A program made the translations under genes and the position numbers. 64,000 bases of DNA from Parietichytrium sp. I65-24A (taxonomy: Eukaryota; Sar; Bigyra; Thraustochytrida; Thraustochytriidae): positions 468,362 to 532,361 of the forward strand of contig BLSF01000027.1 of NCBI GenBank assembly GCA_012862575.1. The letters run 5' to 3'. The notes under the pieces are model-generated. The model did no database searches. It was not told the DNA's origin and saw nothing but the letters and a program-made list of their open reading frames with translations. How positions within the stretch are numbered: the first letter of the stretch is position 1; each line of letters starts with the position of its first letter. Below, piece by piece: positions 1 to 64,000 of this stretch.

Positions 1-255
1 GTTGATCTTCAGCGGACCAGCGTCCATGTGCGGTTGCATCGGGGCCATCTCATACTTGCGAAACCTCCTGATCATTCGCTGAAAGTCCACATCCCCCGGC
101 TGCCCGCGCTTCTCATACTTCTTGATCTCCACTTCCCGCTTCTTCTTGAACAGCTCTGCGCTCTTCCTCCTGCTCTCCCTCTGTTTCGCCAGGCGTTCAA
201 TCTCCGCCACCGTGCGGTCCTTGCCCTTTCGCTTGGGCGAAGTAAAGTCCGCCAT
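1..255 (-). CDS. N-terminal fragment of a basic protein, possibly kinesin-13/KIF24-like (cut by window edge)
   Basis: An open frame begins at the ATG at 255 on the minus strand and runs off the left edge, so only the first 85 residues are visible. They form a charged Lys/Arg/Glu-rich helix (about residues 7-52) followed by GQPGDVDFQRMIRRFR. A Gly-Asp-Val-Asp-Phe-Gln element ahead of the motor domain is something I associate with kinesin-13/KIF24-type proteins of protists, but the motor domain lies outside the window, so the name is a weak inference. The visible part has no stop and no frameshift. Upstream of the start is a long pyrimidine tract (553-585). The next gene to the right (TGT) is divergent. 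Confidence 0.5.
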   Translation of the reverse strand, partial: MADFTSPKRKGKDRTVAEIERLAKQRESRRKSAELFKKKREVEIKKYEKRGQPGDVDFQRMIRRFRKYEMAPMQPHMDAGPLKIN

Positions 256-547
256 CGACCTTCTCCTCTATTCACCGCTGCCCGTACACACAAACGCACG
301 CCCCGTACAAACCGTAACCTTACCGCTAGCAGCGCCCCAGCCTTCCACCTCCCACGTTCCAAGTTCCACGTTCCCCGTTCCACGTTCTGCGCTGCACGAA
401 ATAGCGAATTGTGAATCGTGATTCTCCGCTCTTGGTCCGCTGGATCACCGCCCGACTTTTCAAACTCTGCGAAAGTGCCAAGCACTGGAAAGAATGCAAG
501 GCGTTTTCGCTCCTGTCTCCCCTGTCTCCTCTGACTTCTCTGACTCC

Positions 548-586
<39 letters not shown>

Positions 587-2040
587 ACACCTTCAGAAAG
601 CCAAACTCCGCCAACTTCCTTCGCTCTCACTACTACTCTGTCTCCAAAGTCTTCAAAGACTCCAATTGCGAATTTCTAGTTTCCAACTCATCCTCGCTCG
701 CCTGGCACTCACTACCGCATTCCCTAGCATCACTGCACCCTGGATAGCCAGTATTGGCCTACAGAGAGGGAGGGAGAGGGAGAGAGGGTCTAGCGAGGGA
801 CTAATGGAAGAGTGGTGGCTGGTAGGAACTGATATGTGCCGGTGAGTAACGAGAAGTCTCTGTTTTTTGATTGTTTTGATTGTTTTGATTGATTTGATTT
901 GATTGATGATGATTGATTTTCGTCGATCGTGAAAGCATATGTGATAGCTTTGAATTTATGTTCTGAAAGCAATGGAAATCAACAAATTATGGAAGGACGA
1001 TAATACGAGAGTACGAGGATGTGGCTCTCCGCATTCTGACGTTCTGGACGAGTCTGATCAGCGCCACTGCGAGAGATATTGATGATATGGTGAGTTCTCG
1101 AAAGCGGAGTGTTTTGACTGATCAATCAACGTCAAGAGAGATAGAATGGGATAGATGCATGGATGGACAGTGAATCAATAGCATCTCAAGTCAACATTTA
1201 TTTAGTGGTGCAAGATGGTGCAAGTGCCAATCTGTCCACTGCCGTCGTCGAATGAATCAGACAAATCAGACCAAGATAGGCAAACTTTGCAAGAGAAGGA
1301 AATCATAGGAAATCACCGTCTGTTAAGAAGATAAGCACATTTAGTAGCACTTGCTACCAAGTGCTATCACCGCTACAGTCGCCAGTTGGGGCACCATTAC
1401 TTATACTCCTAGACGTATAGTAATCCTATAAAGATGGCCGTTCCCACGCGAGATGATTAACGTTTAGATTATTGTAGTCTTATTGTTCGTTAGATTTGGG
1501 CCAAGCCCACGGTTGTCCGTTTTTCGATTTGAATTCGCTATCCCTCCGTTATGCAGCACCAACCTCCCGCGTCACAGGAGCGCCATAGTTGACTGACAAC
1601 CACACTTCTAGTGACGCGATGGGGACCGTTGTGACGTGAAGTGGGACAGGTTTGCTTTCGCACGCGCCACATCGCGCCACACACATCGCCACACACATCG
1701 CCACGGAAAGAACGAAAAGAACCGCTATGTGTTCGCCAGAGGTCTTGAGTCTGCGGAACGCTTTGGCCTGGTCCTCGCAAGAGAAGACTCTCAAGACTCT
1801 CAAGACTCTCAAGACTCGCAAGAAAGAAATACAAAGAATTACAAAGAATACATAATGCGGCAAGGACGATAGAGAATATAGAGAGAGCGACGGCGCCGAC
1901 AATGCGGATGGCGAAAGTACAAGCGCCACGGCAATAACATAAAGCAGCCACAGAAGTGAGGGAGTCTTTGCACGCGCATGCGTTTCCTGCAGACCTTGCG
2001 GAGTATCCTGAAATAGATTTGGCGGCAGCGTAGTAATCTA
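256..2040. other. Intergenic region between divergent genes
   Basis: This 1.8-kb stretch separates the left-edge gene (minus) from the TGT gene (plus), so it should hold both promoters. Visible features are a (CT)n tract at 553-585, a run of TTGATTGTTT-type words at 870-915, four head-to-tail 9-bp units based on GACTCTCAA at 1786-1821, and a doubled CACACATCGC word near 1680-1700. Open frames here are low-complexity or lack family signatures. I see no gene. Confidence 0.6.
553..585. repeat. (CT)n microsatellite upstream of the left-edge gene
   Basis: An uninterrupted CT dinucleotide run of about 33 bp, GA on the sense strand of the minus gene starting at 255. Similar GA/CT tracts precede several other genes in the window. 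Confidence 0.9.
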
Positions 2041-3364
2041 ATGTCGTCCTTCAAGTTCACAGTGATCAAGGCTTCAAAGCGGTCTCGAGCGAGAGTCGGG
2101 CTGATCGAGACACCGCACGGGAATGTGGAGACGCCTGGATTTGTGCCAGTGGCGACGAACGCATCGGTGAAGGCCGTGGACACAGTGTCTGCAGACGCGC
2201 ACGGGTCTCAGCTCATGTTTTGCAATACCTACCATTTGATGCTCCAGCCAGTAAGTGTGGCGCGCCACCTTTCGTTAGAAAGAGCGGACTTTGATGGCGC
2301 GACTCACCAATGAGATGTTTCGATGTTTTGATGTTTCTTCTTTGAACAAAGGGAGCTGGCACAGTGGAGAAACTGGGGGGGTTGCACAAATACATGAACA
2401 GAAAAGGTGCACTTATCAGTAAGTTGGCAAGCTCTCCAAGTCGCTTGGGGATAGGCGAGCCTTACTCATGCCTTTCTTTTATTGCCCTTTAGCCGATAGT
2501 GGAGGGTTCCAGGTGTTTTCGATGCTGGCAGGGGCTCTCGATCTTGACAAAGACGTCGGCTTGAAAGGAGCGGGTAGCAAGAAACGGCCCAACCTTGTTA
2601 AAAAGGTGTCTGAGGAAGGCGTGTTGTTTCAGAGTTATCGTAACGGCGAGAAGGTCATGCTCACTCCGGAATCAAGTGTGAAGGCTCAAAAGCAGTTGGG
2701 CGCTGACATCATTATCCCTTTCGACGAGCTCATCCCTTTCAATGCGCCCCCTGACAAACTTGAGCAGTCCGTTGAGCTCTCTCACAGATGGGAGAAGCGC
2801 AGTTTGGATGAGCATCGTTTAAACGTGAAGAATCAGGCAATGTATTCTGTCATCCACGGCGGCCTCGACCTAAACTTGCGTCAGCGGAGCATTGATTATC
2901 TGACATCACTGCCGTTTGACGGCCACGCAGTCGGAGGCTCGCTTGGTAAATCTCGAGATGAACTCATTGATCTCCTCTCGTTCGTGCTCCCTCGCCTGCC
3001 CAGCGATAAGTCAAACCACATTCTTGGTATTGGAGATATGGAATCTATAATTCGGGCCGTGCCGCTCGGCGCAGACACATTCGACTCTTCTTATCCGACC
3101 CGCGCAGCGAGGCATGGAAATGGCCTTCAAGGGAGGGGGGAACCGATGATTCAGATAAAGAGGTCCGTATTCAAAGAAGACCCGCGGCCGATTCTCGAGG
3201 GCTGTGAATGCTACACCTGCCAGAATTACTCCCGAGCGTACCTTTACCACCTCTTCAAGTCTTACGAGCCTAGCTGCCTGACACTACTGACCACACACAA
3301 CCTGTACCGAATGAATCAGAACATGGCAAGCGTTCGGAATGACATATTGAACGATAAATTGTAG
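2041..3364 (+). CDS. Queuine/guanine tRNA-ribosyltransferase (TGT), chlamydial-type, two introns
   Basis: Base-exchange enzyme that replaces guanine-34 of GUN-anticodon tRNAs with queuine or a precursor. The coding sequence is join(2041..2250, 2352..2418, 2493..3364), 382 residues, the usual length for the family. The introns (2251-2351 and 2419-2492) have GT-AG ends, and splicing restores the motifs NTYHLMLQPGAGTVEKLGGL and LITDSGGFQVFSM. Visible catalytic features are D94 in DSGGFQ, D290 in FDSSYPTRAARHG (the nucleophile position) and the zinc site C330-x-C332-x2-C335 with H361. The motifs AMYSVIHGG, GGSLGK, LGIGD and FDSSYPT differ from the usual bacterial and metazoan IVQGG, GGLSVGE and FDCVxPTR. 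They match what I recall of chlamydial TGTs. Start chosen because TGT homology begins within the first 20 residues, which leaves no room for a targeting peptide. It is convergent with the MTHFR gene, 281 bp away. Confidence 0.9.
2251..2351 (+). other. Spliceosomal intron 1 of the TGT gene
   Basis: 101-bp intron with donor GTAAGT and acceptor AACAAAG. Its removal joins LMLQP to GAGTVEKLGG without a frame change (phase 0). Confidence 0.85.
2419..2492 (+). other. Spliceosomal intron 2 of the TGT gene
   Basis: 74-bp intron with donor GTAAGT and acceptor CCCTTTAG after a pyrimidine-rich stretch. Its removal recreates the Thr codon in LITDSGGFQ (phase 1). Confidence 0.88.
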
Positions 3365-3645
3365 CCTGGCATGGGGCGCTCACTCTGAATTTCTCGAATA
3401 CTCGTGTTGGGAAATTGCTTTGCGTGCTCGTTGTATGGCGGAGAAAAAAGACTGATCTGCCTCGGAACGAATTAAATGTAAAAGGTTAACTTGAATGATA
3501 AATTATGGCGTGCGAACAGAAGAGAATCTATCCTAGCTTGGACGACTGACGAAGTGGTAAAGAGAAAATACCATTCAAGAAGGTTGGGTAGGGGGAGGCG
3601 ACGTGTTGGCGATTGATTGCTCAAGGGTTCTGTCAGCTACCAGAC

Positions 3646-4769
3646 TCATTCCTCAGCAGATCGGAGCATTCCGAGTCCCTCAAGAACTCTGAGCGCAACC
3701 TTGTCCAGATTGAGAGTGTAAAAATGAAGTCCAGGCGCGCCGTGCTCCATGAGCGTGCGGCAGGTCTCAATACCCCAGTTAACAGCGAACTCCTCGAACT
3801 TCTCTGCGTCGTCCTTGCAAGCCTCAAGAGCGTCGGCCATTTTCTTTGTGACGCGAGTTTTGCAAAAGCCTTGCATGCGCTTGTATCCTCCGAACGAAGT
3901 CATGCACATGATACCAGGAATAATTGGAACATTGATGTCCCATTTCCTGCACTCTTCAACGAAGCGCAAGTACACATCCACATCGTAGAACATTTGAGTA
4001 ACAAGCATTTGCGCACCGGCATCCACTTTTGCTTTCAAGTACGCCATTTCCTCAGCAAAGTCAGCATCACTGCACACAGCAACAGTGCCATCTTCCATAG
4101 TCACAGCGCGGCTCAACTCGCTCGGCGTCAAGCTCTGCTTGGCAAAGACGGGCTTGATGCGCTCTGGGTGACCCTCAGGGTAGCAGGCTGCGGAGATGGA
4201 GAAGAAGTCCCCAGTCTCTTTGCGAATGAATTTGATGAGATCAAGCGCGCAGGCGAATCCGGTGTCGATCTGCGTGAATTCCTCTTGTCCAGCAGGTGGG
4301 TCACCACGCAGGGCAAGAATGTTCCTGATACCAACCTTCCGGGCGACTTGCAGGGCGTTGTCAAGCTTCTCGCGAGGCATGTTTGTGCAGCTGTAGGTAC
4401 AAGCGAATGATTTGTGAGTGGACAGATCTTCCAAGCAGAGATGAATTTTTTTTAAAAACCACAATCCTTCACTTACGTCAGGTGCATGTTCGCGACATAG
4501 CCGAACCTCCGCTGGCTTTGCTCGGTCAGCTCCAAGGTGAGGTCGGAGGTGCTGCCTCCGGCGCCCCAGGTAAAGTCAATGTAAAGAGGGTCCTGGACAG
4601 TGAGCTTGTCCAACCTCTTGTAGAGGTTGGTGACACCAGACTCTGTCTTTGGCGGGAAAAACTCGAACGCGACCCATGTTTCGCCCTTCTTTCCCTCCAC
4701 CAAGTCACAAATCTTGGGCGTCTCTGATGCTTGCGCCATTTCCTCTGCGGCTGCTGCTCTCGCGGACAT
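3646..4769 (-). CDS. Methylenetetrahydrofolate reductase, catalytic domain only
   Basis: Flavoenzyme reducing 5,10-methylene-THF to 5-methyl-THF for methionine synthesis. The coding sequence is complement(join(3646..4390, 4477..4769)), 345 residues. Removing the 86-bp intron (4391-4476) restores MHLTCTNMP, a family signature. Other motifs are FEFFPPKTE with the catalytic Glu at 36, DFTWGAGGST, LALRGDPP (Asp 128), TQMFYD and PGIMC. The length equals the TIM-barrel catalytic domain alone (about 300 residues plus a short Ala-rich N-terminus). The large C-terminal S-adenosylmethionine-binding regulatory domain typical of animal, fungal and plant MTHFR is absent: a stop follows LRSAEE and the next gene is on the opposite strand. 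Allosteric control by SAM is therefore not expected. The N-terminus is not clearly a targeting peptide. Confidence 0.92.
4391..4476 (-). other. Spliceosomal intron of the MTHFR gene
   Basis: 86 bp, donor GTAAGT and acceptor CTACAG on the minus strand. Splicing rebuilds a Thr codon inside MHLTCTNMP. Confidence 0.88.
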
Positions 4770-5403
4770 ACTCTCCTCTCTTCTTCTCTCTCCGCAGGCG
4801 TATGTTCCCTTTCTCTCAAGGAAGGAAAGCTACAAAAGTTTCGACTGAGTCTGGAAAGCTACTCTTGGTACTCTTGGTACTCTTGGGGTGCAAAATGCTT
4901 AGTCACCTCTGGGAGTACGTACCTGGTACTGCTTGACAATCCTTGATTACGACGCACGGTACTGGCCGCTAGTGTGCGAATGTCTCCAGTTCCTCTCTCC
5001 CTCTCTGCGTTTCTGCAGTTTCTGCGGTTTCTGCGCTTCTCCGCTGCTCTGTGCTTCCAGCCCCTTGGATTCTGGCGCCTATGTGCACATAACTTATTGG
5101 ACGAAAGATCTCTATCACTTCCTTACTGTTAGTACCAGGTACTCAGCCACGCGTCCCTGCGAATCGCCTAGTGTTTGCGATTCACAAATTGAGGATCTTT
5201 TCGCTTTCTATAAGCTCTATAAGGTGTACACCACCATCTCCTAGCTATAGATAGATAGGCTTATGAGAAAGCATGTAGAACCAATCGACGTTTTGTATCC
5301 CGCACAAGTACTGACAGTGAGTGCATGTGAGTGCTAGTGTTCGTGCCTTTGTTGTTCAGAATCGAGGGTACATGTGTAACACAGTGAACCACGTGATCAG
5401 CTT
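4770..5403. other. Intergenic region upstream of MTHFR and tRNA-iMet
   Basis: Contains pyrimidine-rich sequence next to the MTHFR start (4770-4820), three tandem copies of an 11-bp word built on TACTCTTGG (about 4862-4890), and TAGATAGATAG at about 5245. The short open frames resemble no family. I see no gene. Confidence 0.55.
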
Positions 5404-5491
5404 AGCGGCTTAGCTCAGCGGTAGAGTGGTGGGCCCATAAGAAATTATAGGTGTTACCCATAGGTCGGAGGATCGAAACCTCCAGCCGCTA
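5404..5491 (+). tRNA. Initiator tRNA-Met (CAU) with a 16-nt intron
   Basis: The cloverleaf folds fully. Acceptor AGCGGCT pairs perfectly with AGCCGCT (5484-5490), with A73 at 5491. The D stem is GCTC/GAGT, the anticodon stem GTGGG/CCCAT, the variable loop AGGTC and the T stem GGAGG/CCTCC. Initiator hallmarks are the A1:T72 pair, three consecutive G:C pairs at the base of the anticodon stem, C at position 33, and T-loop ATCGAAA in place of TTCRANN. The anticodon CAT is 5436-5438. A 16-nt insertion (5440-5455) lies one base 3' of the anticodon, the canonical position for tRNA introns cut by the tRNA splicing endonuclease. The internal B box overlaps GGATCGAAACC. T runs follow at 5494-5498 and 5503-5510. 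Confidence 0.95.
5440..5455 (+). other. tRNA intron in the initiator tRNA gene
   Basis: AGAAATTATAGGTGTT sits between positions 37 and 38. Without it the anticodon loop is CCCATAA closed by GTGGG/CCCAT. The exact boundary could slide by one A. Confidence 0.88.
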
Positions 5492-5493
5492 AC

Positions 5494-5510
5494 TTTTTCT
5501 CGTTTTTTTT
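5494..5510 (+). terminator. RNA polymerase III terminator
   Basis: A T5 run (5494-5498) and then a T8 run (5503-5510) begin within 3 bp of the tRNA discriminator base, the usual Pol III stop signal. Confidence 0.85.
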
Positions 5511-5684
5511 ACCCTCCATTCTCTCCTATTCGCGAACGTTCCTTTTCATCTACCCTAGTCTTTACCCACCCGAATTCATAGTATCTCTAAATGTCCTTAC
5601 CAGTGCATAGATATGCATAGCTGAAGGAGAACGCGTGAAAAGCGTTTCGCAGCTGTCTACCAAATTTGGTTGGCTGACACATGA

Positions 5685-5705
5685 CTCTCTCTCTCTCTCT
5701 CTCTC
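5685..5705. repeat. (CT)n tract upstream of CEBPZ/Noc1
   Basis: About 21 bp of pure CT, 208 bp upstream of the chosen start. A (GT)n stretch at 5885-5903 lies just before the start codon. Confidence 0.9.
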
Positions 5706-5912
5706 ATCCTTTTGGCTGAGCGGCTGTCTACTTTCCCCTCCTCCTTCCCCACAGCTGGCGCGTACACCGGCGCCCACACAAGGACACCTCGCCCAGCCGC
5801 GGAACGCGGAACGCGGAACACGGAACAGGGAACAGGGAACAGGAGCGGAACGGCAGCGGAACCAGAAGGCGGATCGGATCCCCTTGTGTGTGTGTGTGTG
5901 TGTTGTGCAAAG

Positions 5913-8900
5913 ATGGGCGACGCGGGGCTGACGTCGGAGGTGCAGGCGCTGGTGAAGGAGCTCAACCTTGCGCCAGGAAGCGGCGCTGCTGGCGGTAAGG
6001 TCGGTAAGAGCGGCGCTGGGAAGAAGCAGCAGGCGCGCAAAGAGAAGCAGGAGACGAGAAAGGAGACAGTGGGAAAGCGAATTGAGAAGAATGGCCGTAA
6101 GAATGCGGAGTCCTTCGAGGCGACGGAACAGCGCGCAGAGTCGAAGCGGATGCTGAAAAGAGCCGAGAAGAATGGGAAGAATGAGAAGAATGAGAAGAAC
6201 GAGACGAAAAGGAGCGATGCCAAGGACGAGGACGCAGTGCCAGAGTTCAAGGGCACTCGTACACAGTTTTCGGACAGCGAAGGGGAGAGCGAAGACGAGT
6301 TTGACGTGAATGCCATGGTCAATGAGACGCGTACCGCGGCCTCGAGAAATGAAGACGGCGAAGGAGAAGACAGCGAGGAGGAGGAGGAGGAGGAAGGCGA
6401 GAACTGGTACGAAAGGAACGTTGCAGAGCTGGAAGCGCTCCCAGAAGAGTTTTTGGCGAAAGGACCCCGCAATTTGGACAAGGTTGGACCTTTGCGCGAG
6501 CGAGCAGAGGCTTTGCTCCAGAAGGCAGCGGCTTCGGCACGCAAGAGAGGCGATGCTGACACCCAGTGGTTCAATCAGGTGGTCAAATCTGGTACTGTGT
6601 CAGACAAAGTTGCGGCAATGGCGCTTGCCGTGTCCTCTGACCCGTATGGGCAGCTCGAGATGTTGGAGAAACTGCTCAATATGGCCACCAAAAAGGGCCG
6701 ACGCGAGGCTTCGCTCGCCATCGACGCTCTGACAGACTTGTTCCTCAACAGCCTGTTGATTTCTGATCGTCCTCTGCGCTCCTTCAATGAAAGCGTTGGG
6801 AGACTGGCCGCGAAATCGTTCAAGAACATCACCGATGACCACCTCTTGCAGTGGGTGCTAGAAGGAGAGATCAAGGCAAAATTTCTGGCTTTTATTCGCC
6901 GCTTGGAGCAGTGGTCTTTCGATAATCTGGAATACATGAAACGCGTTGCAATCTCCTCCGCATATAAACTGTTGAAGGAAAAGCCAGAGCAGGAACAGAT
7001 GCTCTTGCTTTTGGTAGTCAGCAAGCTCGCAGACAGCTCACGCAAAGTTGCTTCGCACGTAGCCCACCTTTTGAATGAGCTTTTGTTTAGCCATCCGAAC
7101 ATGAGGGAGGTCGTTGCTGTGGAGGTGGAGCAGTTCGTCTTCCGACCAAAAGTGTCAGCGCGCGGAGTCTACTACGGAATTATTTTTCTCACACAAATCC
7201 AGATGCAGCGGAATGGCGACGAGGCGCTGGCAAAGAAGCTCATTGACATCTACTTGCGCATGTTCAAGGATATCATTCGCTCGGACGGCGGGATGCGCCT
7301 ATCGTCCCTCTCTGAAGAAGAGAAGGAGGCCGCTCCCTCCAAGAATCAAAAGGCGGGCAAAAAGCGTCCCCGCAAGTCCAAGAACGGTAAATCAAAGAGT
7401 TCGTCAAAACCAGCACCGCCCTCACAAGACGTCGTCAAGTCCAAGCTGATTGCCGCGATCTTGACAGGGGTGAATCGCGCTTTTCCCTACGCCAACACTG
7501 AAGGAGACGAGTTCGCAGAGCATATTGACACCATTTTCGAAATGATCCACATGGGTACGTTTGCCACTTCGACTCAGGCGCTTTTGCTTCTCCTGCATAT
7601 CATGCTTGCAAAAGGCGTCGTGTCGGATCGCTTCTTCCGTGCTCTATACGCCAAGCTTCTCTCCCCAGACCTTCTCACCACTTCGAAGCAAACTATGTTT
7701 TTGAATGTGCTGTTTAGGGCTATGAAGCAAGACCCGGAGCTCAACAGAGTTCGCGCTTTCCTCAAGCGCACTCTTCAGGTTGCTTTCCACAGCACTTCAG
7801 CTTTCGCCGCTGGAGCCCTCGTTTTAGTTTCCGCTATCATCAAGTCCCGGTCACCTCTCGCTTCCATGCTCGATGGCATTCATGGGGAGATCCAGGACGA
7901 GGCTGAAGGTGAGAAGAAGAGTGGCAGTGAGGGCGGATCCGAGTCCGGGAAGAACGATAGCGATAGCGACAGTGACATGGAAGAGGAGAAAAACAATATT
8001 CAGCTCCTCATCGAAGAGCCTGAGGCCGAGGAGGAAAAGAGTGACGAGAATGTTGATGTGGAAGAGGAGAAGGAGGTAGTGAACCCGGAAGATAGGTTCA
8101 CCGACAGTTACGATCCTGCCAAGCGCGATCCTTTGTACGCGGGGTGCACTCCTTTCACAAAACTTTGGGAATTGGCCCCACTGACCACTCACTATCACCC
8201 ATCTGTGAGAAAGTTTGCTGTCACACTTGTGGAGGACGAGCTCGGCATCCAGTTCAAAGGCGACCCTCTACGCGAATTTAGTGCAAACGCGTTTCTCGAT
8301 CGTTTTGTATACCGTAATCCGCGTCAGCGTGACGTAGAGAACTTGAAGAACGCCACAAACGTGTTTGGCTCTCATGGACGGCTCAATAAGATTGGGAAGA
8401 AAGCCATTGCGCCTTCAGTGATGTCTTCTAAATTCCTCATCAAGGACATCAAGAAAGTCAGTCCTGATGAACGATTCTTCCACGAATATTTTTACAAGAA
8501 GGCCGCAAACGAAGGCGAGGATCCCACGGCTGCCTTGTCCCGAAGGATGGACGCAGAGGCCAATGAGAAGCGTGATGACTTTGAGGACGATGAGGAAGAG
8601 TTTGACTTGTATGCTGATAAGCTTGCTCACGAGATTCTGGAGAAGGAGCACGGAAAGCCTGACATTGATGATGACGAGGACATCGACTTCGACTACGAAA
8701 GTGACGAGGATGGCCCACGTCTTAGCCACACCCTCAAGGATATGGAAGATGAGGATGGCGATAGTGAAGATGGCGACGAAGGCGCGGAGGACAAAGATGG
8801 CGGACTCTTTGACGCTGGCAGCGATTCCGATGAAGATGAAGAACCTGCCCTCGACGGAGAGTTGCCTGAAGATGGCGTGGATATGGACAGCTCCGATGAA

Positions 8901-9224
8901 GACGGCGAGTTTGACGATCTCTTGGCTGACGAAGACGAGGATAGCGAAAGCGAAGACGAGGACGACGAAGACGAGGACGAGGACGGCAAAGGCAAGCGCG
9001 CCAAAAAGAAGCAGAAGAGAGAATTGGCAGCGTTTGCGGACGCAGAAGAATTTGCGGACATTCTCGAGCAAGCTGGCCGTGACAAGCGTGGAGCTAAAGA
9101 GCGCCAATGGGAGGATCGGACAGACTCGGCCATGCAAGCTGATCGCCGACGCAACTCTCTTAAGAAAGTCCGAACGGTTGTGTCCAAGAAGGCGTTCAAG
9201 AAAGGCAAGAAGGGGTCAAAGTAA
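5913..9224 (+). CDS. Noc1/Mak21-CEBPZ family ribosome biogenesis protein
   Basis: Nucleolar protein of the Noc1-Noc2 complex that accompanies early pre-60S particles. With the ATG at 5913 it has 1103 residues (yeast Mak21 is about 1000). The frame is open further upstream, but that part reads through low-complexity GT and CGGAAC repeats and is probably 5' UTR. The N-terminus is Lys/Glu-rich, then helical repeats follow. The CBF/Mak21 domain (about residues 520-655) contains VNRAFPYAN and a helical core. The diagnostic PFTKLWELAPLTTHYHPSVR block lies near residue 750. An acidic insert near 665-720 and a very Asp/Glu-rich C-terminal third (about 885-1050) end in a basic KKxFKKGKKGSK tail, as usual for nucleolar factors. 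Confidence 0.93.
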   Translation: MGDAGLTSEVQALVKELNLAPGSGAAGGKVGKSGAGKKQQARKEKQETRKETVGKRIEKNGRKNAESFEATEQRAESKRMLKRAEKNGKNEKNEKNETKRSDAKDEDAVPEFKGTRTQFSDSEGESEDEFDVNAMVNETRTAASRNEDGEGEDSEEEEEEEGENWYERNVAELEALPEEFLAKGPRNLDKVGPLRERAEALLQKAAASARKRGDADTQWFNQVVKSGTVSDKVAAMALAVSSDPYGQLEMLEKLLNMATKKGRREASLAIDALTDLFLNSLLISDRPLRSFNESVGRLAAKSFKNITDDHLLQWVLEGEIKAKFLAFIRRLEQWSFDNLEYMKRVAISSAYKLLKEKPEQEQMLLLLVVSKLADSSRKVASHVAHLLNELLFSHPNMREVVAVEVEQFVFRPKVSARGVYYGIIFLTQIQMQRNGDEALAKKLIDIYLRMFKDIIRSDGGMRLSSLSEEEKEAAPSKNQKAGKKRPRKSKNGKSKSSSKPAPPSQDVVKSKLIAAILTGVNRAFPYANTEGDEFAEHIDTIFEMIHMGTFATSTQALLLLLHIMLAKGVVSDRFFRALYAKLLSPDLLTTSKQTMFLNVLFRAMKQDPELNRVRAFLKRTLQVAFHSTSAFAAGALVLVSAIIKSRSPLASMLDGIHGEIQDEAEGEKKSGSEGGSESGKNDSDSDSDMEEEKNNIQLLIEEPEAEEEKSDENVDVEEEKEVVNPEDRFTDSYDPAKRDPLYAGCTPFTKLWELAPLTTHYHPSVRKFAVTLVEDELGIQFKGDPLREFSANAFLDRFVYRNPRQRDVENLKNATNVFGSHGRLNKIGKKAIAPSVMSSKFLIKDIKKVSPDERFFHEYFYKKAANEGEDPTAALSRRMDAEANEKRDDFEDDEEEFDLYADKLAHEILEKEHGKPDIDDDEDIDFDYESDEDGPRLSHTLKDMEDEDGDSEDGDEGAEDKDGGLFDAGSDSDEDEEPALDGELPEDGVDMDSSDEDGEFDDLLADEDEDSESEDEDDEDEDEDGKGKRAKKKQKRELAAFADAEEFADILEQAGRDKRGAKERQWEDRTDSAMQADRRRNSLKKVRTVVSKKAFKKGKKGSK

Positions 9225-9586
9225 AGAAAATTGTGTAATGATCAAACCATTTTATGGCTCTCTCAGTTTTTCATTTCTTCTATCAATTCACTTGGGCTTT
9301 TTACTTGAATCCAAGTCAAGGAAGAAAAAGTAGAGCAAAGTACCAGGGATAGCTTTCATAAAAACGGCGTTCTTCGCAGCGCATTTCTCACGACTCCAGA
9401 GAGAAAATGTAGATCTTCTCCCTCCGCGAATGCCGGAGTTACTCCGCAGTAGGCCCAGCAGCTTGCCCAGACGACAAGGAGCATTCTAAAACGGCTCAAG
9501 TCTCCGGAGCAAAATGGGCGGGTTAGTGGACCGTTCGTGAAAATGCAAATGGTTCTCAGATTTTGTGATGGAGAGTGTTAGAGTAC

Positions 9587-11938
9587 TCACCCGGCCAGTA
9601 GCGAGCCCAATAGCTCTTGCACTTTTGCACGGTCAGCTACGTTTGAACGGGGAGATGCGGATCGTGATTTAGAGTTCAACAAGTCAGCAAGAAGTTCGCC
9701 GGCCTCTGCTCGTTCCGCCGCCCATTTTTCACTCTCAAATTGGGGAGAGGACGGCGAGCTAACGGTTGCATCTTCATCCGTGAGGTCCTCTTCTTCGTCT
9801 GTGGCATATGCCTCCTCTAGCCAAGCATTGTGGTCCACTTCATCAGCACAAAGTTCCAGAGAGAGACCGACTCGGCCAGCATACTCCCCGTTTTTTAGCT
9901 CGAAATAGTTTTGCTTGGTGATGTTCCCGCTGTAGCCATCTTCTTCCTCCTCATAGGAGTTAGTGGCAGCTTCCAGGTCAAGCAGCGGATAAAATAGTTC
10001 TCCCAGAAATATTGAATGCGCATCGCTTGGTGTATCTCTGCATCGCGCCCTCACTTCCAGCAAAATGCGCTCTTTCCTCCTCTCTTGCATGGTTCCTTTA
10101 GAAAAGCGGATTCTACCTGTGCTGTTCTTCCAGTACGCCGCGGATTTCCTTTCGTGGTCCACAAGCTTTGCATTTCGACTTCTCTTCTCTTCGCTGATGA
10201 GAATGACCTCCTTCCCGTCCTCCTCAAATATTTGGCAGCAAGAGGCAATAACAAAGACTTCCATATTACTCTCCGGAAGGCCTCTGAGTCCTTCCACGCT
10301 CGACAGCTCCAAGCGGACTGTTACAGTGGCAGCGAGGCGGGACTTTGCCGACTGCTGTGCAACTCTCTCCAATACATTGTTTCTAAATGCTCGCGTCTCG
10401 TCTGCATGTTGGGCTTTTTTCAATAGCTTTCGTTGATTATAAAAGCCTGAAACCATGGTGTCTTTCTCCACGAATCCATTCTTGTCTCGATCAAAATGAT
10501 CCCAAAGCATGTCGAGATCATTTTCTGTCAGGTAGAGTCCGCCCATCATGAACTCAAAATCTTTTCGGGACATGTAGCCCTTACTCTTGCGGTCAATTCT
10601 CGCGAACGCGGAATCAAAATCCAAATAATATTCATCTTTTGTTCTCGCCAATTCGCGAAGCACATCAAAGCTCCGTTGCAGCCTCTCCTTCTGGGGCAAT
10701 GCTGCACCGGAAGAGCTACCAGTCCGTGGTCTTCTTGGGGTGTGCTGCGATGACTCGTCAGAGTCAGTTCGGCTTTCGAATGTCGTTGTACCAGTTTGGC
10801 CGGCGACTGTAGATGAAAAGGGAAACTTGGCAGAGTCATGACTCACGTCGTTGGAATTTTTGCGCATCAGTGCAAGAGCTCGAAGTGGCATTGGTCCTGA
10901 TCCAATAACTGCCCCTTTCTTCCACTTGCCTCCGTTTCCAAAGGGAAATAAGTACCACTTCATCCGCGAGAGATCTTTGAGGTGTTTGACGCGGTCGGCT
11001 TTGGCCTTGTCGTCAAGCCTTCGCGAGAGCTCCATGGCTTCCAAGGCTTCATTGATCATCATTTTGTACTGACGATTGTTCTGTTGCTGTTGCTTTTGGT
11101 TAGAATGAACTTGTCGCATTGATTTCCACATCGAGTCTTGCTGTGCTTTCGCCACAAGCTCATGCATCTCTGCAGTCCGCAATTGCTCATCAATTGCCCG
11201 TTTGGTGGAATCCCGGGCCAGCTGAGCAACGCTTACATCCTGCGCCTTTTCAAAGCTCTTTGAGAGTCTCCTATTGTCTTGTCTTTGTCTTTGAGTCTGA
11301 CTAAAGGCTTGCGAAATTCTGTCGTCCTCCTCGTCGGTTTCCTCCAGCTGGTTCTGCGATTGGCTGGGCACACCCTGGCCGGGCAAAACTCTAATAGAAC
11401 GGGGATTGGCTGCCCGATCTGCGGCTTTTGCAGCTTTTGCCTCTTTTTCGCGCCGGGAGCGCTTCTCCATCATTTCCAATTGCGCAGAGTTGCACTCAAC
11501 CTTGAAGCCATTGAGCGTGATCGAGCAGCAGAGTATGGCGCCCAAAGCCGTGGACACCACCGTGTTTCCAGGAGTCTTTTCAAAACTTTGCATCCAGCCG
11601 AGAACACTCCTGAGCGCCTTTTTCGTTTGCGTATCGCCAATGGAGTCCATCGCTGTTTTGACTTGGTCAGCCATGAGGAACACCGACCCTCGAGCCTTGC
11701 TCATTGGGTGCTGCACCTTGACGAGCAGTTTCCCCACTTTCCGAGCGTCCGCAGCCCCCGTGCTCAGCACATTCTTCGAGTGATACACTTCCAGCAGCAC
11801 AAAGTCCCTCTTTGCGCTCTTGCTCCTCGCATCCATGATCATCATTCGCGCCCCGCCCTTGTACGCCGGCTGGTCGCAGTGCACATCATCGCCTTCCGCG
11901 GCGCTTCTCTTTGAGCTGCGCGGACGTTTCGCTTCCAT
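9587..11938 (-). CDS. EF-hand and C2-like domain protein, function unknown
   Basis: 783 residues, not assignable to a named family. N-terminal globular region (about 25-150), then a charged, Gln-rich linker with coiled-coil character (160-330). An EF-hand pair follows at about 436-500: the first loop is poor (DRKSKGYMSRKD) and the second is DRDKNGFVEKDT (483-494). The second has good positions 1, 3, 5 and 6 but Thr instead of Glu/Asp at position 12, so calcium binding is doubtful. A beta-rich segment at about 537-697, from VTVRLELSSVEGL to GRVGLSLEL, looks like a C2 domain. The tail is acidic. The stop lies inside GGTGAGT, a good splice-donor sequence, so a further exon toward 9300 cannot be excluded. 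Convergent with Noc1. A CT tract lies about 90 bp upstream on the sense strand. Confidence 0.8.
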   Translation of the reverse strand: MEAKRPRSSKRSAAEGDDVHCDQPAYKGGARMMIMDARSKSAKRDFVLLEVYHSKNVLSTGAADARKVGKLLVKVQHPMSKARGSVFLMADQVKTAMDSIGDTQTKKALRSVLGWMQSFEKTPGNTVVSTALGAILCCSITLNGFKVECNSAQLEMMEKRSRREKEAKAAKAADRAANPRSIRVLPGQGVPSQSQNQLEETDEEDDRISQAFSQTQRQRQDNRRLSKSFEKAQDVSVAQLARDSTKRAIDEQLRTAEMHELVAKAQQDSMWKSMRQVHSNQKQQQQNNRQYKMMINEALEAMELSRRLDDKAKADRVKHLKDLSRMKWYLFPFGNGGKWKKGAVIGSGPMPLRALALMRKNSNDVSHDSAKFPFSSTVAGQTGTTTFESRTDSDESSQHTPRRPRTGSSSGAALPQKERLQRSFDVLRELARTKDEYYLDFDSAFARIDRKSKGYMSRKDFEFMMGGLYLTENDLDMLWDHFDRDKNGFVEKDTMVSGFYNQRKLLKKAQHADETRAFRNNVLERVAQQSAKSRLAATVTVRLELSSVEGLRGLPESNMEVFVIASCCQIFEEDGKEVILISEEKRSRNAKLVDHERKSAAYWKNSTGRIRFSKGTMQERRKERILLEVRARCRDTPSDAHSIFLGELFYPLLDLEAATNSYEEEEDGYSGNITKQNYFELKNGEYAGRVGLSLELCADEVDHNAWLEEAYATDEEEDLTDEDATVSSPSSPQFESEKWAAERAEAGELLADLLNSKSRSASPRSNVADRAKVQELLGSLLAG

Positions 11939-12024
11939 CGTCCCGACAAATCGACCCTCGTCCAGCGCCCTGGCTCACACACATACACACATACGCACAT
12001 ACGCACATACACACGCACACACTC

Positions 12025-12049
12025 AGAGAGAGAGAGAGAGAGAGAGAGA
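12025..12049. repeat. (GA)n tract upstream of the EF-hand gene
   Basis: About 25 bp of AG repeats (CT on the sense strand of the gene), next to an ACAC-rich stretch at 11975-12020. Confidence 0.9.
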
Positions 12050-12409
12050 CGCGTGGTGGGTGAGCTAGTATTTTGCTTTCGTCTGACGAGTGCATTAGTT
12101 TCCTTCACTAATCTTCACTACGAAATTTTACCTTTTGGTCTTGTTATGTATGTATTTTTTACCGTTGATGACTGATGACCCGGTGAGTTGGGAGTCCGAG
12201 TCAGAGTCATCGACGATCATATGAATGATCATAGATCATATGACAATGGAGATCATGCCGATCATGCGATGATGGTGGATGAAGATGAAACCATCCAAGT
12301 TGGAGTTGTGACGCTGAGCGTGAGAGGTGAAATGTCATATGGTCGTAGGTCGCAGGGCAGTCTCGTAAGTGAACGACTGCTGTTGGGACGGAGACAGTGG
12401 AATGTTTGG

Positions 12410-13234
12410 TTATGAGAGGGAGAAGGAGTCTTCGGTGTGCTTGAGTAGTGCGAGGCGACGGAGGTGGAGATCGCGCGCGGCCTTGGGAGAGACGAGGCCG
12501 TCGGGAGTGCGATCTGGGAGGCTGTCCTTGTCGACAAGGTGGTGCAGGTTGTCGTCGTTGTTGGCCATGGTGATTCGCTCGATGATTTTCTTTGGCAAGA
12601 AAACGCGGCACATCTTGATGATCGCACGCATAATTGGGCCTGCGTTGTAGATGACACATTTCTTCATCCGAATTGGATATCCTCGCGAGTACATCCAGCT
12701 GATCTCTTTCTCAAGTTTAATGGAAAAGTTTCTCCACCCAAGGCCGTGGGCATTCTGCACCATGATCATGCCCCGATCGAACTCCTCCACTGTGACAGAG
12801 GATGTCGTCAATGAGTCCACCAGAAATTTGAGCATGAAGCGCATCAGCTCCGTATCGTTCGACAGTATTTTGGGTTGAAATTGACGGAACTCAGAATACC
12901 ACACGGTTCGTTGCTCTTTGTCATGCCCAGTGACACCGATCAAGGCGCCAGGAAACGTCTCCTGCATTTTGTCGTAAGCCTGAACGGAGTCAATCTCGTC
13001 GAGTTTATAAGCAACTTCAAACTCGCGCATAGCTTTGATCCTCTTCACGGCTTCTTCCACATTCCCCTCGCACACGATGGCCAAGCGGTAAGCCTCAAAG
13101 TGGCTCTTGGCCTCGAAACCTTCCTCTTTGGCCTTCTGGATAACCTGCAGGGCCACTTTGCGCGTCTCTTCGTCAATCTGGACGCCTTTCGTCTCCGAGG
13201 CGGCCTCGGTGGCCTTGGCGGCTGTCTGTTCCAT
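12410..13234 (-). CDS. CRAL-TRIO (Sec14-like) lipid-binding domain protein
   Basis: 274 residues from the preferred ATG at 13234 (MEQTAAK). The frame stays open to an ATG at 13312, but the extra 26 residues are charged and unremarkable. The core shows the CRAL-TRIO pattern: GALIGVTGHDKEQRTVWY, then GMIMVQNAHGLGWRNFSI, the helix EISWMYSRGYPIRMKKCVIY (the strand before the gate helix), and VFLPKKIIERI. The N-terminal helical region (about 25-90) corresponds to a CRAL-TRIO N domain. Members carry a phospholipid or other hydrophobic ligand between membranes, and I cannot tell which ligand. No GOLD domain or membrane segment is visible. Divergent from the next gene (starts 716 bp apart). Confidence 0.82.
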   Translation of the reverse strand: MEQTAAKATEAASETKGVQIDEETRKVALQVIQKAKEEGFEAKSHFEAYRLAIVCEGNVEEAVKRIKAMREFEVAYKLDEIDSVQAYDKMQETFPGALIGVTGHDKEQRTVWYSEFRQFQPKILSNDTELMRFMLKFLVDSLTTSSVTVEEFDRGMIMVQNAHGLGWRNFSIKLEKEISWMYSRGYPIRMKKCVIYNAGPIMRAIIKMCRVFLPKKIIERITMANNDDNLHHLVDKDSLPDRTPDGLVSPKAARDLHLRRLALLKHTEDSFSLS

Positions 13235-13914
13235 CTTGCACCAAGATCCGTACTTTCTCCGCTCGCGCTCTTCGTCTGCGCTGTTGCGTTCAAGGTCTGC
13301 CTGTCCCAGCAAACCGAGTCCACGTCAGCCTTCGGCTTGCCGCAATCTGAATAGCAGCAATTTCGCGGGGAACGTGCGATGATTAACTCTATAGAGTGGT
13401 ACGAACTGTAAGCACTGTAACCTCTTCTTTGTTTTCCAAAGACCTGTAATCTGTTCTGTATTTCTTCCGCAGTGCTTGCTCCAAATCGACCATTTCACAC
13501 ACAGACAAATTCCTGTGTTTGCGCATTTTCCTTATTTTCCAGTCGCGCAACTCCCAAAGCCTCGTACTCTTGAACCTCATTCTGCGACGTACAGCCAGCC
13601 CTCACTGCGGTGCATATTTTCCTCACACAGGTTGAATTCCTACTAATTATATACTATAATCATTGGGGCTTGACTCCTGACGTTCAGTACTCGGCAAAAA
13701 ACTTTAGCATATGGATACATACCCAATACTCGTAGTACCCTGCCTCGCTGACTTTGGTCGTCTCCCCGCAGCCAAGCAAAGCGCGCACCGCAAAATAGTT
13801 CACCTCACAGTCGCCCGGCGTCCCCCTCAAGTAAGCACTTACCTCTTGTTAAAAAAAACGCCGACACGTACGTACACACGCATACTGTATATACACAGCG
13901 GCGTACGCCGCGGG

Positions 13915-13922
13915 TATAAAAG
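13915..13922 (+). promoter_or_regulatory. TATA box of the 625-residue gene
   Basis: TATAAAAG lies 28-35 bp upstream of the ATG at 13950. That implies a very short 5' UTR or initiation almost at the start codon. Confidence 0.55.
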
Positions 13923-13949
13923 TGGCAGCGGTCTTCCTGCGGTGCTGAC

Positions 13950-15827
13950 ATGGACGACCTGGATCTCTCGCGCGCGGACTTTGTGAGCCTGCTGGTGCGC
14001 GAGCTCGAGAAGAACGCGAGCAGAGAGGGCTCGCGGTCGGAGGCGCTGAGCGCGTTTCGGTCGAACAGCGCGGACGCAGAACAACGACGAGTGGTGGCGG
14101 CGATGGCACAGGACGCGTTCGTGGCGCTGGGATATGACATGCCGCAGAGCCGGTCAGAAGACGTGGCGGCGCTGGAGCTCGTGCTGCGCGACGGCGCCAA
14201 ACGCGGCGAAATGCCCGAGTGGTTCTGGGTGAAACCGCAGGTGGTGGAGAACATCGCGCATGTGGCAGCGGATGGTGGTGGTGATGAAAATGCGGAGTGC
14301 GATATAGAGCTGGCGCGGGCGTCGCTCTTCGCGGCGATGGTGCTCAAAGGGCTTGAGTTGGTACTGGGCGAGGGATTCGAGTCGTCGGCACTGCGGCGAA
14401 GAGTCCTGCTCGGGAACGGCAGTGAACAGGGTACAGATGTTGCGTTGGCGCTGGCGAACGCGCTTGCTAGGATCGTGAAGATGGTTGGTTACCACGGGCT
14501 GGGAGGGCTGACGTGCGAGAGATGGGAGGCCGCGCATGTGAATGCAACGGTGTATAGGATTGTGAGGCGGCTGCTTGCTCTGGAAGATGAAGGGCTGGTG
14601 AAGTTGTTTGCCCTGGACGTCGACGCGCGGAGATCAGATCTGACGGGAGTCACCACTGAGCTGAAAGCAAGCTGGCCAAGATTCTTATTTATGTTGAGAG
14701 ACCGGGTGACGGACAAACCGGAGTCAATCACACACGTTCTTCCTGCTCTTGTCGACCTTGCTTCGCTCTGCCACAGTCACCATGCAGACGCTGCGAGAAA
14801 AGCTGCTGTTTCCGAGTCACAACAATCCATGGCAGGAAATGGTGTTCTTATAGGTATTTTAAGTTCTGTTGTTTCTAGCAAGACTTTCTTGAACTGCCCT
14901 GCAAGAGAGCGTGGCATGTTGTGGGACCTGGCTAGTCAAGAAATAATACCTCACGCTGCGAAAGAATTAGAGCGGATTATTTATCAGTCCGCGGGACAAA
15001 CATTGTCTGTAGATAGTGATGTGAGCGTAGGTCCTGGCGACGAAGACCATCTCGCAAACCTTTTGATTCTTTTGGACTTTTACGGCAAGGGGGATCCGAG
15101 AAAGTCCTTTTCGTACAAGGAAGGGACAATGGCCTTTTACAAGTCGGGAATAATTCGTGCGCTGTGCCAAGGTTGGCTCAGCGGCCGGCCCGGACTGAAC
15201 AAATTATTTCCGCCGCCTGAGAGCTTGGACTCGGAAGAGCAAGTAGAGTCTCAGAACAGGAGCGTGCAGTCATTTTTGTTCAACTGCTCCCTTAGGGCTC
15301 CGGAGGTGTGCGAGTTTCTCGTGCGAACACCAGGATTTACTCAAAGAATTTGCCACAAGGTTTCCCAGGTTGACAACCTTTGTTGGTCTCTTCTCATTGT
15401 GAGCGCCCTTGCTCATCGATTCGGACCAAGCAGAGATCAGCCGTTTGTTAGTGGAAAGGGCGCACAGGAAAACTCGTTAGGGTATTTCGCTCAAGCCGCT
15501 CAAGATCAATTACGCGACTTGCATTCCGAGCCTTTGGGGAAGAACAAGCTTAAGCTCGGTGTGGATCTCGTGGAAAGATTGGAACAGCCTGAATTCGTCA
15601 AACTTATGCATTATTCGGAATTACGTCCCGTATTATTATCGGCGCTTAAAGCCACTGTCCGTTCCGCAAGTTCTTTATACAACGCAACGGGTGCGGAAAA
15701 TCCTCAGCAGGAACAGCTGAATGAAAAGGACGACGAGCTGCTCTTGCGGGACCGAGCTGCAAGACTCAAGCAGCACGTCAAGCGCCTTTTGAGCAAGTTA
15801 GAGGGCCAGGGCAACAAAGCGGATTAA
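13950..15827 (+). CDS. Unrecognised helical protein
   Basis: 625 residues, uninterrupted, with no motif I can name. It is predicted largely alpha-helical with Leu-rich amphipathic stretches, which could be armadillo- or HEAT-like repeats, and it has a charged C-terminal helix (about 580-620). There is no signal peptide or membrane segment. The 5' third is very GC-rich, as in several genes here, and the rest is balanced. The start follows MDDLDLSRADF directly downstream of a TATA box. It could be a scaffold or trafficking factor, but nothing in the sequence proves that. Confidence 0.8.
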   Translation: MDDLDLSRADFVSLLVRELEKNASREGSRSEALSAFRSNSADAEQRRVVAAMAQDAFVALGYDMPQSRSEDVAALELVLRDGAKRGEMPEWFWVKPQVVENIAHVAADGGGDENAECDIELARASLFAAMVLKGLELVLGEGFESSALRRRVLLGNGSEQGTDVALALANALARIVKMVGYHGLGGLTCERWEAAHVNATVYRIVRRLLALEDEGLVKLFALDVDARRSDLTGVTTELKASWPRFLFMLRDRVTDKPESITHVLPALVDLASLCHSHHADAARKAAVSESQQSMAGNGVLIGILSSVVSSKTFLNCPARERGMLWDLASQEIIPHAAKELERIIYQSAGQTLSVDSDVSVGPGDEDHLANLLILLDFYGKGDPRKSFSYKEGTMAFYKSGIIRALCQGWLSGRPGLNKLFPPPESLDSEEQVESQNRSVQSFLFNCSLRAPEVCEFLVRTPGFTQRICHKVSQVDNLCWSLLIVSALAHRFGPSRDQPFVSGKGAQENSLGYFAQAAQDQLRDLHSEPLGKNKLKLGVDLVERLEQPEFVKLMHYSELRPVLLSALKATVRSASSLYNATGAENPQQEQLNEKDDELLLRDRAARLKQHVKRLLSKLEGQGNKAD

Positions 15828-17293
15828 TTTCGTTTTTGTTGCGGCTGACTTTATCTGTAGACTGGTCATAAGTCAATATTTGTTGTCATATCCCTCTTTT
15901 CTCATCCACGTGTCAGAGTTTTTAATTAAAAAAGGCTACAAGCAAAGATGAAAAATCTGCGTCCAGCTTTGCAATGACACAAAATGGAGAAACACCGTGC
16001 GCACTATTGTACGCTTATGAGGAAATTGGCGCACAGCCATTGCTACTTCAAATGTGAGGTTCCGAATCCCTAACACCTTTGCACTGGCTTATGGCCAGTG
16101 CCACGGTCGTAGTCTTCGGCACGGCACAAGAGCCGTCAACGGCTAGGACTAGCAATGTCTGGCGCAGAATGCTGGATGCACACGCCACGCGCCACCATCC
16201 TACGTGCATTGGAACATATTGGAACGAAGTTCACTTTCCCCTACCATCTAACTAATAAGTAAAACTCTTCCCCGCCTCCACCGCGTGCAGTCATTTTTCT
16301 GTCGCACAGACTCGCCATTCATTCAACACACCTGGTCGGAAGCAGGACACAAGCGATGAGCATGTGCAATGGACGCTCTTTCAAGCCTTGTTCTGCTCAA
16401 CTGGGCGTCTGAAACAGTACAGCGAGGAGCACTTGAGTAGTCGACTGGTTTTGACTGGGCCGCACATGAACGTCAAACTCGTCACGTTCCAGTGTAACTG
16501 AAAGTCCGCGGCACTGTCCACTCTTCTAACCTCGCAACTCGTAACTAGTGAGCTTGACGCATTGTTTGGGGACTTTGCAAAGATGGCCGGTGCACCTTTT
16601 ACATCCCGTTCCAAAGTTCTCAATCCAGTGCAACTTCAAATAGCGTCTTGTTAGCTTGCAGCAGACTGAGCGCGCGAGAGCTTTCAGGTCTTCCAAGTCC
16701 AAAAACACACATTATTGACTAGTTCATTTTCACAGTTTCATCTCTTTCACCAAGGGCCCCGGTTTAAATATGTGCTAATTACTCTACCTAGTTGCATTAG
16801 TTCAGTTAAACCACGACTCGATGGAAGTTGACCGGATAGGCGGCCGCGTGGGCATTACGCGTACGCCTAGCTACACCAATAGAAGTCAGTGAGATTAAGT
16901 TGACACAATGGCATCAATTGCATGACATTGCATTGCATTGCATTGCATTGCATTGCAGAAGGAGAGAGGAAGGAAACAATAGAAGAAGGAAAGGCAGAGC
17001 CAGAAAGGTCGATAAGTTATTCTTGTTTTGGTGGTAGTCGTCGTTGTTCTCGTCTCCCATATATACATACATCCACTCTAGTACACGTTGCCCGAGCGGA
17101 GACGAGCAGCGCGACGAGGTCTTTGGCAGCTCTCGAGCTGAGCGGGTCTGGTGGAGCTAGAGCAAGCTAGCTTTGGGCAACTGAGTGCCGGAAGCGTCAA
17201 GGCGGAGAGAGTGGGCTGCGCGCTGCCAGACTGGTAATTCGACACGTTGCGAGGTTTTCGAGGCCAGCGTACGAGGACGAAGAGCAAAGGGAA
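15828..17293. other. Intergenic region
   Basis: About 1.5 kb between two plus-strand genes. It contains a pentanucleotide (ATTGC)n run at about 16924-16957 and TATATATACATACAT at about 17058, a possible promoter element of the next gene. The open frames lack family signatures. No gene seen. Confidence 0.55.
16924..16957. repeat. (ATTGC)n pentanucleotide microsatellite
   Basis: Six to seven perfect copies of a 5-bp unit. A related degenerate (GCGTT)n run occurs at about 27257-27290. Confidence 0.9.
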
Positions 17294-18181
17294 ATGGGCT
17301 GTACTTCGAGCAAAGGCGCCAAGAGGGCCGCTGAAGGGGCTTTGAATGGCCAGAAGCAACAACACCAGCAGGAACAACAGCAGCAACTGTGCGTGTCTGC
17401 CGGACCGGACTTGGACACCTTGGAGCAGGATGCAGCAGATGACGGAAGTACACCGATTGAAGGCGATGATGGCGACCAGCTGGCGATCGAAGACGCGCCG
17501 GCCGCCACCGAGGAAGCTCAAGTGGCTCTTGATGTTACAGATGTAGCGCCTAAGGTTGAGCATCTTTCGGGAGAGACCTCCGCGGAGGTGACAACCGTAG
17601 AAGAAGGTTCGGACGTGGAGGAGAAGCAAGAATTGCTTGCGAACGAAGAGACCAAAACTCCTGACGTAGGAAGCGCCGAGAACCGACTCTCAGTTGATAC
17701 TAGTTGTGAGGGGCTTGAGAAAGACGAAGAAGACCAAATAGTTCTCCAAAGCGAGTCGAAGGAAGACGGGGTCGAGGATGAAGATGCCCTTGGCGAAGAG
17801 GAGAAAGGCATCCTTGCCCAGGTCGCCGAGGAGGCAATTCGCGAGCAAGAGGGAGCAAGCCGACCAGAGCTCATGTCCGTCAAGGACAAGGCGCGGATGT
17901 TTGCTTCCGGAACATTGTACACGAAGAAGGAGGCAGCTTCGCCGCGATCGGGGTCAAGTGACACATTTGGTGAGCACTCCGTTCGCAATATTGCCAAGAA
18001 ATACGCCACTGCTACGGGCATCCCATGTACATCCCCAACACATCTCGGTTCCTCCAATTCGGAGAGACTAGAGGAAATCGCCAACGTCACGCGCGATCGA
18101 AAATCTTCACAGACGATGCGCAAGTACTGGACCACAAAGGAGGAGATTGAGAAGATCGTGCAGTCCAAGAAAGAGTTTTAA
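17294..18181 (+). CDS. Acidic protein with N-terminal acylation signal
   Basis: 295 residues. The N-terminus MGCTSSK fits an N-myristoylation site (Gly2, Ser/Thr at 5-6, Lys at 7) plus a palmitoylatable Cys3, so attachment to the plasma membrane or endomembranes is likely. A Gln-rich stretch follows (22-34), then a long Glu/Asp-rich disordered region (40-185). The C-terminal third is basic and more conserved-looking: KDKARMFASG, then HSVRNIAKKYATATGIP, ending in MRKYWTTKEEIEKIVQSKKEF. No catalytic domain is visible. I infer a membrane-tethered adaptor but do not recognise the family. Confidence 0.75.
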   Translation: MGCTSSKGAKRAAEGALNGQKQQHQQEQQQQLCVSAGPDLDTLEQDAADDGSTPIEGDDGDQLAIEDAPAATEEAQVALDVTDVAPKVEHLSGETSAEVTTVEEGSDVEEKQELLANEETKTPDVGSAENRLSVDTSCEGLEKDEEDQIVLQSESKEDGVEDEDALGEEEKGILAQVAEEAIREQEGASRPELMSVKDKARMFASGTLYTKKEAASPRSGSSDTFGEHSVRNIAKKYATATGIPCTSPTHLGSSNSERLEEIANVTRDRKSSQTMRKYWTTKEEIEKIVQSKKEF

Positions 18182-18969
18182 CCCAAGACGCTGCCCGCTC
18201 CCCCTAACCTGCTTTGCTGTACCATTCAACAGACGCTGACCTTTGTTCCTGATCAATCGATGAAAAGATTGAATAAACCCTCCACTTCAGCAGAGGCAAT
18301 TTAAGCAATAGTGTACCAACCCAGCGACTCCGGCTCCATTCCCGCGAAAGCCATATCCTTACCGCTGGTGCAGAGCCTTGCGAGGTACTCGCCTGCTTTT
18401 TCATTAAAAGAACCCCAAGAGCATTTATGAACATTTACACCCAACATCCTCAGGCTTCTTTTCCTGCCAACCGCCATTGCGTCATGACGACATGAAATCC
18501 AACCCGCACACGCACACAGAGCTCGTTTCCTCTCCATCAAGATTTTTATATGTCTAACCTATTCGTCCGCGACCCCCGTGCAGGATCATCTTTCCAAACT
18601 TCCAGCCATGCGCAGCTGACACCCTAACCAGAACCACAACGCCACTTATCTCCCCGGTTCTCGATGGCTTGCACGCGCTTTCACTGTCAAATTGAAATCA
18701 AAACCAAAGTTCATGCCACCTCCAACACATTCAACGTAGCGAACTCTTGAAGACTTTGTATGTCACAGTGCAACAAAAGATACATCCCGGTGGTACTCAG
18801 TACTGACTGTGAGTACAACATACATGCATTGGGAGTGGTTTCACGACAGTTGCAGATACTCGCTCAGTAGGGGTCCCCAAGTACATCCGAGTACCCCCGA
18901 TTTCCCAGCAGCCTAGCCCCTTCCAGGTGGCCATTAGTCCCCACAGTCTCCTCCGTCCTCGCTTCCATC
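18182..18969. other. Intergenic region
   Basis: Contains GTACTCAGTACTGACTGTGAGTAC-type words near 18793-18817 (overlapping GTAC palindromes) and an 11/12 match to the intergenic 12-mer described under findings. No gene seen. Confidence 0.5.
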
Positions 18970-19362
18970 ATGGACAAGCCGGGCCTCTCCCGCGCGGCGG
19001 CAACTTCAACAACCTCTTCGTCTTCCTCTTCCACTTCCTCCTCCTCGCGCGTACCGGCTTCGTCCCCGCAGCCAGGGGTGCGCGCGGAGTGGGCGGAGGC
19101 GCTGGAGGCGCTGGGCGTGGTGGCGCGCGAGGTGGGCGGATGGGGCGACGCGGGACGCGGTCAAGCGAGCGCGGTGCGCGCAGATCGAGCGGCGGAGGGT
19201 ATGCGCGACGCGCTGGACGAGATGAGCGCGAGGACGCTTGCGGCGTTTGCGACGGCGGAAGAACTGGCCGCATGCAAGGACCAGGCGCAGACGCTCACGG
19301 AAGCGGTGCACGCCGCGCTTTCGGCTCTCCCAAACTCTTTTGTGAAGGCGCAAGAGCCTTAG
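18970..19362 (+). CDS. Small GC-rich hypothetical protein
   Basis: 130 residues: a Ser/Thr-rich disordered N-terminus (11-33), then Ala-rich amphipathic helices (about 37-125) with heptad character, so it may be a small coiled-coil subunit. The high GC resembles the 5' ends of the neighbouring genes, and the ATG follows a clean upstream region. No family recognised. The competing minus-strand frames over the same DNA are Arg/Pro-rich and look like shadows. The stop is 177 bp from the convergent SR-rich gene. Confidence 0.5.
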   Translation: MDKPGLSRAAATSTTSSSSSSTSSSSRVPASSPQPGVRAEWAEALEALGVVAREVGGWGDAGRGQASAVRADRAAEGMRDALDEMSARTLAAFATAEELAACKDQAQTLTEAVHAALSALPNSFVKAQEP

Positions 19363-19538
19363 GGCACGGTGGCCGAGAGACCAGAACAAGTCGCTTTTGC
19401 TTCAGGTTCTCGTGCTCGGACGCTGCGCATTTGTGTTGAAAGAATCAGAGGAGACAATTGAGGGAGCAGGACAGGGAGGTTGATGTTCAAAATGTTTTAG
19501 TCAGAAACACGTTGTGATGGGGTTGGAGGAGCAAGGTG

Positions 19539-21779
19539 CTAATCGTCCTTGCGGCTGCTTATGATGACGATGGCGGCGCGGAGCTCCAGGCCCTCGCCCT
19601 TCATTCTAAATATAAGATGCACGGTGCTCTTCCCGTTGCGGTAACTTGAGAAGTAGTTCCAATCCATACTCGATTCCCGCTTGGCGAGAGCCCCCGGGAA
19701 GAAGCTGTGCGTCAAAATTCTCGAGCTGTTGGCGTTGAAGCGGTGTAGCTTGACTTCGCCAGACGGCGTGAGGGCTGAGAGCTGGCACGTGATGCTGTTG
19801 GAGATGGGGACGGACACCACTGGCTTGGCCGTATCACATTCTGCAAAGACATCCGCCGAGTGTGACTCACTCAACCTTTCGATGCTCCTCAGAAAATTAA
19901 CTCCGGCATTTCGTGTCAGTTGGACATCCCGTTGGAAGCAAGTTGCTCCAAAGTACTCCGGCTCGCTCCCCACCTTCGCCACAGGAAACCCGTTGGAGGA
20001 CCCCCACGTTGTCCAGGGCCCTTGTGCGATTTGAAACTTTAATACATACCTAAAACTGGAAGGCTCCAGCCGGATGGCACTCGGGAGAATTTTCAGGGGA
20101 GCTTTGCCCGTGGCGTTATTTGTGACGCTTTTCGCCGGGGCCGTAGTTTTGCTCCCACTGTTACCCAGTTGAAAGCCTGATATCAAGAAATCTACAGACG
20201 AATCATCACTGTCACTTGCCGCTGAACTCTTCCTCTTGGTCCTCGACTTTTTTGAATTTGAGCTCGAAGCGCGACCTTCATCTTGAGCGGAAGTTGACTT
20301 TCGCTTTTGAGAAGACGGAGTGCGACGTTCCGACGCCTCGTGGGCTGCAAGGGAATTGACACCCTGGAAGTTGGGCCTAGAACCTGAGAAGAATCTCTCT
20401 TCGTGCATGTTCCCTCGGCCTTGTTGATTAGACGATGAGCTATGTGACCCCATCTGAAAGCTGCCTGAATCTGGTCCGCTTCCCCGCTCTTCGCCATTCC
20501 CGCTTTGAGCCCCGCTCCGCTCTCTCTCCCTGCTCCTATCCTTTTCTCGGTCCCTACTTCTGTCCCTTGTTTTGTCTCTTTCTCGCTCGCTGTGTTTCCC
20601 GCGGTCATTACTGCTGGAGCTGGAAGAAGATTTTCCGGAGGACTTGCGCCTATCATGATCTTTGGAAGACGAGCTCACACCATTCTGGGGTTTGCTTTGG
20701 ACAGCTTCGAGCATTCGCACACGCTGCTCCAGGTTGCCCTGAACTGCAGTGGTAAGAACAGATATTTGTCCCTGTAATGCTTCGAGGTTGGAGGTTTTGG
20801 TCACAATGCTAGACTCCAGAGCGGCGCTGATTCGTGTCGTCTCCGTAGAATTAGTCTTGAGGAGCGCTTCCGCCCGGGACAGCGCAGCTTCGAACTTGTG
20901 TACAAGGTTTGTCAAACTTTTGATCTCTGACTCCGCCCGGTTCGACACTGTTGCTGCTTTGGAGACAGCTTCTCTTAGTGAGGAGTTTTCAGACTGCAAG
21001 TCTGCTATCTGCCGCTTCTGGCTATAAAGAGTTTGTTCCAGTGCTCTCACTCGCTCCATGACTGTCAGTTCGCTTCGAGAGTGCAGGGAGGTGACAATAT
21101 GTTCCACTGCCGCACTAATCGAAGAGATGTTTCCATTGTTAGAAGTTGTCGCAGTTGCTTTGTTGTTTTCAGTTTCGATCCCAGCGCTACGAAGATCGGA
21201 GAGATGCACACCGAATTCCACAAGGGCGTTACTTGGCTCTGCTTGGCTACTACTCGACCCGCCCAACCCCGCGCTTACGGCTTCGGCTGCTGACGAGCCC
21301 CTATTCATGTTTTGTCGAACTCCCCAATCACTCTCCTCGTCAACATCGGTGGGAGACGACGTCCTACTAGCGTTCGGCACCTTCTCCTTTCCCGAATTTG
21401 GCCAAGGGCCTTCTGTTCCAGACCTTGACTCGGGCAAGCCCAAGATGCCCTCCACCGTTTCATCGTTTACATTTGCGGATCTGTTCTCCCTTTGCGCCTT
21501 CCGGCGCTTGTCTGCGGACGAAGATGACGAGCGACCAGGGCCATCGTACCTGCTCTGCTGCCAATATTCTTCCCTATCCCGCTGGCGATACATGCTTTCA
21601 TCTCGGCGCTCACTTCTGCCGCGCTGCTCATCCCACTGACGAGTGCTGTCATCATGGCGATCGCCCCTTCCCTCCCAATGATCATTCTCAGCCTTGACTC
21701 TACGAGACGATCTGCTCGAGCTCCGATGCCTTCTCTGAGCTCGCCGCCTCGCATTGAATGCCGATTCGCCCCGCGGCAT
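19539..21779 (-). CDS. SR/RE-rich coiled-coil protein with a C-terminal globular domain
   Basis: 746 residues. The N-terminus is rich in Arg-Ser and Arg-Asp/Glu dipeptides (about 8-110). A long coiled coil lies at about 245-375 (ALEQTLYSQKRQIADLQSEN). A second RS/RE/RD block follows (about 385-450), then Ser/Lys-rich sequence resembling nuclear localisation signals. The terminal 170 residues (from about 575) are globular, with KFQIAQGPWTTWGSSNGFP. RS-rich tracts suggest a nuclear factor linked to splicing or transcription, but there is no RRM or zinc finger. The family of the C-terminal domain is not recognised. Confidence 0.78.
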   Translation of the reverse strand: MPRGESAFNARRRAQRRHRSSSRSSRRVKAENDHWEGRGDRHDDSTRQWDEQRGRSERRDESMYRQRDREEYWQQSRYDGPGRSSSSSADKRRKAQRENRSANVNDETVEGILGLPESRSGTEGPWPNSGKEKVPNASRTSSPTDVDEESDWGVRQNMNRGSSAAEAVSAGLGGSSSSQAEPSNALVEFGVHLSDLRSAGIETENNKATATTSNNGNISSISAAVEHIVTSLHSRSELTVMERVRALEQTLYSQKRQIADLQSENSSLREAVSKAATVSNRAESEIKSLTNLVHKFEAALSRAEALLKTNSTETTRISAALESSIVTKTSNLEALQGQISVLTTAVQGNLEQRVRMLEAVQSKPQNGVSSSSKDHDRRKSSGKSSSSSSSNDRGKHSERERDKTRDRSRDREKDRSRERERSGAQSGNGEERGSGPDSGSFQMGSHSSSSNQQGRGNMHEERFFSGSRPNFQGVNSLAAHEASERRTPSSQKRKSTSAQDEGRASSSNSKKSRTKRKSSAASDSDDSSVDFLISGFQLGNSGSKTTAPAKSVTNNATGKAPLKILPSAIRLEPSSFRYVLKFQIAQGPWTTWGSSNGFPVAKVGSEPEYFGATCFQRDVQLTRNAGVNFLRSIERLSESHSADVFAECDTAKPVVSVPISNSITCQLSALTPSGEVKLHRFNANSSRILTHSFFPGALAKRESSMDWNYFSSYRNGKSTVHLIFRMKGEGLELRAAIVIISSRKDD

Positions 21780-22749
21780 TTTATGCTCTTCAGATTGTCA
21801 TGCAAGCCTGTAAGCGATCTCTCCGTTCGCTTCTTAGCGGTAGCGCGCTCGAAGAATTTAAAATTACACGGACGCACTTGTTCAAAGTCAACCAAATTGC
21901 CACGCTCCTGTTTATGTAAAACCAAGCAAATAGGCAGCCTGAATAAGAATCTCAATCTGAATCTCAATTTAAATCTGAATTTTCACCACTCCGCGTTGTA
22001 AACACCTCCCTGTTTCGCAGAAGAACCGTCCAGCAGCTCTCGCACCATGTAACTCACGCACGCACGCATGTGCCACGCCCCGACCGGCGCCGATCACCGA
22101 TCACCGTTCGCCTTTGCTGCAACGCTGTGCCACGCCGGTTCCGGTTCCGGTTCTCTTGGCGCCAGCACCGTGCCCCAGTCGGTTCTCTGCCACGGGTTCC
22201 GATGCCGTCCGCGGCGAGGACACTCTCCGAATGTGTGAATGAATGAATGCACTAGCAAAGTAAGCTTGACTACTACTGCCACGGAGTGAGCGCCTTGCCA
22301 ACCAGCCACACCGGCGGTTCCGCACTTTGGTTCTCTATGATTCCTTTTGTTCTCTCCAGACCGAGTTGGGTTCCGCTCGTGAGAAGTATGGAACAGTAGT
22401 GAGAAATTGCAGCGTATTGTAGCAGCGGTTAACCCATGTCAAGCTGGATTGGGTTCCGCAATCCTATGTGGCGAGGGTAAGAGTGAGTATTTAGTTAGTA
22501 GGGATAATTAAATGTCTTCCGCAGCAAAGCGTCCTCGAGGACCCTTTGCTTTGAATCGAATGACTGTGGGAATGAACTTCTCAGTACGTTATCTATGAAT
22601 GTAAAAGTTATTCTCTGTCTTTCTTGACTGATAGACAGACTGAATGAAAACAACTTTACTCCATACAGAGTCCGGTTCTCGCATACACGAGCGCGTACAC
22701 TTGCACGTCCCACTGTCAGTCCAGGAGTAGGTGTTGTTACTCTTCGGTT
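21780..22749. other. Divergent intergenic region
   Basis: About 1 kb between divergent starts. Contains a run of AATCTCAATCTGAATCTC-like 6-bp units at about 21947-21975 and a (GGTTCC)n-like stretch at 22135-22155. No gene seen. Confidence 0.5.
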
Positions 22750-24072
22750 ATGCTTCCGTCAAGCCACACCTTGCACTCGTGGGTCCCCGGCGCGGACAGC
22801 TCAGTTCCGCGCGGACACACTGCGTTCTCTTGGCTGGGTCGCAGCGCAGGCGATGCACAGCGCGCGCTCGGTCTGAACAAGCTGGGCGCCGTGGTTCGTC
22901 GACGGGAGAAGGGTGCGCGCGGGGGGTGCGCGGGGACGTGGTTCAGCGCGGCATTGTCTCTCGACCCATGCTGCGCGTACGCCGCGTACAACCTCGGGGA
23001 CTGGCACGCGGATTGCGGCGCATTGGTCCGCGCGGCGGAGTCGTTCCGGTGGGCCGTCGCCGCGAAGGCCGAGTTCCATGAGGCGAAGAACGCGCTCGCA
23101 GCCGTGGTCCTGCGCGCAGGGGAGGCGCACGGGAGCGGAGGCGGAGGAGCTGGCGAGGCGCTGGAGCTGTGCGAGCAAGTGCTGCGGCAGACCCCGAACG
23201 ACTCGCAGGCGGTGTGCAACGCGGGCACTGCGTTGCGGCAGCTGGGGAGAAGACGTGAGGCCATCGATCTGGCCTGGAGCGCTCTGGAGAGCGAGTGCGG
23301 CACGGAATTTGTGCGCCCTGAGAGTCTGCGGCTTGAAGGCTTCAGAGCCGGCAATGGGCGGGGTGAAGGCGGCCCGGTTTCGTACGCAGTGGTGTGCATC
23401 AAGTGGGGAACCAAGTATGACTCCGAGTATGTGAACAAGCTGTTCCGAGGCGTCCAACGGCATCTGGGGCTTGCGCATCGATTTCACTGCTTTACGGATG
23501 CCCCGGAAGGGCTTTCGCAAGAGATTGTTGTGCATGAGCTGCCCAATGATGGATATTTTACGTGGTGGACAAAGCCCCGAGTGCTCTTTTCGCCGCTCTT
23601 GGAAAGGAGTTTGTCTCCTGGCGCGGAGAGCCACACTAGAGTGATATACTTGGATCTCGATACCGTGATTTGTGGCTCTCTGAATGATTTAGCCAGCTAC
23701 TCCCAGTGTTTTGGCACACTGAGCTCCGGAGAGTTCTCGAAAACGGAAGGCCGGCCCGATGGATTCAACAGCTCTATCATGATATTCTCCTTGGGTGATT
23801 CGCGCCTTGCTCCGATCTATGATTTGCTGCAGGTAATCGGGCTCGACACCGTGACCAAATTTGTGCACCGCTTCGATTTTTGGCTTGAGATGGTGCTCGG
23901 GGAAGGTGCCGGAATATTGCAGGAAGATCTTCCAGGGCAGCTACTCGACTTTAAAACGCATTTGCAAGATCAAAACGTCCTAGCGAGCAATGCACGCATC
24001 GTAAATTTCCCGCTTATTCCAAAGCCTCATCAATGCCAACACATCCCTTGGGTCTGTGAGCATTGGATCTGA
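22750..24072 (+). CDS. TPR-glycosyltransferase fusion protein
   Basis: 440 residues. Two to three TPR-like helical pairs lie at about 60-185 (SLDPCCAYAAYNLGDWHADC; then QVLRQTPNDSQAVCNAGTAL). A nucleotide-diphospho-sugar transferase fold follows, from about 212 (YAVVCIKWGTKYDSEYVNKL) through FHCFTD and a DxD motif in VIYLDLDTVI (D302, D304) to the C-terminus. DxD coordinates the metal and sugar nucleotide in GT-A enzymes, and the layout is GT8-like. No signal peptide or membrane anchor is seen, so a cytosolic or nuclear acceptor is possible. Donor and acceptor cannot be read from the sequence. The 5' half is extremely GC-rich. The stop is 11 bp from the stop of the convergent RING gene. Confidence 0.82.
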   Translation: MLPSSHTLHSWVPGADSSVPRGHTAFSWLGRSAGDAQRALGLNKLGAVVRRREKGARGGCAGTWFSAALSLDPCCAYAAYNLGDWHADCGALVRAAESFRWAVAAKAEFHEAKNALAAVVLRAGEAHGSGGGGAGEALELCEQVLRQTPNDSQAVCNAGTALRQLGRRREAIDLAWSALESECGTEFVRPESLRLEGFRAGNGRGEGGPVSYAVVCIKWGTKYDSEYVNKLFRGVQRHLGLAHRFHCFTDAPEGLSQEIVVHELPNDGYFTWWTKPRVLFSPLLERSLSPGAESHTRVIYLDLDTVICGSLNDLASYSQCFGTLSSGEFSKTEGRPDGFNSSIMIFSLGDSRLAPIYDLLQVIGLDTVTKFVHRFDFWLEMVLGEGAGILQEDLPGQLLDFKTHLQDQNVLASNARIVNFPLIPKPHQCQHIPWVCEHWI

Positions 24073-24083
24073 TGGAGCAGGAA

Positions 24084-24575
24084 CTAGGAAATCACGCAGC
24101 CACAACCTGGGGCGGCCTCAACCTCTGAGCGTCGGACGGTCTCTTTCTCTTGCCGCTTTGGTGTCCATGAAATGAATCGTCGCGCAAATCCCGGGGGAAG
24201 CAAGGGCTTCACAGCATAGACCCACGCCCAGTACTCGTCAACCTCCTCTCCACGCTTATACTCGGCAATAAAAGAAATTTCCGTCATACAGACGGGGCAC
24301 GCGTGCCAAGTGCTCTGCGAGTCTGTGCGCTTCCTGTATGGGGCAATCCTATTTGCATCGATGCAATCGTCACAGACGCAAAGGTGGTCGCAGGGAAACA
24401 GGACTTTCTTGCATGTTTGTATTTTACAAAGACAGCAGCTCACCCCGGACTCATCGTCTGGGAATCTCTTCGTCTCCACGCTGCGCGTATACGGCCGAAG
24501 CTCGCCATACGTCTGCGCCAACACATTGTAGTTCTTGACGAGCTTCGGCTCACTCGGACCAATACGCGGAGGCAT
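24084..24575 (-). CDS. RING-type zinc finger protein with CaaX tail
   Basis: 163 residues from the preferred start MPPRIGPSEP (an upstream in-frame ATG at 24650 would add 25 residues). A RING-like C3HC4 cluster is present: CCLCKIQTCKKVLFPCDHLC, then CDDCI, and later WHACPVCMTEI. RING domains usually act as E3 ubiquitin ligases. The C-terminus GCGCVIS ends in a textbook farnesylation box (Cys-Val-Ile-Ser) with a further Cys two residues upstream that could be palmitoylated. A membrane-anchored E3 is therefore predicted. No transmembrane segment is seen. Confidence 0.82.
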   Translation of the reverse strand: MPPRIGPSEPKLVKNYNVLAQTYGELRPYTRSVETKRFPDDESGVSCCLCKIQTCKKVLFPCDHLCVCDDCIDANRIAPYRKRTDSQSTWHACPVCMTEISFIAEYKRGEEVDEYWAWVYAVKPLLPPGFARRFISWTPKRQEKETVRRSEVEAAPGCGCVIS

Positions 24576-25583
24576 GGTGGACACCCGACAACGTGGTGCG
24601 CACAGCGGACTTTGACAACATTCAAATACATTCAACGGTTTTATTCTCACTAGCTAGTAATAATACTCCAGTAAGCCCTGTTAGACCAACGGGTTTGTTT
24701 AGCCCCTGTTAGTCACTGTTTTTTACACGACCGCGACTGTTGAAACGGTCCAAGACCTTGAATGGAGAGAGAAATTAGCCACCTCCGCAGCACTTGGTCG
24801 CTTACAATTGAAGTATTGGAACATTCTTGGTCGCTGACAATTGAAGTATTGGAACATTCTGTTGGCAACGGGAGACATGGAAAGAAGGAGAGCAGCCGAT
24901 TGCAGACTTTGAAATCAAAATTGCGCACCTGGGCCAACAGCGAAGCTAGCAAGCAGATGAACGGTTACTCATTTGTAGGTCAGTCTGAGCCGACTTTCTG
25001 GAGAGTTTACCTCTAGCATGGGAAAGCCGAAACGCTTTGTTTTTTTTTCATAAAAAACAGCAGGTGGTCCAATCCAAATTTAGGTGGGAGTGATTAGACG
25101 TTTTGTACAAACATACAATGAAGTATTTTCAGCAAACAGCAGCTGCCTATTAGATGGCGGATCTTCGCAAGAGTAACGTCTTTCTAATCGCTCGCTATCA
25201 ACATCGTGCAATCACACTCATTCACTCGATTATGTAACGGGTCCTCGGTGGTATGGGGCACCGAGTGCAAGGCCGCAGTGTGAGAATGTCCGACTCCTTG
25301 GAATCACAGATGGAATAGAGACCAGCATTTGGGAATCAGAATAGTGCAGCATTCAAGCATTTCGGCTATAGTGGGACGAGGTCGTCCCATTGAAAGGCTC
25401 TCCTTGCTTATGCTCACGCTCACCTCTAGGAGTTGTTTGAAACTGCCGGAGCAAAGCGATAGGCCAAGCAATCCAGTAATCTCCACGCCGAAAGTGTGCA
25501 ACCGCCGGCAGACCCGAATCTGAAGAAGCAAAAAGCGAAAGGGGAAAACAGGGAGGCGATCGATCTACGAAGCGAGCGCAAGG
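24576..25583. other. Intergenic region between the RING gene and the first SOD-repeat gene
   Basis: Holds a 33-bp tandem duplication (24794-24859). The small open frame over it only reflects the repeat. No gene seen. Confidence 0.55.
24794..24859. repeat. 33-bp tandem duplication
   Basis: Two head-to-tail units (24794-24826 and 24827-24859) that differ at a single base. Confidence 0.92.
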
Positions 25584-27107
25584 ATGAAGTGCGGGTTTGG
25601 ATTGATGGCCCTGGCCTTGGGCGCCAGCCAAGTTCTTGTCGTAAACAGCGAAGTTCTCGTGGGATTCAGGAGCTTTGATACGTATCCAGGATATACTGGA
25701 GATGTGTCCTTGGAGGTGTTGGATAAAGTATTGTTTACCCAAACGTGTCCGCCCGAGTTTGATGCATACACGACGCTGGCGTGCGACTTATACGAGGGGG
25801 AGGGCACTATCAACGTCACTCGGGGTTCACTCGATTCTGCGACATTTACAATTCATGGAGGAACAAGTTGCGACAACGTCGGGGCGGCTATCGTGAAGCT
25901 TGACTTTACAGCGGACTTCTCCTCCAACTCGTCATATACTTTTGACGGAACAAGTGATGGCGGAGAAGACCTTGTAGGAAAAGTGATTGTCGTCTACGAC
26001 GGTCAAGAGACTCCAATTGCCTGCACCAAATTGCAAATCTGGGGAGACGAAACCGTTGATGTCTTGGCAGGATATTTCAGTGCCCAGAACGGATACGAGC
26101 TGGGCGACTCCTTCCCCGCTCAAGGCACCGTTCAGGCGTATGCAGGCAGCGAATCAGCTGCTCCAAGTGGGTATGTAAGCCTGAACACATCCAATGTTTT
26201 GAGCTACAATTTGTCGGATCTGACCGCTTCCGGCGAGCACGGTATTCACATCCACGAAGGGGTGAGCTGTGATGATGCCTTGGGGCACTATTACAATGAA
26301 GATGGAGACAATACAGATCCTTGGAGCACCACCGCTACCGCAGATGGAGATGGTAACGCCGCCGGTTCTATCGATGTCTCGGCGCTGGAAAACGCATACT
26401 CGTTCGCGGAAAACGTTAACCATGCCGTCGTCATTCACGACTCCACGTCAACGAGGATTGGTTGCGCAACCTTGGGCCGCACCGATGTTTCCAAATTGAT
26501 TGGATACGCTTATGCCCTACTGGATTCAGATTTGGGAGGGTTGCAACTTTCAGGTTGGTTGGATAACGTGGAAAGCGTCATCAACGCTCCTGTGAATGTG
26601 GCGCTTCACTCTGGTACCTCATGTGACGCGCCAGGGGATGTCTTTCCACCATCAGCTGGTGGGGACGCAGACGCCTTCTGGGAACAATCAGGCCTTGTTC
26701 GCGTCACAAATCAGAGTACGGCCGAAGGTTCGGAATACTTTTCCGTTAGCTTCTCCATTCTCTTGGACTATAGTCCTTCTGATATTGAAGACAGTGTCCT
26801 CATTTACAAGGACAACGCTGGCAGGCCGATCGCTTGTGCAAAGCTTTCAAAGAGCTTGGAGCCAGAAACCCGCGCTCCGACCAAGGCCCCAACGAACTCT
26901 CCAACGAAAGTTCCTGGCACAGCTCCAACGGACTCTCCAACGGAAGCTTCTGGCACCCCAGCTCCGTCGACCTCGACCAACTTGAACGCGACTTCAGCCC
27001 CAACCAATGAAGAGCTGGATTCCACTTTCGCGCCAACGGCTTCAGGAAGCCGCAACTTGCTCTCGGTGATGGCTCCTCTTCTCATTGCGGCTGCCATCGC
27101 TGCCTAG
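25584..27107 (+). CDS. Cu-only SOD-like repeat protein with one intact copper site (paralogue A)
   Basis: 507 residues: signal peptide (1-22), three SOD-like beta domains (about 24-152, 165-298, 305-422), a Pro/Thr/Ser-rich stalk (428-490) and a hydrophobic C-terminal tail typical of a GPI signal. The middle domain has the four copper-ligand histidines of Cu/Zn SOD (H222, H224, H235, H285), the disulfide pair C229/C294 and the active-site Arg (R291), but lacks the zinc loop. That is the Cu-only SOD pattern. Domain 1 keeps only H91 and domain 3 only H342 of the ligands; Tyr (138, 408) replaces the last His in both, so they cannot bind copper in this way. Expected at the cell surface in superoxide removal or copper binding. 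CHRD domains are a superficially similar alternative, but the Cys pair and the His spacing favour SOD. Confidence 0.82.
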   Translation: MKCGFGLMALALGASQVLVVNSEVLVGFRSFDTYPGYTGDVSLEVLDKVLFTQTCPPEFDAYTTLACDLYEGEGTINVTRGSLDSATFTIHGGTSCDNVGAAIVKLDFTADFSSNSSYTFDGTSDGGEDLVGKVIVVYDGQETPIACTKLQIWGDETVDVLAGYFSAQNGYELGDSFPAQGTVQAYAGSESAAPSGYVSLNTSNVLSYNLSDLTASGEHGIHIHEGVSCDDALGHYYNEDGDNTDPWSTTATADGDGNAAGSIDVSALENAYSFAENVNHAVVIHDSTSTRIGCATLGRTDVSKLIGYAYALLDSDLGGLQLSGWLDNVESVINAPVNVALHSGTSCDAPGDVFPPSAGGDADAFWEQSGLVRVTNQSTAEGSEYFSVSFSILLDYSPSDIEDSVLIYKDNAGRPIACAKLSKSLEPETRAPTKAPTNSPTKVPGTAPTDSPTEASGTPAPSTSTNLNATSAPTNEELDSTFAPTASGSRNLLSVMAPLLIAAAIAA

Positions 27108-29826
27108 AGCATCCAACAATCCATCCTCACGCAATTGCTAGTAAATGATTTTATTTCTGACAGTAAATTCTGACCGCGAATTTCGAATTCCGCTGACTTG
27201 GACAGTCGATTCATTCAATGAATATTCTCAGTCAACGAAGGCACGACGCCCTGGCGCGTTGCGTTGCGTTGCGTTTCGTTGCGTTGCTTTGCCAGTGACC
27301 GTTGACCGACACAGAAGCCTTGCTGAGCTTTGCGCTGAGCCTTGAACCTGAGCTTGGCGTGCGCCCCGAAAGATTCACAGTCAGTTCCGCTCACTGTCAC
27401 ACTGACTCGGAAGCCTGACGAATTTGAGATCGTTTGCTTTTTCAAGTAGTCCAAGTTCGCTAAAGCCTCACGACCAGTCCAATGCCAGGGCGCACACCCC
27501 TCACCTCCCCCCTTTAACGTGACTGCTGACTATTTGAGCTCATAGACTGTGCATGAACAACGCAAGCAAGCAAAAGCAAGCAAACAAGAGGCAAGAGGAG
27601 GTCCAGCGCACGATAAGTAAGCAGCTCCGTGCACTGAACGTGGGTACTTTCTCTCTGACTACAATGCCGCAGGTTGTCGGTCACGCACACGCGCGAGTTT
27701 TGTAAATTTTACACAAGTCAAGTCACAACGTGTCACAATGGGAGAAACGCACGAAAGAGCATCCATCGCTCTCCTTCTCGCCTTGTTCGCGTTGTGTTTA
27801 CACTCAATACCAGCCTCAGCTCAGTGTCAGCTCAGCTGGAGAACAGATAGTAGGCCAAGCACTTGTGAAGAGATCCAGACTCTTGCTGAATCATTCTTTT
27901 ATTACTAGGCTAGGGGCGGTGGTGGGGCGCACACGCTCGCAGCACTCAGTCAGCACTCGCTCTGACTTGTCGAGCGCACCCTAGCGGCCAGTGTAAGTAC
28001 TGAAGTGAGGAAAAGTCAGTCAGATCTGAATTCTTGAGCTGATTTGCAAGCCAGTGATGGCAATAGAGAAAACTGGACTGCCGTCTCGCAGTCAGTCTAT
28101 CAAACAAAACTGGCGCTGCCTCTGCTTCCAAGTCACTTTCCTTTTTTTTTGAGTGGTTTTGTATGGTTTTGTTTGTTTGTTTGGGCTTGGCTTGGACGAG
28201 TGTGACGATAACTTGACGAGTTGACTTACACTCCCTTTGCCAGCTAGGCTTCATTCCTAGCACTGTCTCTCTCTACGCCAGCCCAGTGAAACTTGGGGTC
28301 GTATCTGATTTCGTATCTGTATGCCTGGTCTAACGCTTTCTATAGAAATAGAAACATGTGCACGCGATGTTAAATCAAAATTGTGAGTAAACTAAGTGTG
28401 ATGGCATGCAGTTTCATCTAACATAAAAGTTGATTGCAAGTCATGGACCAGAATGAGAAAGAAGCTGGGCTCTCTGGGCGCAGTGAGAGGTTGTTTTGGG
28501 ACCGATTGGTGACACTGAGTAGCAAGTGCCTCGCAAGTACGAACTGTGAGTCACACTTGACAGTCATTCCAGTCCACTCTCCATTCATACTCCACCATGT
28601 CATGCTATGTGGTAAGAAGGCACGTCGGTCGGTGGTCAACCCACGCTCACATCCAAGCGGCTGAGTGTTTACTGTTATTCAAGCTCGCTCCTCATGACTG
28701 TAAATCAAAAACTGGTAATAAAGGAGTTGGAAGAGAGAGAGTGTTAGCGCAGCGAGTAAGGAGGAAGGAAGAGATGAAATGAAAACAAAGTGCAATCTTC
28801 CTTTGATCTGGATTATCTGGATCGAGCGTGTGCATGCGCCAATAGGAGTCCTTATTTTTGTCCGATTTTAATTTTTGAGAGTCGTGCCGAGCGATTCCAA
28901 GTTAGTGACCAAACTAGCACTCGAGTGCTCTCGCATAGTCTTGAGTGGCCCCTCCAAGTTTGGTTGGATTCACTTTGACAAGGTTATTCCAAGTCGACTG
29001 TAGAAGTAAAAGAAAACTGCGCCGCAAGATTGTAACTCGCTGAGCATGTCAACACTTGAAGAAGCTCCGCGGAACTGCTGACCGAGGGCTTCCATCGATC
29101 TCTGAACATTTTTTTTCTTGAGAATTCTGAACTTTCTGACCGCTTCTCGATCTCGAGATCTATGGTGACTGAGATGATGGAGATGGCGAAAGGAGCGTTT
29201 ACTCGGCTACGAGAGGATTCCACTGATCGAAGGCTGGCGCGACTACTCACCCTCCTTTCCTGGAATTAAATCTTAAACTAATCTGTGTAATCTGTGAAGA
29301 TCTATTATTCAATTTGTATTGCATTCCCTCGTGTGAACCCTGAAACCTGGGCTAATTACTCCCTCGCGCGGCGCACTTGTACATGTGCTGTGCAGGTGCA
29401 ATGAAAGTCATTGATTGGTGTGAGCGACATTCTTTCCTCTCCAGCCAAAAAAATAAGCAGGGGGGGGGTAGCCAATTTGTGACTGTTATTGTAAAATGGA
29501 GTATTCCGTATCTTTCTTTAATTTGTGTGCTGAGTACTAGTGCTAGCACTATCACCGACAGTGAGAAGTATGTGGTGTTTGATGCATAGTCAAAATTTGT
29601 TCAGCAATAACTGACACGAGAAGTAAACCTTCGTGATAGTACGGGCTAGTAGTTGTCCGCAACTCGATAAACTCGATGAATCGATGAATGAAAGCCCACC
29701 AATGCCACTCAGACACCAGACACCAAACACCAATCGACAACCAAACACCAAACATCAAAACACCAAACACTGCACACGGAACGGCAAAGGAGCAGGGAAG
29801 AACATCGACAAAGCAGCCTCGTGAGA
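27108..29826. other. Gene-free interval between the two SOD-repeat genes
   Basis: 2.7 kb with no supported gene. It holds a (GCGTT)n-like stretch at about 27257-27290, one copy of the 12-mer TTCACAGTCAGT (27374), and ACCAAACACC-type repeats at 29711-29771 just before paralogue B. I looked for further SOD exons and saw none. Confidence 0.6.
27374..27385 (+). promoter_or_regulatory. Intergenic 12-mer TTCACAGTCAGT, copy 1
   Basis: Exact copy, preceded by A to give a 13-bp match shared with the copies at 61520 and 63761. Confidence 0.4.
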
Positions 29827-31221
29827 ATGAAGTCTGTAGCTGTCTTGGCGGCCGCCGCTGCTGTGCTCGAAAGCGTGGCAGCTGAAAATACGCTTGTGGT
29901 CAAGTCGCTCAGCGCTTACCCAGGCTACGAGGGAGACTTGAACGTCGCTATTGTGGACCCAATTGAGATCACCTCGGAATCAGGCAGCGTGAGCCTCTCT
30001 GGAAAGTTGAGTGGACTGGAGACGGGGACACAAGGTGGAATTCACATTCACGTCGGGGCGTCCTGCGAGAACGCTGGAGGCCACTATTGGGAAGGCACGA
30101 ACGCAGATCCATGGACTTCCAACTGGCAGAGTGACGCTGACGGAAAGTCGGATGTACAAGTATCCGTGAATGATGTTGGCACAGAACAATTTGCTGGCCG
30201 CACTCTGGTGATCCATAGTTCAACTGGCGCTCGTGTTTCCTGCGGGGTTATCGAGATCGTGTCTACCAGTGACTACTCTTCTGGCGTTTTGGACTCGTAC
30301 TATAATGTGACCTTCGACAGCTCTTACCCGGCACAAGGCAAGATGGGGGCATACTTTGACTTTGATGGTGCAGCTCCTGCCGGAACTGTGACTCTCGAAA
30401 CCACCAACACCTTGAAGTATGATCTGACTGGTCTCAGCCCTGGTGAGAACCACGGATTGCACATTCACGAAGGGCTTTCTTGCTCCGAAGCTGCGGGCGC
30501 GCATTACTTTACTGGTGATACCGATCCATGGAGCACTGTTGTCGCTGCTGACGAGAACGGAACTGCCACCGGCAGCATCAATGTGACCGCCCTCGTTGGC
30601 GCCTACCCTTTTGCTGATAACGTGAACCACGCCGTGGTCGTCCACGCTCCCAACTCCACAAAAATTGGATGCGCTCTTCTCGTTCGCGTTGATTTGGACA
30701 AAATTCAGGGCTTTGTAGTTGCCAACGGCAATGACACCAGCGTTACTGTTTCCGGTTGGGTTGAGGGCGCTCAGGGCACCCCAGACGCAAAGATGGGCGC
30801 ACACGTTCACGCTGGAACAAGTTGCGAGAATGCCGGTAACCATTTGAAGGACAGCGAAGGAGTTGATCCATGGCTTTCTACCTATGCTACCGTCAACATT
30901 ACCGAGAGAGACTCTGGGGATGTTTCGAGACTCGCCTTCTCGTTCACGGTGGATACGATTGGGTTTCCAGAAGTAGCAGATAAAACCTTCGTGATTCACG
31001 ACACCGCCGGCCGTCGCGTCGCCTGTGCTGATCTTGCACTTACCTCTGCTACAACCATGTCTCCAACACCGGCTCCAGATACAAACACAACCGTGTCTCC
31101 AACACCGGCTCCAGACACAAACACAACCAATGCTCCAACGAACTCTCCTAGTTCTGCGGCAACATCAGTCTCCTCCCTTTTCGCAGTGATTTCGGCTGCT
31201 ATCATTGCTCGCTTGCAATAG
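29827..31221 (+). CDS. Cu-only SOD-like repeat protein with three intact copper sites (paralogue B)
   Basis: 464 residues from the ATG at 29827 (MKSVAVLAAA). Signal peptide (1-20), three SOD-like domains, a short stalk with two copies of SPTPAPDTNTT, and a hydrophobic GPI-type tail. All four Cu ligands are present in each domain: D1 H73, H75, H86, H130; D2 H212, H214, H226, H273; D3 H327, H329, H339, H391. The disulfide pairs are C80/C139, C219/C282 and C333/C400. The active-site Arg is present in D1 (R136) and D3 (R397) but is Lys279 in D2. Zinc ligands and the electrostatic loop are missing, as in fungal Cu-only SODs and the copper-only SOD repeat proteins of animals. Paralogue of the gene 2.7 kb upstream. 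Probably a surface enzyme against superoxide; activity is inferred. Confidence 0.85.
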   Translation: MKSVAVLAAAAAVLESVAAENTLVVKSLSAYPGYEGDLNVAIVDPIEITSESGSVSLSGKLSGLETGTQGGIHIHVGASCENAGGHYWEGTNADPWTSNWQSDADGKSDVQVSVNDVGTEQFAGRTLVIHSSTGARVSCGVIEIVSTSDYSSGVLDSYYNVTFDSSYPAQGKMGAYFDFDGAAPAGTVTLETTNTLKYDLTGLSPGENHGLHIHEGLSCSEAAGAHYFTGDTDPWSTVVAADENGTATGSINVTALVGAYPFADNVNHAVVVHAPNSTKIGCALLVRVDLDKIQGFVVANGNDTSVTVSGWVEGAQGTPDAKMGAHVHAGTSCENAGNHLKDSEGVDPWLSTYATVNITERDSGDVSRLAFSFTVDTIGFPEVADKTFVIHDTAGRRVACADLALTSATTMSPTPAPDTNTTVSPTPAPDTNTTNAPTNSPSSAATSVSSLFAVISAAIIARLQ

Positions 31222-32530
31222 CTTCTTCGATAGATAGATAAAGTATTTTATGGTCTCTGTAAACTTGTCCACTTTCCATACTTTTCATCGTAGCGCAGTA
31301 AACGCATGGAAGGGAGTCCCATTTCGGGAGGATTTTTTAGTTTGACCCCGGAGACGCTCAACTGCTCAGTCTCAGTTTATTGGCCGTTGCGGTGAGCTCG
31401 TGAAAGATGAGAGCAACGTTCGCAGTTGTATGCAACTTCGCCTTAAGAATCGACATGCATTTCGATCTTGTATTTGATCCATCTTTCATTAAAAAAGAAC
31501 AGAATGTGAAATCATCTGTGAATCCGGAGAGTAAACCTTGCGCATTGTTGATGGTCAAAATCTCTCGGTGACCGAAAAAACTTGAGCATGTTCTCGTTCT
31601 GATTAAGATGCCGCGCTATTTCTAATTCTATAAACGCGCTCGAGGAGAGTCGTGTCGCGGTAGCGAGTGGGTTGTGGAAAGGATGAAGAGAGAAAGCATG
31701 GCTGCACGTTGAGGTGACGCCAAGACGCAATACACCCAATACTGCCACAGACTGTCAGTCCTGAACTTCGCCAACGCAGGCAGTGGTGAGTGAGGCACGC
31801 ACCAGACGCATTGGTTCTCTCCGTCCACGGTCTAGTAGAGGAATGCTTCATTCCTCCTCAAACGAAGGCAGAGTAGACACATTAGAACCGAGGTCGAGTG
31901 GTCAAACACGAAAACAGCAGACTCCAAAGCATCATCTCCCTATCTGCTTGTCGTGACTTTTGTTTTCATCGTCGTAGTGTGAGCAGCTGAAATCTCGTGA
32001 TGGTGTGTAGTTGTGCCCCATCGTGTCAGCGACGGCGCGCATTACGCTAGTGCCGTGGGCTTTGCTCACTCGGCCTCGCCCTTTACATTACTCGGTACCT
32101 CAGCATATGTTCCTTCCTTCCATCGTGCCCTTCGACTCTTGCGGCTGGAAGCCATGTGGACTGTAGCTCGTTCTGCATGTATCACTCACTTGCACTCGCA
32201 GGAAACAATAATGCATTGGCATCACACCTTCAAGAGCGCTTCCTCTTCGGCTTCGCTCTCTTCGTAAAGCGGGGTTTTCGCTTTCATTCGCGGAGATATC
32301 TGCGCAAAGAGCACCTGGCGTGCATTCTGTTGAAGAATTTTGGAGTCCCCATTCGCGGTTTTCCAGTGGTGAAAGCAAATTGACGGTGCGCACTCACTAA
32401 CTCGTTTACTGTCAGTGCCAAGTCGCCCGAGATGCCAGGTTGGACCCAGCCGCGTGGTGTGACTCGGTCAATTCAGCCTCCACTCTTCATCGAACTCTTA
32501 CAGTCAAGCCTTCCACCAAACGCCAGAATG

Positions 32531-32640
32531 CCAAAATCGACTTCTTTCAACTTGACTCCTGACCCTCGTGACTCGTAGAGAGCGAGAGAGCGAGAGAGAT
32601 ATTCACTTCAATCAACGATGTTTGTTCAGACTCGCGAGGT
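32531..32640. repeat. Dispersed inverted repeat, left arm
   Basis: About 110 bp that reappears in reverse complement at 41407-41507 with few differences, including a short gap in the GA-rich part. Shared words include AAATCGACTTCTTTCAACTT and TCAATCAACGATGTTTGTTC. Confidence 0.88.
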
Positions 32641-33325
32641 GAACGTTGAGCTTTCTTCAATCTTGACCAAGTGGTGGGCCCATCTGACCGGCAACAATCG
32701 AAAACACAAATTCGCGGCCCTCTCAAGCTCTCTGCTGGACTAAGTGATAGCGGTGACAGCAGCGGCGGGAATGGAGAGTGGGAAGAAGGAGGGAGGAAGG
32801 AAGGAAGGAATGAACGCGTGAAATCCATGTTCGATTCCCAATGAAATCGCGTTCAATAAACCCGGCTCAACCGCTCTTCCGCCTTACTCGACCCCACCGC
32901 TTCGCTAGGCGAAAAGTCGCGTGGAACGAGCGGCGGTGGAAGACCCGAGCAAAACTACCAGGAAAACTGGGAGAAAAAAGGATAATAAGAGTTAGAATCC
33001 GAGCCGCACCTTCACTCACTCAACTACTATTACTGTTTACCCGTCTGCGGGTGCGAGCGACTGTGAAAGAAAGATACGCTAGCAAACCAAGCTCTCGACT
33101 GACTCGACTACGCACAGGTCTACGCGAGGAACAGCGGAACAGAAGTCGCACGAGTCGCGAGTCGTATCTATCAGAATTCAGAATTCAGAAGAATTCAGAA
33201 TTGATTTACAGTCAATTTGATTTATCCATCGCATCGCATTCATTACGTTGGTTGTGAACTACACGACCAAGTCGCAGTCAGATCAATTTCACTCTCAGTC
33301 AGTCAAATCGATGGAATTTTGACGA

Positions 33326-33337
33326 ACTGACTGTGAA
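33326..33337 (-). promoter_or_regulatory. Intergenic 12-mer TTCACAGTCAGT, copy 2 (inverted)
   Basis: Reads ACTGACTGTGAA on the plus strand and is followed by GAAAG. A related GACTGTGAAAGAAAG lies at 33059-33073. Confidence 0.4.
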
Positions 33338-34062
33338 GAAAGAAGAATGAAAAACGCAACGAAAGACTTGAACTTTTGTGAGACAAGAAACTAGACTTGA
33401 CATTGTGTGAATCAACGATTTTGTTTCACAATCATTACTAGATCAGATTGGAGAGGCGTAGTGAGAGAGGGAGTCGGGATGAGCACCTGAAGCTAACTTA
33501 CTGTACATTTGCTAGCATTAGTACACGTGTGCCAGCTGGCCAAAACAAAAGTGAAATGACCAAGAACAAAACAAAATGGAAAGAAAGGATACGGAGTTGA
33601 GAGTCGTGGTTGCTGTGATTCGTTGTGGTAGAGCGAGCTCATCAAATCAGAATAAATCTTCGCTTGCCAGCTGGTCCATCTTGGAGAGGTACTAGGTTAC
33701 CAATGTTGGTAAATGCATGCATCTCGATGCCAGAGCACAATTCACACAATTCATTCTACAGCTCAGCATCTTGTGCGGCGGAACGAAATGAAACCGCTTT
33801 CCGTCGCCATGCTCTCGCGTAGAACTTTGGACTTGCCGTACTCGATGTGCTCGTCAGGAAATTGCCAGGAATGAATGACATGACATTGTACCACTTTGGC
33901 AGTGAAATGGAGGTGCAGAAGCACAAGCACAAGTAAGCACAAGCGCGACACACACACAGCAAAGACAGACGCGGCCACGAGGAAGAGAGACTCGGAGGGA
34001 GAGTAAGTACCGGTAAACGCCTGTCGTGCTAAAAATGCTTGGGGCCACCAAAGCCGCCCCAC

Positions 34063-34081
34063 AGAGAGAGAGAGAGAGAGG
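34063..34081. repeat. (GA)n tract upstream of PEPCK
   Basis: About 19 bp of pure AG, followed by GAAAGAGG-type purine-rich sequence to about 34150. Confidence 0.88.
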
Positions 34082-34598
34082 CGAAAGAGGAAAGAGGAAA
34101 AGGGTTACACAGCGTGCACAAGGAGGGAGAGCGAAAGAGAGAAAGAGAGATGTTGAGAGCGGAAATAATTGACCAAGGCGAAACTGAGGAACAGCACGGC
34201 CTAGCGCGACGTAGCGCAACGTAGAGCAACCGTGGGCACACTACCTCGTGGCTATCCGGTCGTACGCTCCAACGAGAGAATCCAAATTGCAGACAGGCAG
34301 TGTCACCGAAGCGCAGTTCTTAAGGCGGCCCCTAAGGGCGGGAGGTCTGGGTACGAGGGAGTACGGCGGACCGGTGGCAGTGGCCGTAGCCGCGGTAGGG
34401 GAGGTAATGGGAATGATCCAACTCTGAGCGCGCTGGGGTCGCGAAGGCAGTAGTAAAAGCATGTGGGTAGACTTTCGCTAGGCCTGGTAGGGACGAAAAG
34501 ATAGCGCGAAGTGATCTGCATGCAACAGACCCCAAACTGGCACAGACGGATTCGGCGCAGAGGCCAAGGCATCCAGATAGATCTTCAGAACACGAAAA

Positions 34599-36308
34599 AT
34601 GTTTCGCGCACTCAGCCAGAGCGCCAAGGTGGCCGCGCTCACGACCCAGCCTATCTACGTAGCAAAGAGGTCTGTTCTGCCAGCGATTGCACAGCGCTTC
34701 TCCACCTCGGCAACCGTCTCGGCCTCAGACCTTAACCTGGGCAAGCTTGGAATTCAGAACGACAAGGCCAAGGTGTACCGCAACCTGTCCTATGAGGATC
34801 TCGCAAAACACGAGAAGGCCAACAACGAGGGAGAGGTGACCAGCAATGGCACCTTCGCTGTAGACACTGGTATCTTCACCGGCCGCTCGCCAAAGGACAA
34901 GTGGATCGTGAAGCAGAGCCCATCTGCTGAGAACATCTGGTGGGGTGAAGTCAACCAGCCTACCTCCTCCGAAGTGTTCGACGAGCTGTACTCCACCGTC
35001 ACCAAGTACTACTCTGATCGCGAGAAGTTTTACTGCTTCGACGGGTACTGCGGAGCCAACGCAGACACTCGCAAGAACGTGCGCTTTATCACCGAGCTCG
35101 CATGGCAGTCGCACTTTGTGACCAATATGTTCATTCGCCCAAAGTCCAAGGATGAGATCAAGGACTTTAACCCAGACTTCACCATCATCAACGCTTGCAA
35201 GATCAAGGACGAGGACTACAAGAAACACGGCCTCAACTCCGAGGTTTTCGTAGCCTTCAACATTGAGAAGCGCGTCGCTATCATCGGTGGAACCTGGTAC
35301 GGTGGTGAGATGAAGAAGGGTATCTTCTCCATGATGAACTATTGGCTCCCACTCGAGGGCATCATGTCCATGCACTGCTCCGCAAACAAGGGCAAGAACG
35401 GGGACACTGCGCTCTTCTTCGGTCTCAGTGGAACCGGTAAGACCACCCTTTCCGCAGACCCAAACCGCTACCTCATCGGTGACGACGAGCATGGCTGGGA
35501 TGACGAAGGCGTCTTCAACTTTGAGGGAGGCTGCTACGCCAAGACCATTAACCTCACAGAGGAGAACGAGCCTGAGATCTACCGTGCGATCAAGCCAAAT
35601 GCTCTTCTTGAGAACGTCGTTCTCGAGAATGGCGAGCCAAAATACGACGATGTCTCCAAGACCCAGAACTCGCGCGTGTCCTACCCAATCGAGCACATCT
35701 CCAACTTTGAGCCAAACTCTAAGGGAGGCCACCCTGAAAACATCATCTTCCTCACCTGCGATGCCTTCGGAGTGCTTCCACCTGTCTCCAAGCTTACCCC
35801 AGAGCAGGCTATGTACCACTTTCTCTCCGGATACACCGCCAAGGTCGCTGGAACCGAGCGCGGAGTTACCGAGCCAACCGCCACCTTCTCCTCTTGCTTC
35901 GGCGCAGCCTTCCTCACCCTTCCACCTGTCAAGTACGCAGATCTCCTCAAGCAGAAGATCGAGAAGCACGGATCCCATGTTTACCTCGTCAACACTGGCT
36001 GGACTGGTGGCGCACACGGAGTGGGCAAGCGCATGAGCATCAAGAACACCCGCCAGTGCATCGACGCGATCCTCGACGGAACAATCAAGGGCTGCGAGTT
36101 CGAGACGGATCCAAAGTTCGGAATCTCTGTGCCAAAGACTCTTGGATCCATTCCAAAGGAGGTCTTGCACCCACGCCTCGCATGGGCTGACAAGGACTCG
36201 TACGATAAGACCGCCTCCAAGCTCGCAAACATGTTCCGTGACAACTTCAAGAAGTACGTCATGCCAGGACACACTGACTACACCCCATACGGACCACCTG
36301 CCAAGTAA
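34599..36308 (+). CDS. pckA: Phosphoenolpyruvate carboxykinase (ATP), probably mitochondrial
   Basis: Converts oxaloacetate and ATP to phosphoenolpyruvate and CO2, the entry to gluconeogenesis. 569 residues, slightly longer than the 530-540 of bacterial and yeast enzymes because of an N-terminal extension. That extension (1-43, [13 protein letters not shown]... [11 protein letters not shown]) is rich in Arg, Ser and Ala and has no acidic residue, as in a mitochondrial presequence. Family motifs are [15 protein letters not shown], the P-loop [11 protein letters not shown] (residues 275-285), [19 protein letters not shown] and NTGWTGG. The ATP-type signature is clear and the GTP-type enzyme is excluded. 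Codon use is strongly biased to C-ending codons, which suggests high expression and also produces a long spurious antisense frame. Single exon. Confidence 0.96.
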
Positions 36309-36730
36309 GAACAATAAGCTCCGATTTTAGCTGTACCACCAGTCGCCTTTTTTCTTTCTTCTTACTTGTACCAGCCACAGTGCGCCTTTCAAAATTTTCT
36401 TTGTGCTTGTGAGCTGCGAGCTTTCTAATTGCCATTGCCACTTTACCTTTGCGATTTGCCTGCACAGTGACATAGACTTGTAAATAATCGAGCCGGATGG
36501 AGATGTGGTCGTGAGTAGCAGTAAGATTTAGCGGGTCTGAGCCCATCTTCACCAGCAGCAAGAGTTCTTGTGTCTCGCATCGGTTCGCTGTCAGCATGGA
36601 AGAGCGATTGAGAAGCGAGACATGGCGATCAAAGAGCCATGCTCATCTTTCGAAGCAGAAAAGAGAGTCTATGAAATAACTGCGGCTTTGAATGGCATTA
36701 TTTTACAAACTATATTCAATTAATCTTTCT

Positions 36731-37000
36731 CTAACAAGAGCCACTTGTTTCCGAGAGGGTCGTGCCACATTGGTTGCACTTCTGCACTTTGTCCTTGCAT
36801 GAGTCCATGACGAACGGGAGCCAGCAGAGAGGAAAGAAAAAGAACAGCAGGAGAATGAATGCAATAAGTGCGCAGCTTCCGATCTTGGTTTCCACATGGC
36901 TATTCGCGTGGCTGCATGCATATTGCTGCGGCGCCTGTTGTGCCTGAGGAACTTGCGCGGTGCCAGCAGCCTCCTGCGCTTTGTAGACGTTGTTGGACAT
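36731..37000 (-). CDS. LITAF-like small membrane protein, copy 1
   Basis: 89 residues. A Gln/Pro/Ala-rich N-terminus (8-27) precedes a LITAF-type domain: knuckle-like C29-S-H31 and H35, a 22-residue hydrophobic stretch (42-64, ALIAFILLLFFFFPLCWLPF), then MDSCKDKVQKC75NQC78GTTL. LITAF/SIMPLE domains insert shallowly in late endosomal or lysosomal membranes, with the two Cys pairs forming one zinc site on the cytosolic face. Here the second pair is standard, but the first CxxC is replaced by CxH. The start is the ATG conserved in all six copies. An in-frame upstream ATG (137 residues) exists in copies 1-3 but its frame is broken in 4-6, so it is probably 5' UTR. Confidence 0.85.
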   Translation of the reverse strand: MSNNVYKAQEAAGTAQVPQAQQAPQQYACSHANSHVETKIGSCALIAFILLLFFFFPLCWLPFVMDSCKDKVQKCNQCGTTLSETSGSC

Positions 37001-37632
37001 TCTGGGGATTGAGCTAAAAGTTGAAGATCTGTAGATTGGACGGTCGAAGATTGCTTGTTTTGCTCTTCGAAGTTTGAGTTTGGGGTCTGGAGATTGATGA
37101 AGTTTCGAGCATGGTACTTTCGTTTCAGACATAACAGCGTCCACTTTGATGGCATACTTTGCGCCAAAGCGAATCAGTGCGCTTCGTAACCGTTTCGACG
37201 AGCGCTATCATCTGAATAAGCAGTACGTTTTTCTGAACCTGGTAAATGGCAATTCGGCATCACTGGAAAGTTTCAGTTGGAGTAGGTTTCAGCGACTTGG
37301 AACTATAATCTCGAGGACTATAGTGCACACCATAAATCGAGTAGCTTAGTGCTAATTTCCAGTAGACAGCACTCTGCCAGTACTGTACTGAGACTGCTGT
37401 TTTAATGTTGTCCTGGTGGTGCGAGACATCTTGAAAAGAAAGCATAAATAAATCATTGAGGCGCATGAAGGCACCGCGCAAGAAGCATCACATGATGGAA
37501 AATAGAGTGAAAACTTTCAAGAATGTTTTAAGAATTGAGAATGCTCGCAAAAAATCTGATGATTCGAAGAATTATGCAATTATCATGTGTTCAATAAACT
37601 ATTACAACGCTATCATATTTCCGTGATAACTT

Positions 37633-37902
37633 TTAGCAAGAGCCACTTGTTTCCGAGAGCGTCATGCCGCATTGGTTGCACTTCTGCACCTTGTCCTTGC
37701 ATGAGTCCATGACGAATGGAAGCCAGCAGAGAGGGAAGAAAAAGAACAGCAGAAGAATGAATGCGATCAGTGCGCAGCTTCCGATCTTGGTTTCCACATG
37801 GCTATTCGCGTGGCTGCACGCATATTGCTGCGGCGCCTGTTGCGCCTGAGGAACTTGCGCGGTGCCAGCAGCCTCCTGCGCTTTGTAGACGTTGTTGGAC
37901 AT
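37633..37902 (-). CDS. LITAF-like small membrane protein, copy 2
   Basis: Same 89-residue protein with Met instead of Thr at position 80 (NQCGMTL). At DNA level it shares GAGCGTCATGCC with copy 4, and GCGATCAGTGCG and the CACCTTGTCC variant with copy 5. Confidence 0.84.
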   Translation of the reverse strand: MSNNVYKAQEAAGTAQVPQAQQAPQQYACSHANSHVETKIGSCALIAFILLLFFFFPLCWLPFVMDSCKDKVQKCNQCGMTLSETSGSC

Positions 37903-38522
37903 TCTGGTGATCGAGTTAAAAGTTGAAGATCTGTAATTGGACGGTCGAAGATTTGCTTGTCTTGCTTTTCGAGGTTTGAGTTGGGGGTCTGGAGATTGAT
38001 GAAGTTTCGAGCATGGCACTTTCGTTTCAGACACAACAGCGTCCACTTTGATGGCATACTTTGTGCCAAAGCGAATCAGTGCGCTTCGTGACCGTTTCGA
38101 CGAGCGCCATCATCTGAATAAGCAGTACGTTTTTCTGAACCTGGAAAATGGCAATTCGGCATCACTGGAAAGTTTCAGTTGGAGTAGGTTTCAGCGACTT
38201 GGGACTATAATCTCGAGGACCATAGTGCATACCAGTCATCGGGTACTACTACTCTACAGTACTCTGTAATGTACTAGTGAAATTATTTCTGTTCTGCTTC
38301 CCGTGTTGCATGTGCAAGATATGAAAAGAAAGCATCGATGAATCATCGAGGCCACGGGGCACCGCGCAAGGAGTATCACATGATGAGAAACAGAGTGTAC
38401 ACTTTCAAGAATTTGTTGAGAACCGAGAATGCTCGCAAAAAAAACTTATGATTCGAAGAATTAAGCAATTATCATGTGTTGAATAAACTATTTACAAAGC
38501 TATCATATTTTCGTGATAATTT

Positions 38523-38792
38523 TTAGCAAGAGCCACTTGTTTCCGAGAGGGTCGTGCCGCATTGGTTGCACTTCTGCACTTTGTCCTTGCATGAGTCCAT
38601 GACGAACGGGAGCCAGCAGAGAGGAAAGAAAAAGAACAGCAGGAGAATGAATGCAATAAGTGCGCAGCTTCCGATCTTGGTTTCCACATGGCTATTCGCG
38701 TGGCTGCACGCATATTGCTGCGGCGCCTGTTGCGCCTGAGGAACTTGCGCGGTGCCAGCAGCCTCCTGCGCTTTGTAGACGTTGTTGGACAT
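38523..38792 (-). CDS. LITAF-like small membrane protein, copy 3
   Basis: Protein identical to copy 1. The upstream flank (CTGGGGATTGAGCTAAAAG) is also of the copy 1 type, although copy 2 lies between them. Confidence 0.84.
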   Translation of the reverse strand: MSNNVYKAQEAAGTAQVPQAQQAPQQYACSHANSHVETKIGSCALIAFILLLFFFFPLCWLPFVMDSCKDKVQKCNQCGTTLSETSGSC

Positions 38793-39404
38793 TCTGGGGA
38801 TTGAGCTAAAAGTTGAAGATCTGTAGAATGGACGGTTGAAGATTGCTTGTTTTGCTCTTCGAAGTTTGAGTTTGGGGTCTGGAGATTGATGACGTTTCGA
38901 GCATGGTACTTTCGTTTCAGACATAACAGCGTCCACTTTGATGGCATACTTTGCGCCAAAGTGAATCAGTGCGCTTCGTGAATATTTTGACGAGCGCTAT
39001 CTTCTGAATAAGCAGTACGTTTCTCTGAACCTGGAAAATTGCAATTCGGCATCACTGGAAAGTTTTCAGTATGAGTAGGTTTCAGCGACTTGGAACTATA
39101 ATCTCGAGGACCATAGTGCACACCAGTAATCGTATCCTATTACTTTAAAGTACTCTACACTGTACCAGTAGTGAAATCACTTCTGCTTTCCGGGTTGTGG
39201 ACGGTGCGGGAAATGAAAGAGAGCATCGATAAATAATTGAGGCGCATGGACGCACCACGCGAGGAGCATCACATGGTGAAAAAACAGTGTACACTTTGGA
39301 GAAGGTTTTAAGAACCAGAATGTTTCCAAAAAAGCTGATGATTCTAAGAATTATACAATTATCATGTGTTCAATAAACCATTCACAACCCTATCGTGATA
39401 TCTT

Positions 39405-39674
39405 TTAGCAAGAGCCACTTGTTTCCGAGAGCGTCATGCCGCATTGATTGCATCTTTGCACTTTGTCCTTGCATGAGTCCATGACGAATGGAAGCCAGCA
39501 GAGAGGAAAGAAAAAGAACAGCAGGAGAATGAATGCAATAAGTGCGCAGCTTCCGATCTTGGTTTCCACATGGCTATTCGCGTGGCTGCACGCATATTGC
39601 TGTGGCGCCTGTTGCGCCTGAGGAACTTGCGCGGTGCCAGAAGCCTCCTGCGCTTTGTAGACGTTGTTGGACAT
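39405..39674 (-). CDS. LITAF-like small membrane protein, copy 4
   Basis: Differs from copy 1 by A12S, K74R and T80M. The upstream in-frame extension seen in copies 1-3 is frameshifted here while the 89-residue frame is intact, which supports the short start. The nucleotide pattern is a mosaic of copy 2-type and copy 1/3-type blocks. Confidence 0.84.
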   Translation of the reverse strand: MSNNVYKAQEASGTAQVPQAQQAPQQYACSHANSHVETKIGSCALIAFILLLFFFFPLCWLPFVMDSCKDKVQRCNQCGMTLSETSGSC

Positions 39675-40320
39675 TCTGGTGATCGAGTTAAAAGTTCAAG
39701 ATCTGTAGATTGGACGGTCGAAGATTTGCTTGTCTTGCTTTTCGAGGTTTGAGTTGGGGGTCTGGAGATTGATGAAGTTTCGAGCATGGTACTTTCGTTT
39801 CAGTCACAACAGCGTTCGCTTTGATGGCATACTTTGTGCCAAAGTGAATCAGTGCGCTTCGTGAATATTTTGACGAGCGCTATCTTCTGAATAAGCAGTA
39901 CGTTTCTCTGAACCTGGAAAATGGCAATTCGGCATCACTGGAAAGTTTTCAGTACGAGTAGATTTCAGCGACTTGGAACTATAATCTCGAGGACGATAGT
40001 GCACACCATAAATCGAGTAGCTTAGTGCTAATTTCCAGTAGACAGCACTCTGCCAGTACTGTACTGAAACTACTGTTTACCGGTATGAATAATGTTGTCC
40101 TGGTGGTGCGCGACATCTTGAAAAGAAAGCATGGATAAATCATTGAGGCGCATGAAGGCACCGCGCAAGAAGCATCACATGATGGAAAATAGAATGAAAA
40201 CTTTCAAGAATGTTTTAAGAACTGAGAATGCTCGCAAAAAATCTGACGATTCGAAGAATTATGCAATTATCATGTGTTGAATAAACTATTTACAACGCTA
40301 TCATATTTCTGTGATAACTT

Positions 40321-40590
40321 TTAGCAAGAGCCACTTGTTTCCGAGAGGGTCGTGCCGCATTGGTTGCACTTCTGCACCTTGTCCTTGCATGAGTCCATGA
40401 CGAATGGAAGCCAGCAGAGAGGAAAGAAAAAGAACAGCAGGAGAATGAATGCGATCAGTGCGCAGCTTCCGATCTTGGTTTCCACATGGCTATTCGCGTG
40501 GCTGCACGCATATTGCTGCGGCGCCTGTTGTGCCTGAGGGACTTGCGCGGCGCCAGCAGCCTCTTGTGCTTTGTAGACGTTGTTGGACAT
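40321..40590 (-). CDS. LITAF-like small membrane protein, copy 5
   Basis: Differs from copy 1 only by T14A. Its 5' flank (CATTCTATGTATCGAGTC on the plus strand) is shared with the inverted copy 6 and with no other copy. It forms a divergent, head-to-head pair with copy 6, with start codons 497 bp apart. Confidence 0.84.
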   Translation of the reverse strand: MSNNVYKAQEAAGAAQVPQAQQAPQQYACSHANSHVETKIGSCALIAFILLLFFFFPLCWLPFVMDSCKDKVQKCNQCGTTLSETSGSC

Positions 40591-41087
40591 TCTATGTATC
40601 GAGTCAAACTTTCAAGAGAGGTAGTTTACACGATCGAAGTTTGCTGTTGTGCTTTTGAAGTTTGAGTTTGGGGTTTGGAGATTGGAGAAGTTCCAAGCAT
40701 GGTGTTCTCAATCCAGTCACAACAACGTAATTGATGTCACACTTTACGTCAAAGCGAATCAGTGCGCCTCGCTTCCTCGACAATGTTGCTGGCTTTATGT
40801 TTCTGAATAAGCAGTGATTCACAAAGTTTCAGTAGTAACGTTTCAGCAACTTTGGGCTACAATCTCGGTACCAATTAATGTAGAGCATTTGTAAGAATCC
40901 AGGGTAGCGCACTGATTCGCTTTAAAACGGAAAGTATGCCATCCAAATGGACGCTGTTGTGACTGAAACGAAAGCACCATGCTCGGAACTTCTTCAAATC
41001 CAAATCCCAAACTCAAACTTCAAAAGCACAACAGCAAACTTCGATCGTGTAAACTACCTCTCTTGAAAGTTTGACTCGATACATAGA

Positions 41088-41357
41088 ATGTCCAACAACG
41101 TCTACAAAGCACAAGAGGCTGCTGGCGCCGCGCAAGTCCCTCAGGCACAACAGGCGCCGCAGCAATATGCGTGCAGCCACGCGAATAGCCATGTGGAAAC
41201 CAAGATCGGAAGCTGCGCACTGATCGCATTCATTCTCCTGCTGTTCTTTTTCTTTCCTCTCTGCTGGCTTCCATTCGTCATGGACTCATGCAAGGACAAG
41301 GTGCAGAGATGCAACCAATGCGGCACGACCCTCTCGGAAACAAGTGGCTCTTGTTAG
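41088..41357 (+). CDS. LITAF-like small membrane protein, copy 6 (inverted)
   Basis: Carries T14A and K74R relative to copy 1. Its 3' flank (TTGTTAGAGAGAGATTAATT and on to CCATTCAAAGCC) matches that of copy 1, not copy 5, although its 5' flank matches copy 5. It is therefore a composite of array-end sequences. Confidence 0.85.
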   Translation: MSNNVYKAQEAAGAAQVPQAQQAPQQYACSHANSHVETKIGSCALIAFILLLFFFFPLCWLPFVMDSCKDKVQRCNQCGTTLSETSGSC

Positions 41358-41406
41358 AGAGAGATTAATTGAATCTAGTTTGTAAAATAATGCCATTCAA
41401 AGCCGA

Positions 41407-41507
41407 ACCTCGCAAGTCTGAACAAACATCGTTGATTGAAGTGAATATCTCTCTCGCTCTCTCCAAGTCACGAGGGTCAGAGTCAAGTTGAAAGAAGTCG
41501 ATTTTGG
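41407..41507. repeat. Dispersed inverted repeat, right arm
   Basis: Reverse complement of 32531-32640. It abuts the end of the LITAF array homology within a few bases. Confidence 0.88.
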
Positions 41508-41653
41508 GGGTAGATTGAAAATAATTTGTAAAAATGTTGTATAAAAAAGTGCCTTTTTGGATTGGANAGTCAAGTTGAAAGAAGTCGATTTTGGGGGTAG
41601 ATTGAAAATAATTTGTAAAAATGTTGTATAAAAAAGTGCCTTTTTGGATTGGA
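41481..41653. repeat. Perfect 86-bp duplication around a single N (probable assembly artefact)
   Basis: Positions 41481-41566 and 41568-41653 are identical and are separated only by N at 41567. Confidence 0.93.
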
Positions 41654-42078
41654 TGGTACCAGCAGTTTTTCCTTGTGTCGATGTTTTGCCGCGAATCTTC
41701 ATCATTTCACCAGAGTCTTGCCAGTACTCACATTTACTCGGCAGCGTATTGCGCAGGTCGAGGACCATCTGGAGATGCTGCACAAAAAGAAATACAGCAA
41801 ATGACAAATGAACTTCGAGAATGCAAAACTCTAAAATGTTTGCTCTGCAACATATTCATCATCGTGCGCTTCCTTGCAAAACCCTCATGTGGGACGACTG
41901 CATCTGTGCAACAACTGTCTGTTCGGAGAGAGAGAAACGAAGATTCCGAGCAACTTCACGCGTAATGAGCAATTGACTGACGCTGGCCAGTGAGCAAGCG
42001 ACGCATGTGCAAACATCTAAAGCACTTAACTCGTTTCTTTTAAATAGAAAATAGCTTAACTGGACTGGGGCATAGCCT

Positions 42079-45000
42079 CTACGCGATAGGACCTGCATTC
42101 AGCAAGAGCTCCACGGCCATGTTCTCGTCACCGTGAGCAATTTCGAGAGCGCGTCGAATACTTTCTTCATCGCCGAAACCCATTGATTGAAGCGCTTTAA
42201 CTTGTAATGCGGTCGCACTGGACTCGACCGTTTTGATGGAAGCAAGCATGCCGATCGTCCTGCCTCCCGTATGTTTTGAGTTGTTGCCCTGCGTCAGGCT
42301 AGCTTCTTTTTGTGGCGTTTTGTATAGCTTTTCCGGAGCTTGTGGGAGATTCCATGCAGAGTTACTCTGGTTTTCGTCTTGCTCATCAGCAGCAAGGAAG
42401 TCGTTGAGATCGTCTTGACTTGTTCGATTGCGAGCGGACTCTCTGATGTGAAAGCCCCACTCGATTTTCGCAAGGTCAACCCCCAATGCCCTGACAGCAA
42501 GATGGATTACAGCCGACTCCCCGCGATCCACTGTCGATTGAAGCGAAGCATCACCTTGCCCATCATTTTTAATCGTCACGTCGATCACTTCCCCAGACAA
42601 ATTCTGGCACACAAAGCAATAAGAGGCGGGTGCACTTAGAACCTTCAATACCACTCCGTCACTTTCTTCTTCGCGGATGCAACCGAAGATTTTTTCAAAA
42701 AGGCTGGAAACCTCCGTCGCCTTACGTACATCGGGGTTCTCACCCCAGGAAATAGCTTTCTCCAGTCTTGCTTCGGTGTAAAGGTCCTCCACCAACAGGA
42801 CCCTTCGGAGAGCCGTGACCCACGCATCCTCCGCGGGGAACATACAAATTGAGCCTCGAAGCAGAGCGGTGATGACCATTTCTGCACAGTTGCAGCTCAG
42901 TGAAGAGAGCTGCTGTGAGGCGTCTGCCAAAGCTGAAGCTTCAAGTTTTAATTCCCTTTCGAAGACAACCAAGAGATTCTCGATGAATGTTTTGTCGCTG
43001 GACAATACCCAGTCAAACGTGTCCGTGACTTTTTGACCCAGCGCGGCAGAATCATTGCGCGGGGTGGTCACCCCGAATCCTGCGCAAGCGGCAAAATCGA
43101 GAAGCTTCAAAATGATTCTCGAAATTTGTTTTTGCACATCTCCCAACTTGTCTTTTCCAAACGCCGCAACTGCCACCTCAAGAAACGTTTCGCCGTCTAG
43201 GAATACCTTCACCACTTCCAGCTGATTGGCGCGATCTTCCAGGGATTCCAGTAGTTGCGCGACAAGCTCAAATATACGAGGCTCGGCAGGTCCATTTGCA
43301 AGTCGAGTCCGGACTCTCCGAGCAATTTCCATGAGTAGGTCTGCGTCCGATTGACAGGCCTCGACAACATGTCGAAAGAGTTCCGACACCTCTGAGCTCT
43401 CAAACTCAAGCTTGACTCTGCAAAGCTCCTCTACGGTCAAAATGATAAATTTGGCAAGTAAGGATCCAGGACTGAGACCTACGTCTACCCCGAACCCCAC
43501 ATCGGACAGCCTCTTGGATGGTTTCACCGGCTCCTCTGCCTTTGCCTCCTCCACCTTTGGCCACCACTCAGGCTGCTCGACTTCGGGCATTGTCCCAATA
43601 CTGCGCCTCCGGCTCCGAGAAACCTCTTTGCTATTTGTAGAGCCAAACCCTGTATGGATCACTTGACCAATGACACTCCTCGCAAGAGCCCAAAAGCCGC
43701 GCTGCTGCATGGTTATACAGGCCTCGAGTTGCCCATTGTCTCTTTCTACTTCGGCTTGCAAGTGCTTGGCGAGGCTTTTGAGTTGCACCGCGGATGTGCG
43801 CGACCCTCTTTCAGCGTAGCAAAGGATGTATGCAGAGTCAAAAGCATCCGTTGGAAACCCGTCCAAGACTCTCGCGAGTCTGTCATTCATTTCATACCAA
43901 GTGCCGCTCTCCCAATCTTTCACATAAGAATAGTAGTGCCCCACGTCTGCCGAGCCTTGGTGACAGATAATTCCTACCAGTTCTCGATCCAGTAGACGCT
44001 CACCAAATGAAATCGTTTGCTGCACCTTTTCCTTCATGCCGAACTGAAGGTCGTATCGAAAGCGCTTCAGGTGAAGAATCAAAACCGACGGAACCTGTGC
44101 CCAGGACTTTGTTCGCATGACTTGACCGGCATTGTTGCACTTCTCGCAGCGATAGCCCTCAAGCTTTTCCGGAAGGAAAATGCCATTTTCAAGGCATTCC
44201 TGGATCGTGGACTTTCCTTGAATGTCTATCGCAACGTGGGTGCCAAAACACTCGCTACTACAAGTGATTGCCGTACAGTGGCCGCATTCCAGCCTCGTTT
44301 CAAATTGCCCCCCAAATATTGCCTCCCAGTCATCCTTGTCGACTGCACCTTCAAGCATCTCCAAGATCCGATTCAAAAATTCTTCCACATCTTGTTGTTC
44401 TCTACAGTCCACTCCAAGAGCGACGACCAGGCCTTTCGGGTTGAACACTTTTCTTGAGCTAAATGTCAAGAATGCGACCGAACGTTGGAGTTCCGAAACG
44501 CACTTTTGAGAATCAGAGTCCTCGCATCTTTCCGCGTGCGCCAACAATGCCAAACGGGCAAGAGGTTGCAAATTACTCACCTGCTGAAGCAAGCTGTTCA
44601 AGTAGCACGTGTTTCCTAGATTCACCAGCCCAACGCGGCCCTCCCTGCGGTCGAGGTCGCCGTGTTGGCTTTTTACATTCTTGGTGGCGTTCGCGCTCTG
44701 TGCCCGAAAAAGAGGCATCAAAAAATGCTCTGCAATACGCTCCGCCTCATGCGGCACGGCTTGCGAAATAGCATCCAAAAGTTCCAGCATCTCGAGCCGT
44801 TGTACAAAGTCGTGGCGAATAAGTTTGTGGGATATTTGCGTGACCAAATCTTTCACAGACAAAAGACCTTGTCCGAGGGTCTCGATTCGGCTGGGTTGTA
44901 AGCGGATCAGAAAAGTCAGTGGCAAACAAGCATTCATGTTTCCTGAAATGATCTGCTTTGACAACGCAAGCATCAGCTCTGCTTCAACTTCCTCAGGAAG

Positions 45001-48000
45001 GGAATAGCTTGGGGCTTGAATCATTTTGCATAGCGTGCTTGAATGCCATCTATCAAAATCACCAGCTTGCAGAAGCTTTGCAAAACGCGACAAGTATTCG
45101 GCTGAGAGTTCCGGAAAACGCTCGCAAACTCGCAGCAACGTATCGCTTAGCGATTCTTTCCAAAGTGAAGTGAGGTATGCCTCCTCGCTCGCCTTTTTAT
45201 CGGATGAAAGAAGCACACGCTGTCCACGACAAACTTCCAAATTCAAGGGACCAAGGCGGTCCTTCAGCGCCAGGTTTCGCGCATTCTCGTCCTGCCGACT
45301 CAGCCAAGACAAGTAAAAATCATAAATGAACAATGCGTGCTCCGCTATAGCGATTGAGGAGCCTCTACTCGAAAAGAAACTTTCGATGAAACAGCGGGTC
45401 TGTCCAACGAGCTCGTTCTGCTCCCGTGCCGAGAGCTTGGCAAGAATGCCCCCGCTTGCGTCGTCCCCGAGCTTTGAGTATGTCAACAAGAGCTTACAGG
45501 CCTTAAGAGCAAGTTCCACGACCTGCATGCGCGCCCCTGCGTCGCTCAGATGTCGCGTTGGAGCTGGCCCTCTCGAGTCCTTCTCTGTCCCCACCTCCAG
45601 CATTAGCAACCTCAGCAAAGCCTGCATCCCTCCTGCAGAAAGAAATTTTTTGGTCCACTGGTCGTCCTCCAAGCTCTGCCTTCTATTCCTGGCGGCGTGC
45701 GAACCTTCAAAGGATGCTCGTCTTGCGCGCTGAAAGTGTTGCTCAATGGTGGAAGATCTTTGGGAGTCAAACTCCTTCAATATTCGTCGCGATTCATCTT
45801 CCTCCATGAAGGACACGATGATATGGAGAACGTAAAGCATCACGCGCGGTGTGGACTCTGACGTGGACAAGAGTTTGAAAACATGGCCACTGGTGTTCTC
45901 TATCTCCTGTATAGTCTCCAGAAGCTCCGTCGACGTGGGGAGTCTCATGAGGATTGACCACACACTCGCGGCCACGTGCTGCCTAGTAGAGACTGCATCT
46001 TGCTCTGCCAAGTGCTGGCCGGCTGGTCTGTTTTCATCTCGCAGCAAGCCAAACAGGAGGTCAAACAGTCGCGTTTCCTCCGCCAGCAACGGCCGCCACC
46101 CGATCAACTGGTGAGACGGCGAAAACACTTTTGGAGGCTGCTGGTAGGTGGCAACGTTAACGAACAAGGCACTTCCGCGGCCGATCCGATCCATAAGGGA
46201 CATGCGAAACTCCGAGGTCACCCTTCGCGATTCAGCCCGGTTGCGATGGAGTTTGTAGTCAAAGCCATGCTTGAGCAGGTCTTTCCACATGCTCGTTGGT
46301 CGGCATTGCGCAGCATTCTCGTAAAAACGGACAAAATCTGCTTCGGAGAGAAACTGAGTATCCGTTCCCTCCTCCGAAAGAGAGCAAAACTTTTCAAAAA
46401 CTTCGAGTGTCCTCCGCTCTACCGCGTTGACGTTCGTCGCCCCAGTGCAAAAAAGGAAAAGGTTCGTGAAGTCTTCGACGCTCATGAGAGACGCCTCGTC
46501 TCCCGAGTCCAAGGCCGCGGTGTTCGAAGCCCATTCCTCAAAGATGCTTTGAACTGCTTTTTGCGCCAACGGGGACAAGTGACGACCTTCAATATCCAGC
46601 AAACGAACGCGAGGTGTGTGGTCCAGAGCGGCGAGCTCGTCCGTTAATCCAAAGTAAAGAATTTCCTCACCAGCGAACCCAAGCTCCTGAAGTGTTCTGG
46701 AGTTGTGGGCGGGTTCAAGTCGAGTCAATTGGCCGACGTCCTTGCTTTTCCAAGCCAGAGCAATTCGGTTTGGCGGCCAGCGATTGTCTTCAAAACGAGC
46801 GCCTATGGAGCAACGAAGATCCCAAACCGTCGCATTACCGTACATAACGAGCTGGACTGATTCTTCCTCTGCGTTATCTTGAATGGCTGTGATGGTGTGG
46901 ATACTCCCTCGTTGCCGTGCGCCATGGGAGCGAAAACCGCGAGTTCCTTTGGTGTCAGCCTCGTTAAGCAGAGATTCAATGAAGCCAAGACAACGAAAGA
47001 TGGACTCATCATCCCGCTTTGAAGTCTGACAGAGTTTCTCAAGCATGTCTGTACAAGTTTCCACAAAGTTTCGCCTCGCACGAAGGGCGTTTGGTTGGCT
47101 CGGTTCCAACTCAGCATCGTACAGCGTCTGCAGCGTTTCCACGGCAAGCCCGGCAACCTCGCTATTTGCCGCAAGAACTGCAGCATTCCATAAGTACCCG
47201 ACACCTTCCAACTCGCCGGGAGGGCATTTAGATACGCGGTAGCCAATTGATATTTCACTTCCTGCGTCACTTTCACTATCGTCGTCCGAATCAGAGCTGT
47301 TTGCTTCTGCAGGCCGATCAAGAAGATCTTCCAGCTTCTCCTCGTTGATGACAATGAACACGGAGCGGAGCAACCGAAAGCACTCGACCCCGAAAGCTGA
47401 GGTCGTCATCAATGCATAATCATTAGCACTCAAATACGGAGCAAGACGAAGTCTGAATAATGAGAATGCCGTGTCGGGATACAGCTGCTTCGCCTTGCAC
47501 ATCTGCGACTGCCAGCTAAAGTACGGCTTCAAAACGTCGTGAGAGTTTTCGTGTGCAGCTACAGAAAAGAGGTCCCAGATCTGTATTATGTAATCTTCCT
47601 GCTCTTCGCAATTCAACACAAGCATCGTTCCGAGAGCGAATGCGTGCCTTAGATTCAATCTGTTTCCAGCCGTTGCCAAGCTAGACACCTCTGCAAGGGT
47701 ACATCTTAGAGCTTCTAGCCAACGATCGTGTAGCTGATACTCGTGCACAAGCGGATGCCCCAGCTCCGGTACCTCTTTCCATAAGGAGGCGAGCACAGCG
47801 TGAGGGAAGAAATCGGCGTGCTTTTCAAGGTTGGAAATGCAACGCGTAATGGTCTCAGTAAACAGCAAATCTTCGAATGGGGAATTGACGTGCTGCTTAA
47901 TGGACACCGTGAGAGCCTCAAGGTCCGCAAAGCCCCAAAGACGATCCATGCTCTTGCTCACCAGTGTGTATTCGACATCTGACCGGGTGGCGATTATGTG

Positions 48001-48927
48001 TACAAGCTCGACAATAGCAGCTCGGTCCCCGCGCAAAGCTGATGTATCTTGATCGATGTTATTCAATATCCAGTGAAGGTGTTCGGTTGACTTTAACAGC
48101 CCTGCAACATGGCACACTAGCTCCAAAGACGCCTTCCAAATGCACCGGATATCGTTCCGGGAAAGACAGTCTTCGGATGCAAGCGAGCGAACGACGGGGA
48201 CCATTCGTCTTACTACCTCGGCATGTGGAGAGCCTCCTCCTCCTATGAGCCGACGCACTACCTCATTCTGAACGGCCCAGTCGCACGACACCTGCAGGTC
48301 CGTCATGAGGTCAATCCCTTGCAGCTTGCGCTGTAAGACGTTGCTTGATATGAACACCACCGCAGCATGCGCCTTGATCTTCCATTTGGCATCGTCCTCG
48401 CGCAGACAATGGCACAATCTCTCCACATATGCGGTATCGATCTCACGCAGTAACGGGAGTGGCAGTTCCTCGAAATACTGCGCTGCCAGTGCCACGAGCA
48501 GTGTATCAGCGTCGCTGTCGGGCACTTCCAGCAGGGAGAAATAAAGGCACTGAAAGATCCTCTCCGTCACCCAGAGCTCTTGCACAAGCGGCCCTTGCAA
48601 ACCAATCATCCCAATCAGCCCTCTGGACTCGGCGTCCCCGAGTGCGTCGCGAACTTGTGCTTCCTCCACCAGTTCCACCATCACATCGAGCGCGTCTTCA
48701 TGCCGGCGTCTGTCCAGCTGCTCTGCGCTCGACAGGAACGTGTACAGCTCTTGGAACGCCTGCCGCAACAATGCGTTCCCCAGCTCCTCGTCCTCCGCGC
48801 TCTCCTCGCTCCCTTCCAGCACCGACCGTCGCTTAAACAACACCGCTCGGCACGCGCCCGGGAGGTCGTTCAGCAGCGAGTGCGCGCTCGGCGCTGGCAG
48901 CAGCGACGCAAGAATCGCCGTCTCCAT
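42079..48927 (-). CDS. Giant ubiquitin-specific protease (USP9X/USP24-like) with UBA domain
   Basis: 2282 residues in one frame. Cysteine protease that removes ubiquitin from proteins. A helical-repeat N-terminal half is followed by a ubiquitin-like segment (about 680-762) and an EF-hand-like region (about 780-890). The USP catalytic domain starts at GLVNLGNTCYLNSLLQQ with nucleophile C1441. It contains zinc-binding pairs (LECGHC and YRCEKC), and the His box VGHYYSYVKD (H1664) is followed by TWYEMNDRLARV. A UBA domain lies at the C-terminus (about 2240-2280, LQSMGFGDEESIRRALEIAHG). The catalytic Cys and His are present, so it should be active. The architecture fits the USP9X/USP24/USP34 group; UBA at the C-terminus rather than the N-terminus (as in USP24) is a difference. 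It begins a minus-strand series with a proteasome-lid gene. Confidence 0.92.
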   Translation of the reverse strand: METAILASLLPAPSAHSLLNDLPGACRAVLFKRRSVLEGSEESAEDEELGNALLRQAFQELYTFLSSAEQLDRRRHEDALDVMVELVEEAQVRDALGDAESRGLIGMIGLQGPLVQELWVTERIFQCLYFSLLEVPDSDADTLLVALAAQYFEELPLPLLREIDTAYVERLCHCLREDDAKWKIKAHAAVVFISSNVLQRKLQGIDLMTDLQVSCDWAVQNEVVRRLIGGGGSPHAEVVRRMVPVVRSLASEDCLSRNDIRCIWKASLELVCHVAGLLKSTEHLHWILNNIDQDTSALRGDRAAIVELVHIIATRSDVEYTLVSKSMDRLWGFADLEALTVSIKQHVNSPFEDLLFTETITRCISNLEKHADFFPHAVLASLWKEVPELGHPLVHEYQLHDRWLEALRCTLAEVSSLATAGNRLNLRHAFALGTMLVLNCEEQEDYIIQIWDLFSVAAHENSHDVLKPYFSWQSQMCKAKQLYPDTAFSLFRLRLAPYLSANDYALMTTSAFGVECFRLLRSVFIVINEEKLEDLLDRPAEANSSDSDDDSESDAGSEISIGYRVSKCPPGELEGVGYLWNAAVLAANSEVAGLAVETLQTLYDAELEPSQPNALRARRNFVETCTDMLEKLCQTSKRDDESIFRCLGFIESLLNEADTKGTRGFRSHGARQRGSIHTITAIQDNAEEESVQLVMYGNATVWDLRCSIGARFEDNRWPPNRIALAWKSKDVGQLTRLEPAHNSRTLQELGFAGEEILYFGLTDELAALDHTPRVRLLDIEGRHLSPLAQKAVQSIFEEWASNTAALDSGDEASLMSVEDFTNLFLFCTGATNVNAVERRTLEVFEKFCSLSEEGTDTQFLSEADFVRFYENAAQCRPTSMWKDLLKHGFDYKLHRNRAESRRVTSEFRMSLMDRIGRGSALFVNVATYQQPPKVFSPSHQLIGWRPLLAEETRLFDLLFGLLRDENRPAGQHLAEQDAVSTRQHVAASVWSILMRLPTSTELLETIQEIENTSGHVFKLLSTSESTPRVMLYVLHIIVSFMEEDESRRILKEFDSQRSSTIEQHFQRARRASFEGSHAARNRRQSLEDDQWTKKFLSAGGMQALLRLLMLEVGTEKDSRGPAPTRHLSDAGARMQVVELALKACKLLLTYSKLGDDASGGILAKLSAREQNELVGQTRCFIESFFSSRGSSIAIAEHALFIYDFYLSWLSRQDENARNLALKDRLGPLNLEVCRGQRVLLSSDKKASEEAYLTSLWKESLSDTLLRVCERFPELSAEYLSRFAKLLQAGDFDRWHSSTLCKMIQAPSYSLPEEVEAELMLALSKQIISGNMNACLPLTFLIRLQPSRIETLGQGLLSVKDLVTQISHKLIRHDFVQRLEMLELLDAISQAVPHEAERIAEHFLMPLFRAQSANATKNVKSQHGDLDRREGRVGLVNLGNTCYLNSLLQQVSNLQPLARLALLAHAERCEDSDSQKCVSELQRSVAFLTFSSRKVFNPKGLVVALGVDCREQQDVEEFLNRILEMLEGAVDKDDWEAIFGGQFETRLECGHCTAITCSSECFGTHVAIDIQGKSTIQECLENGIFLPEKLEGYRCEKCNNAGQVMRTKSWAQVPSVLILHLKRFRYDLQFGMKEKVQQTISFGERLLDRELVGIICHQGSADVGHYYSYVKDWESGTWYEMNDRLARVLDGFPTDAFDSAYILCYAERGSRTSAVQLKSLAKHLQAEVERDNGQLEACITMQQRGFWALARSVIGQVIHTGFGSTNSKEVSRSRRRSIGTMPEVEQPEWWPKVEEAKAEEPVKPSKRLSDVGFGVDVGLSPGSLLAKFIILTVEELCRVKLEFESSEVSELFRHVVEACQSDADLLMEIARRVRTRLANGPAEPRIFELVAQLLESLEDRANQLEVVKVFLDGETFLEVAVAAFGKDKLGDVQKQISRIILKLLDFAACAGFGVTTPRNDSAALGQKVTDTFDWVLSSDKTFIENLLVVFERELKLEASALADASQQLSSLSCNCAEMVITALLRGSICMFPAEDAWVTALRRVLLVEDLYTEARLEKAISWGENPDVRKATEVSSLFEKIFGCIREEESDGVVLKVLSAPASYCFVCQNLSGEVIDVTIKNDGQGDASLQSTVDRGESAVIHLAVRALGVDLAKIEWGFHIRESARNRTSQDDLNDFLAADEQDENQSNSAWNLPQAPEKLYKTPQKEASLTQGNNSKHTGGRTIGMLASIKTVESSATALQVKALQSMGFGDEESIRRALEIAHGDENMAVELLLNAGPIA

Positions 48928-50164
48928 CCTGCAGCTTCACCGCCGCTCTCCGTTCTCTTTCCTTTCCTCCTGTCCTCCTGTTTTCCTTCCAGCCGTTACC
49001 GCACCTCCACTGGACCCACTTGCCACTTGCCAGTTCCCGCGCTCCACTGCTTCACCGCGAACGCCAAGTGCTTCCTTCTGTTCCTCCGAACCAGCGCCCC
49101 GACGCCAGCTTCCCCTCGCGCTTGATGGCGACTGCAAGAGTCAAGAGTCCGCTTGCAGGACCCGGATCCTGGCAACTGGCTCTTGCGCCGCTCCGCTCTC
49201 CCGGACCCTGAGTCTCTGAGTCTCTGTGTCTCTGTGTCTCTGTGTCTCTGTGTCTCTGTGTTGCGACCCCCGCTCACCTACCCGCCGAGTGCCCTCGCGA
49301 ACAGGGGAACTGTTCTATGGTCCCCGACAATGGATCCCGCGTGCGCGCGCCTGCTCGCCCAGGAAACGGCGAACCGCAACGGGACTAGGATGGTGGTTAC
49401 GCAGACCGGTAAGAAACCGGTGATGGACGGTGGCTCTAATGAGTGCTATGGCAGATGGTAATGGCGGTTGTGTTGAAGAGTGTGGAGGACCGGTTCCGGA
49501 CGGGTTCTGAAGGGGCCCGGGCGGTGGTTATTCGGTTCTCCGATTCTGCAGTAAGGGGTTGGTGGGCCTGGAAGACGCTTGTGCTTTGGGTTCTCACGGG
49601 CGGTCCCAGAATCGGCTGCTAGTACAGATGAGGATGAAAAGTTTATGACACGCTTAGCTTCTGTTTGCAATGTAGTAGTCAGGGCTTGAGCTTATTAGCT
49701 TCCGGGAGGGGAACGTTGCAATAGGCTAGTGTTTATGGTGGCTAGGGTTAGGCTGCCTGAATCAGGCGCTGTGAAATGTAGTATCGAATGGTAGTTGTTC
49801 AATTCTAAGAGACCTCCGAATGCTTCACAACAACAAAGTTTTTATGTTGATTTTGAAATCAAGATATAACGAAGCACGCACGCACGCAAAATTTGTGCAT
49901 GATTGCAAGAAATTGAGAATCAAAAGTAAATTTCTCCTTCGCTTTTTTGTTTTGTTGTTGAAGTTGGTTCTTTTTCTGCTTCCGTATGCCGTAGTACTTA
50001 CACACTCTTTTTTGAAGACCGGCTCGTAGCAGAATTTTTCCAGCCAGATCTCGGCAACTCAAAACGCACGGTACATACAGAGTTAATGATGCTAATCACG
50101 CGAGGCTGAGCGAGGTGACCTTGTTAGTCAAGTGGCTGCAAAGGTTTAGTAGAAGTTAGTAAAT
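48928..50164. other. Intergenic region between the USP and Rpn6 genes
   Basis: 1.2 kb. Contains (TCTCTGTG)n repeats at about 49214-49262 and homopurine words upstream of the USP start. Short plus-strand frames are shadows or low-complexity. No gene seen. Confidence 0.55.
49214..49262. repeat. (TCTCTGTG)n minisatellite
   Basis: About six tandem 8-bp units with minor variants at the ends. Confidence 0.85.
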
Positions 50165-51454
50165 TTAGCCGTGCAATTTTTCTGTCCTCCGGAAGAGACT
50201 GTCCACCACGTTGCTCATCTCCTCCACTACATTGATTGAGGCCTCGTAGGTAGAGTCCGAGACTGGGTCGTCGAACACAATGAGCTCACCAGAGCCTTGG
50301 TCAAGGATACCATGGAAGCGTTTGTCCAAGATCATCTGCGACAGCCTAGTCTCGACAACTGGGAGGGCAAGATCGATGAGCTTGGCCACGTGAGCAATCT
50401 CTACCTTTGAAAATGGCTCGATAATACGCAACAAGTTTTGCTCCAGAAGCTTCGCCTGCAAGTCTTTGAGATGACGTTGAACGAGGTCATCGCTTGAGAC
50501 TTGATCGTTGAACTCCTTGAGCACTCCCTCAAACTCGTGAAGCGAGCGCTCCTTATAAGCCTTTGCGATGCTGCGCATGCAATCGATTTCTGGGCCGCTA
50601 AAATTGAGCGCGTTCTTCGAGTTGAGGATTCCGGGCACCTCGTCACCCTGGTTGTTCATAATCTTCGCCAAGAGCATGTACTTCAAGCAAGGCTTGGCTC
50701 GAGTGTCTCCTAAGGTCACGAAACCTTCAAATGCTTCGAAAAAGTACGAGTATGCTGTGCGAAAGTCTTTCTCTTCAGCATTCAGAATGCCACCCTGCAT
50801 GTCGATTTCACCTTGCAAAAGCGGGCCGACATAGATTGCGTTTGAAACTGAGCGAGCCGCAGTGAGCGAGGACTTGGAGCGAGGCACATTTCGCAGCGCA
50901 TGGTGAACTCTGGACTCGATGAGGAAAATCTCAACGAGAAGAGTTTTGTCATCTAGTTTTTTCACTTCCGTCTGGAGCTCTCCGAGGAGCTTCAGCGCAT
51001 CTGGGTACCGCCCTGTCACTAAATAGAGGTTTGCAAGACGGGTTTGAATCCTCTGTCGAAGAAACGCGCGCTTTTCGCGGATGCACCACTCGATGTATTC
51101 CTTGCAGAGGCTGATCTGCTCATCGCTTGTGTTTGGAATCTTGGCCATTGAGTCCACCACCGAGCGGACAATCTTGGCCGTTTTCGCCTTTGGCATGCTT
51201 GCGAATCGCGGCCGCACATCTGAAAGCAGTTTGATCAGGTCCTTCGTCTTGCCCAGCTTGGCATACAGGTCAGCCAGGTGGAAAATCGACCACTCTTGAA
51301 ACTTGGTTACTCCTTCAACCTCCGGATGGTCCTCATTCAGAATCTTCAAGTACTCCTGCACAGCCTTCTCTGGATTTTTCTTCGCCATCTCTGCCAACGC
51401 GTCAAACTCCTCGCGCTGCACGTCCTCCGCATCCTCCATTGTGTGGTCGGCCAT
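50165..51454 (-). CDS. 26S proteasome lid subunit Rpn6 (PSMD11)
   Basis: 429 residues, close to the 422-434 typical of Rpn6. It clamps the proteasome lid to the 20S core. The TPR-like solenoid occupies about 25-290, with characteristic blocks EWSIFHLADLYAKLGKTKDL and FLRQRIQTRLANLYL. The PCI domain (about 300-400) includes EIAHVAKLIDLALPVVETRL, LSQMILDKRFHGILDQGSG and a C-terminal helix that joins the lid helical bundle. Single exon. The start MADHTMEDAED is the only reasonable ATG. A CT/GA tract lies 85-110 bp upstream. Confidence 0.95.
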   Translation of the reverse strand: MADHTMEDAEDVQREEFDALAEMAKKNPEKAVQEYLKILNEDHPEVEGVTKFQEWSIFHLADLYAKLGKTKDLIKLLSDVRPRFASMPKAKTAKIVRSVVDSMAKIPNTSDEQISLCKEYIEWCIREKRAFLRQRIQTRLANLYLVTGRYPDALKLLGELQTEVKKLDDKTLLVEIFLIESRVHHALRNVPRSKSSLTAARSVSNAIYVGPLLQGEIDMQGGILNAEEKDFRTAYSYFFEAFEGFVTLGDTRAKPCLKYMLLAKIMNNQGDEVPGILNSKNALNFSGPEIDCMRSIAKAYKERSLHEFEGVLKEFNDQVSSDDLVQRHLKDLQAKLLEQNLLRIIEPFSKVEIAHVAKLIDLALPVVETRLSQMILDKRFHGILDQGSGELIVFDDPVSDSTYEASINVVEEMSNVVDSLFRRTEKLHG

Positions 51455-51530
51455 TTTTCCTCCTGCGGAACGAGTTAACCCGTCTCAACAAAGACAAAGT
51501 AACCCCGATGCCAAAAGCTTTCGAATCTTC

Positions 51531-51536
<6 letters not shown>

Positions 51537-51562
<26 letters not shown>
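51537..51562. repeat. (CT)n tract upstream of Rpn6
   Basis: About 26 bp, GA on the sense strand of the minus gene. Confidence 0.9.
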
Positions 51563-51892
51563 ATCGTCAATTCCGTTGCTGCTGATCACGCGCGCTGACA
51601 CCGTCTCTCAAGTCACGCTCTTTCGCACAACTCTTACGCTTGCAGCTTCCTCAACGTTCTCTGCTGATCTTGTTCCTTGGGTTCAGGTAGTTCCCTCCGA
51701 ATGCTCGCTTTTGTTCCTCGCACCATCACGCATATACCTCTAGGTTAGCTAGGAAGCTGTTGAGCACGGTAGAGTTCTACTACTTGAGTTGGGCTAGTTT
51801 TTGATTTTGAGAGTGTCTGTGGTGTCTTTGTATGCTTGATGGAATGGGAGAAAATGATTATTTTTATTCACAGACAAAAGGATCATTGCGAT

Positions 51893-52846
51893 TTAGACGC
51901 CTTGCACGAGAATCTCCATGTTGGGGCTCAGCATTGCTTTTGGTGAGAGACCAAGTTCGACGGAACGCTTGTAAACGCTCATGACGCTCTGAGGATGAAT
52001 GAGTTTGCCAGCGGTGGAGAGAGCAAGAATGGAGTTTCGCACTCGGCTGGTAGCAAGACGGGTCTCGCTGTCTATCCTGCGCTCAGCATGCTTCCTATTC
52101 TCAGTTTCCATGAAATCAGTCATTCTGCTCATCTCCACAACGGTCTCACCATCCGTTCGGCCAGCGACCTCCACGCGAGCCGCAGTAAGCCAGATTCTTC
52201 CGTTTAATCCAAAAATTGCGTCTACGCCGCACGGCAAGCTCACAAAATGCTGCGAAAGTCTCTTCACTAAGCTTGGAGACACTGTGAGCAACATTCCATT
52301 CTCCAACTTGCCATACCGCATACTCCGCGTGTGTATCGCCATGCCTCCATAGTTGTAAAACGACGAGACTTCCGCGCTAACGAGATCTCCTTCAGCAAAG
52401 ACCGCGCGCATCTGCAGCTGGTCTTCGAGGGTGCGACGACGAAGTGCTCCACCAGGCAAGTTGATCGACCCAAGCATTAGCACGCCAAGCTGCCTTGACC
52501 CTAAATCTACCCGCCATTGCTTATTGCCAACTTCTACGACTCTTCCAACTACGACGTCACCCACATCGCCGCTGTACCTGCTCTGCGCTGGCTTGACGGA
52601 AATGAGCTTGTTCACTCTGAGCACCACACCGGCAACGGAGGCCACTAGCCGAGTGTTGCTGTTCGTTCCATCATCGTCCAAAAGCTCGTCCTTCTCGTCT
52701 GAATCGCTTCGGTTCTTTCTCGTCTCGAGATACGTTCCGTGGCCTCTCAAAAATCCGCTTCCCGAAGCAATTCCCTCTCCTGGAACCACCACGAACGCGC
52801 TGTCAACATTTGCAAGAATCTCCTCCAGCTGCTCCTCGTCATCCAT
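51893..52846 (-). CDS. Exosome cap subunit Rrp4 (EXOSC2)
   Basis: 317 residues from the ATG at 52846 (MDDEEQLEEI). The frame is open to 53035, but the extra 63 residues are unlike Rrp4. RNA-binding cap subunit of the 3'-5' RNA exosome in nucleus and cytoplasm. N-terminal domain with VVPGEGIASGSGFLRGHGTY (the Rrp4 signature PG...GxGT). S1 domain with SRYSGDVGDVVVGRVVEV and WRVDLGSRQLGVLML. KH-like part with FGLNGRIWLT. It carries an insertion of about 20 acidic residues between the N-terminal domain and the S1 domain (KNRSDSDEKDELLDDDG). Minus strand, 439 bp downstream of the Rpn6 start. Confidence 0.93.
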   Translation of the reverse strand: MDDEEQLEEILANVDSAFVVVPGEGIASGSGFLRGHGTYLETRKNRSDSDEKDELLDDDGTNSNTRLVASVAGVVLRVNKLISVKPAQSRYSGDVGDVVVGRVVEVGNKQWRVDLGSRQLGVLMLGSINLPGGALRRRTLEDQLQMRAVFAEGDLVSAEVSSFYNYGGMAIHTRSMRYGKLENGMLLTVSPSLVKRLSQHFVSLPCGVDAIFGLNGRIWLTAARVEVAGRTDGETVVEMSRMTDFMETENRKHAERRIDSETRLATSRVRNSILALSTAGKLIHPQSVMSVYKRSVELGLSPKAMLSPNMEILVQGV

Positions 52847-53360
52847 GGTCCTAAACCAACGCTCACTTGACGCTCCTTGCGCGGTGGGTGACAACTTGTA
52901 GCTCCTTCCTCTATTTTGTTTGACAGGTCTGGCGCTTGAAATGTGGCCTTGGGGGAGCGCCTCACCAATCCGCTGGGCTCGCGACTTGTCGGGTGTGCAA
53001 CAAATCGCGTCTTCTCCACCACCACATACCACCACATACCACCACTCACCGATGGTTGCGGCAACTCTCGTAACGAGTGGGGTAGGGTGACGCGAAACAG
53101 CAAGTGGATACTTGGTTGCACACCATCACACTGGCACTTTCTACATCTTTCTATGAAGAGCGGCTACAATGGCGAGTTACATGATGAAAGATAACTTACT
53201 GTTAGATAAGTTCAGTACTCGAGTACACAGCCAGCCAGCTCAGGCACCCCACCATGGCAGGCTTTACAGCTGCTCACTGTCGTTCGCCATCGCTGGAACG
53301 CAACGCAGGATACTCAGGATGTTCAAGATTGGCATGAATTCACATATAGTACATTTGTAA

Positions 53361-54962
53361 TTACATCAACGCCGTAGATAGTCCATCTTTACGTTGGAGT
53401 TTGAGTGCCCGACTTTGCAGGGGCAACACTCTCTTCAGATTGTTAAAAGTATCTAGGGCTGCTGTTACCTTTTGGTCCAGCTCCCTCAAGCAGTCAACAT
53501 CAAGCAGTCTATATTCTTCCGAATCGATTTGCCTCTGCATAGTATCAACCAGTTCTTTGCCCTTCTCTACAATGGCTTCCAAAAATTCCGCCCTCGATTT
53601 CTTTCGGGATTTCGTTGCTGGGTCCTTTTCTCGGTTAATCAATTGAGCGTCAAGATTATGCTCAATTCCGCACGTGTGCTCGTACTGGCACGGTAGATCT
53701 AAACACAACAAGGGGCTATTTGAAAAGCGAAGAGCGTAAACGACGATATCGCAGGACGGCATTCCCTCAAACTTATCAGCCAAAGTATGCCTTGTTCTGC
53801 TGAGAAATGCAAACGTTTCGCTGTGTTCGACTTGATCTTCGATCTCGTGCCATGCCTCGTCGCTCAAATGATCTTTTCTAATCTTATCTTGTCTGATCGC
53901 TTCTACCACTCGGCGAACTGCTTCATAACCGGCACCAACCTTCTCCTGGAGCAGCAGATGCCTTTCATCGCGGCTCAATAAGCTGTCCTCGTCCGCACCA
54001 CTCTCCGCTGCATGCTCACTAAGAGCGAAAAACGCTTCGTACACAGAGCGACAGTCGTCCTCAATAATTGCCTTTAGATCTTGAAATATACCCGAGCATA
54101 TTCTGGCTGCAACAGCCGCACGCCGGAGACTTTTCTCCTTTCCGCACCACAAACCACCAATTTTGTGTTTCTGCAGGCCCCTGCCTTGCATCAGCTGTTT
54201 TTTTGCAAGACTTAGAATGCGTTTCAAAAGCAAAATGTCATGTGTATCGATGCGCCACTTCTTGATGATGTCCCGAGTGCTGCGAAAATGTTGTGTGTTT
54301 GTAGACCTACAGACAAGCGTGCGCGTTGTCGTTTTGATATCCTCGTCCGGAGACAACACTTTGTCTATCGCAGCAAGGTCTCGCATGCACGTAGCTTTCC
54401 GCATTGCTTTGAGCTTGTCTTGTATCTCGAGCTTTTCGCTTTCGCTGAGAGAGTCGCGCCATAGAACCTTGATGCTTCCAGGTTCGATTGAGCGGCCCGC
54501 GTCCCCACCTCCTTTCGCACAGCCAAATTTGCACCAAAGTTTAGATTCCAGCGCCAGATCAGAAGAGCCGCGGGATATTCCCAGCAAGTCTAGGATCCGC
54601 GACCTCAAGATATTCAGGGCATCGCTCTTTGCCCCTAGTTCCCGTTCACAGATTACTTGGGATTGAAGCACGCTCTTGATGGCCCCGCCCTTGGAAACAG
54701 TCTTCCCCCTCTCATTCACCATCGAGAGATCCAAGTCCAGAGCAGTGAACGCCCGTTCCAGGTCAACGTTTGAGTCGAACAGCAACCGAACCCGTTTCTC
54801 CCCTTTCCCTTTCCTCCTGTTCGACACATACTGAAACGCGAGCTTGGCCGTGCCGTCCACACGACCTAAAATACTTTCCAACGTCTTGCCGCTACTAGCT
54901 TGGACAGGAAGCACGTCCAAGCCCGGAGCATTCGCTTGCTCCTCGCAATCTGGCCCCACCAT
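53361..54962 (-). CDS. Unrecognised 533-residue protein
   Basis: A single long frame with no family I recognise. Mostly helical and Lys/Arg/Glu-rich. Cysteines cluster loosely at about 145-150, 190-200 and 440-450 (LPCQYEHTCGIEH) without forming a standard zinc finger. The C-terminal 80 residues look like a coiled coil (FLEAIVEKGKELVDTMQRQI). No signal peptide or membrane segment. The codon use resembles its neighbours and the minus strand continues the run, so it is probably a real gene. The true start could be internal. Confidence 0.7.
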   Translation of the reverse strand: MVGPDCEEQANAPGLDVLPVQASSGKTLESILGRVDGTAKLAFQYVSNRRKGKGEKRVRLLFDSNVDLERAFTALDLDLSMVNERGKTVSKGGAIKSVLQSQVICERELGAKSDALNILRSRILDLLGISRGSSDLALESKLWCKFGCAKGGGDAGRSIEPGSIKVLWRDSLSESEKLEIQDKLKAMRKATCMRDLAAIDKVLSPDEDIKTTTRTLVCRSTNTQHFRSTRDIIKKWRIDTHDILLLKRILSLAKKQLMQGRGLQKHKIGGLWCGKEKSLRRAAVAARICSGIFQDLKAIIEDDCRSVYEAFFALSEHAAESGADEDSLLSRDERHLLLQEKVGAGYEAVRRVVEAIRQDKIRKDHLSDEAWHEIEDQVEHSETFAFLSRTRHTLADKFEGMPSCDIVVYALRFSNSPLLCLDLPCQYEHTCGIEHNLDAQLINREKDPATKSRKKSRAEFLEAIVEKGKELVDTMQRQIDSEEYRLLDVDCLRELDQKVTAALDTFNNLKRVLPLQSRALKLQRKDGLSTALM

Positions 54963-55371
54963 ATGGCACCCGCCCTCCTTGGCTCGGATCTATCAATGCT
55001 TTCCCACAGTGGCCTCAGCGGCCTGGCCTCACTCTCACACAACTCACACATCTCTCACAACATCTCACAAATCTCTCAACCAACTCTGGAGTTTCTGGAG
55101 TCTCCGGAGACGAGGGTCACGGCCTCTCGAGTGACGGTGACTCCTTTGTCACGTTTAATCGTTAGTCGCATGTCGCCAAGTTCCGTCACAGTAGGAACAG
55201 TAGGTCGAACGCAACCAAATTCGCTTCCATCACGAAGACGTGCATGTTTTACTCTAGTGCCATCTACGGACAAACGTAGTGGAATTTGAATTATTTTCTT
55301 GTAAAGCCACGTGTGTAAAGCCGCAAGATTTTTGAATTTCTTTTCCAAATCAGTGCTGGTGCCACAGTCAA

Positions 55372-55383
55372 ACTGACTGTGAA
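55372..55383 (-). promoter_or_regulatory. Intergenic 12-mer TTCACAGTCAGT, copy 3 (inverted)
   Basis: Exact copy about 140 bp upstream of the glutaredoxin start. The downstream bases AGAAAG extend the match with the site at 33059-33073. Confidence 0.42.
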
Positions 55384-55448
55384 AGAAAGCAAATCATCTC
55401 TCTGACAACGCAGCGCGAGTACGGGCGAGCGACAAGTGGCAGCTGGGA

Positions 55449-55501
55449 AGGAAGGAAGGAAGGAAGGAAGCGAGGAGCGAGCGAGCGAGAGAGAGAGAGA
55501 T
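55449..55501. repeat. (GGAA)n and (GA)n tracts upstream of glutaredoxin
   Basis: Five to six GGAA units (55449-55471), then a pure GA run (55489-55501) ending 20 bp before the ATG. Confidence 0.9.
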
Positions 55502-55520
55502 AAAGAAAGAGAGAAGAAAG

Positions 55521-55811
55521 ATGATTCTGGTGTACAGCAAGGACGGATGCAAGTACTGCACGATGGCGAAAGAGTTTCTGAAGGAGAACAACATTCCCTT
55601 TGAAGAGACCAAACTGGACCCTCAGGCGGAGGACTACATCGAGAAGAGGGACAAGCTCATCGCTGCGACTAGCCACAAGACCTTTCCCTGGGTGTTTGCT
55701 GGGCAGAAATTTATTGGTGGGTACACCGACCTTGTTCACTCCTTCAACACCGGTGAGCTGCACAATGTGCTCAGACAAGCCGGAATCGAAATCGAGGAGC
55801 CTGATTTCTAA
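55521..55811 (+). CDS. Dithiol glutaredoxin
   Basis: 96 residues, a single-domain glutaredoxin. Active site C10-K-Y-C13 in place of the usual CPYC, so it is a dithiol type with Lys at the second position. The cis-Pro motif is TFPWVFAGQKFIGG, followed by YTDL, where glutathione binds. Reduces disulfides and protein-glutathione mixed disulfides using glutathione. No targeting sequence, so cytosolic. Start fixed by the length of the fold. Confidence 0.92.
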   Translation: MILVYSKDGCKYCTMAKEFLKENNIPFEETKLDPQAEDYIEKRDKLIAATSHKTFPWVFAGQKFIGGYTDLVHSFNTGELHNVLRQAGIEIEEPDF

Positions 55812-55978
55812 ATAATGGAGAGTGTCGTCGTCTTCATGGCGCACCCTGCGTTCTTAAAGTGTATGTACGAAAGTGGAAGGACGAGGCAGTAGCTTGAAGG
55901 TAGAAGTAATCCAAGGGCAACATATTTCATGCAATTCATTTCCTTTATTTTCAAACAGGGCAAGTGTATTATCAATGC

Positions 55979-57049
55979 TCACTCTTCAACGCCTCGCTTC
56001 AAAAGTAGCTCTACGCAACCCTCTCGCTTCCAGCCTCTCGCAAGCTCCAGGGCCGTCTTCCCTGCGGCTGATCGAATCCCAGCACTTGCTCCACGATCAA
56101 GCAGCGTGCCGAGAACCAAGTCGTGTCCACGAGCACATGCAAGGTGAACAGGGGTAGCACCGTCCACATCGAGCAGGTCTAGCTGCCCGTTCTCTGCACA
56201 ACTGTGGTCGCCAAGAATGATTGCTATTATCGTTTGACAAGCCTCAACGTTGCCTTCACGCGCTGCTAGGTGCAGCGGATGCCTATTGGAGGTGTCCCGG
56301 CTACTTTCGTCCGAAGAGTCCGGAAGCGGCATCCACTCCTGAAGCGCTTGGAGGAAATCAGCATGGTTTTGCATTGCCGCTTCATGCCACAACGTTGTGC
56401 CAACAGAGTCCCTCGCGTGAAGGTCAGCGCCATGCTCCGCCAGCATGCGCAAAATTTCAATGCCGCCGATCATAGCTGCTGCGTGGCACGGAGTTCGGCT
56501 GTTCTTGTTCTTGACATTCACTTCGGCGCCGCAATCTAACAAGAGGCGCACCAATTCGGGAGATCCGTTGCGGCACGCCAAATATAAGCTTGCACTGCCC
56601 TCCTTGTTGCGTTCCGTCAGTGAAGTTTTTCTCTCGTCCTCAGTCATACGTGCAAGAAACAGCTTGACGGCGTCGATGCGGCCGTTTTCGCAGCAGTACA
56701 TGAAAGGCGTCCAATCGTTGTACTTTGTGGGATTCACCATGGCGCCAGCGTCGAGCAGTGCGGAAATACACTCGCAGGACCCTTTCCAAGCGGCCTCGTG
56801 CAGAGCTGTCTTGTATAGGGCATTCGTCGCGTCCACGTCCACGCCAAGGTCGATGGCCCATTTCACAATCTCGCCATGGCCGCCCCTTGCGGCTCTGTGC
56901 AACAAAGAATCTCCTGCCGGGTCCCGCAAACCCACCACTTGCACTCGAGACTCCAAGCTGGAGTCCACTGCTGCGAGCAGATCTTCCACCGGCCCGTGTT
57001 GCGCCAATGACATGATCCTCTTCAGCGCCTTCTTCCCGAGCGAGTCCAT
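55979..57049 (-). CDS. Ankyrin-repeat protein
   Basis: 356 residues from the ATG at 57049 (MDSLGKKAL); an ATG seven codons earlier is also possible. About eight ankyrin repeats fill nearly the whole chain from residue 45, with clear units such as DSLLHRAARGGHGEIVKWAI, KTALHEAAWKGS, TPCHAAAMIGGIEILRMLAE, HPLHLAAREGNVEACQTI and TPVHLACARGHDLVLGTLLD. No additional catalytic or membrane domain. A protein-protein interaction scaffold; the partner is unknown. Confidence 0.9.
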   Translation of the reverse strand: MDSLGKKALKRIMSLAQHGPVEDLLAAVDSSLESRVQVVGLRDPAGDSLLHRAARGGHGEIVKWAIDLGVDVDATNALYKTALHEAAWKGSCECISALLDAGAMVNPTKYNDWTPFMYCCENGRIDAVKLFLARMTEDERKTSLTERNKEGSASLYLACRNGSPELVRLLLDCGAEVNVKNKNSRTPCHAAAMIGGIEILRMLAEHGADLHARDSVGTTLWHEAAMQNHADFLQALQEWMPLPDSSDESSRDTSNRHPLHLAAREGNVEACQTIIAIILGDHSCAENGQLDLLDVDGATPVHLACARGHDLVLGTLLDRGASAGIRSAAGKTALELARGWKREGCVELLLKRGVEE

Positions 57050-57942
57050 CTTTTGTTCCGTGCTTTTCACTCTCGCATTCGCACCTTCGGCAACTCCCGA
57101 CTCTCTCCAGTCAACTTTATCAACTCTCCATTCTCTCCATTCTCACAATTCTCACCATTCTCCAAGCACTTAAATCCCAACACTTCAATCAATCTCCCAC
57201 ACATAATTTCTTCTATAATTTCCCGCACAGACGTTACTACTGCGACACGGTTCGCGTCACAGTTGCGTCCCTGTGACGAGCCTCGTTCCACTCTTTCTTA
57301 GTCCTGCTCTTCCAATCAGCTCTAAGCCTAGCACTCCCGCTGCCCAAGTATTGGACTTGGGCTTCGGCCAGTCACTGCGGCCCCTCCATGACGGGCGAGC
57401 TGGACGGATGAACAGAGGAACCTACATTTGTTCCGAATTTGTCCGTTGCAAGGTCTTGCAACTCACGGCTTCATGTTTGGTCAAAGTCGCACTCTAGTTC
57501 GTCACACATGCCATGGCCGCCGAGTCGACGTTGTAGCTGATCCTCTCGACAAGGAGATACGAGTCGTCTCGATGTTAACATCTTGAGAAAAGTACAGACA
57601 GATCTGCGAACCAACCGAAGACCTCTTGGAGGTAGCAGCTAAGTAATAAGGGACTGTTCTTCTTCGGGACTGTAGCATGGCCCTGCCGAAGTGTACCGAA
57701 TGGGCGGTAGCCTTGCATTTGATCAGTGTAGCTGCCATTGTAAGTCGCTGAGAAATAGTGTATAGATCCGCTCAACTTGTCGTTTCCGATCCGTGGGTTT
57801 GACAGTCAAGGCGGTTGCTTCGGTGGTTCGGTCAGGACGGTCTGCGGAAGACGGCAGCGGAGTCATCTCGCAGTCGAGATCTGGGAGGCAGAGCCGGGGC
57901 AGAACGTGCGGACGTCTTTAGGTGCAAAGTCCAAGAGCAAGG
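57050..57942. other. Divergent intergenic region between the ankyrin gene and IQUB
   Basis: Contains TTCTCACAATTCTCACCATTCTC-like repeats at about 57128-57162. No gene seen. Confidence 0.5.
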
Positions 57943-59490
57943 ATGGACGAAAGTAAGACGATGGACGAGTCGAAGGTGGGAGAGCATAACGAGGAGAAAG
58001 CCTCGGACGAGTACGAGGTGAACGAAGGCAAGCTCGCGGACGATGAAGAAGAGGAAGAGGTGACTCTGAGGATTCTGCTCCAACCGAGTGGGTATCCGCA
58101 TGTAGTCTCGGCGCCAAAATCTTGCACTGTTGATGAGCTTAAAGAGAAAATCGCTGTTGACTTACAAGTGCGGGTGGAAAATATGGTGCTGAGCGGGTCC
58201 AGTTTAGAAAACATGCGCGATCTTGGGCACCTAACCACAGATGGAGAAGAACACCCAGTAACTCTTCTGATTCAAGAGTCTGTTGACGAGGAGTCTTCTC
58301 AGTATAGAATGCCAGACAAACTCGATGTCGTGGTGCATTTTGACGAAGAAGACAGGCCTTCGAAAACAATTACACTCTCAATATACCGAGAGGATCTCGA
58401 CTCCCGAAAAGCGTACCTTGGGGGTTATCGCAACAAGAACAACGGGGTGGTGTACCATCACGCAGCAACACAGAGCGATCTCGGCAGGTCGAAGAAAGCG
58501 CAGGAGAAGTTAGCGTCCACCAAATATACGCGCGAAACTCAAACCGCGGTTGTCTTAAGCCGCTCGAGCCAGACGAAGAAGGAAAACGGAACTCAAATGG
58601 CTCGCCCGGACTTGTACTTGGACACTTCGAAGGACAAGTACCTCGAACCAAAGGAATATTTTGACTCTGCTCAGCTGCATGCTCTGAGGGTCCGCTCAAC
58701 CATCACCCTGCAACGCTACTGGCGCGGCTACGTCGCGAGGTTGAGGGCTTATGAGCTCAGGAAAGAGAAAATCGAGAGACAGGAAGAACAGCGACGCTTG
58801 CAAGAACAGGCTGCCTTGGAAGAAAAGGAGCAACATAGACTGGAGGTGGAGAGACGGATGAATCCTTCGACCGTGGCAGACTTCGAAATATTGTACAATG
58901 AGCTGGAAAACTGGCGTCAGCATGAAACCATTCGCATCAACTCCACTCCGGACATCAGCGAAAAGACCAGACTCAAGCAGCTTGAAGAGCTTCTCCACAA
59001 AGAGACCAAGCTCCTCCAGACCATTGACAGATTGAAGATCACCGCAAACGAGAAAAACCGGCAGAAACGAATCAATAAAGTTTTGAGTATGATGGCTGCC
59101 CCAAAGAAGTGGGAGATGTCCGATGGAGACGTCGCTCTTGTACACACACCGTTTACCGCTCGGGCAAAGGAGCTCATGGAACTCTACGAAGGTCTGAACA
59201 CAAATGGTCTCTCGGTGGATGAGAGGCTGGATATCCTTCTTCACGTCAAATGGACCGTTCGGGAGTTTGACTGTGACCTGACTCGAGATCTTGTAGATCT
59301 CATTGACCGCGAGGCAGATCTGCTCAATCGTGGCCGTCCAGAGAAGCTGATGACCGGGCTAAGAAAGCGAATCTCCACTCTATTCCTTCACTTTATCGAG
59401 ACGCCTGACTTCAACCCGGAGGCGGCTAGATTTCAACAGGTACCGCAAGAGCTGATCAATCGCCCGCAGATCGCTCCAAAGCTCAAATAA
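57943..59490 (+). CDS. IQUB-like ciliary protein, lacking the usual C-terminal domain
   Basis: 515 residues from the ATG at 57943. Acidic N-terminus, ubiquitin-like domain (about 39-115), a conserved block with YLGGYRNKNNGVVYHHAATQ (about 160-180), then an IQ motif LQRYWRGYVARLR (about 255) for calmodulin binding and a coiled coil (265-310). A long helical region ends in LIDREADLLNRGRP and the block LFLHFIETPDFNPEAARF. The order and several blocks match IQUB, a conserved axonemal (radial spoke-associated) protein of motile cilia. Vertebrate IQUB is about 790 residues and continues past FNPEAARF with a Cys-rich segment. Here the stop comes 18 residues later and no continuation is visible before the next gene. 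Confidence 0.88.
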   Translation: MDESKTMDESKVGEHNEEKASDEYEVNEGKLADDEEEEEVTLRILLQPSGYPHVVSAPKSCTVDELKEKIAVDLQVRVENMVLSGSSLENMRDLGHLTTDGEEHPVTLLIQESVDEESSQYRMPDKLDVVVHFDEEDRPSKTITLSIYREDLDSRKAYLGGYRNKNNGVVYHHAATQSDLGRSKKAQEKLASTKYTRETQTAVVLSRSSQTKKENGTQMARPDLYLDTSKDKYLEPKEYFDSAQLHALRVRSTITLQRYWRGYVARLRAYELRKEKIERQEEQRRLQEQAALEEKEQHRLEVERRMNPSTVADFEILYNELENWRQHETIRINSTPDISEKTRLKQLEELLHKETKLLQTIDRLKITANEKNRQKRINKVLSMMAAPKKWEMSDGDVALVHTPFTARAKELMELYEGLNTNGLSVDERLDILLHVKWTVREFDCDLTRDLVDLIDREADLLNRGRPEKLMTGLRKRISTLFLHFIETPDFNPEAARFQQVPQELINRPQIAPKLK

Positions 59491-59711
59491 CTTATTGAAC
59501 AACAACTAAAGAAGGTGTTTGTGTTTACAGTTAACTTTTCGCTTCTTGCAAAACATCCAACGGTGGCTACAATCAAAGCGAAGAATATGCCACACAATTG
59601 GTTGCACACATTTTTGCGAGGCAGATTCCGCTCACATGAAGGGGATCTGCACAGCATTTCTAACCTATTCTAAAAGAGAAAAAGTATGAAAGATTCGGAA
59701 GGGTATGATCT

Positions 59712-61019
59712 TCATGGTGTCAAGTCGTAGCAAGCGCAAATCCTAGACGAATAGTAAAATGTGAGGGCCAAGACGCCACCGATTCCTTGCACCAAAGCGT
59801 TTCTTGACAGGAGTTTAAAGTCAAGGGAGAGGTGATCTGTTTTGTACGCCCTTGCTTTCGCAATGTCGGTCAGTGTTTCACTTGTAGTTGCAAACGCTGC
59901 GCGCCACATGAGCGTCCCGCTGAACGACGACTGCAGGGATGTCATCAGTGCAGCGAGAAGAAGCGCGCGCTTCTCGCCTATTTCGTCGCTGATTGTCAGT
60001 TCATTCCATAAATTGCTAACGAGTTCGTCGCCCTCGAAATGCTTGCTCACCACGGAGAGAACCTCACTCATGGTACTCGACCTCTCCAAATTTCTACTGG
60101 CCCTGAAATCCTCTTCCGGCGCAATTTTGGCGTTTTGCATCGAATCCCAAAAATATGCAAATGCAAAAGCGCTAATTGCTTCAACAATGCCTTGCATAAG
60201 TACTACCGAGATAAAGCTTCCATGCGATTGTATTTGAAACTGAAGCATGAAGCCTGGCAACGCAAACGCTGTGACGAGCCCAGTGTTATTATTGAGAAAC
60301 ACATCCACACGACTCTTCTTCACCATGTTATACCTGAGCTGATAGCGCAGGAAGATTGCCAGGCCAGGATAAATTATGCCCAATACTATAATCTCTTGCA
60401 CCCCGGCGATGTAGTTCCTTACAGAAAGGAGAACAAAACCATTGATTGTCCAAGACGCAACAATGACCCCAATTGACGACGCGGCTCTCTTCAACAAAGG
60501 TATTGCCTTCGAGCGTTTCCCAAACTTTGCAATCTTGAAAAGAGCTTGTATCCCGTACTCAAGGGCTGTACACACGCAGAGTGTGAAATGAATGGAGATC
60601 GAGTATCCCGAGGCAAGCAAAGCATAAAGCAGCGCAGTTGAAAGGAGTGCAAATATCAACGCCATTCCAAGAACGAGTCTTTGCTTGGTTTGCAGCATGT
60701 TGTGCAAAAACAACAAAATATAAAAATCCCGGTAGAGCAAGGCGGAGTCAAATCCTCTAAACGATTCCTCGTGCGCAGATGTGTCATTGAGGCACAAGAA
60801 CTCCGACAAGCCTTGCGCTTTCAAGTTATCCCGGTGAGAAACACCAAGAATCAGCTGCTCTTCGCACGTGGTGATAAAAACTGCAAAACTACCGAGGACA
60901 AGAACTGTTGGGATTGCTCCTGCTGCCAAGCACGTCAGCTGCGCCTGGAAGACAATCTCTGCACGGATGGCGTTCATCCTTTGCGACTTTCGCACACCAC
61001 TCCGCTTTGCGACGGCCAT
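59712..61019 (-). CDS. Polytopic membrane protein of an unrecognised family, paralogue 1
   Basis: 435 residues with about eight to nine hydrophobic segments, including residues near 28-50, 105-160 (two to three), 180-205, 208-228, 245-290 and a final one at 410-430. A hydrophilic loop near 300-400 contains LTISDEIGEKRALLLAALM. No transporter, channel or GPCR signature is recognisable. It shares collinear blocks with the gene at 62146-63471: CLNDTSAHEESFRGFDSALL, YPGLAIFLRYQLRYNMV, NNNTGLVTAFALPGFMLQF. Function unknown. Confidence 0.85.
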   Translation of the reverse strand: MAVAKRSGVRKSQRMNAIRAEIVFQAQLTCLAAGAIPTVLVLGSFAVFITTCEEQLILGVSHRDNLKAQGLSEFLCLNDTSAHEESFRGFDSALLYRDFYILLFLHNMLQTKQRLVLGMALIFALLSTALLYALLASGYSISIHFTLCVCTALEYGIQALFKIAKFGKRSKAIPLLKRAASSIGVIVASWTINGFVLLSVRNYIAGVQEIIVLGIIYPGLAIFLRYQLRYNMVKKSRVDVFLNNNTGLVTAFALPGFMLQFQIQSHGSFISVVLMQGIVEAISAFAFAYFWDSMQNAKIAPEEDFRASRNLERSSTMSEVLSVVSKHFEGDELVSNLWNELTISDEIGEKRALLLAALMTSLQSSFSGTLMWRAAFATTSETLTDIAKARAYKTDHLSLDFKLLSRNALVQGIGGVLALTFYYSSRICACYDLTP

Positions 61020-62145
61020 GTGGCGCCTTCTCGGAATGGGTGTTGTTGGCGAAGCTCTCGTCTCGACCCGTTTGCCTAAGAAACGTTAAACTGCCAGCCA
61101 CTGCCACTCCCACACCTAGAAAGAACGAAATGGTCATAAGAGTTTAGTTTTTGAGAGAAGCAACAATGTTCTTTGCTTACCGAATTCGCAAGATTTTCTC
61201 AGAATCGTTCGCCATTAGCGTAAGCGCAGTTGTGACGACGGTATCGCGCAGCGCCAAATCGGACGCAGCTCACTGTACTATTCGTTGAGCAGGGGTCCTA
61301 CTTGACATGCAAACGCGGATTATGTTGCGAAGCATCTTTCTGCTGACCTAGAGAAAGTGTGACCCATCAATTGCTGCCATTGAAGCAAATTGGCATCTTT
61401 CGCGGAAAGATCCCTAAGCACCTATGCTGCACCTGTAGAAGCGCCTGATCTTCGCATCCCAAAGCCGTTGTTGTCCCTCAACCTCGCATTGCTCCGGCAT
61501 CTTCTTGTGCCCAAGTTGCATTCACAGTCAGTAAGCGCGCTGTATCCCTAATGTCTCGAACGTTGACTCAGGGCCAGTACAAGTGCCAGTACCGGTACCT
61601 TACCAGTGATTGACAAAGTATACTAGTAGTTGAAAAAGCAAAATGCAATGAACACGTATGCACTAACAAATTTACCGGTGAACATTGTACTGGTATGTCA
61701 TAGCCTTTAGTAAGGCTCGTTCACCCCCAAAACTTTCACTCTGCTGATCACTTTTTCTTTTCCTATCTATTACTATGGAAAACTAATATTAGTACCGTAC
61801 AGTAACGAGCACATAGGTCTCCACGCTTGGTAAAAAGTGAATTTGACTACTAGCCACCTGTCTCGGAAGCGGAAGATAAAACAATTTGTTTCGCAGCTGG
61901 CAACCCTCGTTCTGAAACGGAACAGAGATGCACCTTGCCTTCGATGCCAAGAATCAGCTCGCTCAATTCTTTCCACCAGCTTTCGCCTCCTGTTTTCCAA
62001 CCTGAGGTCTCTTCAACTTAACACCCGTGCTTCTCTCCATCCCACTAGATCCGAAAAAATATTTGGGCATCGGTCTTGGCTCTTTCGCTAAACACGATCG
62101 TCAAGATGGGAAATCGCCGGTCTGTGCCCCGGTGGAATCGATCAA
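61020..62145. other. Intergenic region between the membrane paralogues
   Basis: Contains 12-mer copy 4 (61521-61532) and GTAC-rich palindromic words such as GTACCGGTACC near 61590-61602. No gene seen. Confidence 0.55.
61521..61532 (+). promoter_or_regulatory. Intergenic 12-mer TTCACAGTCAGT, copy 4
   Basis: Exact copy with a preceding A, about 500 bp upstream of paralogue 1. Confidence 0.4.
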
Positions 62146-63471
62146 TCAAAAGTAACAAGTTGTGAAGAAAGAGACGTAGAAAACCACAACTGCCATGACA
62201 GCGCCAACTACTTGCACCAAAGTGCACTTTGAGAGCAGCGGAGTTAGTTGGGCCTGATGGCTCACCCGGTAAGCCTTGCTCTTTGCCATGTCGGAGAGTG
62301 TCTCACAGAGAAGTGCTAGCGGAAGACGGCTGGCTATCTTTCTGTCTGCATCAAAATGAATCCGCGAGAGCATGGCGGCCAAGATCAAGGCACGTTTCTC
62401 TCCAATCTCGTCGCTGATGGTAAGCTCACTCCAGAGCGTCGCTTCCAAAATGCTGTCGCCCTCGAATTTGCGAGCGACATTTTGGATCACGTTTGAAAGG
62501 GGCGCGACAGCATTTGTCGAAGAGAAAGCAGCATTTGTCGAAGAGAAAGACTGGTCTGTGCTGTCACTGTGCCCGACTTTACTTTCGCCGAGACTAATCT
62601 CCCAGACTTTAGCGTATATAAAGGCGCCAACTGCTTCGAACGCCAGCTGAAGAAACACTACGAGAACAAAGGCAGAGAGCCCGTCCGTCAAAAATTGCAA
62701 CACAAATCCAGGGAAGGTAAACAGGGTCACAAGATTTGTGTTGTTATTGATAAGAAGGTTTGCCCCCCTTGTCAAGTGCTTGCGATTCTGTACCATGGAA
62801 TACCTTAGACGGTATCGAAATAGGAGAGCAAGGAGTGGATACGCGATCCCCACGCAAATAACCCGCACTTGCTGTGAGAACCGAGGGTTTGTCTGAAAAG
62901 ATACGAAAGCCGTGATTGCCCAAGTCGATAGTACAATGTTGAGGATCGCAACACCCGCGGCGATGACTCTTCGAATTTTAAAAGCCCTCCGATACTTCAA
63001 GAGTTTTTGTAATATCTGGAATGCATACACTAAAACACTGAAGACCACTGGTGACCAAAGTGGGTAAAAGCCATTCGAACTCAGCGCACAGATCAAGTAA
63101 ACCAAAAAGAAACCCACTCCGCTGAAACACAGGGAAAGAAGCGCTGCACTCCAACTATCCGCCTGCAATGCCGAGTATATAAAGATGAGAACCGAGGCGT
63201 GCTTTGTCATGAGCGCAACGTCGAGCCCTTTAAACCGCTCCGCATATGCGGACGTTTGATTCAGACAGATTGCACTCGCCGTGGTGGACTCCACGAAGGC
63301 ATATTTGTGATTGTGGCCGGTGAGATAATCCTCCTCCCACAAGAACATGTAGACGAGGGCTGCAAAGAACAAAGCGATGAGCGGCGTCGGCGCGAGCGCA
63401 AGCGCAGTCAGCCTGGCTTGGAATCCCACCTCGGCGGCGCACCTCCGGAGCATTGTTCGTGCCCACGCCAT
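62146..63471 (-). CDS. Polytopic membrane protein of an unrecognised family, paralogue 2
   Basis: 441 residues with the same architecture as paralogue 1: a first membrane helix after FQARLTALALAPTP, a luminal-looking segment with CLNQTSAYAERFKGLDVALM, YPLLALLFRYRLRYSMV, NNNTNLVTLFTFPGFVLQF, and LTISDEIGEKRALILAAML before the final helix at the C-terminus. A 21-bp tandem duplication (62510-62550) adds a second FSSTNAA unit in the hydrophilic loop. Asn-x-Ser/Thr in the segment after helix 1 suggests glycosylation. Function unknown. Same strand as paralogue 1, 1.1 kb apart, so a tandem duplication. Confidence 0.86.
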   Translation of the reverse strand: MAWARTMLRRCAAEVGFQARLTALALAPTPLIALFFAALVYMFLWEEDYLTGHNHKYAFVESTTASAICLNQTSAYAERFKGLDVALMTKHASVLIFIYSALQADSWSAALLSLCFSGVGFFLVYLICALSSNGFYPLWSPVVFSVLVYAFQILQKLLKYRRAFKIRRVIAAGVAILNIVLSTWAITAFVSFQTNPRFSQQVRVICVGIAYPLLALLFRYRLRYSMVQNRKHLTRGANLLINNNTNLVTLFTFPGFVLQFLTDGLSAFVLVVFLQLAFEAVGAFIYAKVWEISLGESKVGHSDSTDQSFSSTNAAFSSTNAVAPLSNVIQNVARKFEGDSILEATLWSELTISDEIGEKRALILAAMLSRIHFDADRKIASRLPLALLCETLSDMAKSKAYRVSHQAQLTPLLSKCTLVQVVGAVMAVVVFYVSFFTTCYF

Positions 63472-64000
63472 TGCGTCACGCTCGCAGGTTCATCGTACCA
63501 CCTCTGCTCTTTCTCCTGCTCCTGGTCCTCCTGCATCACCTTCGAGCGGCGGTTTCATTTTTCGACTCTTATCAAGATAGTACAAGCATCATCTCATCTT
63601 CCGACGAAATTTTTTTGGCGGTTGCAGCTCGTGCCAGCGTTACTCCATCCAGACTCTGACAACTATTACTACAGCCCACTATCGCCTCCATGTGCTTGCG
63701 CTAGTAATCGTACTGGCACTATTGCCGGTATGGAAAGTCTACGTGTGGATTTCGCTCCGAATTCACAGTCAGTCAGGTTCTGTCTGTAAACGAAAGAATG
63801 TGAATTCTTGTTCTTGATCAAAAACATGGACATGGAACAAAAGAACAAGAACATACAAGAACTAATGACGAGAGAATGGGAGAAAGGCAGGGAAAGGTGC
63901 TGGTGTTCCTCTGCCAATGGCGTTATCTTCGCGGTCAATTCTTTCCACAGTTTGCCTACGGGCTTGCACATGTCGGCTGCGCCACTTGTGCTTGTTTAAA
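63472..64000. other. Right-edge intergenic sequence
   Basis: Upstream region of paralogue 2. Holds 12-mer copy 5 (63762-63773). No gene supported to the window edge. Confidence 0.5.
63762..63773 (+). promoter_or_regulatory. Intergenic 12-mer TTCACAGTCAGT, copy 5
   Basis: Exact copy with a preceding A, about 290 bp upstream of paralogue 2. Both membrane paralogues have one upstream, in the same orientation. Confidence 0.42.

Follow-up and report, generated by a model that had tools for sequence, protein, structure and literature searches.

Among the closest described counterparts of the genes considered here are the human LITAF/CDIP1-type proteins, which are portrayed as monotopic, zinc-stabilised, endosomal, and curvature-supporting (PMC5095921, PMC8353527). 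Human LITAF has been modelled with zinc on C96, C99, C148, and C151, and both cysteine pairs of the domain are called strictly conserved (PMC5142333); changing one cysteine takes the human protein off membranes (PMC5095921). The isolated human domain is reported to label tubules of approximately 54 nm, and recombinant LITAF to give smaller liposomes (PMC8353527). Multiple expansions of the family, especially in animals, have been described (PMC5142333), and the moth Helicoverpa armigera is credited with 13 LITAF genes on four chromosomes (PMC13113599). In light of these reports, the view taken in an earlier note on this DNA, that LITAF proteins are usually encoded by single genes or small dispersed families, is too narrow.

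The window (the whole 64-kb stretch of DNA that was analysed) holds a tandem array of six 89-codon LITAF genes, array A, at positions 36731–41357. Five lie on the minus strand—A1 (36731–37000), A2 (37633–37902), A3 (38523–38792), A4 (39405–39674), and A5 (40321–40590)—and the last, A6 (41088–41357), is inverted, on the plus strand; the gene coordinates give spacers of 632, 620, 612, 646, and 497 bp. As the earlier note had described, all six frames, placed by open reading frame and alignment, are intact at 89 aa each. Its assignment to LITAF, for which it proposed an HMM search, also stands: the four copies scanned match PF10601 (zf-LITAF-like, LITAF-like zinc ribbon) at 50.7–51.7 bits, above the curated cut-off of 23.8 bits, with E-values from 9.7e-14 to 2.1e-13 (A6, 9.7e-14; A1, 1.2e-13; A4, 1.6e-13; A2, 2.1e-13), and a profile search of the genome recovers all six, A3 and A5 included. 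Protein differences fall at residues 12, 14, 74, and 80 and nowhere else, exactly as first listed, and A1 and A3 encode the same protein. The description "near-identical" suits these proteins, but it suits the DNA less well: the six coding sequences vary at 24 nucleotide sites, with 4–16 differences per pair. The spacers were rightly called more divergent and rearranged: divergence inside the array is 1–6% in coding sequence versus 4–59% in downstream flanks, and spacer blocks are shuffled (37403–37603 and 40090–40290 are 97% alike). The 3′ flank of A1 (36683–36730, minus strand) is an inverted match to that of A6 (41358–41405), while A2–A5 carry a different 3′ flank.

Array B, which shares contig C27 with array A and lies approximately 113 kb from it, comprises six further copies of the same gene, and a 13th copy, truncated and possibly a pseudogene, lies near the end of contig C136. 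There are thus two or more tandem arrays, this locus being one, and a fragment of a probable third. Genome-wide there are at least 31 LITAF matches, all 31 of them above the PF10601 cut-off, and 24 fall in six clusters. When 6.5 kb around array A was compared with 9.9 kb around array B (E 1e-20 or better), the flanks differed, with no common flanking sequence in these stretches. A segmental duplication carrying neighbour genes was rejected for the stretches compared, the matches listed being all inside the arrays. The significance that the earlier note attached to the neighbouring PEPCK gene likewise finds no evidence; array B has no flanking sequence in common with array A in the stretches compared.

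Strong purifying selection conserves the array protein. Over the 66 pairwise comparisons among the 12 copies, dN/dS, the check that had been proposed for selection on the protein, is 0.051, a value that also rules out an array of 12 pseudogenes; among 33 variable coding sites, 26 are synonymous in every copy. The amplification had been thought recent, but it is not clearly so, and most copies are not young, since synonymous divergence averages 0.206 (range 0.036–0.392), with means of 0.196 within arrays versus 0.214 between them.

Strong constraint alone would explain the identity of the proteins, a point in favour of simple birth-and-death, in which the genes duplicated in tandem under purifying selection and array B, copied from array A as a block long ago, has exchanged no sequence since. 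Many gene families behave in this way. Furthermore, in the ten ordinary copies the proximal upstream flanks have diverged roughly as far as the synonymous sites, and the coding part is thus not specially homogenised. Against this account stands an exact match of 363 bp between A1 and B4 (36942–37304, minus strand; B4 at C27:389837–390199), which takes in 59 bp of coding and 304 bp of upstream sequence, whereas divergence between the A1 upstream region and copies other than B4 starts at 5%. Together with the next 85 bp, the two are identical at 448 of 449 positions. The run spans 84 of 224 variable columns, with a global p of 0.0007, the lowest value that 1,500 permutations can give; other exact matches between arrays join A3 to B4 (253 bp) and A5 to B6 (213 bp). 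With a PHI-type statistic (custom script), p is 0.0035 when 10 units are used and 0.0005 when 12 are. Moreover, the segments of B4 have different nearest relatives: A1 upstream (0.972), and A4 in the CDS (0.964) and downstream (0.930). Given these results, we regard birth-and-death without exchange as unlikely, if still worth weighing.

The PHI-type statistic, the run test, and the segment trees instead describe copies that are mosaic and not tree-like, as would be expected from non-allelic gene conversion or from unequal exchange, both inside an array and from one array to the other. The support for exchange comes mainly from the flanks; coding sequence alone is weak in this respect (PHI-type p 0.013; none of 66 pairs passes correction, lowest p 0.002). 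The repeated homogenisation suggested in the earlier note, which proposed gene-conversion tests, is supported by the mosaic copies, subject to a possible assembly mix-up. Unless the assembly mixed reads, purifying selection and gene conversion act together: from their sequences, the two clusters appear to swap segments, so that the protein would stay uniform.

The inverted copy A6 forms a palindrome with its neighbour. The left arm (40322–40679), comprising A5 coding sequence and 89 bp upstream of it, is 99% complementary to the right arm (40999–41356), and 319 nt separates the two. Among the inverted repeats of at least 100 nt listed for the 64-kb window, all lie in array A. Three head-to-head palindromic pairs were found: A5/A6 (99%), M1/M2 (95%), and M3/M4 (98%). 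The arrays also share an upstream element of 14 bp, CACTGATTCGCTTT, which lies 166–179 bp before the ATG of A1 (37166–37179, or C27:505527–505540, minus strand), is exact also at A2, A5, and A6, and has one mismatch at A3 and A4. All 12 copies carry it within one mismatch, starting 174–180 bp before the ATG. Its 11 exact occurrences in 42.5 Mb are all in these arrays; the backwards control gave none. This array-specific element, together with the subfamily described below, is a new point beyond the original observation.

In the protein, the hydrophobic anchor occupies residues 42–65 (by inspection of the translation), where PF10601 leads one to expect approximately 22 residues between the knuckles. 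AlphaFold, run on the six near-identical sequences, places a helix at 39–78, albeit in a poor and uninformative model (mean pLDDT 56.7). The seven matches to solved structures were receptor entries (E 0.019 to 0.59) and are attributed to chance similarity between hydrophobic stretches, with no LITAF relative among them. The second knuckle pair, C75/C78, is present; in place of a first cysteine pair there is C29, with H31 and H35 nearby. This C-x-H-x3-H form occurs in 18 of the 31 genome matches, and C-x-C in 12 others. All 18 subfamily members, among them the C16 match with 61% identity to A6, retain C29, H31, H35, C75, and C78. Also missing is the proline-rich N-terminus, bearing PPxY and PT/SAP motifs, that is expected of LITAF/CDIP1-type trafficking proteins: neither PPxY nor P[ST]AP occurs in any of the 30 family proteins scanned (the truncated C136 copy lay outside the scan).

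Both the altered knuckle and the missing motifs are what one would expect of a paralogue of divergent function, in which the Cys-to-His change means that zinc binding was lost and a simple membrane peptide was amplified for other reasons, for example, as a stress protein or lipid-body coat. But the five cysteine and histidine residues are conserved throughout the subfamily, which is what retention of a metal site would predict, and a dN/dS of 0.05 also argues against this reading, which we consider distinctly unlikely. In such a site, the zinc ligands would be C75 and C78 plus C29 and either H31 or H35, these last two standing in for the paired cysteines usual in the first knuckle.

By analogy with the human proteins, a membrane-trafficking role for the array proteins may fairly be inferred. 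The product would be an almost bare SIMPLE/LITAF domain, with a Gln/Ala-rich tail of approximately 26 residues, two zinc-ribbon halves, a hydrophobic anchor of approximately 24 residues between them, and a C-terminal cysteine. It would sit monotopically on the cytosolic side of endosomal or recycling membranes and sustain strong curvature in tubules, as the isolated human domain does. Many copies would give dosage, because such proteins act by number, and conversion would keep the product uniform. The selection for dosage that the earlier note suggested is plausible, and the codon bias is compatible with it, although the support from codon usage is weak: the 12 copies have a codon adaptation index (CAI) of 0.44, which 4.7% of simulated codings attain. 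Eighteen genes of the window average 0.35 and do not exceed 0.441, and the reference set, made up of six actin, tubulin, and PEPCK genes, scores 0.59–0.77. The bias is only modest, and high expression is accordingly weakly supported. Most likely, the arrays encode a LITAF domain with little else attached, which would curve membranes and be maintained at high dose, its function being judged from its relatives. The explanation as a whole—a LITAF family in two or more arrays, shaped by purifying selection and conversion, encoding a bare curvature domain, and maintained for dosage—is one that we think somewhat probable. A more ambitious version, which we find doubtful, would have a eukaryotic microbe make the bare LITAF domain into an abundant membrane-shaping protein with a rebuilt Cys/His zinc knuckle, encoded in at least three arrays that share a promoter element of their own and trade sequence across distances above 100 kb, much as histone or chorion clusters do, and possibly coating a large tubular membrane system of the cell.

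Assembly chimaerism could imitate exchange between arrays, and a partial artefact, in which collapsed or chimaeric repeats produced a wrong copy number, the mosaicism, and perhaps the inverted copy, would be compatible with the other explanations. A single N at 41567, 210 bp beyond A6 and flanked by exact 86-bp copies (41481–41566 and 41568–41653), is probably an unmerged contig join, and contig C136 ends inside an array unit; repeats evidently troubled the assembly. Nevertheless, the 12 copies differ by 4–22 coding nucleotides per pair and have distinct spacers, the flanks of the two arrays differ, the palindrome members A5 and A6 differ at 4 coding sites, and both palindrome arms lie on one side of the join, at least 210 bp away. 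We therefore judge such an artefact decidedly improbable. A viral origin was rejected, if on weak evidence, because the pattern scans were narrow: two peptide patterns found no relatives among 47 stretches of viral contigs, and one found none among 57 stretches of prokaryote contigs. The look of the genes suggested a thraustochytrid, but sequence tests did not bear this out: the PfaA model had no match above its cut-off, a primer sequence taken to be specific to labyrinthulomycetes, and listed in three papers, does not occur in the assembly or, allowing up to three mismatches, in L031, and the rRNA matches are incomplete.

Aside from the knuckle and the apparent conversion between clusters, this is an ordinary gene-family expansion, and the apparent exchange between two clusters is itself a tidy and slightly uncommon instance of a commonplace process. 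Among the best-ranked papers listed in searches of a literature that takes in few subscription journals, with the knuckle sought less thoroughly, none reported a LITAF array in a protist or a C-x-H LITAF knuckle. A large subfamily in which the Cys-to-His rearrangement is tolerated offers a natural test of which ligands the LITAF domain needs, and the arrays offer a compact case for the study of conversion between separate clusters.

Like human LITAF and CDIP1 as described (PMC5142333, PMC5095921), the array proteins have two putative metal-binding knuckles flanking a hydrophobic anchor in a C-terminal domain. Unlike them, they have C-x-H-x3-H rather than CxxC in the first knuckle, carry no PPxY or P[ST]AP, have a tail of only approximately 26 residues, and come in at least 12 near-identical copies. 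Helicoverpa armigera resembles this genome in its expanded family, with up to five genes on one chromosome, and in a short LITAF form without PPxY (PMC13113599). The moth proteins, however, average 36.87% identity, and that account reports no duplicated sequence among them, in contrast to the near-identical mosaics found here. As in the palindromic gene pairs that gene conversion keeps alike on sex chromosomes (PMC3403216), the inverted arms are nearly identical, presumably through arm-to-arm conversion; in contrast to those palindromes, the arms here are short, at 281–477 nt, and the matches also extend between arrays 113 kb apart.

Array A, the six window genes A1-A6, is a real feature of a known kind. 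The window spans positions 468362-532361 of contig C27, in an assembly of 42.5 Mb and 172 contigs; the SSU rRNA fragments of this assembly fall in the eukaryotic family. Open reading frames and alignment give six intact 89-codon LITAF frames at window 36731-41357, five on the minus strand and the sixth on the plus strand, which bears out the inverted last copy described in the earlier note; the first five copies start 902, 890, 882 and 916 bp apart. The six proteins do vary solely at residues 12, 14, 74 and 80, as had been claimed, and their LITAF identity was confirmed by profile, the Pfam zf-LITAF-like model PF10601 scoring 50.7-51.7 bits (cut-off 23.8) in all four of the six array A copies scanned. 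The only N of the window is flanked on both sides by exact copies of one 86-bp sequence (window 41481-41653), the pattern left where two contig ends overlap without having been merged.

A genome-wide PF10601 search recovered at least 31 matches (such counts being lower bounds), all 31 over the cut-off, and 24 of the 31 fall in six clusters of at least two members each. A second six-copy array, array B (B1-B6, all minus), occupies C27:386875-391697 on the same contig, with about 113 kb separating it from array A; in the stretches compared, the two show no similarity outside the array ends. The interval between them holds the four sister genes M1-M4 (C27:430202-435194), which encode 82-83 aa each and are arranged as two pairs, head to head. 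The search further recovered groups on contigs C29 (three), C45 (three) and C36 (two, ~10 kb apart), with single matches on C41, C62, C16, C25, C19 and C130. Within the C29 trio, two of the products are identical and the third has two residues changed. A 5'-truncated copy on C136, with the Trp of the conserved CWLPF changed to Arg, is probably part of a third array broken by the assembly, since the contig ends ~460 bp past it and copy plus spacer are 79-86% alike to the array units across ~700 bp. Among the other LITAF groups, two with three copies each (L017 1832-4435; L018 1991-5390) carry C-P-C-G knuckles and a C-terminal CCC, and L018 3418-3903 holds a paralogue with a run of 36 glutamines ahead of its domain.

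Other repeated genes were also observed. The tandem pair at window 25584-27107 and 29827-31221 is alike by eye and secreted-looking, with Pro/Thr-rich tails and repeated segments that we take to be CHRD-like. Multi-pass membrane proteins of ~435-460 aa, likewise alike by eye (window 59712-61019 and 62146-63471, near the contig end; L009 1479-2858, adjoining array B), possibly form another clustered family. Elsewhere in the assembly, one open frame of 5,583 codons on C66 (~8.5-22.5 kb), with seven partial PfaA-model matches below cut-off, perhaps encodes a very large fatty-acid or polyketide synthase.

When the 12 A and B copies are compared in every pairing (66 in all), dS averages 0.206 (0.036-0.392) and dN 0.0104, a ratio of means of 0.051 (Nei-Gojobori, own script), and 26 of the 33 variable coding sites are synonymous in every copy; the sameness of the protein is therefore mainly due to purifying selection, not youth. 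The earlier note had offered selection or homogenisation within a recent amplification: selection is upheld, and recency is not at this mean dS, since only some pairs, such as A5/A6 (dS 0.036), are young or recently converted. Nor is the coding part specially homogenised, because the proximal upstream sequence has diverged about as much as the synonymous sites. Copies differ pairwise by 1-8% in coding sequence and 4-61% in downstream flanks; over the upstream 330 bp, ten copies differ by 0-18% among themselves and by 35-43% from A5 or A6, which differ from each other by 30%.

Copies of one array have almost the same mean dS (0.196) as copies drawn from different arrays (0.214), and the nearest relative of a copy shifts along its length: B4 is closest to A1 in its upstream part and to A4 across the coding sequence and downstream flank. 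A1 and B4, 113 kb apart, share 363 identical bp (59 coding, 304 upstream); extending the comparison into the next block gives 448 matches in 449 bp. Gene-conversion tests on 10 units with 224 variable columns recovered this mosaic signal (PHI-type p 0.0035; the run of 84 columns shared by A1 and B4 reaches a global p of 0.0007, the lowest value that 1,500 permutations allow), as did those on 12 units (0.0005 and 0.0007). Coding sequence by itself gives a weaker signal (PHI-type p 0.013), with no pair significant after correction for 66 pairs. As read from the assembled sequence, these patterns are consistent with gene conversion or unequal exchange, both inside each array and from one array to the other. 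An assembler mixing reads from arrays A and B would produce the same exchange pattern, and the odds of the rival explanations overlap, since an assembly fault is compatible with the others.

Palindromes recur in the family. A5 and A6 face each other head to head: two 358-nt arms that are 99% complementary flank 319 nt. Judged from its coordinates, each arm takes in the coding region together with 89 bp of upstream sequence and terminates inside the stop codon. The same pattern is found in M1/M2 (281 nt, 95%) and M3/M4 (477 nt, 98%), and the C29 and C45 groups contain no inverted repeats of at least 100 nt. All five such repeats listed across the 64-kb window lie in array A. The 3' flank of A6 resembles that of A1, inverted, over 48 bp; A2-A5 have a different one. 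The best conserved 14-column upstream block, CACTGATTCGCTTT, starts 174-180 bp before the ATG in all 12 A and B copies, and is kept in A5 and A6 despite upstream regions at least 35% different from the other copies. Its 11 exact genome-wide occurrences are the six B copies, A1, A2, A5, A6 and the C136 array end, with one mismatch in A3 and A4; its backwards control pattern occurs nowhere in the genome, and the other 11 LITAF paralogue loci scanned lack it within two mismatches. It may be a candidate promoter element, or simply reflect shared ancestry.

The first of the two putative metal-binding knuckles flanking the hydrophobic anchor is C-x-C in 12 of the 31 matches and C-x-H-x3-H in 18 (A, B, M, C136 and C16), which form one group (support 100/98, 64-column tree); the C25 protein has C-x-H without the second His, and its placement on that tree is uncertain. 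In the alignment, residue C29 of the array protein lines up with the second Cys of the C-x-C forms, and two places earlier, opposite their first Cys, stands Tyr, Gln or His; the array protein has thus lost one cysteine ligand, for which H31 or H35 may substitute if zinc is held by Cys and His. The human LITAF model described in PMC5142333 has C96, C99, C148 and C151 as ligands, and both cysteine pairs are termed strictly conserved there, in a broad eukaryotic alignment; a change at C96 or C148 is described as taking the human protein off membranes (PMC5095921). Among 30 family proteins scanned (truncated C136 left out), with start codons of paralogues chosen by us and their frames read as uninterrupted, PPxY and P[ST]AP are absent throughout, Y-x-A-[QK] lies close to the N-terminus of 27, and a cysteine is the last residue of 26.

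The array shows a modest elevation of codon bias: its CAI of 0.44, a value attained in 4.7% of simulations, compares with an average of 0.35 over 18 window genes and with 0.59-0.77 for the six actin, tubulin and PEPCK genes that make up the reference set. Many copies would serve dosage, with which these data are compatible. Because the array protein is close to a bare LITAF domain, our best guess, by analogy, is that it would support curvature on endosomal or recycling membranes: the isolated human domain, which it resembles, is described as labelling tubules of median 54 nm, and liposomes as smaller with recombinant LITAF (PMC8353527). Family membership, constraint, mosaicism in the assembly and the palindromes are thus established, whereas zinc binding by Cys and His, the membrane site, curvature and dosage are predictions. 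Three traits make the array unusual: apparent sequence exchange between separate clusters, palindromes that recur in the family, and an altered zinc knuckle. The surprise is moderate, since LITAF expansions are already known (as noted in PMC5142333), and 13 LITAF genes are reported in a moth (PMC13113599).
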